DNA from: a bacterium
GTDB taxonomy: Bacteria; Armatimonadota; Abditibacteriia; Abditibacteriales; Abditibacteriaceae
Direction: 5' to 3'
Length of the DNA stretch: 64,000 bases
Assembly: GCA_004172935.1 (NCBI GenBank)
Contig: SDZD01000011.1
Coordinates: 1 to 64,000 of the forward strand
The position numbers were made by a program, and so were the translations under genes. Under the pieces are notes generated by a model. That model did not search any database and was not told where the DNA came from. It saw only the letters and a program-made list of their open reading frames with translations. Each line of letters starts with the position of its first letter. The stretch's first letter is position 1. Of this stretch, positions 1 through 64,000 are shown in pieces.

Positions 1-180
1 CGTATCGTAGCTGTCGCCGATGTCTACGACGCCCTCACCAACGACCGTCCTTACAAGAGAGCGTGGCCTATCGAAGAAGCCCGCGCCGAAATCGAACGCC
101 AATCAGGAAAACAGTTCGACCCCGACGTAGTAAGCGCCTTCCTATCCCTACCCCCAGAAGACGGCTCAAAACTCGGCTAA
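1..180 (+). CDS. C-terminal fragment of an HD-GYP domain protein (5' truncated by window)
   Basis: Frame 1 reads [48 protein letters not shown]..., typical of the HD-GYP C-terminal region; stop TAA at 178-180. Confidence 0.8.
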
Positions 181-260
181 CCCCCTCCGATACGCCTCCC
201 CCTTCAGCAAAATAGGGAGAGACTCCCCCAACTCGGAGGTAGGGACATGGCCCGCCATGT

Positions 261-375
261 CCGCGAGAGAATATCTGAGTTCGGCCCTTCTACCTCGGCG
301 GGCACCCGACATCGTCAGGGTGTAGGTGTCGCGGTGCCGGATGAGGGCCGCGTAGTGGTCACCTACTCTTGCCCA
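261..375 (+). repeat. Dispersed intergenic repeat R1
   Basis: gagttcggcccttctacctcggcgggcacccgacatcgtcagggtgtaggtgtcgcggtgccggatgagggccgcgtag; near-identical reverse-complement copy at about 23711-23815. Confidence 0.8.
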
Positions 376-417
376 AGCAGGACACCAACACCCGGCCTAA
401 ATCTCACACACTCCCCC

Positions 418-1239
418 TCACGGCAACAATTCCGCTTGCCCCAGTAGCGCCTTCACATTTCTCTCGATATTGTCCGAAATATCATCCAGTGGAAGGTGGC
501 TCAGGCTCTTCTGGCTGAATGGGTTTTGCAGCTCAACGCCGATTTGGTCCAACGACATCAGCGGATAAGCGACTCCAATCGTCACCAGCGGAATCAACCA
601 CTCGCTTTCCAGGCGATGCAACAAAGCAAACGGCAACGCGAGCAGAAACAGCACCAGATAACGCCGGATTTTAATGACATAGACCAACGGCAAGGGCGTC
701 TTCAAAATACGCTCACAGGCCCCTATATGGTCGATGAGTTGCGCCCGTTGCACATCGGCCTGAACGAACGCGAATTGATCCATCTTCTTTTCCTGAAGCG
801 CCTGGCGCAGCAATCGAGCGATCTGGAACGACACGTAGTTAGGCATATGGTTGGAAGCCCACATTTGCTCGGTAACCTCTTTGCCCATCAATGCCACCAC
901 CTTTTCGTCGGGGGGTTCCAAACGCAAATTGGCGCGGCACACATGAGGAAACACCGCGACCCAACGAATGAACTCTTCCCGCCATTCCGGCTCTTGTGGC
1001 CCGTAAGAAAGTCCGTTGATGGCGAGGTTACGCGACTGGTTGACGATGCCACCCCACAATTTGCGTGCTTCCCACCAACGGTCATAACTCGAATTGGTGC
1101 GAAAAATCAGCAGCAAACCCAGCACCGCGCCCACAATTTCAAAGGGGTTCGCAGCGATGCCGAGATCGAAATGATAACGCCTCAAAAAATAATTGCTGAG
1201 GAACTGAACGACTGACGCGAACAAGCCAAAGGCCAGCAC
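418..1239 (-). CDS. Bestrophin-like (UPF0187/RFP-TM) membrane protein; 5' end uncertain
   Basis: FRTNSSYDRWWEARKLWGGIVNQSRNLA motif typical of bacterial bestrophin homologues; homologous-looking residues continue upstream of the GTG start. Confidence 0.8.
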   Translation of the reverse strand: MLAFGLFASVVQFLSNYFLRRYHFDLGIAANPFEIVGAVLGLLLIFRTNSSYDRWWEARKLWGGIVNQSRNLAINGLSYGPQEPEWREEFIRWVAVFPHVCRANLRLEPPDEKVVALMGKEVTEQMWASNHMPNYVSFQIARLLRQALQEKKMDQFAFVQADVQRAQLIDHIGACERILKTPLPLVYVIKIRRYLVLFLLALPFALLHRLESEWLIPLVTIGVAYPLMSLDQIGVELQNPFSQKSLSHLPLDDISDNIERNVKALLGQAELLP

Positions 1240-1521
1240 ATGCCGGATGATATAAGGCGTTACCGAGCCTTGCAGCGCTGTGGCCTGTTGTAAGAAATTA
1301 CGGAATGAACGGTTGTTTATAAATCACTTCTCCCACTGATAAAATAGCGAGTTATATTCTGCATCCGTGAGCTGAAGTCGAAGATATTTTTGCCAGTGAA
1401 TGTCAGCATCATTGAGGAAGTAGGAATGGCGCCCGAACTTTGCAATTAATGCACCAGTGCCCTCTGTGTGCGGGCGCAACTCCGAGCCTTTCCGGGAGCC
1501 AAAGCACACGGGAAAATTTCG

Positions 1522-2427
1522 ATGAATAATTCAACAACTAATACCTCGCCCGATGCCGCCCAAATCGACCAATTGGCCTTGGAATACAATGGAGGCCGTC
1601 TCAATCGCCGCGACTTCATGGCCCGTCTCATCACAGTCACTGGAAGCATGGCCGCCGCTCACTTGCTAATCGAGAAAAATGGTCTGGCGCAGGTCATATC
1701 CCAGAAAGAAGTCGCCGACACCGCCAAAGGTGCCATTCAAATCACGGGCACTGATGTCACTTTCTCCACGCCCGATTTAAAACTGGGCGGCTATCTGGCC
1801 GCGCCCAAAGGCGAAGGCCCCTTCCCGGCGATAGTCGTCATCCACGAAAATCGCGGCCTCAACGAACACACCCGCGACGTAGCCCGCCGCTTCGCCATCG
1901 AAGGCTTCGTGGCATTGGCCCCCGACGCTCTCGCTCGACTTGGCGGCACCGCTTCCATGAAAACGCCCGATGAGGCCCGCACCGCCATCGGCACCATCAC
2001 CCCCGACCAAGCCGTCTCCGACCTCGAAGCCGCCCTGGTCTATCTCAACACCCTGCCCAACGTCCAAAAAGGCCACCTCGGCAGCGTTGGCTTCTGCTGG
2101 GGCGGCGCCCGCTCCTTCGCCCTCGCGGTCAAAAGCGACCTGCTCAAAGCCGCCGTCGTTTTCTACGGCAGCGCCCCGACACCCGAAGAAATCACCAAAG
2201 TCAAAGCCCCCGTTCTGGGCCTCTATGGCGAAACTGACACCCGCATCACCGGCGCCGTCCCCGACGTAGCCGCCGCCATGAAAGCCGCCAACAAATCCTA
2301 CGAATACAAAATTTACCCCGGAGCCGGACACGCCTTCTTCAATGACACAGGCGAACGCTACAACCCAACCGCCGCCGCCGACGCCTGGGCCAAAGCCACA
2401 ACCTTCCTCCACGACAAACTGAAGTAA
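1522..2427 (+). CDS. Dienelactone hydrolase family protein with RR-containing N-terminal signal
   Basis: VVIHENRGLNEHTRDVARRFA, GSVGFCWGG nucleophile motif and GAGHAFFND; N-terminal NRRDFMARLI resembles a Tat signal. ATG at 1522 preferred over 1468. Confidence 0.87.
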   Translation: MNNSTTNTSPDAAQIDQLALEYNGGRLNRRDFMARLITVTGSMAAAHLLIEKNGLAQVISQKEVADTAKGAIQITGTDVTFSTPDLKLGGYLAAPKGEGPFPAIVVIHENRGLNEHTRDVARRFAIEGFVALAPDALARLGGTASMKTPDEARTAIGTITPDQAVSDLEAALVYLNTLPNVQKGHLGSVGFCWGGARSFALAVKSDLLKAAVVFYGSAPTPEEITKVKAPVLGLYGETDTRITGAVPDVAAAMKAANKSYEYKIYPGAGHAFFNDTGERYNPTAAADAWAKATTFLHDKLK

Positions 2428-2455
2428 CACCCAAGGATAAACGCCGTCAACCTTT

Positions 2456-2563
2456 CATGTAGACACCCCACGTGGTTGCCCATCATTGGAATTGCTCATA
2501 CATTGCGCCATTGCAGAAAACGAGCAACCGAAATGCAGGGCAACCACGTGGGGTGCCTACATG
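2456..2563. repeat. Long inverted repeat (26-nt arms, 25/26 complementary, 56-nt spacer)
   Basis: catgtagacaccccacgtggttgccc (2456-2481) and gggcaaccacgtggggtgcctacatg (2538-2563). Confidence 0.9.
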
Positions 2564-2599
2564 AGGTTTCCACAACTTCCCTCCCTCTACCGCCACCCA

Positions 2600-3110
2600 T
2601 CCAAATCGGTTATACTGAACTTAGTGAATTAGGTGTCGCGACCTAATTTGATAATCAGAGTTCGAGAAGGTCCCGCAGACTATAACAGCCTCGTCATCAC
2701 TAAACCAGCGAAGGCTCTCACCTCCCCATCAATTAAGAGTTATCTCCACCCAGTAGGGCTTATGGCAATAAGTCCAATTCCCAAGGCCCCCAAACTCCCA
2801 TGTTCTTCTCTCTATCCTCTTGCCATCCAGTCCCGACTACCGTCCAGCAAACATCGACGCTAAAACTGGCGTCCATCGGCGGTTAAAAACAATCTCTCCC
2901 AATGCCCTACTCCCTCCCACCAGAGCGACAACTCCTTCTCAAATCCCCCTCTGTGCCTCTGTGGTGATTTTCTCAATAAGCCCCCAAAGATTGAATAATA
3001 ATTGATTAATCAATCTTTTGCATATTTCACGCTTAAATCCAAATCCGTTCCCTCATTTAAACAATCTTTTTTGAGGCAAAAGATTGAAAAGCCCCCGAAA
3101 ATGATTGATT
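2600..3110 (+). repeat. Composite intergenic repeat, copy A
   Basis: Ordered motifs TATACTGAACTTAGTGAA (2609-2626), CACCAGAGCGACAACTCC, CCCTCTGTGCCTCTGTGGT (2947-2965), ATTGATTAATCAAT (3001-3014) and ATATTTCACGCTTAAATCCAAATCCGTTCCC, matching the reverse complement of copy B in the same order. Confidence 0.75.
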
Positions 3111-3171
3111 TCGAGGGCAGATCCAATTCTCAATAACTACCCCAAGTATCACCAGGAGAGAGGATGCAACT

Positions 3172-5913
3172 CTACCCAGCGAGCGCCATTTTCCGCATCT
3201 CGCCTAATTTGATGAGGGCTTCGATTGGCGTCAGGTTATCCACATCAATCGCCTTTAGCGCCTCAACGACGGGATTAGGCGCAACAGCGACCACCCCGTT
3301 CTGGTGCGGCTCATCGAACAGGCTTGTGCTCACCATCGGCGCCGAAGCGAGGGGAACCGATTCGACGTGTTGCCCACGCAATCGCTCTTGCGAGAACGAT
3401 TCGAGCAACTCTTTGGCGCGCGCTATAACCGGAGTGGGAAGCCCAGCCAATCGCGCCACCTGAATACCGAAACTGCGGTCGGTGCCACCGCGAATAATGC
3501 GGCGCAGGAAGATGATGTGGTCACCATCCTCCTTCACCGCGATTCGATAGTTCTTCGCGCGAGGCAACCGCTCTTCAAGTTCGTTGAGGTGGTGGTAGTG
3601 CGTCGCAAACAAGGTTTTCGGCCCTAGTTCGTGCAGATACTCGGCAACCGCCCACGCAATGCTCAAACCATCATAAGTCGAAGTACCACGCCCGACTTCA
3701 TCCAGAATCACGAGGCTGCGCGGCGTCGCGTTGTTCAGGATATTGGCGGTTTCGTTCATCTCGACCGTGAAGGTCGATTGTCCAGTCGCGAGGTCGTCCT
3801 GTGCGCCAACGCGCGTAAAGATGCGGTCAACAAGCCCAATCTTAGCCGCGCGAGCGGGCACGAAGGAGCCGATTTGAGCCATCAACACAATCAGCGCCAC
3901 CTGACGCAAAAAGGTCGATTTACCCGAAGCGTTCGGCCCGGTGATGATAATCTCCTGCTGCGAAGTGGTGTCCAAAACGCAGTCGTTCGGCACAAACGGC
4001 TCGCTCATCGACGCTTCGACGATGGGGTGCCGTCCCGAACGAATATCAAGAACCGGGTCTTCGACGATTTCGGGCCGCACATAATCGCGGCGCGACGCTA
4101 CTTCGGCCAAAGCCGCGAACACATCCAAATGGGCAAGCGCCTTGGCGGTATCCATCAATGGGCCACTCATCGCCGCCACCTGGTTACGCACGCGCTCGAA
4201 TAAGCGCCTCTCCAGGTCGTGGGCCTTGTCCTGAGCGCCAAGAATCAGCTCTTCCTTCTCTTTTAGTTCGGGAGTGATGTAGCGCTCACCATTGGCAGTG
4301 GTTTGCTTGCGCGTGTAGTCGGTGGGAACTTTCGACAGGTTGGTCTTCGTGACCTCGATATAGTAGCCGAAAACGTTGTTGAAGCCCACCTTGAGCGAGG
4401 TAATGCCAGTACGTGCCCGCTCGGCTTCCTCAAGCGCCACAATCCAGTTTTTACCCTCGCGTGTCGCGACACGCAGCTCATCCAAGCCGGGGTCGAAGCC
4501 ATCGCGAATCAAGTTACCATCTGTCAAAACAACCGGCGGCTCGTCGGCGAGCGACGCCTGCAACATCTCCAGCAAATCGGGCGCAGGAGTCAGATGCTTT
4601 TTGACGTTATCCAGCGATGCCGAATGAACTTCTTGCAACGCCAACTCGATGGCGGGCAAGGTCTGCATCGCGTTGCGAAGCGCCACAAGGTCGCGGGCGT
4701 TGCCCGTCCCAGCCACAGCACGCGAAACAAGGCGCTCGATGTCGCCCACAGCGCGCAACAGGTCGCGGCAGTCGCGTCGCAGCAAAATATTGTCGCGCAT
4801 TTCGCCAACCGCCTCCTGTCGCCGCTCGATGCGCTCACGCGACAGCAGCGGCTGCAAAATCCACTTGCGCAGCAAACGTGAGCCAGCCCCGGTGCGCGTT
4901 TCATCCAACAGCGAAAGCAGAGTTCCTTTGCTTGAACCATCGCGAATCGACTGCGCCAATTCCAGGTTGCGTCGCGTCGCCTGATCGAGCAACATCGAAG
5001 AATCGGTCGCCAGCAGCGTAATGCGCCGCAAGTGAGCCAGAGCGCCCAACTGCGACTCTTTCAGGTAATCGAGCGCCAGCGAAGCCGCGTCCTGTGCATC
5101 GGCGTGTTCTTCCAGCCCAAAGCCACGCAGCGAAGCCGTCTTGAAGTGCGAAAGCAACTTCTGGTGCGCAGTGTCAAAGCCCGATGGGTCGTAGGCCGTG
5201 ACATGAAAGCGCGCGTCGCTCAGCATCTGCAAAAATCCGGCACACTCGCGCAAACGTTGCGGCACCAGAATTTCCGATGGAGCAAAACGCAGCAACTCCT
5301 CGCGCAGCTTCGCGAAGCGCCCCACGCTTTCGGCGTTTTCGGGAGTCACATCGGCGGCGCCCGCTTGCGTCGCTTCAGGGTCCGGTTCACAGGGATTCAC
5401 TTCGGCTCCGGCGACAGCTTCCACTTCGCCCGCCAAAAACTCCCCCGTCGAAACGTCCACCAGCGCCAAACCGAAGCGGCTCATCTTCGAGTCACACGAA
5501 AGCGCCGCCAAAAAGTTGTTGCCCGTCGACGCGCCCACGCCCGACAAAAAAGCATCCTCCAGCACTGTTCCGGGCGAAAGCACGCGCACCACTTCGCGCT
5601 TAACGAGGCCGCGCGCAAATTTCGGGTCTTCCACCTGTTCGCAAATGGAAACGCGATACCCGCGCGAAAGCAAAGTCGCGATATGGCGCTCAACGGAGTG
5701 ATAAGGCACTCCGCACATTGGAATCGGGTTAGGCGATTCCTTGTGGCGCGCAGTGAGGGTCAGTTCGCACTCGCGCGACACAACTTTGGCATCTTCGCCA
5801 AAAATTTCGTAAAAGTCGCCCATCCGAAATAACAACAGCGTATCGGGGTGTTGAGCTTTAGCGCGCTCCCACTGGCGCATGAATGGGGTAGATTTAGCGG
5901 GCGTCTGGGACAT
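3172..5913 (-). CDS. mutS: DNA mismatch repair protein MutS
   Basis: [29 protein letters not shown]-terminus with FYE motif; Walker A ITGPNASGKSTFLRQ; DEVGRGTSTYDGLSIAWAVAEYL. Confidence 0.98.
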   Translation of the reverse strand: MSQTPAKSTPFMRQWERAKAQHPDTLLLFRMGDFYEIFGEDAKVVSRECELTLTARHKESPNPIPMCGVPYHSVERHIATLLSRGYRVSICEQVEDPKFARGLVKREVVRVLSPGTVLEDAFLSGVGASTGNNFLAALSCDSKMSRFGLALVDVSTGEFLAGEVEAVAGAEVNPCEPDPEATQAGAADVTPENAESVGRFAKLREELLRFAPSEILVPQRLRECAGFLQMLSDARFHVTAYDPSGFDTAHQKLLSHFKTASLRGFGLEEHADAQDAASLALDYLKESQLGALAHLRRITLLATDSSMLLDQATRRNLELAQSIRDGSSKGTLLSLLDETRTGAGSRLLRKWILQPLLSRERIERRQEAVGEMRDNILLRRDCRDLLRAVGDIERLVSRAVAGTGNARDLVALRNAMQTLPAIELALQEVHSASLDNVKKHLTPAPDLLEMLQASLADEPPVVLTDGNLIRDGFDPGLDELRVATREGKNWIVALEEAERARTGITSLKVGFNNVFGYYIEVTKTNLSKVPTDYTRKQTTANGERYITPELKEKEELILGAQDKAHDLERRLFERVRNQVAAMSGPLMDTAKALAHLDVFAALAEVASRRDYVRPEIVEDPVLDIRSGRHPIVEASMSEPFVPNDCVLDTTSQQEIIITGPNASGKSTFLRQVALIVLMAQIGSFVPARAAKIGLVDRIFTRVGAQDDLATGQSTFTVEMNETANILNNATPRSLVILDEVGRGTSTYDGLSIAWAVAEYLHELGPKTLFATHYHHLNELEERLPRAKNYRIAVKEDGDHIIFLRRIIRGGTDRSFGIQVARLAGLPTPVIARAKELLESFSQERLRGQHVESVPLASAPMVSTSLFDEPHQNGVVAVAPNPVVEALKAIDVDNLTPIEALIKLGEMRKMALAG

Positions 5914-6011
5914 TGATCGTTTTCAGCCTATTGAATGAAGTTGATTCCAGTTTAACGCGCCTTCGCATCTCCCTGAACCATTTACCAACAGGGAACACAA
6001 TTTCCCATATT

Positions 6012-7259
6012 TCACGGCGCCGCATGTTCGGAAGGTGCCGACTTCTTCTTCAAGAATGGGCGCTCGAAAATCCAGAAAAACACGATGGAACAGGCGATAG
6101 CAATCGCTGGCCCTCCCAGAAAGAACAACAACTGGCGCGCATCGCGACTAATCTCAGTGCGCGACAAAATCAGCGCCATCCCCATATAAACCGCCCCATG
6201 TGCCAGATACAGCGAGTACGAAATCGTCCCCAGCGCCACCAGCGGTTTCCATCCCAGAATGCGCGCCAGCAGCGGCAAAGAGGCACTGCAAGCCAGCAGA
6301 GCGGCTCCCGCCGCGCCCCATGCCCAAATGCGCAACACGGACGAAGGATCAAAGAACTCAATACGCCACGCCAAAGCCAGCAAAGCCACCACAATAAGCG
6401 ACAAAAAGGGCTTCAAAGGGCGTAGCGCCTGGAAAAACGCGGCGGGCAGAGAGCGGCTCACGATAGCCGCTGCAATCATGCCCGCCCCGAACTCGGCCCA
6501 ACGTGCAAGGCAAAAATCAAAGCCAACTGAGGTGTTCAAAAAATCGGGGGCGAACACAAAGCACAGGCCGCGAAACACCACCGTCGCCACGATGGGAAAT
6601 ACCACAGCCGCCAACACTCCCACTCGGCTCCCAATCAGCCCCAATATCAAAAATAAGAAGTAGAACTGCCACTCTAATGACAACGACCAAAACGAACCCT
6701 CATAAGCCGTCTGATAACGATGGAACAATCCATGTGTCAGCGTCAGATGCGAAATCAAGTTGTACCAGGCGTCAAGCCCCACAAACGGAAAGGCATTCTG
6801 AAAGGAGTTCGGCGCCCACGGCCACCACGATGGCCCTTCAAACTGCGACGTTAACCACGAAATCCCCAGCACCAAAGCTAATCCCGCATAAAAGGGAGGT
6901 ACAATGCGGCGCGTGCGGCGCTGCAAAAATCGCCACATATCCAGCGGCTGAGTGCGCGTCTCACCTCGACGTAGTAGCGGCAAAAACAAACAAAAGCCGG
7001 AGATAACCAGAAACAAATCAACGCCCCCACCGCCAACTGAAAACAAATGCCGCAATAATCCCAGCTCGAAAGGTACTGTCCACCCGCCGACTTGCAAAAA
7101 ATGCGGTACGCGCCCCTCCACTGGAAAGCCTCCCCATAACACGGCGTGAAAGCAAACCACCATCAACACCGCCACACCCCGCAAGCCATCGACATAAGCC
7201 AGTCGAGTCGAAGTAGGAACCGGGGAAGCTGGAGAAGAAGACGGCGTGGCAGAAGTCAT
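6012..7259 (-). CDS. Acyltransferase 3 family membrane protein
   Basis: RLAYVDGLRGVAVLMVVCFHA N-terminus, DLFLVISGFCLFLPLL, multiple TM segments; ATG at 7259 preferred. Confidence 0.9.
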   Translation of the reverse strand: MTSATPSSSPASPVPTSTRLAYVDGLRGVAVLMVVCFHAVLWGGFPVEGRVPHFLQVGGWTVPFELGLLRHLFSVGGGGVDLFLVISGFCLFLPLLRRGETRTQPLDMWRFLQRRTRRIVPPFYAGLALVLGISWLTSQFEGPSWWPWAPNSFQNAFPFVGLDAWYNLISHLTLTHGLFHRYQTAYEGSFWSLSLEWQFYFLFLILGLIGSRVGVLAAVVFPIVATVVFRGLCFVFAPDFLNTSVGFDFCLARWAEFGAGMIAAAIVSRSLPAAFFQALRPLKPFLSLIVVALLALAWRIEFFDPSSVLRIWAWGAAGAALLACSASLPLLARILGWKPLVALGTISYSLYLAHGAVYMGMALILSRTEISRDARQLLFFLGGPAIAIACSIVFFWIFERPFLKKKSAPSEHAAP

Positions 7260-7321
7260 AACGGTTGCGTCCTGTTTAACGCATCGCCCACTCGTGCGAA
7301 ACCGCCACACTCAAAGCCGCG

Positions 7322-8107
7322 ATGATTCCGCTCAAGACATTGCCCGATGCAACCACCCCGCCAATCTTCACGCGGACTCTGGCGGTTTCCATCGCGCTCG
7401 TCTGGCTAATACAACTTGGCTATCTGGTTTTTGACGCCAGCGACTTGGCCGCTCGCTGGGGCACACGCCCCGCTTGCTATTTCCATCCTTCCAGTTGTGG
7501 TGTCCAGGGCGCGTGGTTGCCCTCGCTGGGCGTTGCTCAAATCCAACACTGGGGAGCCTCGGCTTTGGGCCATCTCGTGTTGTCGCCTCTCTTTTCGCTA
7601 TGGCTACACGCCGACTGGTGGCATGTTGGCTTCAATCTGCTGTTTTTGCTCGTTTTTGGCGGCGCCGTCGAGAACGAAATCGGGCGCTTTAAATTCCTGC
7701 TTCTCTATTTCGTCGGCGGCATGGTCGCGACGGTGTGCCATATCGTTTTCAATCCGCTCTCCCATCTGCCCACCATTGGCGCGTCCGGTGCCATTGCTGC
7801 CATTCTGGGCGCCCACTTCTGGCGTTTGCCGCGTGCCTGGGTACTCACCTACTTTCCGCCCATTTTTGTCTTTCCCGTTCCGGCGCCACTGTTCGGAATT
7901 TTGTGGTTAGCCGCCCAATTTGCGGGCATATGGAGCGATTTCCGCTTGCCTTTCTCGGCGACGGTAGAAGGCTCGAACGTCGCGTGGACAGCCCATCTGG
8001 GCGGATTCGCGTGGGGCGCATGGACGGGTTGGCGCTCACGCAAACAGCGCGGTGCAAAGATTCGCCCTCGTTCTTCCTCCGTTCCGACATCAAATGTGGG
8101 AAAATGA
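7322..8107 (+). CDS. Rhomboid family intramembrane serine protease
   Basis: HADWWHVGFNLLFLLVFGGAVE, GASGAIAAILGA catalytic motif, C-terminal AHLGGFAWG histidine. Confidence 0.92.
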   Translation: MIPLKTLPDATTPPIFTRTLAVSIALVWLIQLGYLVFDASDLAARWGTRPACYFHPSSCGVQGAWLPSLGVAQIQHWGASALGHLVLSPLFSLWLHADWWHVGFNLLFLLVFGGAVENEIGRFKFLLLYFVGGMVATVCHIVFNPLSHLPTIGASGAIAAILGAHFWRLPRAWVLTYFPPIFVFPVPAPLFGILWLAAQFAGIWSDFRLPFSATVEGSNVAWTAHLGGFAWGAWTGWRSRKQRGAKIRPRSSSVPTSNVGK

Positions 8108-8154
8108 AGCTACCACGCCCATTTTATGGCACAAATTTGGGGCGTAATCTGTCC

Positions 8155-9612
8155 ATGCCTCGTTTTCTGGTTCCCATATCACTTTTAGGCGCCCTGTTCG
8201 TCGCTTCCAGCGCAGCGCCCATCCACGCGGCGCCCACTCCATTCAAAAGCGCTCCCCTGTTCAGCCCCACCGACATCTCTTTCCGCACACTTCCCAACGG
8301 AGTGCGCGCCATCGTGAAACGGGCACCAGGCTCCCCGACCCTTTCCATTCAGGTCTGGGTACGCGCAGGCAGTCGTTACGAGTCCGATAAAGAAAGCGGC
8401 ATCGCCCACTTGCTCGAAACCTGCTGCGTGACTGCTTCCAAAAATCAGCCCGCAAAGGAAACGGGCGAAGGCGGTTTGGCGGGTGCGATTCGTAAGGTAG
8501 GTGGCGACGCAGGGGCACTCACCTCACGCGATTCAACCTTCTTCTCGGCCACTGTCGCTCCCCAGTTCGCTCCCGAAGCGATGCGCGCCCTCGCCGACAG
8601 CATCATGCGCCCCGACTTAAGCGAAGATGCTGTCGACGATGCAAAGTTGGAAGTTTCCGACGACTTAGCGCGCCGTTCTCTCGATCCGGTGGCCTCCGCC
8701 TCCGATTTGGCCTACGCTACCGCCTACTCTCGCCACCCCTATCGGCGCTCGGCATGGGGCGATGATGAAATCGTCGCTTCCATCCCCATCGCCAAAGTAC
8801 GCGACCACCACAAAAAATTCTATGTGGGAGCCAACATGTCGGTCGTTATCGTCGGCGATATTACCTTCGAGGCAGCCCAGGAACTCATCCGCCAGAATTT
8901 CGCCACCCTACCCGCCGGCACAGCGGCAGTTCGCACACTGCCACCCGATGGGCCGCTCAAAGATCGCGAGGCATTTCGCCGTGCGACTCTGATGCGCGAT
9001 GCAGTCGCTCTCGCATGGCGCTCCAGTTCTGTCGCAACCCCACGCGACGTGGTGGCAATGGACACCCTGCTCGCGCTGTGGCGCGAGGGCATCGACCCAA
9101 GTATGCGCCAGAAACTGATTCGTGGCGGTCCCGACTCAACCGATAACCCGCCGTTGGCCTCCTCCTACGAAGTCGATTACCTCACCCAACGCGACGCGGG
9201 CCTGTTCCTCATCACACTCGCGGGTACAAGCGACAAAGAAAAAGCGATCAAAGCCGTGACCGATGAAGTTGAGCGCGCCCGTAAAGGTGGCCTGACCGCT
9301 ACCGAAGTGGCGCACGCCAAGCAGCTGCTGCGTTCGCAGTACATCCAACAAGCCGAGAACGCCGCTGGTCAGGCCGGTTCACTCGGCTTCTACGACATGA
9401 TTTCGTCGTATGAGTTCGCAGTCAACTACCTGTCGCTATGCAATTCGGTCACAGCCGCCGATTTGCAACGGGTCGCTCAAAAATACTTCGCGCCCAATGC
9501 ATTGGTTCGCGTCGAACTCGATCCCATTAAGGGCCAGCGCGAACGTCCCGAAGTCCCGCGCCCCGGCGATCCCAACATCATCACTGCGTCCTTCAAAGGC
9601 CAACACTCCTAA
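8155..9612 (+). CDS. M16 family peptidase-like secreted protein with degenerate zinc motif (HLLET)
   Basis: Signal peptide MPRFLVPISLLGALFVASSAAPIHA; LPNGVRAIVKR...VWVRAGSRYE...GIAHLLETCC; M16-like downstream pattern. ATG at 8155 is the likely start of the 7735 ORF. Confidence 0.87.
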   Translation: MPRFLVPISLLGALFVASSAAPIHAAPTPFKSAPLFSPTDISFRTLPNGVRAIVKRAPGSPTLSIQVWVRAGSRYESDKESGIAHLLETCCVTASKNQPAKETGEGGLAGAIRKVGGDAGALTSRDSTFFSATVAPQFAPEAMRALADSIMRPDLSEDAVDDAKLEVSDDLARRSLDPVASASDLAYATAYSRHPYRRSAWGDDEIVASIPIAKVRDHHKKFYVGANMSVVIVGDITFEAAQELIRQNFATLPAGTAAVRTLPPDGPLKDREAFRRATLMRDAVALAWRSSSVATPRDVVAMDTLLALWREGIDPSMRQKLIRGGPDSTDNPPLASSYEVDYLTQRDAGLFLITLAGTSDKEKAIKAVTDEVERARKGGLTATEVAHAKQLLRSQYIQQAENAAGQAGSLGFYDMISSYEFAVNYLSLCNSVTAADLQRVAQKYFAPNALVRVELDPIKGQRERPEVPRPGDPNIITASFKGQHS

Positions 9613-9639
9613 TTAGCCGCTCCTCAAGCGTTCATTTTT

Positions 9640-10998
9640 ATGAAATCTATTTATCTTTGCAGCGCTCTACTCGCGTCCACGACAGTTGCAATGGCGGCTC
9701 CAACCACTCCTCCCGTTCAAACCATCTCGAATTTGGAGCGTGTGGAAACCCTGCCCAACGGCCTGAAATTCGTTTCCACTATCGACCGCATCGCGCCGCG
9801 CGTATCGCTTTCGCTTCAGGTGCGCGTGGGAGCCAGCGACGAAAACGCTCAAAACGCCGGGTGGCGCCGACTGTATGCGGGCACAGTAGGGCGTAGTGTT
9901 CCCACAACAAAAACCAACACGGTCAAAACCAGCGATGGCTTTGGTATAGCGCGGCTGGCCGAACGCTTCGGCGGCAATGCGGGCATTTCTGTGGGCGACG
10001 ACCTCATCGAATTTTGGGCAACGGGCGACTCCCAAAACGCTCGCCAGATGTTGTCGCTACTCATCGACATGTGGAAGTCGCCCAGCCTGAGCGACGCCGA
10101 CATCACGGCTACCCGCGCCAGCCTCGCCAGCCAAATCGACGCGCAAGACCTCGACCTCGCCGAACTGACTAGCGCCGCACTACGCAATCAGGAGTTCGTC
10201 AACGAACGCGGCGAACCGGTTTCCTACGGCCTCAGCGAAGTCGGCACCACTACCTCGCTCGAAAAACTGACAGCAACGCGCGTGCGCGAACTCGCTAAGC
10301 GGGTCGCGTCCTCGCCCGCGACACTGTGCGCGGTGGGCGATGTCGATAACGCCGCTTTGCGCTCTTTGCTCGTGGCCCAACCAGCCGCGACGGTTGTGCC
10401 AGCTGTAGCGCCCAAATTTGCGCCCATCAAAACCGGGAAGCCCCCGTTCGTAGTGCGCGATGTCCCCACCCAAACGGCGTGGGTCTTCATCTCCTACCCG
10501 CTCGGCCACGTCTCGGCGGAAGATGCTCCTGCACTGCGCGTTTTGAGCGCCTCTCTTGGCGACATCGCTGAGGCTCGTCTCACCAAGCGTTTGCTGGGCG
10601 GCGCCCTCGTCGATGGCGCCCCTTCGGCGCTGTCACTTTCCAGCCAATTCGTCTTCCGTCGCGATGGCAGCGAATTGCTGCTTTCGGCTCAGACATCGGC
10701 GTCGCGCGTGGAACGGGTGAAAAACGCCCTCATCGAAGAAGTTTCCAAACTCAAGAACGCGCCGCTCACAGCGAAAGAGTTCGAAGCTGCACGCACCTTA
10801 GCGCGCGGCGATTGGGCGCTGTCTCGCCAATCCATGCGCGACCGTGCTTTTCTAGTCGGCCAAAGCACCGCTCTTGGCGGCGCGCCCGATGGGACATGGC
10901 CCGCACGCTTGGCCACACTAACTCCACAGAAGACTCAAGCCACAGCGCGCCGCCTCTTTGGCTCGTATGCTCTTGCGCTTGTGATGCCACGTTCTTAA
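9640..10998 (+). CDS. M16 family peptidase-like secreted protein lacking HXXEH
   Basis: Signal peptide; LPNGLKFVSTIDRIAPRVSLSLQVRVGASDEN, tandem with preceding M16-like gene; no HXXEH present. Confidence 0.8.
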   Translation: MKSIYLCSALLASTTVAMAAPTTPPVQTISNLERVETLPNGLKFVSTIDRIAPRVSLSLQVRVGASDENAQNAGWRRLYAGTVGRSVPTTKTNTVKTSDGFGIARLAERFGGNAGISVGDDLIEFWATGDSQNARQMLSLLIDMWKSPSLSDADITATRASLASQIDAQDLDLAELTSAALRNQEFVNERGEPVSYGLSEVGTTTSLEKLTATRVRELAKRVASSPATLCAVGDVDNAALRSLLVAQPAATVVPAVAPKFAPIKTGKPPFVVRDVPTQTAWVFISYPLGHVSAEDAPALRVLSASLGDIAEARLTKRLLGGALVDGAPSALSLSSQFVFRRDGSELLLSAQTSASRVERVKNALIEEVSKLKNAPLTAKEFEAARTLARGDWALSRQSMRDRAFLVGQSTALGGAPDGTWPARLATLTPQKTQATARRLFGSYALALVMPRS

Positions 10999-11031
10999 GG
11001 CTTCTATTCGAACCACGAATGCTACACAACC

Positions 11032-11067
11032 AAAAGGAGGCGCTTTTCTGACAGAGCGCCTCCTTTT
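11032..11067 (+). terminator. Rho-independent terminator-like hairpin
   Basis: aaaaggaggcgct / agcgcctcctttt (13-bp arms) just after the M16 pair. Confidence 0.85.
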
Positions 11068-11106
11068 AATTCTTCGGGATTAAGGTCCACTTTTTAAACT
11101 GCTTGC

Positions 11107-11982
11107 GTGAATTCCTCATCTAATTTAGTCAATGCCGGTTTTTCCGTGCGCGGAGGTGAAAGCGACTCGATTGGCGACTCTGTACGCGAAATATGGCGTT
11201 ACCGCGCCCTCATACTCGAACTGGTGCGCCGCGACCTTAAAGTGCGCTATAAGAACCGCGTCGGGGGCGTATTGTGGAGCCTTTTTCCGCCACTAATGCA
11301 GGTGCTGACCATCACTTTGATGGTCAAGTTCTTCCTGACACAAATCTCCAACTATTCCGCCTATTTGATGGCGGTTATGTTCTTGTGGCAGTTCTTCCAG
11401 AATACGGTGCTTGATGCGTCACAATCAATGATTGTTAACGCCCCGCTCGCTCGCAAAATTTATTTTCCGCGCGGGGTTTTGCCACTCGTCACTCTGATTT
11501 CCAATGTTCTCCACTTTGGCGTCGCGTTTCTCTTTGTCATTGTTTATCTACTCGTTCTCAATCACGGACATCTGACACTTCCGCGCCTGTTCTGGATTGC
11601 TCCCTTTTGCGTGATGGGACTGGGTATGTTCGGTTTAGGGTTGGGCTATTTGCTGGCTTACTTGACGACTCTGTACGACGACATCAAATTCCTGTCGGTG
11701 ACTTTTCTGGGGTTATTCTTCTACCTTGTGCCGGTGCTTTATCCCATTGAGAGGGTTGCAGCACACGCCGGTATCTATCCCTTCTATATGTTGAATCCTG
11801 CCGCTGTATGGCTGGTCTGTTTTCAGCGCGCGCTGCTGCCTCCACTCGTAATCGAGGGAGTTGCTCCAGTGGCTTTTCCGCTCGAATGGTTGGGCTTGGC
11901 GACATTAGCCAGCATCATCACTCTTATTGTGGGCTTTTACATCTTCGAACGTTCCAAGTGGTCAATGATGGAGCGCCTATAA
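11107..11982 (+). CDS. ABC-2 type polysaccharide/O-antigen export permease (Wzm-like)
   Basis: IWRYRALILELVRRDLKVRYKNRVGGVLWSLFPPLMQVL, six-TM ABC-2 permease; GTG start. Confidence 0.92.
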   Translation: MNSSSNLVNAGFSVRGGESDSIGDSVREIWRYRALILELVRRDLKVRYKNRVGGVLWSLFPPLMQVLTITLMVKFFLTQISNYSAYLMAVMFLWQFFQNTVLDASQSMIVNAPLARKIYFPRGVLPLVTLISNVLHFGVAFLFVIVYLLVLNHGHLTLPRLFWIAPFCVMGLGMFGLGLGYLLAYLTTLYDDIKFLSVTFLGLFFYLVPVLYPIERVAAHAGIYPFYMLNPAAVWLVCFQRALLPPLVIEGVAPVAFPLEWLGLATLASIITLIVGFYIFERSKWSMMERL

Positions 11983-12752
11983 TGGAACGCAACGGTCAAC
12001 CTCTGGCGATTGAACTCGAAAATGTAACCAAAGAGTTCATCATTATTAAACGTGAACAAAGCGTGAAATCGGCCATAGTCTCGAACTTAAGACGCCTGTT
12101 GATGTGGCAACCTGTAACCAAAGAACGACTGCGGGCATTAGAAGATGTCTCTTTTGGCATTCCTAGAGGCCAGACAGTGGGTGTGGTCGGAGGCAACGGG
12201 CAAGGCAAATCGACACTACTTTCGCTGTTAGCACGCATCTATCGCCCCACTTCCGGCACTATCACCGTACGCGGGCGTATCGCCTCGTTGCTGGAACTAG
12301 AGGCTGGCTTCCAGCCCGAATTCACTGGCTACGAGAATATCTACCTCAACGGCGTCATTATGGGACTGACGCACAGCGAATTAGATACACGCATAGACGA
12401 CATCGCCGCATTCGCTGGAATCAAAGATCAACTCAGCCAACAAGTCAAACATTACTCATCGGGCATGAAAGCCCGACTGGGCTTTGCTATCGCGGCCCAC
12501 GTCGAACCAGATGTATTATTGGTCGATGAAGTGTTGGCAGTAGGAGATGCCGAATTTCAGGAGCGTTGTTTCCAGAAAATCGAGGAGTTCAAGCGAGATG
12601 GGGTCACGATTTTCGTGGTCTCTCACGACATACACGCGCTACGCCGCGTGTGCGACCGCGTGCTTTGGATTGAATCACATCAAATCAAGATGGACGGCGA
12701 AGCAAAAAGTGTTCTCGACGCCTACGAGGCCAACTCCGCCGTCAGCGTGTGA
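11982..12752 (+). CDS. Polysaccharide ABC transporter ATP-binding protein (Wzt-like)
   Basis: VGGNGQGKSTLLSLLARIYRPTSG Walker A, YSSGMKARLGFAIA signature, LLVDEVLAVGD; TAATG overlap with the permease. Confidence 0.95.
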   Translation: MERNGQPLAIELENVTKEFIIIKREQSVKSAIVSNLRRLLMWQPVTKERLRALEDVSFGIPRGQTVGVVGGNGQGKSTLLSLLARIYRPTSGTITVRGRIASLLELEAGFQPEFTGYENIYLNGVIMGLTHSELDTRIDDIAAFAGIKDQLSQQVKHYSSGMKARLGFAIAAHVEPDVLLVDEVLAVGDAEFQERCFQKIEEFKRDGVTIFVVSHDIHALRRVCDRVLWIESHQIKMDGEAKSVLDAYEANSAVSV

Positions 12753-12753
12753 C

Positions 12754-14307
12754 CTATTTGGTCATACGCTCGGCGGCAACCGACTCTACGACTCGAAACA
12801 GGCGCTCGGCGTCGACGGGCTTAGCCAGAAACTCCTGAAATCCGGCTTCGCGGGCGCGGTCACGCTCGCCAGGAAAAGCGAAGCCTGTAATGGCGATAGC
12901 GGCAATGGGAAGCTGACGGTCGTGAATGATCTGCAATAGATCATAACCGTCATTATCGGGCATACCAATGTCGCACAGCGCGATATGTGGACGCCATGCC
13001 GTCAGTTTCTCGACAGCCTCGTTCACATTCGCCGCTATTTGTACCTGGGCACCGCGTCGCGATAGCGTCAGGCGCAGCCACTCGCGCGCCTCAAGCTGGT
13101 CATCGACACACAACACTTTCAGGCGCGCCCAATCGAGCGCATCCGGTTCAGTTGCCTCTTCTGGAGCCAGACATTCGCCCTTCGACAACGGCAATTCTGC
13201 GCGGAATGTCGTGCCCTGCCCTGCCCCTTCGCTCGAAACGCTAACTCGCCCGCCGTGCAACTCGACAACGTTTTTAACAATCGCGAGTCCCAACCCCAGC
13301 CCGCCATGTCGGCGCGTGGTCGAGCCATCGGCTTGGCGGAAACGGTCGAAGACATGTGGTATGAAGTCGGCGGCGATACCGACACCTTCATCGCTCACTT
13401 CCAGAATCGCCCATTCTTCTCCTCCGGTTTGTACGGAGAAAGTTTTGATGGTCACAGTCCCATCTTCGGGCGAGAACTTGATGGCGTTGGAAATCAGGTT
13501 CCACGTCACCTGTTGCAAACGCATGGGGTCGCCGCACACGCGCGACGGCGTAATCAGTTGTAAGTCGAGATTGACGCCCTTGGCGGCAGCAGAGGGCGTC
13601 ACAGCCTCGGCAGCGGTTTTAACAACCGAACTCAGATCGAGTTCGACAGTTTCCAGACGAAAATTGCCCGCCACGATGCGCGAGACATCGAGCAGGTCTT
13701 CGATGAGTTGGGCCTGTGTCTTGGCGTTACGCTCGATAACGACAAGAGCCTGGTCAATGGTATCTTTGTCCAGTTGGTTGGTGCGCAACAAACTCGTCCA
13801 GCCCATGATGGCGTTGAGAGGGGTGCGCAGTTCGTGAGACAGCGTCGCCAGAAACTCGTCTTTGGCGCGGTTGGCCGCTTCGGCTTCGGCCTGACGGATG
13901 TGCGCGCGCTCCAGTTCGAGTCGCGTCGTCTCGTTTTTCTTGCGCTCGATGGCATAGCGAATCGAGCGTTCGAGAAGCGAAGGGTCGGTTGCGTCTTTGC
14001 GAAGATAATCCGCCGCGCCGCGCTGAATGGCCTCGAAGGCCACTTCTTCATCCGCAAGACCCGTCAAAACGATGACGGGCATTTTGGGCGCCCAGCTTTG
14101 CACTTTCTCGAAGTTTCCCAACCCTTGCCCATCGGGAACGCTCAAATCAACCAAAGCCACGTCGAATTCTTGCTCAAGAAGCACCTCCTGGGCGCCAGCA
14201 AGCGTCTCCACGTGCGTAATCTCAGGAAGCGCAACGGGGAGTTCTTCGAGTGCAGCTTCAACTAAAAGCGCATCGGTCGGATTGTCTTCTAAAAGCAACA
14301 GGCGCAT
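12754..14307 (-). CDS. Hybrid sensor histidine kinase: REC-HisKA-HATPase-REC
   Basis: LLLLEDNPTDALLVEAALEE (REC), DEFLATLSHELRTPLNAIMGW (HisKA), GLGLGLAIVKNVVELHGG (HATPase), VLCVDDQLEAREWLRLTL (REC). Confidence 0.95.
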   Translation of the reverse strand: MRLLLLEDNPTDALLVEAALEELPVALPEITHVETLAGAQEVLLEQEFDVALVDLSVPDGQGLGNFEKVQSWAPKMPVIVLTGLADEEVAFEAIQRGAADYLRKDATDPSLLERSIRYAIERKKNETTRLELERAHIRQAEAEAANRAKDEFLATLSHELRTPLNAIMGWTSLLRTNQLDKDTIDQALVVIERNAKTQAQLIEDLLDVSRIVAGNFRLETVELDLSSVVKTAAEAVTPSAAAKGVNLDLQLITPSRVCGDPMRLQQVTWNLISNAIKFSPEDGTVTIKTFSVQTGGEEWAILEVSDEGVGIAADFIPHVFDRFRQADGSTTRRHGGLGLGLAIVKNVVELHGGRVSVSSEGAGQGTTFRAELPLSKGECLAPEEATEPDALDWARLKVLCVDDQLEAREWLRLTLSRRGAQVQIAANVNEAVEKLTAWRPHIALCDIGMPDNDGYDLLQIIHDRQLPIAAIAITGFAFPGERDRAREAGFQEFLAKPVDAERLFRVVESVAAERMTK

Positions 14308-14331
14308 GAAGGAAGCGACGGGACCTTTCTC

Positions 14332-14802
14332 TTAATCAGAGGTTGGAAGCGAAACCACAGAAAACCAGAACGTTTCGATAGCGCGCACTACATAAGTGAA
14401 CTGCTCAAAATCGACTGGTTTAGACACGTAGCAATTCGCATGTAGACCATAAGCACGCAGAATATCTTCTTCCGCTTTGCTGGTAGTTAATACGACGACT
14501 GGGATGCGTTTAAGTTCAGGATCGGCTTTAATTTCCGACAGCACTTCACGTCCATCTTTACGCGGCAGGTTTAGGTCCAACAGAATCAAATCAGGTCGGA
14601 TGGCGTCCTGATAGGGCGGTTGGCGCCGCAGAAAGTCGAGCGCCTCTACACCGTCAGAAACAACGTGCAATTTGTTGAGCACCTTGGCATGTTCCAACGC
14701 CTCTTGAGCCAACAACACATCGGTGGGCGAATCCTCGACAAGCAAAATATCCACGGGTTTAATAATCGTCTCCTTACCACTTAAAAAGCGGGATGTTCTC
14801 AT
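14332..14802 (-). CDS. Single-domain response regulator (Rcp1-like)
   Basis: [21 protein letters not shown]...[23 protein letters not shown]...[13 protein letters not shown]...[12 protein letters not shown]. Confidence 0.93.
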
Positions 14803-14845
14803 TGCGCAAATGGCGCACCGCTTTCTTCAACGCCTTAGTTTTCTC

Positions 14846-16453
14846 TCAAGAGACTATGTTTACGACTCCCCGTTCTACTTTTTCCACATTTATGTCAGTT
14901 TCTTCTAAACCTTGGGAATCATCTAAGACGCGCTCTTGAGGATCGGGGGCATTTTCTGGCAGATAAAACGAGAAAGTTGTGCCCTGACCGACCACACTTT
15001 CGACCCAGATGCGGCCTCCGTGGCGTTCGATAATTTTCTTCACAATCGCGAGGCCAATGCCTGTGCCGGGGTACTCGGTGCGCGTGTGGAGGCGCTGGAA
15101 CATCACGAAGATACGCTCGAAATATTGAGGCTCAATTCCCGGCCCTCGGTCGGTGATGGAAATAGTCCAGCCCTTGCTGGCTTCGCTATCATCCCACGGC
15201 AGACATTTAATTTCGACGTGAGGCGGCTTACCGCCACGAAACTTGATGGCGTTGGAGATGAGGTTTTGGAACACCTGTTCGAGTTGCCCGGAATCTCCGC
15301 GAATGGTGGGCAGCGGCACACGCTCGATTTGCGCCTGTGATTCGCTCACTGAAGCGCTGAGGTTTTGCAGCGCGCCATCGACAACTTTATCGAGCGAAAT
15401 ATCGGTGAATGGCTTTCCTTTGGTGCCAACGCGCGAATAAGCCAACAAATCGTGGATGAGGTTCTGCATTCGCTGGGCGCCATCGACGGCGTGACCAATG
15501 AATTGGTCGGCGCGCTCATCGAGCTTGCCTTCGTAGCGGCGCTTGAGCACCTGAACGCATCCGGCGACGGCTCGTAACGGCTCCTGCAAGTCGTGTGACG
15601 CTACGTAGGCGAACTGTTCCAGCTCCGTGTTCGATCTCTTCAAATCCGACACAACGCGCTGAAGTTTTTCTTCCGCCGAGCGGCGCTGTATGACCTCGGC
15701 CTCAAGCCCTTCTTTAGCTGTTTCCAACTGAGAGTTGCTGTTTTCGAGTTGGTCGTTCGATTCGCGCAAGCGGGCGTAGGCCGAACTTGATTCGCGCACG
15801 GCCCGCACCGAAACGATGGAGAGGAACAGCGTCAACAAAATAGAGAATGCGCTTCCTATCCACAATGTCGCTTCCGTGAGTCGGCGCCAACGGTCTTGAT
15901 CTGCTGTGCGGCCCCCTAACAGGGCTTTTTCAGTATCTTCGAAAGTTTTGAGAACGGATGTCACGCGCCCCAATGCGACCCGACGCCCTTTTGCAGAACC
16001 ACTTGTCTTCATAACTGCCTGTTCGAGCGAGTCGGAGGGGAGGCGAGAGGCAATTACTGGCTTGACGAGTTCGACGTACTTATCTTTTTCCTTATCGGCG
16101 TCCTGCAAGCGACGAAGCTGTTCGGGATTATCGGCAGCCAGACGCTGTAACTCTATTAGATGCTTGCGAAAAGCGACTTGAGCCTCTTCAAAAACCAACA
16201 GTTCGCTCTGGGTACCGTTGACGATGTAACCACGAACACCATTATCAATAGAAAACAGACTTTCTTCGAGTAACTGCGATTCGAGAAGCAGTTGATAGGT
16301 GTGTGCCTTCCAACCATCAGCTTCACCTAATCGGTGGAAATTCCACAACGCGAATGAAAGCAGGGCCAGCAAGACAAGCAACATCGCGGCAAACGAACGC
16401 ACTAAGTTTCGCGAGAGGGTATTCAGGGATGTCGAGGTGTTATTTTTAGGCAT
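14846..16453 (-). CDS. CHASE3-type membrane sensor histidine kinase
   Basis: LFSIDNGVRGYIVNGTQSELLVFEEAQ (CHASE3-like), QFAYVASHDLQEPLRAVAGCVQVL (HisKA), GTGIGLAIVKKIIERHGGRIWVES (HATPase). Confidence 0.93.
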   Translation of the reverse strand: MPKNNTSTSLNTLSRNLVRSFAAMLLVLLALLSFALWNFHRLGEADGWKAHTYQLLLESQLLEESLFSIDNGVRGYIVNGTQSELLVFEEAQVAFRKHLIELQRLAADNPEQLRRLQDADKEKDKYVELVKPVIASRLPSDSLEQAVMKTSGSAKGRRVALGRVTSVLKTFEDTEKALLGGRTADQDRWRRLTEATLWIGSAFSILLTLFLSIVSVRAVRESSSAYARLRESNDQLENSNSQLETAKEGLEAEVIQRRSAEEKLQRVVSDLKRSNTELEQFAYVASHDLQEPLRAVAGCVQVLKRRYEGKLDERADQFIGHAVDGAQRMQNLIHDLLAYSRVGTKGKPFTDISLDKVVDGALQNLSASVSESQAQIERVPLPTIRGDSGQLEQVFQNLISNAIKFRGGKPPHVEIKCLPWDDSEASKGWTISITDRGPGIEPQYFERIFVMFQRLHTRTEYPGTGIGLAIVKKIIERHGGRIWVESVVGQGTTFSFYLPENAPDPQERVLDDSQGLEETDINVEKVERGVVNIVS

Positions 16454-16538
16454 GAAGGCGCAGCCTTTACCAACCGTTAATTGGTCTTAAAGAGTATGAC
16501 CATAGACTGGAATTGCTTTTGTAACACAAGCACCCAGA

Positions 16539-18041
16539 TTGCGTGCCAAACTGAAAGCGATGAATTTTCTGGTATCCCTCACGGGACCACTCGAACTCCA
16601 AACACCCTGTTTGGTGCTTCCGGTGTGGAGCGAAGACGCATTGCCCGAAGCGGCAGCGGCATTCGATCAAAAGCTCAATGGTTTGCTTTCTGAAATCGTC
16701 GCCTCAGACGGCTTTGCGGCGGGATTAGGCGAGACTTGCGTGGTACACGCCAGCGGCGAAAATGCCTCGCGCCTGATCCTGCTCGGACTTGGCAAACGCG
16801 AGAACTTTTCGTTGGATCGCTTTCGCAAAGCACTCGTGAAGGGCGCCCGCGCCGTTCGCTCCCTCAAAAAGTCGAGCTTCGCGCTCACGATTCCCTCCGT
16901 CGAAACAGCGGCTCTAGCCGTTCTGGTTCAAAGCGCAGCCGAAGCCATCGAACTGGGCTTGATGCAGTACAACGACTTCAAGAGCGGTGAGAAGACCACC
17001 ATCGAAAGTGCGACTTTCTTGCTGACTGAAGGCTCCGATGTTGAAATCGCGGAATCTGCTCTCAGCAAGGCAGCAGCCCTTTGCAAAGCCAACGCACTCG
17101 CAAGAGGGTTAGTGAACACCCCTTCTAACCTGAAGAACCCCGCCTCGATTGCTGAGGCAGCCGTCGAAGTGGGCACAGAGACTGGCATTAGTGTTGAGGT
17201 TTGGGACGAAGTTAAGATTCAGGAAGAGAAAATGGGCGCTCTGTGGGGCGTTGGTATGGGTAGCGATTGCCCACCACGCTTCATCATGATGGAATACATC
17301 CCCGAAGGCACCGAGAACGATGCTCCCATCGCGCTTGTTGGCAAGGGTATGAGCTTCGATTCGGGCGGCTACTCCATCAAATCGGCGGGCGGCATGGAAG
17401 AAATGAAAGACGACATGGCGGGAGCTGCTGTCGTTATCGCCGCCATGAGCGCACTCAAAGCGCTTGGCGTCAAAAAGCGCGTTCTGGGCGTCGTGGCTTC
17501 TGCCGAGAACATGGTTTCGGGCAACGCACAGCGCCCCGGCGACATCGTGAAGGCTCGCAATGGCACCAGCATCGAAGTTTTGAACACCGACGCTGAAGGC
17601 CGTTTGATTTTGGCCGACGCTTTGAGCTGGACCAGCGAACAGAACCCATCAATCATCGTGGACTTCGCCACCCTGACGGGCGCCATTGGTGTTGCACTGG
17701 GCCAAGAAGGCGCGGGCTTATTCACCAACGACGATACGCTGGCTCAGGGTCTGGAAGCAGCGGGCATCGAAACAGGCGAGAAATTGTGGCGCTTCCCGAT
17801 GTGGGAAGAGTACAACGACTACATGAAGGGCAATGTTTCGGACTTGAAGAACATCAGCAACGCTCGTGGCGCTGGCTCGATTTCGGCAGCCGTGTTCTTG
17901 CGCCACTTCGTGCCTAAGACGACGCCCTGGGCACACCTCGACATCGCCGCCGTTTCGCATGTTCGCGATGCGCGTTTGATGACCGAATTTGGCGCCACCG
18001 GCTTTGGTGTGCGCTTGATTCTCGATTACCTGTTGGCATAA
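16539..18041 (+). CDS. pepA: Leucyl aminopeptidase (M17)
   Basis: ALVGKGMSFDSGGYSIKSAGGMEEMKDDMAGAA and NTDAEGRLILADAL signatures. ATG at 16560 is an alternative start. Confidence 0.97.
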   Translation: MRAKLKAMNFLVSLTGPLELQTPCLVLPVWSEDALPEAAAAFDQKLNGLLSEIVASDGFAAGLGETCVVHASGENASRLILLGLGKRENFSLDRFRKALVKGARAVRSLKKSSFALTIPSVETAALAVLVQSAAEAIELGLMQYNDFKSGEKTTIESATFLLTEGSDVEIAESALSKAAALCKANALARGLVNTPSNLKNPASIAEAAVEVGTETGISVEVWDEVKIQEEKMGALWGVGMGSDCPPRFIMMEYIPEGTENDAPIALVGKGMSFDSGGYSIKSAGGMEEMKDDMAGAAVVIAAMSALKALGVKKRVLGVVASAENMVSGNAQRPGDIVKARNGTSIEVLNTDAEGRLILADALSWTSEQNPSIIVDFATLTGAIGVALGQEGAGLFTNDDTLAQGLEAAGIETGEKLWRFPMWEEYNDYMKGNVSDLKNISNARGAGSISAAVFLRHFVPKTTPWAHLDIAAVSHVRDARLMTEFGATGFGVRLILDYLLA

Positions 18042-18065
18042 CATTCGTTTCGTCAGATAATTTCC

Positions 18066-18095
18066 AAGGGGCGGCCTCACAAGGTCGCCCCTTTT
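18066..18095 (+). terminator. Rho-independent terminator-like hairpin after pepA
   Basis: aaggggcggcct-cac-aaggtcgcccctttt. Confidence 0.8.
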
Positions 18096-18116
18096 GCGAT
18101 AATAACCCCTACTCCT

Positions 18117-19004
18117 ATGCGCTCGTACTGGGAAGAAGACCTCGCTATTCTAAGCGCCGAGAATGTGGCTGTTTCGGTCGAAACATCGGGGCTTGGCTCC
18201 CGCATGGCGGCGCTGTGTATTGATACCACCCTTCAGCTTTTAGTGCTGTTGCTGTTGTACCTTGGGTGGTGGGGGGCCAGCTACTACATTCCTGCCCTGA
18301 ACTCGATGCCCGCGTGGGTTCAATCGACGGCGCAAGCGCTGTACGTCATCTTCTTGTTCTTTCTGTTCTTCGGCTACTACTTCCTGTTCGAGTGGTTGTG
18401 GGACGGGCAGACGCCGGGCAAGCGTTATTTGGGAATGCGCGTCACGATGGCGAACGGATTGCCGCTTTCGATGTGGCCCGCTCTGGTGCGCAACACAGTG
18501 CGCCTGGTCGACTTCCTGCCGTTCTTTTATGGCATCGGCGCAGTTGTATCAATGGCGAACCTACTCAACCAACGCGCGGGCGATATGGCGGCGGGTACCA
18601 TCGTGGTTCGCGAAGGGCGCCGCGAGAAAGCCAATAAGCCGCTCAGTATGCGCGAGGCAGTCGATAAGTTCCTCGAAGCCGCCCAGCACGTCCCTGTTGG
18701 TCTCCCAGCTGATGCGCGCGACTGGCACGCCGAAGAACTGAGCGGGCTGAGCGTCGAAGCCATTCGCCAGATAGACCCCGAAGCCCTCGCTCTCGCCAAA
18801 AAACTGAACCGCGAAGATTACGAGTTGGCCCGCGACTTCGTAACCCGCCGCGACGCCATGCCGCGCGACACCCGCTTGCGCCTTGGGCGCGCTCTGGCGA
18901 TTCGACTGAGCGAGAAATCGGAAATGCCGCTCGATATTAATGCCCCAGAACCATTTATCGAGGGTGTTATCGTTACTCTGTCGCGCGTTTATTCGGGTGT
19001 GTGA
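18117..19004 (+). CDS. RDD family membrane protein
   Basis: SRMAALCIDTTLQLLVLLLLYL, LFEWLWDGQTPGKRYLGMRV, LVDFLPFFYGIGAVVSMANLLNQRAGDMAAGTIVVRE. Confidence 0.93.
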   Translation: MRSYWEEDLAILSAENVAVSVETSGLGSRMAALCIDTTLQLLVLLLLYLGWWGASYYIPALNSMPAWVQSTAQALYVIFLFFLFFGYYFLFEWLWDGQTPGKRYLGMRVTMANGLPLSMWPALVRNTVRLVDFLPFFYGIGAVVSMANLLNQRAGDMAAGTIVVREGRREKANKPLSMREAVDKFLEAAQHVPVGLPADARDWHAEELSGLSVEAIRQIDPEALALAKKLNREDYELARDFVTRRDAMPRDTRLRLGRALAIRLSEKSEMPLDINAPEPFIEGVIVTLSRVYSGV

Positions 19005-19084
19005 GGTGGGTTAAACACAGAGGGCACAGAGGACATAAGAAGCACAGAGGGTGAGATTGTCAGGGGAATTGAATATGGGGCGGA

Positions 19085-19375
19085 AATCAATCTTTTTGGC
19101 CTTTTAATCAATGTTTTGAGGCGAAATTTGGCTTAAAACATTGATTAAAAGGGGGAACGTATTTGGGTTTAAGCATGAAATAGGGGGAAAGATTGATTAA
19201 TCAATCTTTATTCGATTCACCACAGAGACACGGAGGCACAGAGAGTGTTTTGAGAGGAGTTTTCGTCGCTCTGGTGGTGAGGGTTTGCCTACTTGGTAGG
19301 GACGGGATGGTGTGCATGATGGTTGAGGGGTGGGGAATGAAATCTCGCCTTGATTTCATTAAATTCAGTATAGTC
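19085..19375 (-). repeat. Composite intergenic repeat, copy B
   Basis: Reverse complement carries the copy A motif series; includes a perfect 22-bp palindrome AAAGATTGATTAATCAATCTTT (19188-19209) and ACCACAGAGACACGGAGGCACAGAGAG (19219-19245). Confidence 0.75.
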
Positions 19376-19454
19376 AGTTTTTATATTTATGGCAAGATGG
19401 GGAAGGGGATATGATGACGACGCGGGGAGTGTCTTGGGAATGGGTGGTGTGATT

Positions 19455-19565
19455 GAGGGTTGGTATCCGCTACGCGGCCCTCACCCGGCCTTTGGCCACC
19501 CACGCCCAGAGGGCACCCGCGCTTCGCGGTAGAAGGATGAATTCAAGCAAACGGGCATCATTCGA
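19455..19565 (-). repeat. Dispersed intergenic repeat R1, degenerate copy
   Basis: Reverse complement 'cttctacc...ggccgggtgagggccgcgtagcgg' aligns with R1 copies at about 261-375 and 23711-23815. Confidence 0.6.
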
Positions 19566-19679
19566 ATTTGGCTAATGCGTGATTGTAACGGACGGTCCCT
19601 CTACTGTGAATCGGGAGAGGGTGGCATGAAGTGCCGGGTGAGGGGCACCCAGCAAAAGACTAACAGCTAACAGCTTTAT

Positions 19680-21551
19680 TTAGAACAAGCCTTTGCCTGT
19701 GATGGTGTTGGTTTGGCCCTGACCGCGCACGTTGGCGATGGTGACTTCTTTCAGGCTGAGGTCGGCGACCAGGGATGTGCCGGTTTGCGAGAGTTGGCGT
19801 ACTGGGTCGACCAACGATACGCCGCCTGTGGCTGTGATTTTGTTGCTGGAGCGGTCGTAGATGGCGCGAGGGGCACGGACAACGGTGCCATTTTGTGCGC
19901 GCATGACTACGCCTCCTGATGCCACTACGCGCGAGTTGGTGGTGTTGCCTTCGACGCGGGCGGCAGTGACGGTGATGCGGCCCAGACTGCCAGCAGAGCG
20001 CAAGGTGGCAGTGGCACCGCTGGTGGCGACGACATTGTTGCCACGTTTTTCGACGCGGCCGGCGCGCACCTTTGTACCATCTTGCAAAGTAGCGCTGGCA
20101 CCTCCGGTGGCGACTGCGTTATCGCCGTTGCCTTCGACGCGAGCAGCAGTAACGAAAGTACCATCGGGAAGGTTCGCAGTAGCACCACGCGAGGCGACAT
20201 AGCTTTCGCCGCGCTTTTCGAGTTGGCCCGCTGTGATGCGAGTGCCATCGCGCAATTTACCGCGAACGGAGCCGCTCATAACGGCGTTCTGGAACTTGGC
20301 GTCGCTTTGGCCGCGATCACCGCTGAGGGTACTGCCCTGCCCGTTGATTTGGACGCCTCCGCTGGCCGTTACCGAGCCGCTATCGGCGTTGCCACTCCAA
20401 GTGGCGGAGCGGGCGCGCACGGTGCCTTGATTGGTGCGTGCGAATACGCCGCCCGATGCCTGAATACTGCCGGAATCTTTCGACCAGTTGTTGGTTTGGG
20501 CTGAACCCGCTTCGAGGCGCAGAGTGCCACGGGAGAAGATGACTCCGCTTCCGCTGATGCGGGACAGATTTTCCAGGCCACGCGCGCTGCGGATGGTCAG
20601 AACAGCGCCATCGCGCTCGACACGCACGTTTTGGGCGTTGGTGACGTTCAGGCGCGAATCGGTGGTGAGGGCTGCGGTTTGGACTTTGGCCTCTTGCCCC
20701 TGAAAGAGCGCGTTGGGGACGAAGATGCGGTCGTTCTTCCAGTTAAATTCGAGACGGGGGCCTGTTGCAGCACCTTTGGGCGATTTGGCCTGTACTTGCC
20801 CGGTGATGACGCCGCGCTGCGCCGCAGTGTCGGCTTCGAGCTGTTGTCCGGTGAGAACAACTTTCTCGTGAGTTGCGGTTACTTTTTGGGCGCTGAGGTG
20901 ATTGGTCTTCCAGTTGAAAAGGGCATTCTGGCCGCGCACTGTTGTACCGCGCGCATCAATCGTCGCGATTTTGCAGCCCAAGGTTTGCAGTGAGGTCTGC
21001 CCGGTTAGTTCAGGTGTTTTTAGAGTGATGTCGCCGCGCTTGGCCGCGACTCCGCCCGAAGCGGACATGGTGCGCTTGGTGACATCGACATCGGCGCGAG
21101 GAGCGCGCAGTTCGATGGGGGCACCGAGTAGGATTTTGGAGCTGGCGACAACCTGCCCAACCATCTGCAAACGCACGCCTTTGGCGGTGTTGAAGAGGTT
21201 AATGGTGTTGGCCCTGAAACTCGATTCGGGCTTGCCCGCCTGAAACAACGTGGCACTAGCCTGAGTTAAAACAGCCGATTGGGGGATGCCGCCTTTCATT
21301 TCGCCCTGTGAGCGCAATTCCTTGGCTTGAACACGCCACAGCGGACGGCCCTGCGCGTCGCCGATTTCGATTTGCCCACCACGCACTGTCGCGGAGCTTA
21401 AGCCTTTCACCGAAGAGGCACCGCGCTTAGCTTCGTCTTTCAGCTCTTTCTGGAACTGAGCGCGGTCGGTTTCGGAGACGCTGGTTTTTTGCGAGCAGCC
21501 GCCAATAAATAAGGCGACGGCGGCAAGCGAAAGACAAATGGTGGGTTTCAT
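19680..21551 (-). CDS. LptC/OstA-like lipoprotein with internal tandem repeats
   Basis: Lipoprotein signal MKPTICLSLAAVALFIGGCSQ; PLWRVQAKEL and repeated ASGGV beta-strand units as in LptC/LptA/OstA; about 28-aa repeats (DGTxVxAxRVEKxGxxxVAxxGAxA). ATG at 21551 preferred over the track start 21752. Confidence 0.75.
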   Translation of the reverse strand: MKPTICLSLAAVALFIGGCSQKTSVSETDRAQFQKELKDEAKRGASSVKGLSSATVRGGQIEIGDAQGRPLWRVQAKELRSQGEMKGGIPQSAVLTQASATLFQAGKPESSFRANTINLFNTAKGVRLQMVGQVVASSKILLGAPIELRAPRADVDVTKRTMSASGGVAAKRGDITLKTPELTGQTSLQTLGCKIATIDARGTTVRGQNALFNWKTNHLSAQKVTATHEKVVLTGQQLEADTAAQRGVITGQVQAKSPKGAATGPRLEFNWKNDRIFVPNALFQGQEAKVQTAALTTDSRLNVTNAQNVRVERDGAVLTIRSARGLENLSRISGSGVIFSRGTLRLEAGSAQTNNWSKDSGSIQASGGVFARTNQGTVRARSATWSGNADSGSVTASGGVQINGQGSTLSGDRGQSDAKFQNAVMSGSVRGKLRDGTRITAGQLEKRGESYVASRGATANLPDGTFVTAARVEGNGDNAVATGGASATLQDGTKVRAGRVEKRGNNVVATSGATATLRSAGSLGRITVTAARVEGNTTNSRVVASGGVVMRAQNGTVVRAPRAIYDRSSNKITATGGVSLVDPVRQLSQTGTSLVADLSLKEVTIANVRGQGQTNTITGKGLF

Positions 21552-21567
21552 GGCTAAGGGCGAGAGA

Positions 21568-22314
21568 TTAAGACGCAAAACGAAAACGAAGGAGCGCCCA
21601 CGCCGCGCGTAAACCATCACGCACGACGCGAATTTTCTTACCTTCGAGTTCGGTACGCGGACGATACCAGATGGGCGTTTGACCGATACGCGCTCCATGT
21701 TTGCGGGCACGCGCGACTTTGGCGGCAATCTCGAAATCGAGATCGAACCCATCGCATGTCAATCCGAGCGAGAGCGCGAAGGGACGCCTCATTAGTTTGT
21801 AACAGGTGGCGACATCGTCTAACGGTGCGCCGTAAAGAACGCGATAGAACAGTGTTAAACCCACGCGGCCATAGAAAAAGGCGGTACGCGGCTGGTCGCG
21901 GCGGGTGACGCTGCCGGGGGCAAGGCGAGTTCCGAAGACGGCATCGAGTCGTTTGCGATTGGCTAAGTCGAGCAGCTTTTGATAATCCGTGGGATCATAT
22001 TCGAGGTCGGCGTCCTGCACGATGACCCATTCACCACGCGCCAAACCCAGGGCGCGACGCACACTGGCGCCTTTGCCTTTGTTTTGGGTTTGGAAGAAGA
22101 CGCGCAAACGCGAAGAGGACTCAGCCTCGCCCGCCTCACCCGATTCCACTAACGACTGGAGGTACTCGCGCGTACCATCATCGGAGACGTTATCGACCAC
22201 AATGATTTCGAGGTCGATGGGTATATCGCGCACACGGCGCAAAATTTCTTCGAGCGTGGCGCGCTCGTTGTAAACCGGCATAAGCACGCTCAGAAGCGGC
22301 GGCGAATCGGGCAT
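21568..22314 (-). CDS. Glycosyltransferase family 2 (dolichol-phosphate mannosyltransferase-like)
   Basis: LSVLMPVYNERATLEEILRRV...IIVVDNVSDDGTREYL...GKGASVRRALGLARGEWVIVQDADLEYDP. Confidence 0.95.
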   Translation of the reverse strand: MPDSPPLLSVLMPVYNERATLEEILRRVRDIPIDLEIIVVDNVSDDGTREYLQSLVESGEAGEAESSSRLRVFFQTQNKGKGASVRRALGLARGEWVIVQDADLEYDPTDYQKLLDLANRKRLDAVFGTRLAPGSVTRRDQPRTAFFYGRVGLTLFYRVLYGAPLDDVATCYKLMRRPFALSLGLTCDGFDLDFEIAAKVARARKHGARIGQTPIWYRPRTELEGKKIRVVRDGLRAAWALLRFRFAS

Positions 22315-22333
22315 GTAGGCGGAAAGTGTAATT

Positions 22334-23626
22334 TCAAACCAGGGTCTTCCAGAATATGATATTGCTCAGCGACAAGCCCAGCATCACAATTCCCAGCAAA
22401 ACCGACACGATAACCCCGCCGCGAGAACGCGAAAGTCCGCCCGCAACGAGCAAAGTGATGGGCACCATTAAGCCATGAAGGTAGCGCGCCTGTCCACCGG
22501 AAAAGTGAGCATAGGCGAAGCTAACCCACAAAACGAAGAGCAGCGAAGCCCCCGCCGCCCACCAAAGCGACACAGAGCGAATATCATACGGCTCCTCCTC
22601 ATCATCCTGAACCTCATTAGAATCGCGATTCTTCCACGCCGACCAGATGCCCATTAACGGCGCAAAAACGGTAACCGAGAAGGGAAGCAGCCACAATGGG
22701 TCGGGGAAACGCGGACCACTGGCATTGAGAGGGCCAGTGAGCTTAACGAAATTGTTAACCCCACCAAAGAAGCCCCACGTGGTGCCGAGGATTTGCCACA
22801 CCATGCCGCGCACGTAGGTAGCGAGGGGAAAGCCCTGTGGCCCCCAATCCGCGAAACCGGGGGTGCCCTGTGTCGCGGCGCGCGAAAAGAGGACATAGGC
22901 AAAGGGGTCGCCGTAGAGGAACTGGTTACGAAGCAGCATTGGTGCCGCCAACAAAAGCGCGATGACCAAAGCGGGCAGTAGCGATGGGATGGGGCGTTCG
23001 CCGCGTTTGGAGAGTGCCGCGCCGATGGCAATGAAGGCCCACAGGCCCATAGGAAGCGCGGTGAGCTTGGTGAGTGCCCCTAAGCCCGCGACGACACCCG
23101 CCATGATGATTAGTTTGCGAGTCGGGGTTTCGAGCCAAGCACGCGCCACCAAATAGAACAAACACGCCGACCAGAGGCCCGCGAGGGCATCGTTGTTGAC
23201 GCTGGCTCCGACGCCTTGATGGAGCGGTGACAGCGCGGCGCCCAGAGTGCAAAAGGCGCTGGCGCGCGAGCCGCGACCGAAGATGAGATTGGCGGCATTC
23301 CACACAATCCAGATGGTGAGCAATCCAAAGACGAGCGACAGTACGCGGGTAGCATAATTTTCTATACCGGGGGGCAAAATAGCCCACAACGGCGCGGCGG
23401 CCAAATAGAAAAGTGGGGGTTGGTGAAATTCGTAGCCGGGATTAGGCGGGGATTGCCCATTAAACACTGGCAAGGCATGGCTGGAAACAATGGCTTCGAT
23501 GTACTGCGCGTGGGCAGCTTCATCAGGAGCCGCCGACCAGGGCACCACTGCGATGAGAGCAGCGACAATAAGAAAATAAAGCAGGAGCGCGCCAATGAGC
23601 GGCACGCGACCAGAAGAAGTGGTCAC
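22334..23626 (-). CDS. GT-C/GT39-like polytopic membrane protein
   Basis: N-terminal PWSAAPDEAAHAQYIEAIV and YEFHQPPLFYLAAAPLW (first-loop acidic motif of GT-C families), many TM segments. Confidence 0.75.
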   Translation of the reverse strand: MTTSSGRVPLIGALLLYFLIVAALIAVVPWSAAPDEAAHAQYIEAIVSSHALPVFNGQSPPNPGYEFHQPPLFYLAAAPLWAILPPGIENYATRVLSLVFGLLTIWIVWNAANLIFGRGSRASAFCTLGAALSPLHQGVGASVNNDALAGLWSACLFYLVARAWLETPTRKLIIMAGVVAGLGALTKLTALPMGLWAFIAIGAALSKRGERPIPSLLPALVIALLLAAPMLLRNQFLYGDPFAYVLFSRAATQGTPGFADWGPQGFPLATYVRGMVWQILGTTWGFFGGVNNFVKLTGPLNASGPRFPDPLWLLPFSVTVFAPLMGIWSAWKNRDSNEVQDDEEEPYDIRSVSLWWAAGASLLFVLWVSFAYAHFSGGQARYLHGLMVPITLLVAGGLSRSRGGVIVSVLLGIVMLGLSLSNIIFWKTLV

Positions 23627-23710
23627 AAAAGGCGAGTTTGCTGTTTTTTGAGGTCGCTTGTCAGAGAGGAAGAGTCAGAGAGGGTTGGGAACTCATAGAA
23701 CGAGATTTGT

Positions 23711-23815
23711 TTACCGCTACGCGGCCCTCATCCGGCACCGCGACACCTACACCCTGACGACGTCGGGTACCCGCAAAGGTAGAAGGGCCGAACTCAAGTA
23801 TTCGCTCGTTTTTAC
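23711..23815 (-). repeat. Dispersed intergenic repeat R1
   Basis: Reverse complement: gagttcggcccttctacctttgcgggtacccgacgtcgtcagggtgtaggtgtcgcggtgccggatgagggccgcgtag. Confidence 0.8.
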
Positions 23816-23906
23816 CCCTCCTAACCTCCCCACTACGTGGAGAGGGACCACTCATCGAACTCGCGAGGGATTGTTGATATGTGCAACAACCTCTCGCGGG
23901 TTCTCA

Positions 23907-25841
23907 CTATTTCAGTTCGTAGACCTCGAAACCGTGGGCGGAGAAGAGGGAGCGCAGGTTGCCGGCGGAAACGGTTTGGTCGAAGAGGGGTTGGGGGGGA
24001 CCGAAGGTGCCGCCGTTTCGGGCAGCGTCGCGGTTGTAGAGTACGTAGGTCGCGCCTAAGGATTTTAGAGCGGCGGTCAGTTGGGCCGGGGTCGTGGTGA
24101 CGGCGTAGTCGATGAGGTTGTTGTGCTGGTCGTCGGCCCAAAAATTGGGACGGGGCAGGTAGAAGTCGCGCGGTTCGCCATAAACGGCGATGCGGCTGGT
24201 CGCGGGGGTGTTGGCGCCAATCCATTGCATGGCCTCGTAGCCCGCAAAGGAGCGCTGCAAGTAGGCTTCCGGGGTTTGGGCGCCACTTATCACCGCGAAG
24301 TTGCCGCGTGCGCGCCAAAGGGCTACAGTGGGCGAGAAAACCATCCACAGTGCCAAGCAGACGCCCGCAGCGCGAGTAGCTATGGAGAAGCGGGGCAAGC
24401 GAGTCGCCAAAACCCAGCCGCTAAGGACGCACAGAATACCGAGGGCAGGGAAGAGGTAGCGAATCTGCTGGCTTGTGAAGGCCCAGAAGAACCAGAGGAA
24501 GGCGAACATCCACGCCAGAAAGCCAACCATTGTGCCCTTCCGTCGCGCTACAAAGGCGGGGATTCCAGTCGCGAGTAGGACGGGGCCAGGGAAGACGGCG
24601 AAGAGGACATCGAGGACGACGACATCGAAGAAGCCTGTATGGACTCCATCGGTGGGACGGGCCGAGGGGATGGGCCACAGGACGCCACCCTGATTGATGG
24701 GTGACATCGCAAGACGAAACGGCAACACCAGCAAATCGAACGGCGTTTTGCCGAAGCCGAATTGGGCTTGGTCGGCGTTGTAGGTTTGGGCCATCGCCAA
24801 TGTCCAGCCTCGCCCACCAAATATTTCGTAGGCGAAAGGAAACACGGGGTTGCCCGTCCACAGCATGTTGCGACCGTACCAGAAGCCGCCAATAACCAGA
24901 GCCGGAAGCGCAAGCCACACAAGGCGCGCCCAGCGCTCTTTCCCTTCGCTTGAAGCGCGGGCCGAGGTAACAAGCGCCCACAGGCCCAAAAAGCCGAAGA
25001 TGAGCCAGCCGAAATACTTCGAGCCAAGACAGAGGCCACAGAAAACGCTGCTACCAATCCAGCTGAGGCGGCGCGTGCGGGCATCGGCGGAAGTGTCGAA
25101 GAGGGCTTCGCAGAACAAAGCTATGGCAGCCCATGCGAAGGCACTGAAAGCCAAATCGACGTAGGCGGTGGTGCTTTCGCTTTGTGCCATAGGCAGCGAG
25201 ACAAAGAGCGCTGCGGCCCACAGCCCCGCCGTTTTGCCTCCGGCGCGTTTGCCAAGCGTTCCCAGCGCCAATGCCCCAAAGAGCAACATGACCCAATGGA
25301 AGAACTTGGCGAAGACGGCATCGCGTACTCCGAGCGCCAGCGCGTACAGCATCTCGGCGACGAAGGGGAAGTAGGAATGGTGGTCGAACTGGAGTTGCGA
25401 CACCCTGCCCTCGCGCAGCCATTGGGATGGCACGGATAGGTGGTAGACCAGCGAATCGTAATCACCCGCGCTGGGGGGAACGAGGGTGAGGACAAACATG
25501 AGGCCCGCGACGATGGCGACATAGGCCAGAAGCGCCTTTTCGAGCGGCGCAGTACCGCGTAGCCCAGCAACTAATCGGCGGGCGTTAACAACCAGATTAG
25601 CGCGTTTCCAGACGATGGCTCCGAGCAGAACCACGATGGCTACACCCCAGAAAGGGGCGGCTTTAAGGAAGCCGAGCAAGCCCGTGATGTAGAACAGAGT
25701 CGACCACAGGCCGAGAAAGCCGAGGGGCGCGAACAGCAGAGCGCCTTCGATGGAACGACGGGGAGGAGTGACCGCCAACCCAAACGCGAGAAGCAGCGCG
25801 AAAAAACCGAGAAAAAGAGCGGCGTCGAGAAGATAGAACAT
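23907..25841 (-). CDS. GT-C-like polytopic membrane protein
   Basis: 644 aa, multiple TM; PPSAGDYDSLVYHLSVPSQWLREGRV loop typical of ArnT/PMT-like families. Confidence 0.75.
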   Translation of the reverse strand: MFYLLDAALFLGFFALLLAFGLAVTPPRRSIEGALLFAPLGFLGLWSTLFYITGLLGFLKAAPFWGVAIVVLLGAIVWKRANLVVNARRLVAGLRGTAPLEKALLAYVAIVAGLMFVLTLVPPSAGDYDSLVYHLSVPSQWLREGRVSQLQFDHHSYFPFVAEMLYALALGVRDAVFAKFFHWVMLLFGALALGTLGKRAGGKTAGLWAAALFVSLPMAQSESTTAYVDLAFSAFAWAAIALFCEALFDTSADARTRRLSWIGSSVFCGLCLGSKYFGWLIFGFLGLWALVTSARASSEGKERWARLVWLALPALVIGGFWYGRNMLWTGNPVFPFAYEIFGGRGWTLAMAQTYNADQAQFGFGKTPFDLLVLPFRLAMSPINQGGVLWPIPSARPTDGVHTGFFDVVVLDVLFAVFPGPVLLATGIPAFVARRKGTMVGFLAWMFAFLWFFWAFTSQQIRYLFPALGILCVLSGWVLATRLPRFSIATRAAGVCLALWMVFSPTVALWRARGNFAVISGAQTPEAYLQRSFAGYEAMQWIGANTPATSRIAVYGEPRDFYLPRPNFWADDQHNNLIDYAVTTTPAQLTAALKSLGATYVLYNRDAARNGGTFGPPQPLFDQTVSAGNLRSLFSAHGFEVYELK

Positions 25842-25868
25842 CGGCGCGAAAAACGAAAACAGGCGCGC

Positions 25869-25970
25869 TTACAGCGAGAACAGAAGAATCGCGTCTTTGA
25901 AGAAAAGCGCGAACAGCACGACGAACCACGCAACCAACAAGACTTCGATTGCGCGTGAGGAGAGATTCAT
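25869..25970 (-). CDS. Putative 33-aa single-TM microprotein
   Basis: ATG at 25970 to TAA at 25869 encodes MNLSSRAIEVLLVAWFVVLFALFFKDAILLFSL, filling the gap between two co-oriented genes; below the ORF-track cutoff. Confidence 0.4.
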   Translation of the reverse strand: MNLSSRAIEVLLVAWFVVLFALFFKDAILLFSL

Positions 25971-25971
25971 A

Positions 25972-26571
25972 TTACTTTTGCGAGGCTTCGGGCTTGGGGG
26001 TGCGCGGATTCTCGAACATATCGAGCATCATGTCCCAATAGCCACGAGCCGAAAGCATCAAATCAATGATTTCACGCACGGCCCCGCGTCCGCCACGAGC
26101 GCGCGTGATGTAGTCGGCGCGCGACACGACTACGGGTTCGGCATCGGCGACAGCGACTCGCAGACCACAGACCGTGAAGGCCGCCAAATCGGGCACATCA
26201 TCGCCGATGAAGCAGCACGATTCGGGGCCGATGTTGAGTTGCGCTTGCAGGTCGAGAAGGGCCGCCGCTTTGTCGTCACAGGCCAACAGGCAATAGTCGA
26301 GGCCCAGTTCGTCGAAGCGGTGTTTGGCGACTTTGGATGGACGACCTGAGACCCACGCGATCTTGATTCCGGCGCGGCGAGCGGCCACCAAGCCGAAGCC
26401 ATCGCGCACATAGAAGGTTTGGATCAGTTCGCCATTGGAATCGAAGGTGAGACTGCCATCGGTCAATACGCCGTCCACATCGCACGCCAGGAGTTGCACT
26501 CCGGCCCACCGAGCAGATGTGACTTCAGTCCGTTCGCTGCGTGTCGAAAAAGTAGAAAGCGGCGATTGCAT
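25972..26571 (-). CDS. kdsC: HAD phosphatase, KdsC-like (3-deoxy-D-manno-octulosonate 8-phosphate phosphatase family)
   Basis: LLACDVDGVLTDGSLTFDSNGELIQTFYVRDGFGLVAARRAGIKIAWVSGRPS...CCFIGDDVPDLAAF...GGRGAVREIIDLML. Confidence 0.9.
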   Translation of the reverse strand: MQSPLSTFSTRSERTEVTSARWAGVQLLACDVDGVLTDGSLTFDSNGELIQTFYVRDGFGLVAARRAGIKIAWVSGRPSKVAKHRFDELGLDYCLLACDDKAAALLDLQAQLNIGPESCCFIGDDVPDLAAFTVCGLRVAVADAEPVVVSRADYITRARGGRGAVREIIDLMLSARGYWDMMLDMFENPRTPKPEASQK

Positions 26572-26626
26572 TGTGCTTATTTTATCAACGCACGTATAAG
26601 CCTTTTCAATTCAAGCGGCTAACACT

Positions 26627-27178
26627 TTAATTTGAAGCTTTGCGTCCGACTTCGACGGGCAACGAATGGGCCATTAAACAGGCCAGAGCCGCCACCAAAA
26701 GCCACATATTGATGACAGCCAGGCGGTTATAGCGGTGGTGGCCATCGTCGAAACGCGCTTTTAATTCGGTTTCGGCAGGAGTGAACTGAGGGTTCTTCGA
26801 GAGCGAGCGCACATAGAGCGGCAAAACAGCGGTTTGGTCGCGTTCGACAGTGGGAAGGAGGCCGAAGTTAAGGTAGGCCCCTAGAGCGATGACGATGACG
26901 GTAAGACCGCCCTGAATGCGCCACCAGAGCGAGCGCTTGGACAACACACCATCGACCACCCAGCCCGCAATCAAAATAACCGAGCAAACGGCGCAGATGA
27001 TGGCGAAGCGTGACAGCATAGGGCCGACCATTTTGGGCGCCATATCGGGCACACCCGCCTCACGGGTCATGCGGAACATAATCGCTGCGGTGATGGCGCC
27101 AAAAAAGATGAGGCCACCAATCCATAATCCCATTGCCAGCGCGACGAGAGTGCGCGCGAATCCCAACAAAAATCGCAT
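26627..27178 (-). CDS. DUF4149-like integral membrane protein
   Basis: Four predicted TM segments; MRFLLGFARTLVALAMGLWIGGLIFFGAITAAIMF. Confidence 0.6.
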   Translation of the reverse strand: MRFLLGFARTLVALAMGLWIGGLIFFGAITAAIMFRMTREAGVPDMAPKMVGPMLSRFAIICAVCSVILIAGWVVDGVLSKRSLWWRIQGGLTVIVIALGAYLNFGLLPTVERDQTAVLPLYVRSLSKNPQFTPAETELKARFDDGHHRYNRLAVINMWLLVAALACLMAHSLPVEVGRKASN

Positions 27179-27286
27179 GGATGAAAGTGAGAGAACGACG
27201 TTCCGCACAGAGCAAGAGACCTATACGAATGAGAATGGAAGCCCTTGGCGCCAGTGATGCAATGGCGGAAGCCATGAGCCAAAAAC

Positions 27287-27319
27287 AAAAGGCCGCGACT
27301 GTTGAAGTCGCGGCCTTTT
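27287..27319 (-). terminator. Rho-independent terminator-like hairpin downstream of giant exoprotein 1
   Basis: aaaaggccgcgact-gttga-agtcgcggcctttt, 14-bp perfect arms. Confidence 0.88.
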
Positions 27320-27335
27320 GCGGTTGTTTTGGAAC

Positions 27336-30300
27336 TTAGTTCGCGGATGGCGAGCGGAAAGTCAAGGTGACTTTGTCGCGGTAGATGCGAACGAAGTAGG
27401 CGCCGTAGGGACGCAGAACCTGGTTGCTGGCCGAGACTTCGGTCAGCACGCCTTTAGCGTTCATCGTGTACAGCTTGTCGCTGATAACACCTGCGGCAGC
27501 GGCCTCGCGGACGCTCTGGTAGGTGTTGGTTCCGTCGCTCACAGCAGCGGAAGCGAAGGAGACGCTACCGAACTGAGCTGGATTGAACGGGAAGCCGATG
27601 AAGTTCAAGCCGTTGTTCGCATTGGTTTGCCCCGTCTGGTTGACGAAGTTGGCGTTGCGAGTGAGAACGAACGAGAAGCCTGTGCCGGTGTAAGCCACTG
27701 ATGCGGGCGGAGTCTTCAGCGTGAGAGCTGTTGCTCCGGTCTGCAACAAGTAGCCGATACCACGGTGAATAACAGCGCTGTTGGGCAACAAGGTGAAGTC
27801 TCCACCAATGATGCGCGAGTTCTTCTGAGCGCCGACATTATATCCGTAGATTTTGAAGTCGGTGGTCGATTGCGTGAACAGCGAGCTAACCGGGATGGTT
27901 CCTATTGCAGACGAGCTGGTGGAATAGGGCATCGAGAAGGTGTAGGTGCTGTTGGCTGCAAAGGTGGGGGAGCTGGCGTTGCCGCCGCCGCCACCCGAAC
28001 CGCTTTCGTTGTCAGCGTTGATACCTGTGAGGGCATCGAAGGTTTGGTTAGCGTAGATCGCATCGTTTGTAACGACACGTCCGAGGATGGTGAATGCTTT
28101 GTCACCATCGGCGATTTGATCATCCTGACCAATGACGTTAACCGTTTGAGGGTTAGCGTAGTTGGTTGGTGTGAAGGTCAGCGTCAACGATGGGGTGGCA
28201 CCGGAGGTGGTACGCGACAAGCGCGCTTCCGTGGCAGGTGTCACCGACAAGACGAGCTGAACGTTGGCAGTTGGTGCCTGGCCCAAGGAGACGGTGAACA
28301 CATCGTTGGTGCCGCTTTCGCTGGTACGCAGACCAGTGGAAGGAGCATTGACGATGAACGCCGAGTCGTTGTTGAAGACCGTGACAGCTACGTCAGCAAC
28401 ATCAAGGTTGTTGAAGTTCACGTCGCCGGACGAAGCCGCCGATGTGATGATGTTGGCTGTTCGCTGTGCAGCGAATGCACCATCGGGAACACCGCGCACA
28501 GTCACGGTTTGAGGCGTGCTGAAGTTGCTTGGTGTGAAGGTGAGTGTTGTCGCGCCGATAACCGTCGCAACGCTCGTGTCGCTGCTCGACAGCGTGATGA
28601 CCACATTGGAAGTGGGTCGCGCATTCAAGCGGATGGTGAAGGTCGATGTGCTGTTCTCGTCAACCGTGAGGGTTGTTGGGAACACCGTGATACCGTTGGA
28701 CTCGTTATCGCGGTTGGTCACGATCAAGTCGGGCGGATCGATGCTGCCATAGGCAGGATCAGCGGAGGTCACAACCGAGGTGGCGATAAGAGCTTGCTGG
28801 TCGCCATCACGGACATCGTCATCTACACCGCGCACTCGAACCGAGATTGGGGTGCGCCAGAATGTCGTTGTCTTGCCATCGCCTGTTCCGGTACGGAGGT
28901 AGGTGATGGAGATGTTGTCGATTCCAGGTCCGTTAGGATTGTTCGGATTAACGAAGAGGAATTCGTCAACACGGGTGGACTGGAAGTTGATCGTCACGTT
29001 GCCCGTAGGCTGGGTGCGCAACGATGTGGTGAATACGTCTTCTTGTCCGCTCTCATCTGTGGCGAGAGTGGGTTTGGAGAACAAGTAACCAGGGCCGCTG
29101 GCGCGCTGTTCGTTGTCGGTGTTAACCAGATCGAACGGCAAGGCCAAAGGCAGGTTGTATTCTGGGTCGCGCGATACAGCTGCGGTCGCCGTGATACGGT
29201 AGGTCTGATCGCCATCGGCGATGTCGTCATCCTGACCAACTACCTCAATGTAGTGAGGGTTGCGGTAGTATTCAGCACGGGTTGGGCTGACAGCGTAGAT
29301 AACGGGCTTGCTGACCTGTGGGTTAGCACCGGATGGGTAAACCTTCTGGCCGTTGATCAACACGTAGTAGGTCAGAAGACCTTCGTCGGGTCGGTTCGTC
29401 GAGAGCGTCACCGTAACGTCAGCCTTGGGGCGGGCGTCGGTGTTGATCGGGTTAGTAACGGCAGGGACTGGCGGCGTGGCGGGATCGGGGTTCGGGAAGT
29501 CCAGGTTCGCCAAATCGAGGCGGAAGCTGGTGCGGTTATTCTCCGAATTCTGATCTTCGTTTGTACGAAGCGCCGTGCCGGTGTCGGTGGCGAAGGTGTG
29601 GATGTCGCGGCGCTCGAACGTGAGTTCTTGGAACTCGTTGTTCGGGTACAGTTCGGTGTCACCCGAAGCGGTGATTTCCGCACGCAGCGTCATGGTCACG
29701 CCAGAGTTAGCCACTGGCAAGGTGAGGCCGGTTACAGGATCGGTCGCACCCGAAAGCGCGCCTTGAGCAACAGGAGGTGCCGTGTCGTCACCAGCATAGG
29801 TGATAACAATCGGAATTGTAATATTCGGACCACGACCTGCAGCAATACGGAACGTGAAGGTGTTGGAGGCGGAACGAACCAACGAGATGCCTGTGATCGG
29901 GGTAGCCCGAGGATCAAGTTGGATGATAGGTAGGATCTGCGAGCTACCAGCGGGGATAGCTGCATTCAAGGTGACGGTTACGTCTACGGCGCGGCGCGGC
30001 GCGAGGGGGTCATTAGCATTGTTGTTCTGAGTCGCGGCGCGCAATTGCAAATCAAATGCACGAACAGGAGTGCGGAACGTATTGCCGGCCATTGTCGCCC
30101 GTGCGTTCTCGTAAATTGGCGAGGTATCGGCAGCCACAAAGCGGATACCGCCTGCGGTGAAGCCATCTACTGTGAAGTTATTTACGGAAGGAGGCCCATC
30201 GCCGCCGAAGGCAGTACGGATTGTTATGGGACCACTGGTTGCACCACGAGGTACATAAGCAATGATCTTGGTGTCGTCGACAACAGTAAAGCCGCGATCT

Positions 30301-33300
30301 GCGTTCTGGGCAGTCGATGCCAAACCGTTGAACAACACAGCTGTTACGGCGTTGCGGGTATCTTTGAAGTGACGACCTGTGATTGTGACTTCGGTTACAG
30401 CTGGAACGCCAGTCGATGGGCTGAAGCCAGTAACGATAGGCTGTGCAAAGAGTACGCGGCGCGAACCGTTATCAATGCTGTTCAAGACACGTCCACTGGT
30501 GAGAACAACAGTGATGAGGCTTGAGTAAGCCTTCTCAGGCAAACGGCAGGTAATGGTGGTTGCCGTGGTGTTGACGATGTTGGCGTTAAGCGTGAGACCG
30601 TCAGTTCCGGTAAAGCGCACCGCAGCAACGCGGTTCAGTCCATCGGTGATGAACTGGTTACCAGTGAGGGTAACGATAGTACCGTTGTTGCCGTTGTACG
30701 ACTCGAAGGCAGCATCGGGGCTGAAGTTATTGAAGACCGGATCGCGGTCAGCGATGGTGGAAGCGGCTGTCGCGCCAGCAACTGGCACGTTAGCGTTGAC
30801 AGCCGTGATGTTGACAACGTAGTTCTCGACATCATCTTCGTCGCCGTCATCGCCACGAGGGAACAAGACGATGTTCTGTGTGGTTGGTGTGACACCATTG
30901 ACTGGCGTGAAGGTAATTGTGCCCGACTGGAAGACGCGAGTCTGGTCGTTGGCAGCATTCAGGAAGTCGGTATTGAAGGCCGAGGGAGCAGCTCCGCCAC
31001 CGATGCTGTAGCGTACGGTGATGGTACGGCCCGAAGCGGTGGACAATGTGACCGGGAAGATCGCATTGCGTCCGTTGATAGGGGCACCATTCTGCGTTAC
31101 CGCATAAGGCTCGATTGCCGTGTTATTGGTGTTAGGAACAGCAATAGCAACGTCAGGAGCATTATCGTCATCGGAGATGGTACCGATGCCAGTGCCACGA
31201 CCGAGGGTTGAATTGGTGACGTTGGTCAACGTCAAGCCAAAGGTTTCGTTGTCTTCGTCGAGAGTGTCAGCAACAACAGTGACATTCACGGTTGTTGTGG
31301 TCTGCCCAGCGGGGATGGTGACTTGTCCCTGAACAGGAATGAAGTCGACACCCGAAATAGCTGTGTAGGTGTTTCCGTTACCAGCACCAACGGTCTGGAA
31401 CGAGAAGGTGACATCTTTGCCGCTTGCCGCGCTCAGGTTAACGGGGAACTGCAAGATGCGTGGTCCCTGTGTCTGGCCCTGTGGTGGTGGATCGCCAGTT
31501 TCGAGTCCGGCAACGTCGCGGATAGTGAGGCTGGGGATCGCGTCGTCGTTGACGATGGTCCCAATTGCGCTACCAACACCGATGCGGGCGCCGGTAGGAG
31601 CCGACAAGAGAACGGAGAAGGTTTCGTCATCTTCGTTCAAGCGGTCAGCGATGACCGGAACTACGATGTTAAGAGGTCCGATTGTGCCTGCGGGGAACGT
31701 CAAGACGTTGCCAGTAGGAAGCGTGAAGTCCGAATCGGCAATAGCCGTTCCGTTGTTCACTGCGTAGTTCACAGTGATTGGTGTGGAAGAAGGACGGTCG
31801 AGGGCAACACGGAACACGAAGTTGGTGACGCCGCCGTTGGAACCCTCGCGTGTGGGGTTGGGGCCAGTGATGCTAACAACAGGAGTTGCATCATCATCAA
31901 TGATGGTGATGGTACCTGTCGAAGGAGCACCAAGTGAACCGCCATTGGGAGCCGACAGAGTTAGGGTGATCGTTTCGTTATTTTCTTTGATGTTATCGCC
32001 GATGATCGAAACGGGGATTTGCTGGGTGTTAACGCCCGGCTGGAATGTCAGGGTGCCAGTAACAGCAGAGCTGGTGTAGTCCTGGTTGCGGGTGGCTTCG
32101 TTGGTGTCGGTGCTGCCGAGGGTGTAAGCAACGGTAACAGCCTGTGGGCTGGTCGCGCTCAAACGGACGGTGAAGGCCGATGCAGTGCGAGCGCCATTGT
32201 TGCCCTCGGTGACATTCGTGTTGGCAGGTGCAACAGTAATGATTGGGCCATCATCGTCGATGATGGTGGTATTGACTGTTGTTTCGGTAGCGCCACCAAA
32301 GGTGACATCGGTTGGGGTCGCGCTGAAGACGCGCAAACCAAAGGTTTCGTTGGCTTCGTCGATGAGGTCGCCGATGACGTTGACGGAAACCGTCGTCGAT
32401 GTCTGACCGGCAGCGATGGTGCCAACGCGAGATGTGATTGTGGTGTAATCCTGGTTCGGAGTCGCAGTTCCAGCAACCGTCTCATAACGGAAGGTGATGG
32501 TGCGCGAAGAAGGATTGGTCAGGCTGATAGTGAATACAGCAGCCGTGTTGCCGGAGTTACCTTCGACAACTCCACCTGTTGGTCCCTGAACTCGCAAGCT
32601 GGGAGCGCCATCGTTATCAATGATGGTGCCAGTTGCGAAGCGGCGCGAACCGGGGCCAGTGATGGCCGCGTTGTTGTTTGCCGAGACGATGGTGAAGTTG
32701 AAGATTTCGGTGGGTTCGCTGATGTTGTCCTCAAGGACTGGAATGGGAACATCAATGAAGGGAGCCACACCTGTGGATGGGTCACCAGCGAAAGCGTCGA
32801 AGGTGACGCTACCCGATACCTCAGTAGACGAACCAGCGTTACCATAATCGAGGCCAGCGATAGCTGAGTTCGAGCCGGTAACATAGTTGACAGTGATAGG
32901 CTGCGGGCTGGGCTGATTCAACTGAATACGAAAGATGATTTGTCCATCGGCTTCGTTTGCAGTTGCATCCGCGACGCTAACAATCGGGCCATCGTCATCG
33001 GTGATAGTACCGACGCCCTGGTTGTTGGAGATGTTGGCGCCGTTGACGTTGGAAATTTCGAGAAGGAACTGGCCGTCTGCCTCATCAATGATGTCACCGA
33101 TGATGGGAACAGCGATGTTCGTCGAAGCTTGCCCCGCTGGAATCAAACCGATCTGGTTTGTTTGGCGCGTGAAGTCGGCGTCGCCGTTGATGCCGTCACC
33201 CGCGTTGCGAGGATCGACAACCACCGTGTTATAGGTGAAGGTGACATCCTGCCCCGAAGGCGAGCTGAGCGAAACAGTGAAGTTCGCGTTGTTGCTTGCC

Positions 33301-33926
33301 CCGGTGTTGCCTTCAACAACAGGAGCCGCATCTGCAACGGAGATGAAGGGCACGTTATCGTCGTTGACGATAGTCGCCGTTGCGGGACTAGCGCCGACTG
33401 TGGCACCACCTGTTGCATTGGTTAATGAAACAGAGAACGTCTCATTCGGTTCGAAGAGCGTATCTCCCGTAACTGGCACAATAATTGATTGTGTTGTCGG
33501 GCCACCCGTGGAGAAGGTCAGCGTGTTACCAGTGGACGGCGCGCCGTTTACCAGCACATTCCCAACACCGTTCGCGAAGTCGGCACCAGCACCAGTCGCA
33601 TTGCCAACAGCCGTGCCATTGTTAATAACGAAGTTGACGGTATAGTTCGCGGTTGGAACTTGATCAATGGTGACGGTGAATTCGAAGTTCGTCTGCCCAG
33701 TGTTGCCTTCAGGAGTATTCGGCGTGTTAGCAGGTGGCGAAATCGAAATGGTCTGGGCCGATGCAGCGGCACCAAAAGCGCAGGTTGCCAGGGCTAACGT
33801 CAAAAATGCCCGAGCCGCCGCCGAGAACTTACGTCGGGGCGAGGTTTTGGGACGCTTCCGGGTTTCAGAAGGAGAAGGCGGAGCCTTTTCGTGATGTTTT
33901 GGAGCGCACATAAGCGGAGTGTTCAT
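27336..33926 (-). CDS. Giant secreted Calx-beta/IPT-TIG repeat protein
   Basis: Signal-like N-terminus (FLTLALATCAFGAAASAQ); at least eight Calx-beta-like units ending in G-T-I-x-(N/D)DD; IPT/TIG-like FSPSTGVPAVTEVTITGRHF; C-terminal domain shared with the neighbour. ATG at 33926 preferred over 33989. Confidence 0.88.
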   Translation of the reverse strand: MNTPLMCAPKHHEKAPPSPSETRKRPKTSPRRKFSAAARAFLTLALATCAFGAAASAQTISISPPANTPNTPEGNTGQTNFEFTVTIDQVPTANYTVNFVINNGTAVGNATGAGADFANGVGNVLVNGAPSTGNTLTFSTGGPTTQSIIVPVTGDTLFEPNETFSVSLTNATGGATVGASPATATIVNDDNVPFISVADAAPVVEGNTGASNNANFTVSLSSPSGQDVTFTYNTVVVDPRNAGDGINGDADFTRQTNQIGLIPAGQASTNIAVPIIGDIIDEADGQFLLEISNVNGANISNNQGVGTITDDDGPIVSVADATANEADGQIIFRIQLNQPSPQPITVNYVTGSNSAIAGLDYGNAGSSTEVSGSVTFDAFAGDPSTGVAPFIDVPIPVLEDNISEPTEIFNFTIVSANNNAAITGPGSRRFATGTIIDNDGAPSLRVQGPTGGVVEGNSGNTAAVFTISLTNPSSRTITFRYETVAGTATPNQDYTTITSRVGTIAAGQTSTTVSVNVIGDLIDEANETFGLRVFSATPTDVTFGGATETTVNTTIIDDDGPIITVAPANTNVTEGNNGARTASAFTVRLSATSPQAVTVAYTLGSTDTNEATRNQDYTSSAVTGTLTFQPGVNTQQIPVSIIGDNIKENNETITLTLSAPNGGSLGAPSTGTITIIDDDATPVVSITGPNPTREGSNGGVTNFVFRVALDRPSSTPITVNYAVNNGTAIADSDFTLPTGNVLTFPAGTIGPLNIVVPVIADRLNEDDETFSVLLSAPTGARIGVGSAIGTIVNDDAIPSLTIRDVAGLETGDPPPQGQTQGPRILQFPVNLSAASGKDVTFSFQTVGAGNGNTYTAISGVDFIPVQGQVTIPAGQTTTTVNVTVVADTLDEDNETFGLTLTNVTNSTLGRGTGIGTISDDDNAPDVAIAVPNTNNTAIEPYAVTQNGAPINGRNAIFPVTLSTASGRTITVRYSIGGGAAPSAFNTDFLNAANDQTRVFQSGTITFTPVNGVTPTTQNIVLFPRGDDGDEDDVENYVVNITAVNANVPVAGATAASTIADRDPVFNNFSPDAAFESYNGNNGTIVTLTGNQFITDGLNRVAAVRFTGTDGLTLNANIVNTTATTITCRLPEKAYSSLITVVLTSGRVLNSIDNGSRRVLFAQPIVTGFSPSTGVPAVTEVTITGRHFKDTRNAVTAVLFNGLASTAQNADRGFTVVDDTKIIAYVPRGATSGPITIRTAFGGDGPPSVNNFTVDGFTAGGIRFVAADTSPIYENARATMAGNTFRTPVRAFDLQLRAATQNNNANDPLAPRRAVDVTVTLNAAIPAGSSQILPIIQLDPRATPITGISLVRSASNTFTFRIAAGRGPNITIPIVITYAGDDTAPPVAQGALSGATDPVTGLTLPVANSGVTMTLRAEITASGDTELYPNNEFQELTFERRDIHTFATDTGTALRTNEDQNSENNRTSFRLDLANLDFPNPDPATPPVPAVTNPINTDARPKADVTVTLSTNRPDEGLLTYYVLINGQKVYPSGANPQVSKPVIYAVSPTRAEYYRNPHYIEVVGQDDDIADGDQTYRITATAAVSRDPEYNLPLALPFDLVNTDNEQRASGPGYLFSKPTLATDESGQEDVFTTSLRTQPTGNVTINFQSTRVDEFLFVNPNNPNGPGIDNISITYLRTGTGDGKTTTFWRTPISVRVRGVDDDVRDGDQQALIATSVVTSADPAYGSIDPPDLIVTNRDNESNGITVFPTTLTVDENSTSTFTIRLNARPTSNVVITLSSSDTSVATVIGATTLTFTPSNFSTPQTVTVRGVPDGAFAAQRTANIITSAASSGDVNFNNLDVADVAVTVFNNDSAFIVNAPSTGLRTSESGTNDVFTVSLGQAPTANVQLVLSVTPATEARLSRTTSGATPSLTLTFTPTNYANPQTVNVIGQDDQIADGDKAFTILGRVVTNDAIYANQTFDALTGINADNESGSGGGGGNASSPTFAANSTYTFSMPYSTSSSAIGTIPVSSLFTQSTTDFKIYGYNVGAQKNSRIIGGDFTLLPNSAVIHRGIGYLLQTGATALTLKTPPASVAYTGTGFSFVLTRNANFVNQTGQTNANNGLNFIGFPFNPAQFGSVSFASAAVSDGTNTYQSVREAAAAGVISDKLYTMNAKGVLTEVSASNQVLRPYGAYFVRIYRDKVTLTFRSPSAN

Positions 33927-34119
33927 TCGGATGGAAAAACGCTCTAATTGGGGTACTGTTTGGCCACGCTCATTGACGAGCGCAAACAAATACTTGACCC
34001 GATTTTAGCACTTGAGACAACGTCTTGATATGCCTGTTCTGGCAAAACACCAAAAACAAAGTCATCTTGACAGTTGGTTTAGAAACGGCGCGCGCAGTGT
34101 AACGTGCTTCCGTGTCTGA

Positions 34120-34153
34120 AAAGGGCGCTTTTGTTGTAGCAAAAGCGCCCTTT
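34120..34153 (-). terminator. Hairpin (terminator-like) between the two giant genes
   Basis: aaagggcgcttttg / caaaagcgcccttt, 14-bp arms. Confidence 0.75.
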
Positions 34154-34179
34154 CAATTGAAATTCACACCTTTCCTATC

Positions 34180-34207
34180 GAGCGGCCCTACTTATGCAGG
34201 GCCGCTC
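34180..34207 (-). terminator. Second hairpin directly after the 34215 stop
   Basis: gagcggccct / agggccgctc, 10-bp arms, 8-nt loop; no clear U-tract. Confidence 0.6.
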
Positions 34208-34214
34208 TCTTAAT

Positions 34215-37200
34215 TTAGTTGTTCGGCGTGGGGAACTGAAGGCGCAGCTTCACACCTTCGCGTCGGGCGGTTACGAAGTAGCCACCATATGCTCCCAAAC
34301 TTGTGACCGAACGACCAGTGGTTGCATCAATCAGAGTCGAGTTGATGAGACCTGCAGCCGCAGCGTCCTTAACGGTGTAGCTGACACCACCGTATTGGAT
34401 TTGAGCGCTTGTTCCATTTGCACCATCAGTTCCGGTGCTGGTTGTGTCCCAGGCAACGGAGCTGTAGAGCGCAGGATTGAAGGGGAAGCCGATGAAGGTA
34501 CGCCCATTCAGTGCATTGCCAACCAAGCTGTTGCTGTAGCCGAGGCTTATGGTGAAGCGACGAGTATTTTCGCCGGTACCAAGTGTCAAGGCTTGCAGTG
34601 CCGAGTTTTCGGCAGGAGTAGAGAAGCGTAGAACTTCACCGCTGGTAGGTGTATCAATCACCTGTAGCAAGTAGCCTTCACCACGAACCAATACACCGGT
34701 ATCAGCGATAGCTTCGTAGGCAAGGGTATTCGGGTTGAAACGTGACACCGAATAGAAACGCACAGTTTTGCCGGCTTTGGTGCCAACAGGATCGTAGTTG
34801 AAGACATCAACTAGAGCAACAGTCGCATCGCCGCGAGTACGGTCATAGAGGTTGCGCGAAGCTGCGTTGGCCGAGGTCTGATATGGGAAGGAGATCGCAT
34901 ACGTACGGCCCTTCGAGAACGTTGTCGGATTGGGAGTAACGGTGGGCGTGAACTTGATGGTGATCAAAGCACGCTTTGGCACAACCCTACGCTTGACAAG
35001 GCCAACATTGGCCGAGCCAGAAGAGGTTCCCTTCACAGCTGTCAACGCATATCCATCGCCTTCAGCAACGACGAAGGAGAATGCGCCCATTGAGTCGGTG
35101 ACCATCGTCGCGATAGTCGTTCCGTTTTGAGTGAGCGTAACCGTCGCACCGGGAACTCGCGCACCCGATATGTCGATGACATCGCCAGCAAGTCTTTGTA
35201 GGACGAGAGTAACGTCAGGTGCACTGAATGCTCCCGCAGTTGCATTGAACGGTGCGGAGATCGACTCATCGCCGCCACCAGTGGCTTTGATGTAGTAGCG
35301 TCCAGCAGTTACGCCAGCAAACGCATAGCTTCCATCGTTGGCCGAAGTCGTGGTGCGACGTGGCGAGAGAGGAGCCTGATTGGTATCCAACAACTCGACG
35401 GTTGCCCCAGCGAATGGCACTATGTAGGTGCCTCCTACGGTGTAGTACTGAACCAGCACTTTACCCGTCAGTTGCTGATTGCTCAATGTGATCGTTGGCA
35501 CAGTCACAGCCGACGCTGTCGCGTTGACCGAGAAGTTACCACTAGTACCAGTGAGGGCACCTTGAGCTGCGATGACGTTGTAGGTCACGCTACCATTAGC
35601 AGCCACGAAACTAGCAACTCTGGTTGTCGAGTCGTAGGAATAGCCACCAACTGGCACGTTGGCAATCGTGTAATTGCCCTGCGCATTGGTCGTGGCAGTA
35701 CGAGCAGGCGAGAAGGCGATGCCATTCGGGAACTGCAAGGTCACTGTAATGTTGGCAGCAGGCTGCCCATTGCTCTGCAGGACTTTACCAGAGAGCGTTG
35801 CAATGACAATGTCCACATCACGAGTCTGGTCAACACCCTGAACCACTGTGATCTGGGTATCGCGAACGAAGGTGATGGTACCGCGAACGATGCTTGCACG
35901 AACGAAGTAGCTACCGGGGGGTACATCAGTAAAGTTGTACGCTCCAGTTGCAGGTGTCGTTTGGACAGGGATAGCAACGTTATTCGGATATGTAGCCGGT
36001 GTCTTGTCCGACTTCAACAGCGAAACGGTCGCACCTGTCAAGGGAGTTCCATTAAGCGAGACAGTACCCGATACAGCTGGTCCAATTGGCACCAGAATCG
36101 GTGTCGTCTGGTTCGCAGCAGTATCGTTGGCAATGTCGTTCACATAATAGGTATCGTTCGGCGGAACGATGATATCCGCAGGACGCTTGGAGTCGGGAAT
36201 TACGCGACGGCCAACATTCGGGTTGTTACCTGTGAAGGTGATGTTGGTGCTGGCAGGAATATCCTGGTTGTCACCATTGGCAGGATTGGAGTTGGCCGGG
36301 TTGAAGATGACCTGAATCGGTACACCGGACGGCACCTGTCCAACTTGGAAGTTACCATTGGAATCGGTCGTGGTGAGACGAGCGAAGTAACCGGGAGGAT
36401 CGGTGGTGACTAACTTATCGATGCTGCGAACAAGAACGTTCAGGTTGGCAAGCGGGTAGTCATCAGCCAAGTTGGTTGGTGTTCCATTGGAAGCAACAGC
36501 ACGACCAATGATAGCACCGGGACGGGTTGGAACTGGACGCAAGTTAACGAGCGTCGCATTAGGTCCAGGAGGTCCGGTCAAGTTAATGAAGAACCCAGTT
36601 GTCGTGCCGCCAAAGAAACCTGGTGGATCCGTACGCCCGTTGGTCAGGAAAGGCTGTACGGTGTAACCACCGAAAGGCAAGCCAGTCAAAGACCAATCGC
36701 CGTTGACGTCGGTGCGGGCCAAGTATGTTTGACCACGCCCAGTGATCTGGAGCAAGAAGTTGGCAATAGGTTTGTTCGTGTCATTGTTGATGACGCGGCC
36801 CGATGCCGAACCAGTCTTGAAGTAAGACCGGATGTAGTTAGCAATACGGTAACGCGAATCAATCGCGGCTCGGCCATCAGCAGGAGTGGGTCGGCGGTAG
36901 CGACGGTTGATAGCTTCGAATCCAAAGCTAAAGAACACAACACGGGACTGCAAACCGTTGGGCTGTAGCTTCTCAATACGTTGGCCGACGACTCGCTCAT
37001 CGTGTGTATAAGAAGTTGTAAGCGTTGCTCCACTTGATGCAGTTGGAGCGAAGTAATCGAATGGGAAAGCGTTATGACGCTCTTGGTCCTGTGTTACTGC
37101 ACCATCGCCCCAGTCGCCATCACTCGAAGGGAAGGGAAGTTGGAAAGGGAAACGAAGATTCGGATAATCGCCGCCGAAATCTGCGGAGCCATCGAAAGTT

Positions 37201-40200
37201 GGCTCTTTCAAGTTCCCCTGAACCAGACCACCATTCAGAAACTCTCCGGTGTCGGCAGTGAGTCTGTTCAGACCAGCATCGACCCTTTGGGGTAGAGGCT
37301 CGCCTGTGAAGTTAGCTCCCAGTACATCTGACAAGAAGGTATTCGTGTTGGCGCCATTACTGGTCAATGCCCAAGCAATGTCGCGACCAGAGATAAACAA
37401 ACGACCACCATCGCCAACAAAGTTGCGTAAGCGTTCCTGAGTTGTAGGATCGACGATTGTACCTGGACCAACATAGGCAGTACCAGCATAAGGGGCGGCC
37501 CAGATTACGCACGAACGCGAGACGGCCACCTTACGGCTGAGCTGTGTCTTGTCTGTGCTAGCAGGATCAATTTGTACCGTCGTTGTGGGACGATAACCAT
37601 TGAGAACATCTTGATTGATGATGCCACGGCACAAAGTTCGCCAGACATCTACACCACTAAATGATGTTGGGGTTGAGGCACCCAAGAAAGTAGCAGTTGC
37701 GGCAAGACTATCCCAAGCCTGTCCACCAGGATTAGTGAGATAGTAGCTTTCAACCGGAGGCTGGTTGCTGAATCGACGGTCATCGCCACCAGAAGCGATC
37801 AGGTTGGCGAAGTCTTGACCACCGGCATAGTCGGATACGAACAAGTCAGCATTGACAGGTGTAAAGCGACGAGTGGAGAAGCCCCATACACGGTCATAAA
37901 GCAGCGTGTTGTAAGGTGATTCGCCTGGCCGACGGTTGGGACGCAGAGCACGATCACGTGCTGTTACGTCGATGTAATAGTCGCCAGCAGCAGGAGTAGG
38001 CAAATAGCCTTCGCAGTAATAAACACCATCACCAGCAACAGCACTGGCCTGTTGTTCGTGACCATTAGCCGAAACTGGACCGTCGTCATAGACATTCAGA
38101 GCGAACTGAGTACGGCCACCAATTGATACTGGCGAGGGACGCTCTTCGTAAGTACGATCAACGAATACGTTGTCATCGTTTTGCCTACGTTCTTTGACGC
38201 CAGGATTCTGGGAATCGTATCCGGCGAAGTAGCGAGAATCGGCGTTATAGAACGAGACGTAGACCGAAGTGGTCGAATTGACCGTGAGGTCAGTTCTTGC
38301 TGCGGCGCGTTCGAAAAGACCGCTCTCCAAATCGCGCAAGACAACAGCGAAACGCAAACCGCCCTGTGCTGGATCAGTACCAGCAGGCATATTTTCTTTC
38401 AAGCCAGCTTCGACTGTTCGTGGTGCAAGGAAAGGAGCACTGGGTTGAGGAGCAACAACAGGAGTGAGCAAGTTACCAACGCCTTGAGGAATCAAAGCAG
38501 GTGGAGTAGTGTCCTGAGTCGAGGTAGACCAAATGTCGTGCGTGACACCACTTTCGCCACCATCGGTGCCGAATTGATCGCCGCCGTAGGGGTTCGAGGG
38601 TGTAGTAGAACCATTAGTTCCTGTATTGGGAGCAAAACGGCGTCCTGACGCATAAACCAAACTGGCTAATTGAGGAGCAGTTCCTGTAGGGTCAGTTCCG
38701 CTTTGTCTTGCACGCGCATAAGAAGGCTCACGGTCGGCAGCACGATCAATAGTTTGAGGAGCTGTCAAACGGCTGTCCGTGAAGTTCTTAGGACTGCTCA
38801 GAATGTTAGTCAGAACTCGTGCAGCGCCAGATGTCTCATCGGGAGTAATGGTGGTGCCAGGACCTGTGTCTTGCACCAAAGCTGCAGGATTGAAGGCAAT
38901 GCCAGCAGGACCAGTAGCTGTGGGGTTATCATTGGCATCCGAAGGGAAAACCAAATAGATCGCACTCGTAGATGTAGGATCTGGCTGCGCCGCAGTGCGA
39001 GGCCAGGGAACACCACTGGTGCCATTCATTTCATAACGACTGACGATTGTACCGTCGCCGGAGAAATCGGTCTGGGTGTTCCCAACGGGTCGGAAGTTAG
39101 AAACGTACAACTCGTCATTGCCGTCTCCGTCCAAGTCCTCGACTGTCAAGCCTTCAGGGGAGTTAAGACCTATCTGATTGCCTTCGGCATTGTCGCTGAC
39201 AACTGTGTTAATGAACGTTCCCCTAGTAATCGAGGCATTAGGGATGTTGGGATTTGGACCAGCAAAAGCTAAAATCCTATCATTTTTTGTGGAACAGACG
39301 TAGAGATCGGGATAGCCATCTCCGTTAATGTCTTTCCCCCAATCAATTCCTGTAGGACCACTGAGTTGGTTCTGACCAGTGGGCACATAATCAATAATAA
39401 AGGTACCAGTCGCCTTATCGTAGAGGTTGACTTTATCTCCACCATAAACGGAGACCGCAATCCAACGTCCCGAAGGATCGATTGAGATACCTTCGCAGTT
39501 TCCTACTGCTCCAGCCGAAGTTTCGCCACTTGACCAAGCGGGATCGGTGTTGCTGGCGCCTGCAGGCGTACCCGTTGCACGAACAAAACGGTAGAGAGCA
39601 GTGCTGCTATTTGAGGAAGCCGCGTAGACGTACTGGTTGTCTACTGCCAAACCTGTCGCTCCTGGAACTTTAGCAGGAGTCAAGGCATAAGCTGGAGCTG
39701 TTGCTTCGTAGTTGGCGTCAGTTGTATTTAGAACGTTGCCACCAGCAGGAGCTCCATTACTCTCGTCGAAACGGGCGATGCGGTTACCAGTTCGGCTAGT
39801 CACATAGACAAAATTCGTGGCGTTGTTACTGCTATTGGTTCCAGGAAAGACTTGGACGCTTTCTGGCTGACCAATAGTTCCACCAACAGGCAATTGAGCA
39901 AAGGTGTCTGAAGTCAATAAAGTGTTGGTGTTAAACACAACAACTTTACTGGCAGTGGCATCGAAGGCCGCAACATAAACACGTGGTTCAGCTTGAGTGC
40001 CGGGTGCGGTGAAAGCACTGGTATCCAAAGGTATAGACCAAACGTTGAGGTCACGCCCACGCGCACCATCGGCCTGATCGGTGTCATCTAAGTAGGTGTT
40101 GGTTTGAAAAGCTATCTGCTCTTGTACCTGCACGTCTACGCCAGCGCTACCACCAAAGCCGCCTGGGGTTGACGCAGCAGGAAAGTCATCCTGATCGTCA

Positions 40201-41306
40201 ACACGACCATTGGAGCGTTGTGTGGGGTCGGTAACAGGATTGGCACCGGAGCCGTCTGGGAAGATACGCCAGATGCGACGCCCAGATGCAGCAGCGCCCG
40301 TCAGCACGCCGTCAACATCACGGTTGGAAGAGAAAAACAGGAGGTTGCGGTTGACGGCTGCCCATGATGGGTGGTCGTCATCGGTGCTGTTACCTACTGG
40401 GTCATTACTTCCGCCAGTAATACGGGTCAGAGTGCCAGTGTTCCCCTGAGAATCGATGGAGTAGATATCGCGAGTAGGCAAACCTACGTTGTTGATGGCA
40501 TCATAGTTGGTCACATAGGCGATGGACAAACCAGTTGGTGACCAAGCGGGAGACTCTTTTTTACCAGGAAAATAGGTCTGCTGAGTAGGTGGCGCGATTT
40601 GAGTGCCGTTACCAGCGTTGCCATCGGTATCTACCAACGGTTCGATAGTCCACAACTGAGACGTGGTCGCAGGAGTGGCAGCATCTTCATCCTCATACAC
40701 AAGGCGGTTACCATCCGACGACCAAGAGGGGTGTCGTTGGTTACGGTTGATGTCGCCCGTTGTGCCGTTAAGGATGGCGCTCACACCAGTCAACTGGCGT
40801 TGCCCCGAACCGTTACGGTTCATTATCCAGATGTGGTATTTGCCATCCGCGTTCAACGAGTCGATCACGCCGTCATTGTTGGTATCGGCGCCGTTGGACA
40901 TAAAGGCGATGAAGTCGCCTGTCGGTGATACCGCAGGTTGGCGCTCATCGGAAGGAGAGTTGGGAGTCAAATCGGTTTCAACCAAGTTGAAGCCGGTTTG
41001 GCCTGTGCCAATGGCACTCGTTGTGCGACCACCAGTTGTGGCGCTCGCACCTAAAGATTTAACAAGGTTGGCCTGTCCGTACTGCTCGACCATTTTAGGC
41101 AAGTCGTTCAGCGTTAATGGCTTGGACTTGCCCTGTGAGGCTGCGATATGTGGCATCGCAACGGGGTCTTTCGCAGATAGAGGCACTGCGTAAGAAGCAA
41201 GAGTCGCGCCCGCCAGCGTGAAAGCAGCCGCACCAAACAGAAATCGCGGCTGCGCCCAAGCGCGCCGCGCTCCACTTGAGCGGCTTGAATTCTGGGGTAC
41301 GTTCAT
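34215..41306 (-). CDS. Giant secreted protein: PD40/TolB-like and other beta-propeller segments plus carboxypeptidase-regulatory-like repeats
   Basis: SPSDERQPAVSPTGDFIAFMSN, RHPSWSSDGNRLVYEDED (PD40-like); GVYYCEGYLPTPAAGDYYIDV; repeated GxVxxxxGxPxxxAxVxLxxxxxxxxxTxTxxxGxYxFxxVxxGxY units; C-terminal domain shared with giant 1. ATG at 41306 preferred over 41354. Confidence 0.87.
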   Translation of the reverse strand: MNVPQNSSRSSGARRAWAQPRFLFGAAAFTLAGATLASYAVPLSAKDPVAMPHIAASQGKSKPLTLNDLPKMVEQYGQANLVKSLGASATTGGRTTSAIGTGQTGFNLVETDLTPNSPSDERQPAVSPTGDFIAFMSNGADTNNDGVIDSLNADGKYHIWIMNRNGSGQRQLTGVSAILNGTTGDINRNQRHPSWSSDGNRLVYEDEDAATPATTSQLWTIEPLVDTDGNAGNGTQIAPPTQQTYFPGKKESPAWSPTGLSIAYVTNYDAINNVGLPTRDIYSIDSQGNTGTLTRITGGSNDPVGNSTDDDHPSWAAVNRNLLFFSSNRDVDGVLTGAAASGRRIWRIFPDGSGANPVTDPTQRSNGRVDDQDDFPAASTPGGFGGSAGVDVQVQEQIAFQTNTYLDDTDQADGARGRDLNVWSIPLDTSAFTAPGTQAEPRVYVAAFDATASKVVVFNTNTLLTSDTFAQLPVGGTIGQPESVQVFPGTNSSNNATNFVYVTSRTGNRIARFDESNGAPAGGNVLNTTDANYEATAPAYALTPAKVPGATGLAVDNQYVYAASSNSSTALYRFVRATGTPAGASNTDPAWSSGETSAGAVGNCEGISIDPSGRWIAVSVYGGDKVNLYDKATGTFIIDYVPTGQNQLSGPTGIDWGKDINGDGYPDLYVCSTKNDRILAFAGPNPNIPNASITRGTFINTVVSDNAEGNQIGLNSPEGLTVEDLDGDGNDELYVSNFRPVGNTQTDFSGDGTIVSRYEMNGTSGVPWPRTAAQPDPTSTSAIYLVFPSDANDNPTATGPAGIAFNPAALVQDTGPGTTITPDETSGAARVLTNILSSPKNFTDSRLTAPQTIDRAADREPSYARARQSGTDPTGTAPQLASLVYASGRRFAPNTGTNGSTTPSNPYGGDQFGTDGGESGVTHDIWSTSTQDTTPPALIPQGVGNLLTPVVAPQPSAPFLAPRTVEAGLKENMPAGTDPAQGGLRFAVVLRDLESGLFERAAARTDLTVNSTTSVYVSFYNADSRYFAGYDSQNPGVKERRQNDDNVFVDRTYEERPSPVSIGGRTQFALNVYDDGPVSANGHEQQASAVAGDGVYYCEGYLPTPAAGDYYIDVTARDRALRPNRRPGESPYNTLLYDRVWGFSTRRFTPVNADLFVSDYAGGQDFANLIASGGDDRRFSNQPPVESYYLTNPGGQAWDSLAATATFLGASTPTSFSGVDVWRTLCRGIINQDVLNGYRPTTTVQIDPASTDKTQLSRKVAVSRSCVIWAAPYAGTAYVGPGTIVDPTTQERLRNFVGDGGRLFISGRDIAWALTSNGANTNTFLSDVLGANFTGEPLPQRVDAGLNRLTADTGEFLNGGLVQGNLKEPTFDGSADFGGDYPNLRFPFQLPFPSSDGDWGDGAVTQDQERHNAFPFDYFAPTASSGATLTTSYTHDERVVGQRIEKLQPNGLQSRVVFFSFGFEAINRRYRRPTPADGRAAIDSRYRIANYIRSYFKTGSASGRVINNDTNKPIANFLLQITGRGQTYLARTDVNGDWSLTGLPFGGYTVQPFLTNGRTDPPGFFGGTTTGFFINLTGPPGPNATLVNLRPVPTRPGAIIGRAVASNGTPTNLADDYPLANLNVLVRSIDKLVTTDPPGYFARLTTTDSNGNFQVGQVPSGVPIQVIFNPANSNPANGDNQDIPASTNITFTGNNPNVGRRVIPDSKRPADIIVPPNDTYYVNDIANDTAANQTTPILVPIGPAVSGTVSLNGTPLTGATVSLLKSDKTPATYPNNVAIPVQTTPATGAYNFTDVPPGSYFVRASIVRGTITFVRDTQITVVQGVDQTRDVDIVIATLSGKVLQSNGQPAANITVTLQFPNGIAFSPARTATTNAQGNYTIANVPVGGYSYDSTTRVASFVAANGSVTYNVIAAQGALTGTSGNFSVNATASAVTVPTITLSNQQLTGKVLVQYYTVGGTYIVPFAGATVELLDTNQAPLSPRRTTTSANDGSYAFAGVTAGRYYIKATGGGDESISAPFNATAGAFSAPDVTLVLQRLAGDVIDISGARVPGATVTLTQNGTTIATMVTDSMGAFSFVVAEGDGYALTAVKGTSSGSANVGLVKRRVVPKRALITIKFTPTVTPNPTTFSKGRTYAISFPYQTSANAASRNLYDRTRGDATVALVDVFNYDPVGTKAGKTVRFYSVSRFNPNTLAYEAIADTGVLVRGEGYLLQVIDTPTSGEVLRFSTPAENSALQALTLGTGENTRRFTISLGYSNSLVGNALNGRTFIGFPFNPALYSSVAWDTTSTGTDGANGTSAQIQYGGVSYTVKDAAAAGLINSTLIDATTGRSVTSLGAYGGYFVTARREGVKLRLQFPTPNN

Positions 41307-41557
41307 GAGGCGACCTTGGGTTTTGCGGGTCAAAAAGGGTTGCATGAATGACAACTAAAATACCGTTCGTGCCGTTGAAGGCGTCAGAGAACCACTTCAC
41401 ACCGAAGCTATGACACCAAAACGCGCGAAAATTTCGCCCTTAGACACGCTCTAGAGAGTCATGTTGCGAGGCGAATTTATTGCTAGGTTTTGGGCTCTTC
41501 TGTCAGGAAGTGGCAGTTACGTCAAATAGACGCAAGCCAATCGTAAAGTTCCCGTTG

Positions 41558-41586
41558 TTTATCAAAAGGAGTTGACAGTGTGTCAA
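41558..41586 (-). promoter_or_regulatory. Possible sigma70-type promoter with palindromic -35 region
   Basis: Minus strand TTGACA-17 nt-GATAAA; -35 embedded in TTGACACACTGTCAA; upstream of the 41306 gene. Confidence 0.35.
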
Positions 41587-41623
41587 GTTCTCTTTAGAGA
41601 ACTTGGTCACAATGTATTAACTT

Positions 41624-42562
41624 TTAAGAGCCGGGTTTTAAGCGCGTGGAGAAGTAGTCAAGCGTCTGACTAAGTCCCTCTTCGATACCGACTTTTGGAC
41701 CCCATCCGAGGATGTTTTGAGCTTTGGTGATATCGGGTTTGCGCTGTTTGGGGTCGTCCTGTGGAAGCGGTTCGAAGATGATGGGCGAATCCGACTTGGT
41801 CATTTTGCGGACCAACTCAGCAAATTCCAAAACCGTAAATTCCAGAGGGTTCCCGACATTGGTAGGAAGGTGTTCGTTCGACAGCATCAACTTGTAGATT
41901 CCGTCCACCAAATCGGTAACGAAACAGAAGGAGCGTGTCTGGCTGCCATCGCCGTAAACGGTGAGGGCTTCACCTTCGAGCGCCTGTCGAACGAAGTTGG
42001 GCACGATGCGTCCATCGCGCAAACGCATTCGTGGCCCATAGGTGTTGAAGATGCGAACGATTTTGGTGTCGATGCCATGCATACGATGGTACGCCATCAC
42101 AATCGCCTCGGCGAAGCGCTTGGCTTCGTCATAGCATCCGCGAGGGCCGATGGGGTTCACGTTACCCCAATATTCCTCATGTTGCGGATGCACATGGGGG
42201 TCACCGTAAACCTCGGAGGTAGAGGCCAACAGTAGCCCCGCTCCCTTGGCTCGCGCCAGTCCCAGAGCGTTGTGAGTTCCCATAGCGCCCACTTTGAGGG
42301 TTTGGATAGGAAGTTCCAAATAATCGACAGGCGAAGCAGGCGAGGCAAAGTGGAGAATGAAGTCCACCGGGCCGTCAATGAAGATGCCTTCAGAGATGTT
42401 CTGATGCCGGAAAGAGAACCTGGGCGACTGGATGTGGGCGATGTTATCGGGCGAGCCGGTGATAAGGTTGTCGACTGCAACTACCTCATGGCCTTCGGCC
42501 AAGCAGCGGTCGCAGAGATGGGAGCCGACGAATCCGGCTCCGCCGGTGATGACGATACGCAT
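41624..42562 (-). CDS. UDP-glucuronate decarboxylase-like NAD-dependent epimerase
   Basis: [111 protein letters not shown]: strong UXS signature. Confidence 0.94.
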
Positions 42563-42624
42563 ATAAAAGCCTTTTTATTCTAACAAGAGTGCTTTTTCAT
42601 TTCTGTTTCAAAGAAGGTTAAAAG

Positions 42625-43317
42625 TTATTTAGGGAGTGTGTAGACAACAAATCTGTCGCCTTCCCAACGTGAACTTACTGTCGAAAGCACTTTATCGCCA
42701 TAAAAATTTTTCGTGGTGATGGTCATATAACCTCGCTCATCGCTCCTATCGAAGAGCTGCTGCACCAATCCGCCCCCCGAACCCCCCGATCCAAAAACCT
42801 GTGGAGTGGGTGCGGGATAACTTTCGCGCAAGCCTTTATCCCACACAAAAACCGTGTGCATGGTGGAAATCCCCGGCGCCCCATTGCTCGAAATAATTTC
42901 CAGCACCGGGCCTTGCTGAGTAGCCGGGCGCAGCCAATGAGGCAAAACCTGCGTGGGTGGCGCCCCATCGACGTAGGATGCCGAGGTCACTCGATGCCAT
43001 TTCCAGCGTTTTTGCGCATTCAGCAGCGGTTCGAAGACATCGACGCAAAAAGGGGACTCGGCATAGCGATTATAGGAATTACCCTCATCTAGAGTGTTTT
43101 GCCTTACAGCGCCCCAGATGTGAACAAATCTCATCGCCCCCCGATAACCAATCGGCAAGCGCTTCGCGAGAAACGAAGTCGTCCCTTTGGGCAAATAATT
43201 TCGCACTTCAGCGGGCAATGTCAGCGACTTTTTATCATCGGCTTCAGCAGATGAGTGCAATATAAATATCGAAAGGAATGTGGCCAAAGCCCACAGGGCG
43301 AAACGCTTAATTTTCAT
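42625..43317 (-). CDS. Hypothetical secreted protein
   Basis: Signal peptide FALWALATFLSIFILHSSAEA; no family recognised. Confidence 0.65.
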   Translation of the reverse strand: MKIKRFALWALATFLSIFILHSSAEADDKKSLTLPAEVRNYLPKGTTSFLAKRLPIGYRGAMRFVHIWGAVRQNTLDEGNSYNRYAESPFCVDVFEPLLNAQKRWKWHRVTSASYVDGAPPTQVLPHWLRPATQQGPVLEIISSNGAPGISTMHTVFVWDKGLRESYPAPTPQVFGSGGSGGGLVQQLFDRSDERGYMTITTKNFYGDKVLSTVSSRWEGDRFVVYTLPK

Positions 43318-43373
43318 TGCGCGGCGGGTGGACTTAGAAACTCCATTTTTTGTTCCCTGAAAAATGAAAAAAA

Positions 43374-43399
43374 CCGTACTTCTTTTTTTCGAAGTACGG
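43374..43399 (-). terminator. Terminator-like hairpin upstream of the 42625 gene, downstream of the Gfo/Idh/MocA gene
   Basis: ccgtacttc / gaagtacgg flanked by A-rich (U-tract on minus) sequence. Confidence 0.8.
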
Positions 43400-43421
43400 C
43401 TCTTGTTTTTTAGTGGCGAAT

Positions 43422-44540
43422 TTACGCCCGCAAACTCGCGGGAGTTGCCCCATCCTGCAGGTTTTTCAGCATGGTGTCGAACTCGCTGCGGTCGAGCGGC
43501 AACGGCACTTCGCGGCGCTTGTAGCCTGCCATCAGAATCGCGTTAGCCAGTTCCAGAGCATCGCGCCCATCTTCGCCATTGGCGATCATTAGCGAGGGGT
43601 CGTTCTCGCGAATGGCGCGCGCAAAGGCGGCGGTGACGGTAGCATGGTTCTGGTGTTCGCCACCAGTCGGAATATCACGCCATGCGCGCTTGGGAGTCTC
43701 GAAGCCGCCAGTAGCGGTTTTCAAATGCTCTTCGAGCGAGGTTTCGAGTTCCAAAAAGCGCAAGCCATGATCGTCGAGGCAAAGCATTCCCCGATCACCG
43801 ATGATTTCCACACGCTCGCCCGAAGGCACATCGCTTGTTGAGGCATAGAACTGTCCGGTTTTGCCATCACCGAAATCGCAAATGGCAACAGCGAGGTTCT
43901 CGACTTCGATGTCGTGCAAACGGGTGTCGCAAATGGCCTGTACGGCTTTGGGGGTCTGGCCCATCAGCCACACGAACTGGTCAAGTGAGTGCGGAGCCTG
44001 ATTCATCAAGATGCCGCCGCCTTCGCCCTTCCAGGTACCGCGCCATGCGCCCGAATTGTAGTAGGCCTGTGTGCGGTACCAAGGCGCGGTCATGGCAATG
44101 CGGTGCAAAGTGCCCAATTCGCCGCTGTCGATCATCGCTTTCATCGTGACGCGCGTGGGTGCTGTGCGCTGTTGGAACATGACGCCCAACAACACGTTAG
44201 CAGCGGCGCACGCCGCAATCATCTCATCTGCAGTCGAAACGGAAACGGAGATCGGCTTTTCGGACAGCACATGAATGCCCTTCGAGGCCGCATCAAGCGC
44301 GACAGGCGCGTGAAAAAAGTGTGGAGTCGCAATGAGGACAGCTTCGACCTCGCCGGAAGCGAGCATCGAAGAAGCATCGGCAAAAGCGCGCGCACCAGTC
44401 TCTTCGGCGACTTTTTGCGCGGTTTGTTCACTGACATCGGCAACTGCAACCAGAGTCGCTTCGGGCATCTGCGCGAATGAACGCGCGTGTGAGCCGCCCA
44501 TGCCGCCCACACCCACCACTCCAAATCTAACGGGTTCCAT
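43422..44540 (-). CDS. Gfo/Idh/MocA family oxidoreductase
   Basis: VRFGVVGVGGMGGSHARSFAQMPEATLVAVADVSEQ; HVLSEKPISVSVSTADEMI; GGGILMNQAPHSLDQFVWLMG. Confidence 0.95.
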   Translation of the reverse strand: MEPVRFGVVGVGGMGGSHARSFAQMPEATLVAVADVSEQTAQKVAEETGARAFADASSMLASGEVEAVLIATPHFFHAPVALDAASKGIHVLSEKPISVSVSTADEMIAACAAANVLLGVMFQQRTAPTRVTMKAMIDSGELGTLHRIAMTAPWYRTQAYYNSGAWRGTWKGEGGGILMNQAPHSLDQFVWLMGQTPKAVQAICDTRLHDIEVENLAVAICDFGDGKTGQFYASTSDVPSGERVEIIGDRGMLCLDDHGLRFLELETSLEEHLKTATGGFETPKRAWRDIPTGGEHQNHATVTAAFARAIRENDPSLMIANGEDGRDALELANAILMAGYKRREVPLPLDRSEFDTMLKNLQDGATPASLRA

Positions 44541-44597
44541 GACGAAGGGACTTTAACCTTTTAGCTCGCCACAAACAACCGGTTTACTACAACTTTC

Positions 44598-45650
44598 TCA
44601 ACTAACCGGCCAACTGACACCCGAAACACGCAGATGATCATCGGCAATCGGCAGCACCTGAGTAGCGAATAATTCGACCAATTCACGGTTCCAATAGCCC
44701 TTATCGCTTTCCTGTCGCAGCGTCTCCAACGCTTGCCAACGGGGCAGTGGCGGGCGGTAAGGGCGCCACGTCATCATCGAGTCGAAGACATCGACCACCG
44801 AGAACAATGAGGCCATCGGTGGAATCTGCCCTTCTTTGAGTTTGTCGGGGTATCCCGAACCATCGGCGCGCTCGTGGTGGTGGCGAATGATGGGTAGGAC
44901 TGGCGTGAGCGCCATGACACCGCGACACAACCTCTCGCCCAGAATCGGGTGTTCGCGCACGATTTCCTGTTCGCGCGGCGTCAACGGCTGCACTTTTTCT
45001 AGCAGCGCACCAGGAATTTGTGCGCGCCCGATGTCGTGCAGATAGCCCGCGCGCTCCAGCGAAAGCAATTGATATTCGTCGAAGCCAGCTGCCGCTCCCA
45101 ATAACACCGCCAGAGTCCCCAGACGGCGACAGTGCCCTCGTGCGCGTTTGTCCTGCTCCTCAATGCCTTCGGCAATCGAGATGAGCGCGCCAAGAGCGTT
45201 GGTGATTTCGTCGCGGTAGCGACGCATCTTCAGCATGGCCGCCACACGCACCACGAACTCTTCGGGGCGAATGGGGCGCACGATGAATTCGTCGGGCGCC
45301 AGACCGCCCCCCAACACCGGAGCATTGGGCGCATAGTCGCGCATGATTTCGGCAACAGGGTCACTCGAAGGCGCCACACGCTCGGCATCGACCAGCATCG
45401 CAACGGGCAGGGTCGCTAAATCACCGTGCATCTTCGTCCACGCACATAGTTCGGCTCCCGAACCGTCAGGCAGCTCGAGAGCGCATAGCAGCGCGTCGAA
45501 GGAGTATTGTTCGAGATGTTCGCGGGCTTCGCTGGCGTAAGCGCACACACGGACACTATGGCCGCGCCGACTGAGGGTGGTCGCTGCGAGGGTTAGAAAC
45601 TGAGAGTTGCCGTCAACTATGAGGAGGTCGCCTGGCCGATGGGCTTGCAT
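44598..45650 (-). CDS. Response regulator with HD-GYP output domain
   Basis: REC-like N-terminus (LLIVDGNSQFLTLAATTL); LERAGYLHDIGRAQIP, RHHHERADGSGYPDKLKEGQIP. Confidence 0.92.
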   Translation of the reverse strand: MQAHRPGDLLIVDGNSQFLTLAATTLSRRGHSVRVCAYASEAREHLEQYSFDALLCALELPDGSGAELCAWTKMHGDLATLPVAMLVDAERVAPSSDPVAEIMRDYAPNAPVLGGGLAPDEFIVRPIRPEEFVVRVAAMLKMRRYRDEITNALGALISIAEGIEEQDKRARGHCRRLGTLAVLLGAAAGFDEYQLLSLERAGYLHDIGRAQIPGALLEKVQPLTPREQEIVREHPILGERLCRGVMALTPVLPIIRHHHERADGSGYPDKLKEGQIPPMASLFSVVDVFDSMMTWRPYRPPLPRWQALETLRQESDKGYWNRELVELFATQVLPIADDHLRVSGVSWPVS

Positions 45651-45728
45651 GAATTTTTCCTACAACGTATGCCTCATTTTGGCCTAATCGACTAAGAGAC
45701 TACTATAAGGACTGTAGACGAAAAGCAA

Positions 45729-45757
45729 AAAGCCCGAACTGTTTAAGTTCGGGCTTT
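45729..45757 (-). terminator. Rho-independent terminator downstream of tRNA-Glu
   Basis: aaagcccgaact-gttta-agttcgggcttt; U-tract on minus strand. Confidence 0.85.
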
Positions 45758-45762
45758 AAATC

Positions 45763-45834
45763 TAGCGCTAACGGGAATCGAACCCGTCTTACCGGCGTGA
45801 AAGGCCGACGTCCTAACCGATAGACGATAGCGCC
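45763..45834 (-). tRNA. tRNA-Glu (anticodon TTC)
   Basis: GGCGCTATCGTCTATCGGTTAGGACGTCGGCCTTTCACGCCGGTAAGACGGGTTCGATTCCCGTTAGCGCTA folds as a cloverleaf; anticodon loop CTTTCAC; T-loop GGTTCGATTCC; 3' CCA not encoded. Confidence 0.97.
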
Positions 45835-45848
45835 AAAGGCAGAGGAAA

Positions 45849-45877
45849 ATTATAGCGCACCTTTTAGCCGTTGACAA
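45849..45877 (-). promoter_or_regulatory. sigma70-type promoter for tRNA-Glu
   Basis: Minus strand TTGTCA-17 nt-TATAAT located just upstream of the tRNA 5' end. Confidence 0.75.
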
Positions 45878-45941
45878 CGATTATCGGGGAATTTCTCAAA
45901 AAATTTTTCAAACAGCCTCATTTCCGTCTATTTTCAGTGGT

Positions 45942-47546
45942 TTAGGGCTTCAAAAACCAGCGTGCCCACAGCGAATCGTCTCGTCCAACGTACTGAGTTA
46001 TCAATTGCGGGCGGCGGTCGTGGGCATACATCTCATAAATCGTCGGCGTTTTGTCCTTATTTGGAAAATGCACTAATCCTTCGGTCTTTTCGGTGTGTGC
46101 GAAATAGATGGCGTATTGAACGCTGTGCAAGCCACCAATGCAGAGCAAAACCACCAGAAAGACCCTAAGCGCTGGAGTGCGCTGGGGTAACGGCACGCGC
46201 AACGCCGACGCACACGCCAGACACACCACCACAAGCGGCGCCACCACCGAGCGCAACAGGTCGTTGTAAAGCCCATATTGGAACAGCGGCAAAACCACCA
46301 AAGTCGCCACACTCGCCAGCAGAAACGGCATCAATGGCGAAGTGATTCTGGCGCGACGCCACAGCAACACGGACAAAATAGCGAAAATACCGAACTCGAA
46401 TAGAGAGAAGGCAATCCATGAACTGAAAAAGCTGATGCCGTAGTCGCGTATAAAAGCTGGGGCCATGAAAGTGAACTTGTAACCTCTGCCCCCAGCAACG
46501 CCAGCGGGCAATGGCACCCGCGACATCAGATAGCCGAACTGCATGGGCCATAGCGCCACAACGAACACCCACGGCCACAGCGCCATTTTGCGTTTAGAGC
46601 GCACTTGCTGCCCTACCCTCACGGCCAATAGCGGCAAGCAGCCAATCCATGCCCAAGGGTTCCACAGCGGCAACAAGGCGCACGTCACCAGGTCGAACGA
46701 CAGCGAGCGCCAACAGTCGCTTTTTTCTCCGTCCTGCTTGCTCAAAGGCGAGGTGCCGCGCAGTAAAATCGCGCAACCCAGCCACCCGGCCAGAGCGGCG
46801 TGCGGCACCCAGAACAACTCGGTGGCGTGCGCGTAGTAACCCCACCACTGAATCGGCTTTTCCCACCATTCGTTGGAGATGGGCTTCAAATGGAAGCCAT
46901 GCCCGCGCGATAACCCGGTGATTTTGTCGCCGAGGTAATCGAGGCCGCCAAAGGCCGCGAACAAAACACCCGCCCACCTGGCACGCGGCCCGACAAGCCA
47001 CGCCAACCACGCCGCCATGAGGCCCATGACCACGAGCGCCCCCGCCTGATGGGCAATGAGCGCCGCCGTCCAACCGAAAACTTTTCCCACCAGAGCGGCA
47101 GGCAGATAGAAAGCGGTGTAATACGTCAGATGGACGGCATCGGGCGCTTCTGAGTAGCGTACTGGCCACTCAAAGCGCACCAGATCGGCGAGGACGGCGT
47201 TGTGCTTCTTCCAGTCGCCCGATTGATAGCCTAAGCCCCCGATTCCCGACCCGAAACACATCAAAGCCAGCGGAGCAAATGCCCACAACGCCGTCATTCT
47301 CAAATCACGGCAGGTCGGAAGGTCGAGCGCGGATTCGTCTTCTCCGCGCGCCAATGCCCACAGCGCGGCAACGACCGCAACGACCATCGCCACGTTCCAG
47401 GGAGTACGTAACCAGAACGCCGCCCACAGAATTAATGGAGTCGCCAACACCGCCACCGACACAATCAAGAGGCCACACGGCCAAAACCACTGCGAGAAAT
47501 CGTGCCCGCTCGCGGGGGAATTGGAGCGGCGAAAAGGCATCGTCAT
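45942..47546 (-). CDS. Polytopic membrane protein (putative GT-C-like)
   Basis: 534 aa, many TM segments; YSEAPDAVHLTYYTAFYLPAALVG loop. Confidence 0.65.
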   Translation of the reverse strand: MTMPFRRSNSPASGHDFSQWFWPCGLLIVSVAVLATPLILWAAFWLRTPWNVAMVVAVVAALWALARGEDESALDLPTCRDLRMTALWAFAPLALMCFGSGIGGLGYQSGDWKKHNAVLADLVRFEWPVRYSEAPDAVHLTYYTAFYLPAALVGKVFGWTAALIAHQAGALVVMGLMAAWLAWLVGPRARWAGVLFAAFGGLDYLGDKITGLSRGHGFHLKPISNEWWEKPIQWWGYYAHATELFWVPHAALAGWLGCAILLRGTSPLSKQDGEKSDCWRSLSFDLVTCALLPLWNPWAWIGCLPLLAVRVGQQVRSKRKMALWPWVFVVALWPMQFGYLMSRVPLPAGVAGGRGYKFTFMAPAFIRDYGISFFSSWIAFSLFEFGIFAILSVLLWRRARITSPLMPFLLASVATLVVLPLFQYGLYNDLLRSVVAPLVVVCLACASALRVPLPQRTPALRVFLVVLLCIGGLHSVQYAIYFAHTEKTEGLVHFPNKDKTPTIYEMYAHDRRPQLITQYVGRDDSLWARWFLKP

Positions 47547-47675
47547 AAAGCGCCTCTATTTTATAGCGCTCCTTTGCCCTATGTTCAGCGAGCGTCAAAA
47601 AGCATTGCTAACGGTGGCTCGATTGGCCTTCCACCTTTAGTAATTCCGCCTCAAGGGTCACACTTAGGGGCCTTA

Positions 47676-49547
47676 ATGCCCTCATCGCTGCGTTCTCCTC
47701 GAATTTTGCTCCAACTATGCTTGTGGTTGGTGCTGCTTTTCGGTTTGGGATGCCGCTTTTACGGGTTGAACTGGGATAAAAGCACTGGCCTTCACCCTGA
47801 CGAGCGTTTTTGTTCGGGCATCGTGCCGCGCCTGCAGTGGCCCTCTTCGGTCGGCGAATGGTTCAACTCCAACAAAAGTCCGCTCAACCCCTCCAATTTG
47901 GTCAACGACAAAGGCGAGCGCGACACCCACTACGTTTACGGGCAACTTCCCCTCATGATCGCCAAGGTCGTCATGGGCAACCAGGATAATCCCGAAGAGG
48001 CGTCATTACTCGTCCACGCATTGAGAGCGGCGACGGGAAGACCCCAGACAGATAGAGTGGAAGCCTTACCAGTGCTACGCGGCTTATCGGCGTTTTTCGA
48101 CTGCCTGACCGTGTTGTTCGCGCTTCTGATCGCCCGCCGCCTGTTGGGGCCGCGCTGGGGCTTGTTTGCGGGCGCGCTGGTGTCTCTGGCAGCACTGAAT
48201 ATCCAGCAAAGTCACTACTTCACCACCGACACCTTCGCAGCCACCTTCATGACGCTCGCCTTCTGGAATGGCGCGCGCTGGGTAGACACTCGCAAACGCT
48301 TCGATGCCCTCGGTTTGGGTCTGTGGTTCGGCTGTTCGCTGGCGTGCAAGCTATCGAGCGCCTTCTTCGTTATCGCGTGGCTTGGCTTCGTCGCTCTGGC
48401 ATGGCGACGCTATGGCGGCAAATACACGTTTCCCATCGCCCTCTGTAGTTTTCTACTGTCGTTCTGGGCGTTTCGCACCCTGAACCCGATGATGTTCATG
48501 GGAGCCAGAGGCGTCTTTGACTTGCATCTTGACCCGCGCTTTTTGGAGCGCGCCGATGGGCAATGGGTGGGCGATTTCGGTCAGCAACTAGGAATCACCA
48601 ACGGCGAAGTCGATGTGCCCTTCAACGTGCAGTGGGTCGGGCGCAAACCGTGGCTCTTCTCGCTCGTGAATCTGGGTTGGTGGGGCTTCGGTTGGCCGCT
48701 GTTGCTCACAGGCATCGCGGGTGGCGCGTGGGCATTGCGACGCCCCAAACGGGCGCCAGTGCTATTTATCGCGGCGCTGTTCGTGTTGGTTTCGCTGGGA
48801 GTCCAGGGCGCCCAATTCTCCAAGTTCACCCGCTACTATCTGCCGCTGACCCCGATGTTCGCATTGATGGCGGCATTCTTCTGGCGCGAACTGCTGGCCT
48901 CCAAGCCCAAAGTGCGCCCTGTGGCGGGCTTAGCGCTCGCTTATTCGCTCGCATGGTGCTTCGCGGTCACAACCATCTACAGCCGCCCTCACACGCGCCT
49001 ACAAGCCTCGGAATGGATAGTTGAGACCATTCCTCCCGGCACCCGCATCACCACCGAAACCAGTTGGGATGAGGGCTTGCCTATTTCGTGGGGGCCAACG
49101 GGTCAGGGGGGACTTATAGACCAAAAACTCGAATCCTACGACCTCGATACTCCCGCAAAGCGCCTCAAGTTGGTGGAGGTATTATCGAGCAGCGAATGGC
49201 TTTTCATTTCATCGGGACGCAGTTGGCAAAACGTGCCACGCTGGCCGCAGAAATGGCCGATGATGACCAAGTTCTATCAAGCTCTTTTCAATGGCGAATT
49301 GGGCTTCGACAAAGTACAGGAATTCACCAGTTACCCCAGCCTCGGCCCCTTGCACTTTCCCGACGACCAGTTGGAAGAAGCCCTCAGCGTCTACGACCAT
49401 CCGCGCGTGTTGATATTTCGCAAACGCGATACGTTCACGCCAGAAAATATGGCCCGCATCCTGAACGATGTGGCCTTGCCGACAACCGACCAGTTCCACC
49501 CGCGCGAAGCCCCCGGCAAGTGGGATTACCTGCCCCAACCACAGTAG
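47676..49547 (+). CDS. GT-C/GT39-like membrane glycosyltransferase
   Basis: FYGLNWDKSTGLHPDERFCSGIVPRLQ first-loop motif, many TM; ATG at 47676 preferred. Confidence 0.8.
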   Translation: MPSSLRSPRILLQLCLWLVLLFGLGCRFYGLNWDKSTGLHPDERFCSGIVPRLQWPSSVGEWFNSNKSPLNPSNLVNDKGERDTHYVYGQLPLMIAKVVMGNQDNPEEASLLVHALRAATGRPQTDRVEALPVLRGLSAFFDCLTVLFALLIARRLLGPRWGLFAGALVSLAALNIQQSHYFTTDTFAATFMTLAFWNGARWVDTRKRFDALGLGLWFGCSLACKLSSAFFVIAWLGFVALAWRRYGGKYTFPIALCSFLLSFWAFRTLNPMMFMGARGVFDLHLDPRFLERADGQWVGDFGQQLGITNGEVDVPFNVQWVGRKPWLFSLVNLGWWGFGWPLLLTGIAGGAWALRRPKRAPVLFIAALFVLVSLGVQGAQFSKFTRYYLPLTPMFALMAAFFWRELLASKPKVRPVAGLALAYSLAWCFAVTTIYSRPHTRLQASEWIVETIPPGTRITTETSWDEGLPISWGPTGQGGLIDQKLESYDLDTPAKRLKLVEVLSSSEWLFISSGRSWQNVPRWPQKWPMMTKFYQALFNGELGFDKVQEFTSYPSLGPLHFPDDQLEEALSVYDHPRVLIFRKRDTFTPENMARILNDVALPTTDQFHPREAPGKWDYLPQPQ

Positions 49548-49589
49548 GTCGGGCAGAGCTGCCAAGCGGCACTAAAAACTCCTCCCAAT

Positions 49590-50570
49590 CTACAGACTTA
49601 GTTGCCCCAGAATCGCGGCCCCGACCGAAGCGTCGTGTTGAGCTTTGACGACGCGCCATCCTGAAATCGGCAAATAGTCGCGTTTGAGTTCGACCATAGC
49701 TTCGGTCGCATTGAAACCAACAGTGCCGCGCAGGAAATCGTCTTCGAACAGTCCACCGCGAAGCGCGATGAGCATTTCAACGGGTGGAGCGCCCATTTCC
49801 TGACGCGATTGGAGCAACGCCTTGCCCACGCAACGAACACCACGGGAAAGCGCCTGAGCGCTACGCGCGCGAATCTCGATAGCTTCGGAGACACCTTCCT
49901 CGGCGCAGCGTGAAACAACGCGCGCCAGCGAGGCAATGATGTCGCGGGTGATGTTGGGCGAGTAGATGAGCTGCACCAATTCGTCGCCCTCGCGCACATC
50001 CAGATGTTCCATGACAGAAATCGCGAGAGGGGTCGCATGAGCGCGCCCATCGAGGGCGCGGCAAGTGGCCCGCAACGCCTCGACGCCAACCCAGTAGCCG
50101 CCGCCTTCGTCGCCAAGAATTGGCCCCCAGCCATCGGCGTAAACGCGGGCGCCGAACTCGTCGGCGCCAAAGGTAATGGCGCCTGTGCCTCCCGAAACGA
50201 CGATGCCCGTCGCCCCGGCAAAGGCCCCGGCATGAGCCGCCACCACATCGGTTTCGAGGGCGAAGGGAACGATGCACACCACGCTCAGCGCGTCGCGCAT
50301 TCTGATGGCGTCAGCTTCGCGCCGCACGCCCGCGAGTCCAAATCCCCAGGAGCGAACATTCGCAGCCTCGAATGATGAATCGAGTTCGCGAGCATTTTCG
50401 AGCGCGTTCTGAGCAGCCAGAGCGCAGTTGCGCGCCGCTGTGGCGACGCCCACCGCGAAGTGATTGGCCGCGCCCGCCTCGCCGCGTCCCAGAACCTCAT
50501 AGTCCGCGTTCACTACTACCGCGCGTGTTTTCGAGCCGCCGCCGTCAATACCGAGAAAATAGTCGCTCAT
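49590..50570 (-). CDS. BadF/BadG/BcrA/BcrD-type ATPase (N-acetylglucosamine kinase-like)
   Basis: YFLGIDGGGSKTRAVVVNADYEVLGRGEAGAAN; GIVVSGGTGAITFG; DGWGPILGDEGGGYWVGVEALRA. Confidence 0.92.
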   Translation of the reverse strand: MSDYFLGIDGGGSKTRAVVVNADYEVLGRGEAGAANHFAVGVATAARNCALAAQNALENARELDSSFEAANVRSWGFGLAGVRREADAIRMRDALSVVCIVPFALETDVVAAHAGAFAGATGIVVSGGTGAITFGADEFGARVYADGWGPILGDEGGGYWVGVEALRATCRALDGRAHATPLAISVMEHLDVREGDELVQLIYSPNITRDIIASLARVVSRCAEEGVSEAIEIRARSAQALSRGVRCVGKALLQSRQEMGAPPVEMLIALRGGLFEDDFLRGTVGFNATEAMVELKRDYLPISGWRVVKAQHDASVGAAILGQLSL

Positions 50571-50694
50571 CTGTGGGAAGTTTGGAGTCTAAAGTGCGAC
50601 GCCAAGTTAAATTGAATCATTTTCTTTAGTTCCTGAAAATAGCAAACAACAAATGGCAGCGAATCGCGCGTTTTCGCCATGAACGACAGCGAGA

Positions 50695-50988
50695 TTAACG
50701 GAGGAACGTGAACAAGAAGATGGCAGCCACCACACCATAAACAGGGGCGACCGCACCCACTTTGAGGGCGAACTCATAATCGCCGTCGAACCATTTTTTC
50801 CAGCCCAGGCCAATGCATGTCAGCGTTACCAGAGGAAACACCATGAATACCCAGAACACGATCCAGAGGCCGATCTTCTTTTGGCTGCCGGGGGCATCGA
50901 AAATCATCACCGTGGGCAAGATGCACACAAGCGAGACCAACAGAACCAGGATGTTAAAGAGGTTGAGAAATACAGCCGCATTTTTCAT
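50695..50988 (-). CDS. Small hypothetical membrane protein
   Basis: 97 aa with about three hydrophobic segments. Confidence 0.55.
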   Translation of the reverse strand: MKNAAVFLNLFNILVLLVSLVCILPTVMIFDAPGSQKKIGLWIVFWVFMVFPLVTLTCIGLGWKKWFDGDYEFALKVGAVAPVYGVVAAIFLFTFLR

Positions 50989-51008
50989 GACACCCTATAG
51001 AATGAAAA

Positions 51009-51036
51009 AGCCGCGAAAGATGTTCCTTCGCGGCTT
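51009..51036 (-). terminator. Rho-independent terminator after ftsW
   Basis: aagccgcgaa / ttcgcggctt followed by TTTTT on the minus strand. Confidence 0.85.
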
Positions 51037-51045
51037 GGTTTCTTT

Positions 51046-52419
51046 TTAATTTTCTTGGCAGTGGGTGCGTGAGACGCTGAGCACAAGTCCAACACCTAAT
51101 AAGGCGCACCATAATCCCGACCCGCCATAGGTCAGGACAGGTAGCGGCATTCCCGTCACTGGTAACACTCCGCTCACAACTCCGATGTTGCCCAGTGCCT
51201 GTAGCGCCCATAGCGCCCCAACACCGGAACAGAGTAGTTTCGCGAACCTATCATTGGAGCTGTGCCCGATCTGGAAGCAGAAGAAGACTATGGCTCCATA
51301 AAGTCCAACCAACAGAACCGCGCCCCACAACCCGGTCTCTTCGGCGATAACGGCGAAGATGAAGTCGGTGTGCGGAGCAGGAAGGTGGCCCTGCTTATAG
51401 AGCGAAGCGCCCAAACCGACACCTGCGGGGCCGCCGCGCACAATAGCGCGTTCGCCCTGCAACTGCTGATAGTTGCCACCCTGCTCGTCATCGCCACCCG
51501 ATAGCTTGGCCGCGATGCGGTCTTGCTGATAGGTCGCGAGGAACGGAACAGAGTGGGTCTTGCACATGAACACAGTGATGATGCCAAGGCCCACAATGGG
51601 GAGCAAGATTTTCTTGAAATGCGCCGTGGGCACGCCCGCACAAAATGCGACGACGAACGGGATAGCTGCCAGAACCAACGCCGCCGAAAGGTGGGGTTGG
51701 ATGAAGGTTAGAACGAAGGGCACACCCGCGATGCCAGCAGCCCAACCCCACGGGCGCATCGTCTTTTGAGAGCGACGAACCGATAGCTTCCAGTAGTCGG
51801 CCATGACGCCGATGAGGGCGATTTTGGCGAGTTCAGAAAACTGGAAAGTGACGGGGCCAAGCTTCACCCAGCGCTCGACGTTGCCCATAGCAAAGCCCAG
51901 CGGCGAGAACTTGGTGAGCAGCAAACCAGCCACTGCAACCATGTACAGCGTCCACACGAAACCGCGCACTTTGCGGGTATCGAGACGCGACACGAACACC
52001 ATCATCACTATACCGAACACGACGTTCATCAACTGGCGCGACAGGAAGAAATTCGGGTCGCCACCGTGTTGGTCGAGAGCGATAGCTGTCGAAGCCGAAT
52101 AAACGAGCGGAACCGAAACCGCCGACAGCACGAGGGCAGCGACGAGCAAACCCCAGTGGCAGGGCGCCATCGGCACCTTTGTCTTAGCGACCTTTTTGGG
52201 TTCTTTCTTCTGAACGGGCGCAACCGGAGCCGCGTCCAATTCGGTATGGGACGTAGCGATAGGTGGGACTAGTTCGAGTTCGGGCTTAAAGTCGTGCTCC
52301 ACTTCGCGGTCGATGCGGTTGCGAGTGTGTGTGTGGAGTGTGGTCTCGTGCGGGCGGGCGGCAATTTTGTGACGCTCGAACCGAGACCGTGTGGCGACGG
52401 TGGGTTCTTGTGGCTTCAT
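51046..52419 (-). CDS. ftsW: FtsW/RodA/SpoVE family peptidoglycan polymerase
   Basis: MGNVERWVKLGPVTFQFSELAKIALIGVMADYW; FIFAVIAEETGLWGAVLLVGLYG; VSGVLPVTGMPLPVLTYGGSGL; located in the dcw cluster. Confidence 0.95.
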   Translation of the reverse strand: MKPQEPTVATRSRFERHKIAARPHETTLHTHTRNRIDREVEHDFKPELELVPPIATSHTELDAAPVAPVQKKEPKKVAKTKVPMAPCHWGLLVAALVLSAVSVPLVYSASTAIALDQHGGDPNFFLSRQLMNVVFGIVMMVFVSRLDTRKVRGFVWTLYMVAVAGLLLTKFSPLGFAMGNVERWVKLGPVTFQFSELAKIALIGVMADYWKLSVRRSQKTMRPWGWAAGIAGVPFVLTFIQPHLSAALVLAAIPFVVAFCAGVPTAHFKKILLPIVGLGIITVFMCKTHSVPFLATYQQDRIAAKLSGGDDEQGGNYQQLQGERAIVRGGPAGVGLGASLYKQGHLPAPHTDFIFAVIAEETGLWGAVLLVGLYGAIVFFCFQIGHSSNDRFAKLLCSGVGALWALQALGNIGVVSGVLPVTGMPLPVLTYGGSGLWCALLGVGLVLSVSRTHCQEN

Positions 52420-52478
52420 GTGTGGCGGCGACGGATGGTGTGAAGTAGTGAAGCGGAGACCTGGTTGAGAAGTTGCTT

Positions 52479-53894
52479 TTACAACTCGCGAACTAAACGT
52501 CGAAACGTTTCGCCGCGATCTTCATAAGACGTAAATTGATCAAAACTCGCGCAAGCGGGACTTAAAACAACTGTTTCGTCAGAAGCGGAATTCATTTTGG
52601 CAAGTTGTAGGACTTCTGCCAATGTGTTTTCCCTAAAAATGTACACATTTTCCACATTTTCCCTATGTGCAACATCTTCTAACATCGGTGCAGCTTCTCC
52701 AAACAAGTAAATGCGTGCATTGGCATCTCGAACTGCACGCATCAGGTTTTCATAAGACTCGGCCTCGATCTTGGCGCGCCCACCTAAAAGGAGTGAGACG
52801 GGAGCCGGAAACGCCCTCAACGCGGCAATGGAAGCATCGGGAATGGTGGACTGCGAATCGTTGACGTAAGTCACGCCATCCTTGTTAGCAACTACTTCCA
52901 AACGATGCGGCAACGTCTGGAAGTTGCGGATGGCTTCGGCCAGTTCGCTCTTGTATTTCCAGATTTCCGGGCCAACAGCGCCCGCGACAGCCCCAAGCGC
53001 CGCCGCTACGTTGCTGTAGTTGTGTTGCCCCTGAAGCGGCACTTCGCTGAAGGGCAGAATTGCCGAATCGCCCTGCCACCACATCTCTAGAGAAAGGTTG
53101 TCGTCCTTGTTAGCGACGTTGCCCTGCTCGTCTCGCGAGGTCGTCGTCAGCACTCGATAAGGAGCGCTTGCTCCTTCTGCTTCAAGTTCGGAAATGAACT
53201 TCCAAACGCGCTCATCATCAGAGTTGAACACGCCCCAATCGCCCTTGCCCAAATTGTTAAAGAGCTTCAATTTGGTTTCCCAATACTGCTCCAAATCGGG
53301 GTGATAATCCTGATGGTCTTCGAGGAGCGAAAGCAGCACAGCAACGCGCGGTTTGAAGGTGGGGGCTTTTTCGAGTTGGAAGCTAGAAACCTCGACGACG
53401 GCCCACGAATCGGCGTTGAGTTCGGGGAGAGCCGAGATAAGAGGCGTTCCGGTGTTACCCGCGCTGACGGCATTAAGGCCACAGGCGCGCAACAATTCGG
53501 TGATGAGTTTGACCGTGGTGGATTTGCCTTTGGTGCCTGTCACGGCGACCATTGGACAGGGGCAAAAACGGCTGGCCAATTCGAGTTCGCCGATGACTTC
53601 GCCGCCCGCCGCCTCGACTCGCTCGATGACCGATTTGAGCGGCTCGAAATGAACTTTGAGGCCGGGAGAAAGCACCACTAAATCGCACTTTTCGATGCCA
53701 TCAAAACCGTGTTCGCCAAGTTGAAGTTCGACGCCCTCGGATTCGAGTTCGAGGACAGCGGCGCTCACAGCGCCTCGCTCTTTGGAATCGTAGCCAACGA
53801 CAGTGGCGCCACGCTCAAGCAGGAAGCGGGCGGCAGGAATCCCAGCGCGGGCGAGTCCGATGACGGCGGCGCGTTTGTTTTCAAATTCGTTCAT
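52479..53894 (-). CDS. murD: UDP-N-acetylmuramoylalanine--D-glutamate ligase
   Basis: MVAVTGTKGKSTTVKLITELL; PHRLEVVANKDGVTYVNDSQSTIPDASIAAL. ATG at 53894 preferred; the ORF extension translates repeat sequence. Confidence 0.96.
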   Translation of the reverse strand: MNEFENKRAAVIGLARAGIPAARFLLERGATVVGYDSKERGAVSAAVLELESEGVELQLGEHGFDGIEKCDLVVLSPGLKVHFEPLKSVIERVEAAGGEVIGELELASRFCPCPMVAVTGTKGKSTTVKLITELLRACGLNAVSAGNTGTPLISALPELNADSWAVVEVSSFQLEKAPTFKPRVAVLLSLLEDHQDYHPDLEQYWETKLKLFNNLGKGDWGVFNSDDERVWKFISELEAEGASAPYRVLTTTSRDEQGNVANKDDNLSLEMWWQGDSAILPFSEVPLQGQHNYSNVAAALGAVAGAVGPEIWKYKSELAEAIRNFQTLPHRLEVVANKDGVTYVNDSQSTIPDASIAALRAFPAPVSLLLGGRAKIEAESYENLMRAVRDANARIYLFGEAAPMLEDVAHRENVENVYIFRENTLAEVLQLAKMNSASDETVVLSPACASFDQFTSYEDRGETFRRLVREL

Positions 53895-53921
53895 GTTATT
53901 TTGGTTTAACCGCAAAACGCA

Positions 53922-53954
53922 AAGGCACAGAGAAATTTTCGTTCTCTGTGCCTT
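53922..53954. repeat. CACAGAG-type inverted repeat (13-bp perfect arms) between murD and mraY
   Basis: aaggcacagagaa / ttctctgtgcctt, 7-nt loop. Confidence 0.85.
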
Positions 53955-53975
53955 CAAAGGAAATAACGGGGCTAT

Positions 53976-55091
53976 TTACCAGGGGAAGCGGGGCAGAATT
54001 TCCAATTTCCACAGGATGAGGCCAATGATGGTGGTGAGGGCATTAATGGCCCAGAATGTTCCAACCACGCGCCATTCGCTCCAACCGCCGAGTTCGTAGT
54101 GGTGGTGCAAGGGAGCGCGGCGGAAGATGCGTTTGCCCTCGCCGGTCTTCTTTTTGGTGTATTTGAAGTAGGCCACCTGTCCCATCACCGAGAACATCTC
54201 GATATAGAACATGAAACCGATGAATGGCAACAAAAACACCGAGCGAGTGAGAATGGCACCAGCGCCCAGAGCGGCCCCTAAAGCGAGCGAGCCGGTGTCG
54301 CCCATGAAGACCTTAGCGGGATTCTTGTTGAAGGCGAGAAAGCCTAAACAGGCGCCGCCCAAGGCAATCCACACCATTTCAGCGGCGCTGGCGAAGAGGC
54401 CGATTTCGGCCTGTCCCCACGTTTCGAGGAAGAGCAAACCAAAGACGAGGCCGACTTGTACGCTCAGACCTGCGGCTAAACCGTCGATACCATCGGTGAG
54501 GTTGACGGCGTTCGAGGTGCCAATGATAAGCAGGAAGCAAATCGCGTAGATACCCAGATGGAAGGCGAGATGGGGTTCGTCCCGCTGTACGATTGGAGGC
54601 GCTTGCGTCCACATCAGGGCGATAATGCCCAAAAAGGCGAAGGCAAGAATGATTTGCCCCGCGAGCTTGGCTTTCGAGGTGAGGCCACCTTTGCCGCGTG
54701 CTTTCAACCAGTCGTCGGCAAAGCCCAGAGCGCAGTGAGCCAGCACACAGAGCAGGAATGCGGCAGAACCTGCCAGATACCAACCATAAGGGATTGTGAA
54801 GGTAGAAAGAGCGAGGTGCCCCAGAGCCAACATCAAGGTTCCAGTAGCAATACAGGAGAGAGCCGCAGAACCGATGATTCCCAAACCACCCATCGAAGGG
54901 GTGCCCGCTTTTTGAAGGTGGGAATCGGGGGTGTCTTCGCGAGGCGACCACTTCATGCCTTTGAGCGCTTTGAGCCAACGGATGAGACCGCTGCCAGTGA
55001 AGAGCATCAATACCCATGCGAAAATCCACAGCGGGAGGGCGACAATAAAGGGACTGCTCAAAAGCTGAGCGAGAGTTTGTGCATTGGACAT
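53976..55091 (-). CDS. mraY: Phospho-N-acetylmuramoyl-pentapeptide transferase
   Basis: HLQKAGTPSMGGLGIIGSAAL; NAVNLTDGIDGLAAGLS; VFMGDTGSLALGAALGA; RRAPLHHHYELGGWSEWRVV. Confidence 0.97.
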   Translation of the reverse strand: MSNAQTLAQLLSSPFIVALPLWIFAWVLMLFTGSGLIRWLKALKGMKWSPREDTPDSHLQKAGTPSMGGLGIIGSAALSCIATGTLMLALGHLALSTFTIPYGWYLAGSAAFLLCVLAHCALGFADDWLKARGKGGLTSKAKLAGQIILAFAFLGIIALMWTQAPPIVQRDEPHLAFHLGIYAICFLLIIGTSNAVNLTDGIDGLAAGLSVQVGLVFGLLFLETWGQAEIGLFASAAEMVWIALGGACLGFLAFNKNPAKVFMGDTGSLALGAALGAGAILTRSVFLLPFIGFMFYIEMFSVMGQVAYFKYTKKKTGEGKRIFRRAPLHHHYELGGWSEWRVVGTFWAINALTTIIGLILWKLEILPRFPW

Positions 55092-56498
55092 TTACTTTTG
55101 GAGCCCCTCAACAACTACTTCCAAACCGACACTGCGGCTGCCTTTGACCAAAATGACATCGTTGGGCTGGATGAAACTGGCGATCTCTTTGTGGGCGGAT
55201 TCGGCGTTATCGAACCAGTGAATTTCCATGTCGTTTTCGACTTCTTTGGCGGCGCGTACTGCGGAGTTGAGCAGGGGGCGCGATTCGCCGCCGACGCAAA
55301 CGAGAAGTTCGGCGAACTGACCCGCGAAAGTGCCGATTTTCTGGTGTTCGGGTTCGGAGTAGGCGCCAAGTTCCTTCATGTCACCGAGAATGGCGACACG
55401 GCGGCCACTGCCGGGAAAATCGAGCAGTGTTTGCAGGGCGGCGCGCATGGAGTCGGGGCCAGCGTTGTAGCAATCGTCGATGATGGTGATGCCATCATTG
55501 GCTTTGACGACACGCATTCGGGCGCCGGGAAGTTCGGCACCTTCAAGGGCCAGAGAGATGGCGGTTGGCTCAATGCCTAACTGGTGGGCGACAGCAAAGG
55601 CAGCAGTGGCGTTAACAGCGTTGTGGATGCCAGGCAGACGAAGCGTAACGGGCCATTCTTCGCCGCCGAATTCAACAGAGAACTCGACCCAACCATCAGG
55701 GCTGATTTGGGCCTCGACCACACGATAATCGGCGCCTTCGTGGACTCCGAAGGTGACGATGCGGCATTTGCATTTCGACTTGAGCAAATCGAAGAACTGC
55801 GAGTCGAAGGGCAGAACGGCCAAACCCTCTTCGGGCAGATTTTCGAGGAGTTCGGCTTTGGCTAGAGCAACCTCTTCCACCGAACCGAGTAATTCTACGT
55901 GTTGGGGGCCGACGTTGGTGATGATGCCAATAGTCGGTTCGGCAACTTTGGCGAGGTAGTCGATTTGGTCGCGGCCCCTCATTCCCATTTCAATAACGGC
56001 GGTCTCATGGTTTTCGTCCAACTGAAACAGCGTCATGGGGACGCCAATTTCGTTGTTGAAGTTGGCTTTGGAGGTCAGCGTGTTGAACTTCGAGCAGAGC
56101 GCGGCGAAGAGTAGCGCTCGTGTCGAGGTTTTGCCGTAGGAGCCAGTAATACCGACCAGCGAAATATCGAAGCGGCGGCGATGGAAGCGCGCCAAATCGC
56201 CAAGGGCGATGAGGCTGTCAGGGACTTGGAACTGGAGAATTGGCCCCTGCTCATCGACCTGCTGAACGATTGCTCCCTTCACTTGCTTTTCAGCGACTTG
56301 CGGAAGAAAGTTGTGGGCATCGAACTTTTCGCCTTTGAGCGCTACGAAAAGACTGTTCTCATCGACAATACGCGAGTCGGTGACTACTCCTTGAAAAGTA
56401 AAAGGCGCCTCGTTTGGCTGGCTCAGCGTTGCATTAGTGGCACGCTGAACCTCTTCCGCAGTGAAGGAAGCTGAATTGGTTCCGAGGGTTTCGGCCAT
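55092..56498 (-). CDS. murF: UDP-N-acetylmuramoyl-tripeptide--D-alanyl-D-alanine ligase
   Basis: LVGITGSYGKTSTRALLFAAL; NNEIGVPMTLFQLDENHETAVIEMGMRGRDQIDYLAKVAEPTIGIITNVGPQHVELLGS. Confidence 0.96.
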   Translation of the reverse strand: MAETLGTNSASFTAEEVQRATNATLSQPNEAPFTFQGVVTDSRIVDENSLFVALKGEKFDAHNFLPQVAEKQVKGAIVQQVDEQGPILQFQVPDSLIALGDLARFHRRRFDISLVGITGSYGKTSTRALLFAALCSKFNTLTSKANFNNEIGVPMTLFQLDENHETAVIEMGMRGRDQIDYLAKVAEPTIGIITNVGPQHVELLGSVEEVALAKAELLENLPEEGLAVLPFDSQFFDLLKSKCKCRIVTFGVHEGADYRVVEAQISPDGWVEFSVEFGGEEWPVTLRLPGIHNAVNATAAFAVAHQLGIEPTAISLALEGAELPGARMRVVKANDGITIIDDCYNAGPDSMRAALQTLLDFPGSGRRVAILGDMKELGAYSEPEHQKIGTFAGQFAELLVCVGGESRPLLNSAVRAAKEVENDMEIHWFDNAESAHKEIASFIQPNDVILVKGSRSVGLEVVVEGLQK

Positions 56499-57997
56499 CA
56501 GGCATCCTTCCTGTTTTCGAGCGCCTCGCGTACAACTTCGCGGTCGTCGAAGTGGATGGTGCGCTCTTTGAAGATTTGGTAGGTTTCGTGGCCTTTGCCC
56601 GCGATAACGACGAAGTCGCCTTTTTGCGCGATGGAGACGGCGCGTTCGATGGCTTCGCGTCGGTCAACCTCGACCAAAACCTGTGCGTGGGAGCCGCTAG
56701 TTCCGGCCAGAATATCGTCAATGATGCGATTGGGGTCTTCGGTGCGCGGGTTGTCGCTGGTAACGACGACAACATCGCTGAGGCTGGCGCCGATGGCGCC
56801 CATCTGGGGGCGCTTGGTGCGGTCGCGGTCGCCGCCACAGCCAAAAACGCAGATGAGGCGACCGGGGGTGAACTCGCGCACCGTCGCCAACACGTTTTTG
56901 AGGCCGTCGGGTGTGTGGGCATAATCGACGGCGACGAAGAATTCTTGGCCCTCGTCGATGGATTCCATGCGGCCTTCAGGGGCATGGGCGCGGTTGAGGG
57001 CGCGTTGAATCTGCGCGACGGGCATGTTCTTCAATAGACCAAAACTGATGGCTGCGAGGGCGTTCTGGACGTTAAAGCGTCCCGGAATTTGAAGATCGAA
57101 GGGGATGTCGCCGCCCGACGTTTTGGCAACGAAGGCACTGCCGGATGGGGTGAGGTGAACGGCTTCGGCTTTAACGTGGGCTTCGTTCTCAATGCCGTAG
57201 GTGATGAAGGGGACATCGGAAGCGATTTCGGCGAGGCGACGCCCATAACGGTCGTCGGAATTGAAGACGGCACCGAAGGATTTGAACTCTTCGCTTTCGT
57301 GAGCAACGTCGGTGAAAAGCAGCGTTTTAGCGGCAAAGTAATCCTCCATATTATTGTGGAAATCGAGGTGGTCCTGGGTTAAGTTGGAGAAGATGCCCGC
57401 GTCGAAGGCACAGCCCGCGACTCGCTGGAGCGCGAGGGCATGACTGGAGACTTCCATAACGACCGCTTCGGTGCCGCCATCGAGGAATTCGGCGAGGAGG
57501 CGCTGCAAATCGAGCGATTCGGGGGTGGTGCGTCCGGTGTCGTAGTAAGTCTTTTCGGCTTTGGCTCCGAGCGTGCCAATGATGCCAACCGACTTAACGC
57601 CGCTTTCGCGCAGCAAATCGGCGACAAGGTGGGCAATGGTGGTTTTGCCGTTGGTGCCTGTGACGCCAACGAGAGTCATCTCGCGGGAAGGATGCCCATA
57701 AAATTCGCAGGCCATCATCGCCAAAGCGCGGCGTGTGTCGGAGACGAAAACTTTGGTGATATTGGCGGGCAAATCGGCGACGGCCTCGCGATTTTGGGCG
57801 ACAACGACGGTGGCTCCGCGCTCGACAGCGGCAGCGGCGAATTCGTGTCCATCGCGGGCGACACCCAAAATACAGACGAAGGCCGAGCCGGGTTGAACCT
57901 CGCGCGAATCGTAATTTACAGCAGCGATGTTTTGTTCGGCGTTACCGTGGATTTCCGCATCAGGCAGCGATTGAAGTAGTTCTTTAAGAAGCGGCAT
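56498..57997 (-). CDS. murE: UDP-N-acetylmuramoyl-tripeptide synthetase (MurE)
   Basis: LVGVTGTNGKTTIAHLVADLL; GRTTPESLDLQRLLAEF; VMEVSSHALALQRV; FVAVDYAHTPDGLKNVL; VTSDNPRTEDPNRIIDDI. Confidence 0.96.
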   Translation of the reverse strand: MPLLKELLQSLPDAEIHGNAEQNIAAVNYDSREVQPGSAFVCILGVARDGHEFAAAAVERGATVVVAQNREAVADLPANITKVFVSDTRRALAMMACEFYGHPSREMTLVGVTGTNGKTTIAHLVADLLRESGVKSVGIIGTLGAKAEKTYYDTGRTTPESLDLQRLLAEFLDGGTEAVVMEVSSHALALQRVAGCAFDAGIFSNLTQDHLDFHNNMEDYFAAKTLLFTDVAHESEEFKSFGAVFNSDDRYGRRLAEIASDVPFITYGIENEAHVKAEAVHLTPSGSAFVAKTSGGDIPFDLQIPGRFNVQNALAAISFGLLKNMPVAQIQRALNRAHAPEGRMESIDEGQEFFVAVDYAHTPDGLKNVLATVREFTPGRLICVFGCGGDRDRTKRPQMGAIGASLSDVVVVTSDNPRTEDPNRIIDDILAGTSGSHAQVLVEVDRREAIERAVSIAQKGDFVVIAGKGHETYQIFKERTIHFDDREVVREALENRKDA

Positions 57998-58042
57998 TTT
58001 TGCAAAGCAGTTTGCCGCGTTTGAGTGGCTTTGGGGATGGCT

Positions 58043-58501
58043 TCAAGCGATAGCGGCATTGGTTTGGCGCTCGAAGAGGTCATCGAGAGTGCCGTAAATG
58101 TCGCCGTTATCGCTGATGATGAGGGTATCGTCGTGGATAAGGAGAGGTAATTGTTGAACACCCAGAAGGAATTGCTGAAGTTTTTTCCCAGCAGAAGCCA
58201 GGGCATCCTGCTCACAATAGACCACAATGAGTTGGTCTTCGAGGAGCGAGGCGACTCGGCCACGGAAGAAGCCACCGTAATTTGGCTCATCGTTCAGAAT
58301 GTGTTCAAAGCCTTTGGGCGGGTTTTGGAGGTGGGAAGTATGGGCGTTGCACAATTTGCCATCGGGGTATATCCAGAACACAAAATCTGGGTCGCGGTGG
58401 GTGAAGGAACGGATGGCGGAGCGTCGGGCGCGGTAGTTGGGGGCGAGAAAAGGAAAACGGGTGGTGGCGTCTTCACGTGAGATAGAGCCAAGGGAGAGCA
58501 T
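58043..58501 (-). CDS. Hypothetical protein
   Basis: 152 aa from ATG 58501: MLSLGSISREDATTRFPFLAPNYRARRSAIRSFTHRDPDFVFWIYPDGKL...; the longer track ORF begins inside the CACAGAG repeat. Confidence 0.6.
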   Translation of the reverse strand: MLSLGSISREDATTRFPFLAPNYRARRSAIRSFTHRDPDFVFWIYPDGKLCNAHTSHLQNPPKGFEHILNDEPNYGGFFRGRVASLLEDQLIVVYCEQDALASAGKKLQQFLLGVQQLPLLIHDDTLIISDNGDIYGTLDDLFERQTNAAIA

Positions 58502-58517
58502 AACTTCAGATAAATTA

Positions 58518-58547
58518 ACCGCAGAGACGCGGAGGCGCAGAGAGAAA
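58518..58547 (+). repeat. CACAGAG-type element, left flank of the GxxExxY gene
   Basis: accgcagagacgcggaggcgcagagagaaa; inverted relative to 58971-59000, 27/30 identical, all differences G/A. Confidence 0.9.
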
Positions 58548-58554
58548 AGAGAAG

Positions 58555-58953
58555 TTACCAATTGAATTGAGGATCGTTCATGCGGTGAGCCAAGCGACGT
58601 ATACCTTCCTTCATTAATGGGACATTGAAGTTGATTAGTAAGCCAAGTGGCAAATGTGACAAGCGCAAATAAGTCAATGTCTGTGCGGTATGGATTGGAG
58701 CCAGGGAATCAACTGATTTGAGTTCAATGAGAACTAGGCATTCAACCACAATGTCCATACGATAGCCACAATCAAGCTGAACAGCGTTGTAGCGCACAGG
58801 CAGTTCGACCTGCCGCTCAAATTGAAGCCGTCTCACACCAAGTTCATAACAAAGGCATTCTTCGTAGGTTGATTCCAACAAGCCCGGCCCTAGTTCTCTA
58901 TGTACTTCGATAGCGGCATCTACAATCATCCCTGAAATGATGTTGATTCTCAC
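58555..58953 (-). CDS. GxxExxY family protein (PD-(D/E)XK nuclease-like)
   Basis: VDAAIEVHRELGPGLLESTYEECLCYEL (GxxExxY) and CGYRMDIVVECLVLIELKSVDSL (D...ExK) signatures. Confidence 0.93.
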   Translation of the reverse strand: MRINIISGMIVDAAIEVHRELGPGLLESTYEECLCYELGVRRLQFERQVELPVRYNAVQLDCGYRMDIVVECLVLIELKSVDSLAPIHTAQTLTYLRLSHLPLGLLINFNVPLMKEGIRRLAHRMNDPQFNW

Positions 58954-58970
58954 GGCCTCACTCTAACACA

Positions 58971-59000
58971 TTTCTCTCTGTGCCTCCGTGTCTCTGTGGT
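58971..59000 (-). repeat. CACAGAG-type element, right flank of the GxxExxY gene
   Basis: Reverse complement accacagagacacggaggcacagagagaaa. Confidence 0.9.
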
Positions 59001-59010
59001 GTATTTAAAA

Positions 59011-59541
59011 TCACCAGAGTTGCGGGAGATGGGTGAATTGCCTGGCGGGTTCGGTCTGGAGAAAAATATGTGGTTGGGGCGTGATTGTGAAGTGGGCGAC
59101 GTTGATGCACGTGTGTTCGTACCACCAACTGCCCTCATCAAAATCTGAAAATCTTCCTTGCCAGCGGAGGCGTATCCACTGATTGGCTTCGATGGCGAAA
59201 TGGCCGATTCGTGGGTCGGGGGATTTGATTCCGGGGGCACCGACAGAATAATCCAAGGGATGGAATTTGGTCGTTGCGGTTTGCCCTTCCCAACATAGGG
59301 TGAAGCTGCCGTATTTAAAGTTGAGGTCGTCGGTGAACTCGAATTTCTGATGTTTAGGGGTTGGGGTTTGAAAGTCCGCGCTTTCGCTGTAGTCGAAGCG
59401 GTGGACAACAAGAAAATCGTCAGGGAAGTCTTCGAGGCGCAAAGCGAGAGGCACGGCATTGCGGGGTGTTGATAAAGGAGCACCGCGCGACTTCTTGGTC
59501 CAAGTGGTATGGATTATTTGGACGTAGAGAAGGGGTTTCAT
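59011..59541 (-). CDS. Hypothetical protein
   Basis: 176 aa, MKPLLYVQIIHTTWTKKSRGAPLSTPRNAVPLALRLEDFPDDF...; stop lies 10 nt from the right-flank repeat; an overlapping alternative frame is judged spurious. Confidence 0.55.
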   Translation of the reverse strand: MKPLLYVQIIHTTWTKKSRGAPLSTPRNAVPLALRLEDFPDDFLVVHRFDYSESADFQTPTPKHQKFEFTDDLNFKYGSFTLCWEGQTATTKFHPLDYSVGAPGIKSPDPRIGHFAIEANQWIRLRWQGRFSDFDEGSWWYEHTCINVAHFTITPQPHIFLQTEPARQFTHLPQLW

Positions 59542-59557
59542 AAGGGGGCGAAAATGG

Positions 59558-59587
59558 AAAAGGGCGAACTTGTGGGTTCGCCCTTTT
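59558..59587 (-). terminator. Rho-independent terminator downstream of ftsI
   Basis: aaaagggcgaac / gttcgccctttt (12-bp arms). Confidence 0.85.
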
Positions 59588-59595
59588 TGGGTGTA

Positions 59596-61449
59596 TCAAT
59601 GTGTTTTGCCGGTTGGACGTTCCATTAGGTTGGGGTTAGGAGCGGGGGCGTCGGAGCCTTCTTCGAGGCGCATGGCGGTAACGGCTTCCTGTGCGATGTT
59701 GGTGAAGGCGGGGCCGCAGACTTCGGAACCCCAGTGGGAACCGTGGGGTTCGTCGGCCATGACGGCAATGACGTATTTGGGCTTATTCATCGGGAGCAAA
59801 CCAACGAAAGACGAGATGAATTTGCCCGCGCGGTAGCCGGTTTTGCCGACGGCTTTCTGGGCCGAACCTGTCTTACCCGCCGCGTCGTAGCCGGGGATGA
59901 AGATGTATTTGCGGGCGGTGCCTTCGGCGACAACGCGACGGAGCATCTTTTTGACTTCGCGGGCGGTGTTGACCTGAATGACGCGGTGGTCGACTTCGGG
60001 CTTGAAGGTCTGGAGAACTTGACCGCGCGAGTTACGGACTTGCTTGATGAGCATCGGCTTCATCATCACGCCGTCGTTGGCGATGACACTGCCGATTTGG
60101 GCCAACTGGAGCGGCGTAATCATCATGCCCTGCCCGAACGAGAAGTTAGCCCACTGAGCGAGCGACCATGTTTTGGGATTGCTTCGGGGCAGGTAGCCGG
60201 GAGCGATGTTGAAACCGGGCAGTTCGGGCTTGGTGCCAATGCCAAATTTTTTGGCGTAGTCGGGCAAGACGTTGCGTGGCATCAACTGGGCGAAGTGCCA
60301 CATGCAGACGTTCGAGCTATCACGGATGCCATCGCTGAGCGTTTTTTGGCCAGCCTGAACTTTGCCGCTCCAGAACTGCCAGTCGTGAATGACGTGGTTG
60401 CCAGCGGGGGCGCTGCCATTGATGTAGAAGCTGCGCGATTGCCAGTTGGGAACGTTTTCGACGGCAGCTGCGGCGGTAATGATTTTCCACGTTGAGCCGG
60501 GTTCGTAGGCGTACGAAAAGGCGCGGTTGGTCGCGACTTCGACCATGTCTTTGGGGCGATGGTTAAGGTCGAAGTTGGGCGCTGTTGATACGGCGACAAT
60601 TTCGCCGGTATCGGGCTTCATGACGACGGCGACGCAGAAGTTGGGCTTGTACTTCTTCCACGTGTCCATCAGGGTTTGGTCGGCAGCCTGTTGGATTTTG
60701 GGGTCGATGGCGGTTTCGATGGTTTTGCCATCGGTAGGCTCTTTCCAGACGCGCACCGAGCCGGGAACAGCGCGGCCCTGAGCATCAACAAGGGCTTCGC
60801 GTTCGCCGTTTTCGCCGCCGAGGGTTTTCTGCCACGCGGACTCCATGCCATCGGCGCCGAGGCCCGAATTGGTGGTGAAGCCGATGAGCTGAGGCGCGAA
60901 GGCGCCGAGGGGATAGTGGCGACGCGGCGACGCCTCGACGGAGAGGGTTTCCCAGAACTTCTTGCGGGCCGTGCGGTCTTTGCGCAACTCGTTCTTTTGC
61001 GGCCCCATTAGTTTGCGCAAACGGTCGGCGCGCTCTTCATCGACGTGTTCGGCCAGTTTGACGTAGTAGTTTTTGGTGCCGTTGGGACGAGTGACTTCAT
61101 CCAACTTGGCGCGCATCGCAACGGTATCACCACCGATGGTTTTCGCCAGCTCCGCAATAGCCTTATCTTTCTCTTGCGCAGACCAGCCGCGTGGGTTGGC
61201 GGCGATGGTGTACTCGTCGATTGTGACTGCCATCGCTGTACCATCGCGCGCCAGCAGCTGCCCACGACGAGCCGGGAGCAACTGCGCCCGCTCGAAGGCA
61301 GCATCGGACATGGTGGTGGCTGAGGCGCGCGTCATCGTTTGCATCCACGCCACGCGGGCGCCGCACAGAACAAACAGTCCGGCGAACACGTAGAACATCC
61401 GCTCGATGCGGTGCTGTGAGGTCTTGGCGATGGGTTGGGTACGGCTCAT
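59596..61449 (-). CDS. ftsI: Penicillin-binding protein 2/FtsI-type transpeptidase
   Basis: NRAFSYAYEPGSTWKIITAAAAVE (SxxK), DSSNVCMWHFAQ (SxN), AGKTGSAQKAV (KTG). Confidence 0.95.
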   Translation of the reverse strand: MSRTQPIAKTSQHRIERMFYVFAGLFVLCGARVAWMQTMTRASATTMSDAAFERAQLLPARRGQLLARDGTAMAVTIDEYTIAANPRGWSAQEKDKAIAELAKTIGGDTVAMRAKLDEVTRPNGTKNYYVKLAEHVDEERADRLRKLMGPQKNELRKDRTARKKFWETLSVEASPRRHYPLGAFAPQLIGFTTNSGLGADGMESAWQKTLGGENGEREALVDAQGRAVPGSVRVWKEPTDGKTIETAIDPKIQQAADQTLMDTWKKYKPNFCVAVVMKPDTGEIVAVSTAPNFDLNHRPKDMVEVATNRAFSYAYEPGSTWKIITAAAAVENVPNWQSRSFYINGSAPAGNHVIHDWQFWSGKVQAGQKTLSDGIRDSSNVCMWHFAQLMPRNVLPDYAKKFGIGTKPELPGFNIAPGYLPRSNPKTWSLAQWANFSFGQGMMITPLQLAQIGSVIANDGVMMKPMLIKQVRNSRGQVLQTFKPEVDHRVIQVNTAREVKKMLRRVVAEGTARKYIFIPGYDAAGKTGSAQKAVGKTGYRAGKFISSFVGLLPMNKPKYVIAVMADEPHGSHWGSEVCGPAFTNIAQEAVTAMRLEEGSDAPAPNPNLMERPTGKTH

Positions 61450-61533
61450 GAGATTTGGGCGACTGGAGGCTGACTGGTTAGCGAATTGGGATGAACGGAA
61501 TGAAAGGCAGCAAAAAGCTGTGGAAGCGCACTA

Positions 61534-61998
61534 TTAAGGAGAGGGCGCCTTGGCGGTGGGAGCGGGCATGGGCGCGTCGCTGGTGACATCGTCCATATCG
61601 AACGCGGGATTAGCGCGCTGGAAGCCTAGCTCGTTCGCCCACTGATTCAGACGGGGCGAGGCTTTTTGAGCGGACAGGCGATCTTGCGTGAGAGCTATCT
61701 GGAGATTTGTTTCCTGGATGTCGCGGTCGAGTTGATTGGACTGACGAAAAGCGACGAGCGTGACCGAGCCGAGCCAGACCAGAGCGACTAACTCAAGGGT
61801 GAGCAGGGTTGAAACGATGAAAAGCGAGGAGACGTGGAAGCGCCTGTGGCGCTTGAGGCGCAGCTTGATTTTCTGGCGCTCATCCTCATCGAGATGACCG
61901 GAGAAGCGGTCGACATACGACGAGTAATGCTCCCAGTCGGTATCGACGGGAGTGGGTTCAAATTCAGGTTCAGGATGGCGGCGTGCGGCGGCGGGCAT
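61534..61998 (-). CDS. ftsL: FtsL-like septum protein
   Basis: Single TM (VSSLFIVSTLLTLELVALVWLGSVTLVAF) followed by coiled-coil-like region; position between rsmH and ftsI. Confidence 0.7.
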   Translation of the reverse strand: MPAAARRHPEPEFEPTPVDTDWEHYSSYVDRFSGHLDEDERQKIKLRLKRHRRFHVSSLFIVSTLLTLELVALVWLGSVTLVAFRQSNQLDRDIQETNLQIALTQDRLSAQKASPRLNQWANELGFQRANPAFDMDDVTSDAPMPAPTAKAPSP

Positions 61999-62041
61999 GG
62001 TGTGATGAAGGCCTCCTGTTTATGGGAACCACAAACGGCAA

Positions 62042-62064
62042 AAGCCCGACAAAATGTCGGGCTT
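62042..62064 (-). terminator. Terminator/attenuator-like hairpin between rsmH and ftsL
   Basis: aagcccgac-aaaat-gtcgggctt, followed by TTTT on the minus strand. Confidence 0.7.
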
Positions 62065-62114
62065 ACAGGGTAGAAACAGAAGTCGCCGCTGTGGTATGCT
62101 TGAGAAAGTTTGTC

Positions 62115-63350
62115 TCAATCCGCTTGTGGCGGGGTGAGCAACACCTTTTCTGCTGCACGCAACTTACAGGAGCGTGAAAGCGGATTTTGGGCAACTTCGG
62201 CTTCAGTTGGCTCGACGGGTTTACGTGTGACTATATTCATTTGCCAAGTCACACCCAATCCATCGGAGCTATGAGGAACCGGATTTTCGATTTTTTGAGC
62301 CGAAAATTCCGTTTTGAATGGCAATTCAAGCGGGTTTCGGTTAAAGTTTTCCCCAAGAGGGAAAAGTTGGGCGAGAGATGAGTGCGTCGCGTCCGCGCGC
62401 TGCCGATTTTTGGAGAAATTGGCAGAACGACGGGGCTTGGCGCTCGAAAGATTGAACCCATCGGATTCCTCTTCTTTGCGCCCCGCCAGGCGGCGAAAGG
62501 TGCGTTTTAAAGTGCGGTCTTCGTTGCTGCTGTATGTCAGAATTACCAGTCTGGCTGAAGGTGACAACACACTGCTCAGGGTTTGTGCTCCATCGTCGAG
62601 AGCCCAAAACTCGTCGTTTACGGCTATCCGTAAGGCGGCGAATGTTTTGGTCGCGGGGTGAACGCGAGACGAATGGCGCACAGAAGCAGGGATTGCATTT
62701 TCAACAATTCGGGCGAGTTCAGACGTAGTGCGAATGGGTTGGCTGCGGCGATGTTCTGCGATGAATGTTGCGATGCGACGCGCCCATCTCTCGTCTGTGA
62801 GATGGAAGAATAAATCTTCCAACTCGGTCTGCGAAAGCCGGTTCACGAGATCGGCAGCGGTCGGACCACTCGTTCGATTGTAGCGCATGTCAAGGGGGCC
62901 GTCTTCGCGGAAGCTCAGACCTCTTTCGGCCCAGGCAACCTGCATCATACTCATCCCCGCATCGACTAAAGCGCCATCAATCGAATTGATTGGTCTTCCG
63001 TCACTTCCGACCTTCAAGTTTTCAAAGAACGGTGCTAACAACGTTGGTGCCTGGCGAAAATCGCCTTGCACGAGCGTCACGCGCTCGGCGACTCCTTCGG
63101 ATTGAAGGCGGGCCAGCGCGATTTTTTGTGATTCGCCGTCACGGTCAAAAGCGACCACGCGGCAGGTCGGGTGTGCTTTCAAGATAGCGAGCGTATGCCC
63201 GCCACTCCCCAGCGTTCCGTCCAAAAACACGGCGTCCGGTTTGTAAAGGTTCGATTCCTTATCGGCCAAGTTGTGACAGCGTAAGAACGCCAGCACTTCT
63301 ACGACCATTGCCGGCGGATGCAGCCGCCGCGCCTGTAGTTCCGGTACCAT
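62115..63350 (-). CDS. rsmH: 16S rRNA (cytosine1402-N4)-methyltransferase RsmH (MraW)
   Basis: LHPPAMVVEVLAFL; AVFLDGTLGSGGHTLAILKAHPTCRVVAFDRDGES; DGALVDAGMSMMQVAWAERGLSFREDGPLDMRYN. ATG 63350 preferred over 63476. Confidence 0.94.
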   Translation of the reverse strand: MVPELQARRLHPPAMVVEVLAFLRCHNLADKESNLYKPDAVFLDGTLGSGGHTLAILKAHPTCRVVAFDRDGESQKIALARLQSEGVAERVTLVQGDFRQAPTLLAPFFENLKVGSDGRPINSIDGALVDAGMSMMQVAWAERGLSFREDGPLDMRYNRTSGPTAADLVNRLSQTELEDLFFHLTDERWARRIATFIAEHRRSQPIRTTSELARIVENAIPASVRHSSRVHPATKTFAALRIAVNDEFWALDDGAQTLSSVLSPSARLVILTYSSNEDRTLKRTFRRLAGRKEEESDGFNLSSAKPRRSANFSKNRQRADATHSSLAQLFPLGENFNRNPLELPFKTEFSAQKIENPVPHSSDGLGVTWQMNIVTRKPVEPTEAEVAQNPLSRSCKLRAAEKVLLTPPQAD

Positions 63351-63948
63351 TTCCGGCCTCCTTCGCGGCCACTTCCTCCACCACTTCGATTTCTTTTTCT
63401 TTGGCTTTTTGCGCCTCAGATTTTTTGATCTGACTTGCAGCAGCCCGCAACATTCCGGCTTGTGCCTTACGAACATCAGGGTTCTCTCGATCAGCTTGAG
63501 CGAGTTCCCATCGTTCGCGAGACCACATCACCACTTTGTTCAGCACGCCTATCGAGACGACATCTTTTTCGATTTTTGCGTAAAACCTCAAGATGTCGGA
63601 AACGGCGACGCGCCATGAATCGTTTTCTACCGTAACGTGTTCTGCAGCCCCGGTGATACGCTCAACCGCCGCTGCGATAAACTCGTCCGATGGATTGTCC
63701 GCCATTTGGCGTTCGCAATATTCGAGAACGTCCAGCCCTGTCTTGTAGTTGTACATGGCCACGTTATCGTTTTCGTCGAGCATCATCCAAAACTGTTCGG
63801 TGAGTCCCGGCCTTAACTTGGCGGGGATGATCACGCGACCTTTTTCATCCAAACCGTGAAAGTGCGTTCCGGTCATAACCGGAACGGGCACAATTACGGA
63901 TTGAACGTCCGTCTTGTCTTCGCCTTTAAGGGCGGCAACGCGGGGCAT
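63259..63948 (-). CDS. mraZ: Division/cell wall cluster transcriptional repressor MraZ
   Basis: GTHFHGLDEKGRVIIPAKLRPGL and VVSIGVLNKVVMWSRERWE; long charged C-terminal extension. ATG 63876 is an alternative start. Confidence 0.93.
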   Translation of the reverse strand: MPRVAALKGEDKTDVQSVIVPVPVMTGTHFHGLDEKGRVIIPAKLRPGLTEQFWMMLDENDNVAMYNYKTGLDVLEYCERQMADNPSDEFIAAAVERITGAAEHVTVENDSWRVAVSDILRFYAKIEKDVVSIGVLNKVVMWSRERWELAQADRENPDVRKAQAGMLRAAASQIKKSEAQKAKEKEIEVVEEVAAKEAGNGTGTTGAAAASAGNGRRSAGVLTLSQLGR

Positions 63949-64000
63949 AGTCGCATAACGAACAGCAGGATCATCCTTCTTCCCTACTGCGAGAGGTCGC

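Follow-up and report, generated by a model that had tools for sequence, protein, structure and literature searches.

What is the composite element that lies between a dienelactone hydrolase-like gene (1468-2427, plus strand) and the convergent mutS gene (3172-5913, minus strand), and that recurs in inverted orientation elsewhere in the 64,000-nt stretch of DNA analysed here (the window)? The original prediction described four collinear blocks shared by two AT-rich, non-coding copies and offered three readings: a structured RNA, a regulatory module or a non-autonomous mobile element.

The two copies, A (2603-3137, plus strand) and B (19060-19373, minus strand), both lie between convergent genes, those flanking B being an RDD family gene (18117-19004, plus) and a gene with a weak LptC-like match (19680-21617, minus). 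A whole-genome BLAST search with A as the query recovered B with E = 1.6e-18, and dozens of other places with a better or similar score, which excludes a chance resemblance. All four blocks were present in the same order and orientation: the left box (2603-2630 in A; 19353-19373, minus, in B); the CCACCAGAGCGAC...CTCAAA block (2917-2943; 19249-19277, minus), adjoined in both copies by the CACAGAG repeat (2949-2969; 19217-19243, minus); the palindrome, found as ATTGATTAATCAAT within 3000-3018 of A and in a perfect 22-bp form at 19188-19209 of B; and the core (3022-3066; 19139-19183, minus), where 37 of 45 positions agree, the figure originally claimed. The AT-richness was borne out by a core GC content of 33-34%, against 56% for the window, and no ORF of at least 80 amino acids was found in either stretch. 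The element runs slightly past the predicted ends, as far as position 3137 in copy A and 19060 in copy B. Copy A is the longer one, as stated, and most of its extra length is due to an insert that separates the left hairpin from an internal TTCTCAATAAG and does not belong to the minimal unit. The genes between A and B are ordinary chromosomal genes (mutS, histidine kinases, peptidases), and for this reason the pair does not resemble the ends of one large mobile element.

Copy A begins with the left end box AAATCGGTTATACTGAnnnnAGTGAATT (2603-2630, plus), followed by a hairpin, AATTAGGT-GTCGCG-ACCTAATT (2627-2648, plus), whose sequence is different in every copy. The insert of variable DNA and older repeats (2649-2969, plus) is missing from minimal copies and includes a CATCGGCGTCCATCGGCGGTTAAAA-type repeat at about 2861-2890 (plus). 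After it come the internal TTCTCAATAAG (2970-2980, plus), which is a direct repeat of the right end, ATTGAATAAT with the invariant palindrome ATTGATTAATCAAT(CTTT) (2990-3018, plus), the core ATATTTCACGCTTAAATCC...CAATC (3022-3066, plus) and a second inverted repeat built on CAATCTTTT / AAAAGATTG (3054-3091, plus). A terminator-like hairpin, GCCCTCGAAATCAATCATTTTCGGGGGC plus TTTT (3091-3118, minus), is read in the direction of mutS and precedes the right end ATCCAATTCTCAATAAC (3121-3137, plus). Just to the left of copy A, at 2455-2564, there is a 43-nt imperfect inverted repeat (GCAACCACGTGGGGTGCCTACATGA); similar text was found beside other copies (L040, L132), which assigns it to another repeat family.

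In copy B, all on the minus strand, the left end box CTATACTGAATTTAATGAAAT (19353-19373) overlaps a hairpin, GAAATC-AAGGCGA-GATTTC (19339-19357), whose stem extends to AATGAAATC/GATTTCATT. The insert consists of the CCACCAGAGCGAC block and the CACAGAG repeat (19217-19277) and is followed by the perfect palindrome AAAGATTGATTAATCAATCTTT (19188-19209), the core (19139-19183), a long inverted repeat, CTTTTAATCAATGTTTTaagccaaatttcgcCTCAAAACATTGATTAAAAG (19101-19151), and the right end ATATTCAATTCCCCTGA (19060-19076), a short-right variant.

The layout of the family was obtained by aligning copies and walking outwards from them. The consensus left end is AAATCGGTTATACTGAnnnnAATGAAAT, upstream of which the DNA is unrelated between copies; it is followed by the hairpin of copy-specific sequence, the internal TTCTCAATAAG, the invariant palindrome GATTGATTAATCAATC, the core (TTTCACGCTCAAATCC...) and, 3' of the core, one or more extra GATTGATT/AATCAATC inverted repeats (half-sites), up to the consensus right end ATTCAATTCTCA(A/T)TAA. 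The most conserved columns are those of the palindrome and the half-sites, the number of half-sites varies among copies and the flanking core drifts. A second subfamily has the core TTTTTAAACACTTAAACCTATACAAAA and, immediately ahead of the right end, an array of CTAACGACTAAAAACTA; its left end is often a different one. Complete minimal copies measure approximately 205-235 bp and the whole family ranges from 0.2 to 0.6 kb. In the long copies, A and B included, the insert always follows the left hairpin and precedes the internal TTCTCAATAAG or, where the latter is absent, as in B and others, the palindrome.

The inserts contain older repeats (CATCGGCGTCCATCGGCGG, CTCTGTGCCTCCGTGTCTCTGTGG). The CACAGAG block is itself a separate, older, genus-wide repeat carried as an insert: the same-genus genome, in which it is not accompanied by the palindrome family, has 78 exact copies of it, often arranged in inverted pairs. 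In that genome (G001) the 78 exact copies of CTCCGTGTCTCTGTGGT, with the members of inverted pairs often about 50-70 bp apart (for example L090:3617-3690 and L106:2323-2410), resemble a separate palindromic repeat element.

Searching the 7.2 Mb genome, a 216-contig assembly (92% complete, 2.8% contaminated), with a sequence model built from 18 copies identified about 85-90 family copies after removal of palindrome echoes; the copy list includes three places added from other searches, one of which (C104:3265) is supported by its right end alone. With up to one mismatch allowed, the palindrome ATTGATTAATCAATC occurred 60 times on the forward and 57 times on the reverse strand (reversed-pattern control 0/0), and the patterns of the left and right ends gave 32 (20 + 12) and 40 matches, with 0 in the reversed-pattern controls. 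The expectation of further copies in the genome was thus amply confirmed. Copies were expected in relatives as well, and as far as these could be searched none was convincing, either with the model over 20 same-phylum relatives, with blastn over 60 or with an exact pattern over 291 same-phylum genomes, a set that includes the source genome and one of the same genus. The best match reached only E = 0.088, in the same-genus genome. A gapped pattern run over about 85,000 GTDB species returned one isolated match, in Tenacibaculum; it had no match in IMG/VR, and blastn found none in phages and plasmids. Judged from these searches, the family is restricted to one bacterial species at present sampling. 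No described repeat matching it was found in the open-access literature.

The simplest reading of a family that was amplified within a single lineage, ends sharply and has older repeats nested in it is non-autonomous mobility. Among the three readings offered originally it is the best supported one, by the restriction to one species, the copy number, the sharp consensus ends and the minimal unit of 205-235 bp; the regulatory module is supported in part, and the structured RNA is not supported for the core. We give a probability of about one half to a non-autonomous, lineage-specific dispersed repeat that is copied strand-selectively in trans and has acquired a secondary use as a terminator. 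An enzyme acting in trans would copy the element after recognising the end hairpins, the GATTGATTAATCAATC arrays or both on one DNA strand, in a manner resembling that of single-strand elements which target the lagging strand. Copies landing beside stop codons would be retained, and in some convergent contexts the right-end hairpin would now probably act on the opposing gene, which for A is mutS, as its intrinsic terminator.

Searches for a mobilising enzyme, for target duplications and for terminal inverted repeats found none, and mobility itself is therefore something we infer from the sequences. Target-site duplications of k = 2-8 were not above shuffled pairings in the 17 fully delimited copies. 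A clear terminal inverted repeat is absent: the left AAATCGGTTATACTGA and the right (reverse complement) CTTATTGAGAATTGAAT have only TTAT..TGA in common. The left- and right-end matches that were inspected were mostly diverged or truncated family copies, with no gene between the ends, and yielded no autonomous relative; no palindrome or left-box motif occurred within the 3 kb surrounding the four Y1_Tnp genes of the genome. Empty insertion sites could not be read, because the nucleotide identity of the stretches syntenic with the same-genus genome is no more than about 65-77%. In that genome, the position orthologous to one occupied site (L053) carries an unrelated repeat.

Almost all copies share one direction with respect to the local strand bias of the chromosome, and the family accordingly looks like a small passenger mobile element rather than an RNA gene. 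When strands were assigned by local GC skew (±9 kb), 57 of 59 copies were on the C-rich one; the figure was still 55 of 59 with the element and ±1 kb masked, which shows that the correlation is not caused by the element's own C-rich strand. By comparison, genes on three contigs were distributed 170:72 in favour of the C-rich strand (copies versus genes, Fisher p = 3e-6). In tandem gene contexts, taken from simple codon-usage predictions with about 68-81% coding coverage, copies were co-oriented with the genes in 28 of 32 cases (28:4, p = 2e-5). Genes on either strand follow the skew domain, so that gene strand accounts for the lock only in part.

Sign reversals of the GC skew occur every 30-100 kb along the genome, which gives the chromosome the look of a mosaic made up of inverted strand-polarity segments. 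Third codon positions of genes on both strands follow the skew (contigs C25, C147 and C98). Read in the orientation of the element, the mean skew stays below zero as far as the element and crosses to positive values 5-8 kb past its right end, going from about -0.11 at -9 kb to about +0.06 at +8-9 kb. Where two neighbouring copies are no more than 30 kb apart, they converge in 17 of 21 cases, at distances of 6-25 kb, and A and B form one such convergent pair; no shared sequence was found between the members of convergent pairs in the eight intervals compared. These orientation and pairing patterns were noticed post hoc during the analysis and had not been predicted beforehand.

Other repeats of the genome are strand-locked too, and the lock is consequently not unique to this family. 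This, together with the location of most genes on the C-rich strand, means that the lock may reflect chromosome organisation and not a single-strand mechanism.

Two further dispersed repeats were observed. The GCGGCCCTCACCCGGCCT type is intergenic and occurs in the window at 264-369 and, inverted and 89% identical, at 23703-23808, with a related stretch at 19456-19510; of the 11 copies located away from the element, 10 show a lock of opposite sense with respect to local GC skew. A CCGTGTCCGCGAGAGGCT-like repeat is present at many loci of this genome (for example L080, L073 and L117) and is strand-locked 17:2 away from the family.

The same observations were weighed against a bidirectional terminator or gene-boundary module, spread by recombination and kept because its end hairpins halt transcription where directional runs of genes end. 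Right ends do hug stop codons: where the gene to the right is on the minus strand, the right end lies in most cases -5 to +12 bp from its stop codon, and where that gene is on the plus strand its start codon is typically about 90-150 bp away. The seven strong right hairpins that face a converging gene are all within 42 bp of its stop codon (7/7) and are followed by T-rich sequence, and the right hairpin of copy A, also picked up by a terminator scan, reads as a terminator for mutS. Right hairpins were stronger where a gene converges (Mann-Whitney p = 0.011), strong ones with T-runs being commoner there (Fisher p = 0.064), and the convergence of neighbouring copies also fits such a module. However, only some copies have a strong right hairpin, for which covariation was marginal, and many right ends are without one; among the 51 copies for which both neighbours were called, 28 lie between co-oriented genes and 8 between divergent ones. 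Proximity to stop codons could, moreover, come from selection against landings in promoters, and the absence of the family from the same-genus genome is left unexplained. As the primary function this module is unlikely. The regulatory reading of the original prediction is supported only for those copies with a strong terminator-like right hairpin at the stop codon of a converging gene, and a terminator role in convergent contexts is, on sequence grounds, probably secondary.

Alternatively, the GATTGATTAATCAATC palindrome and the half-sites could be sites of a nucleoid-associated or similar protein, in a DNA array whose orientation and pairing organise chromosome domains. It is consistent with this proposal that conservation is highest in the palindrome and half-sites while the core drifts, that copies point at minus-to-plus skew switches and that close neighbours converge. 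Yet the number of half-sites differs among copies, no binding protein was identified, unrelated repeats are also strand-locked and no conserved sequence was found between the members of eight convergent pairs; we regard the proposal as doubtful. A more specific form, in which about 85-90 oriented, putatively protein-binding elements flank the skew switches in convergent pairs 6-25 kb apart and mark polarity domains, as oriented sites mark replication or condensation domains, seems to us improbable.

Expression of a structured regulatory RNA from the left box, with TATACT as the -10, is favoured by the -10-like hexamer and fixed direction of the box and by a left hairpin that keeps its position while its sequence changes. 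The left hairpin was at or below the 5% shuffle level in 12 of 38 copies (mean z -1.26). However, a conserved -35 is absent and large inserts interrupt the interior of many copies. The RNAalifold consensus of the core, run on an alignment (A1) that held one misplaced row (L115) and probably a second (L114, whose differently oriented slice was nevertheless judged acceptable), was -0.27 kcal/mol with 6 pairs and no compensatory changes (0/6 covarying); the covariation count, like the search model, used an alignment (A2) without these two rows. Rfam gave nothing in the element at gathering score, only a tRNA elsewhere in the window, and at E <= 5 just two weak, chance-like snoRNA matches over ten loci. 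A structured RNA, as originally suggested, is not supported for the core, structure being confined to short hairpins at both ends, and expression from the left box is very unlikely. A chance similarity or an assembly artefact, for which one may cite the copies near contig ends, has a negligible probability: copy A matches its better copies with E = 4e-45 to 2e-18, copies lie on dozens of contigs with unrelated flanks, and the counts against empty reversed-pattern controls refute it.

Non-autonomous mobility, the preferred reading, invites comparison with known systems. IS200/IS605-type elements use the lagging-strand template for both insertion and excision, and their recognition depends on subterminal secondary structures (PMC6006769). 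The family shares with PATEs, which are non-autonomous elements of the IS200/IS605 type, and with the RAYT-mobilised REP/REPIN/BIME repeats a short, non-coding, dispersed and intergenic nature, no target duplication, the presence of Y1 transposases in the genome and, in some of the copies, hairpins near the ends; its strand-specific orientation is one relative to local GC skew. It differs from them in that no Y1 element has the same ends, the hairpin sequence is not conserved between copies and units of about 0.2 kb carry invariant internal palindrome arrays; lacking a defining Y1 element with shared ends, the family was not filed under IS200/IS605. REP/REPIN sequences are GTAG/GTGG-tagged palindromes of 20-40 nt next to RAYT genes; the motifs of this family did not occur near the Y1 genes.

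MITEs, Correia, ERIC and RUP elements are high-copy, intergenic, lineage-restricted repeats of 0.1-0.3 kb, and the family is like them in all these respects but differs in showing neither a target duplication above the chance level nor a clear terminal inverted repeat. A MITE of a DDE transposon was rejected, as terminal inverted repeats and a target duplication of fixed length were not found, nor was an autonomous partner among the end-pattern matches inspected. RIB/RIP (BIME-1) elements bind IHF at the 3' ends of E. coli transcription units; they too are mosaic repeats at gene 3' ends, a likeness by description, and AATCAATCTTTTG of the family matches the IHF core consensus WATCAANNNNTTR.

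Short dispersed repeats are common in bacteria. Unusual here are the size of the family, its absence from the nearest relative examined and its near-perfect alignment with chromosomal strand bias. If the strand lock reflects selection, the family would mark polarity domains on a scale of 30-100 kb, which to our knowledge are not recognised as a level of bacterial chromosome organisation. If it reflects copying, the family would record strand polarity and past inversions of the chromosome, and would point to an unidentified single-strand mobilisation system.
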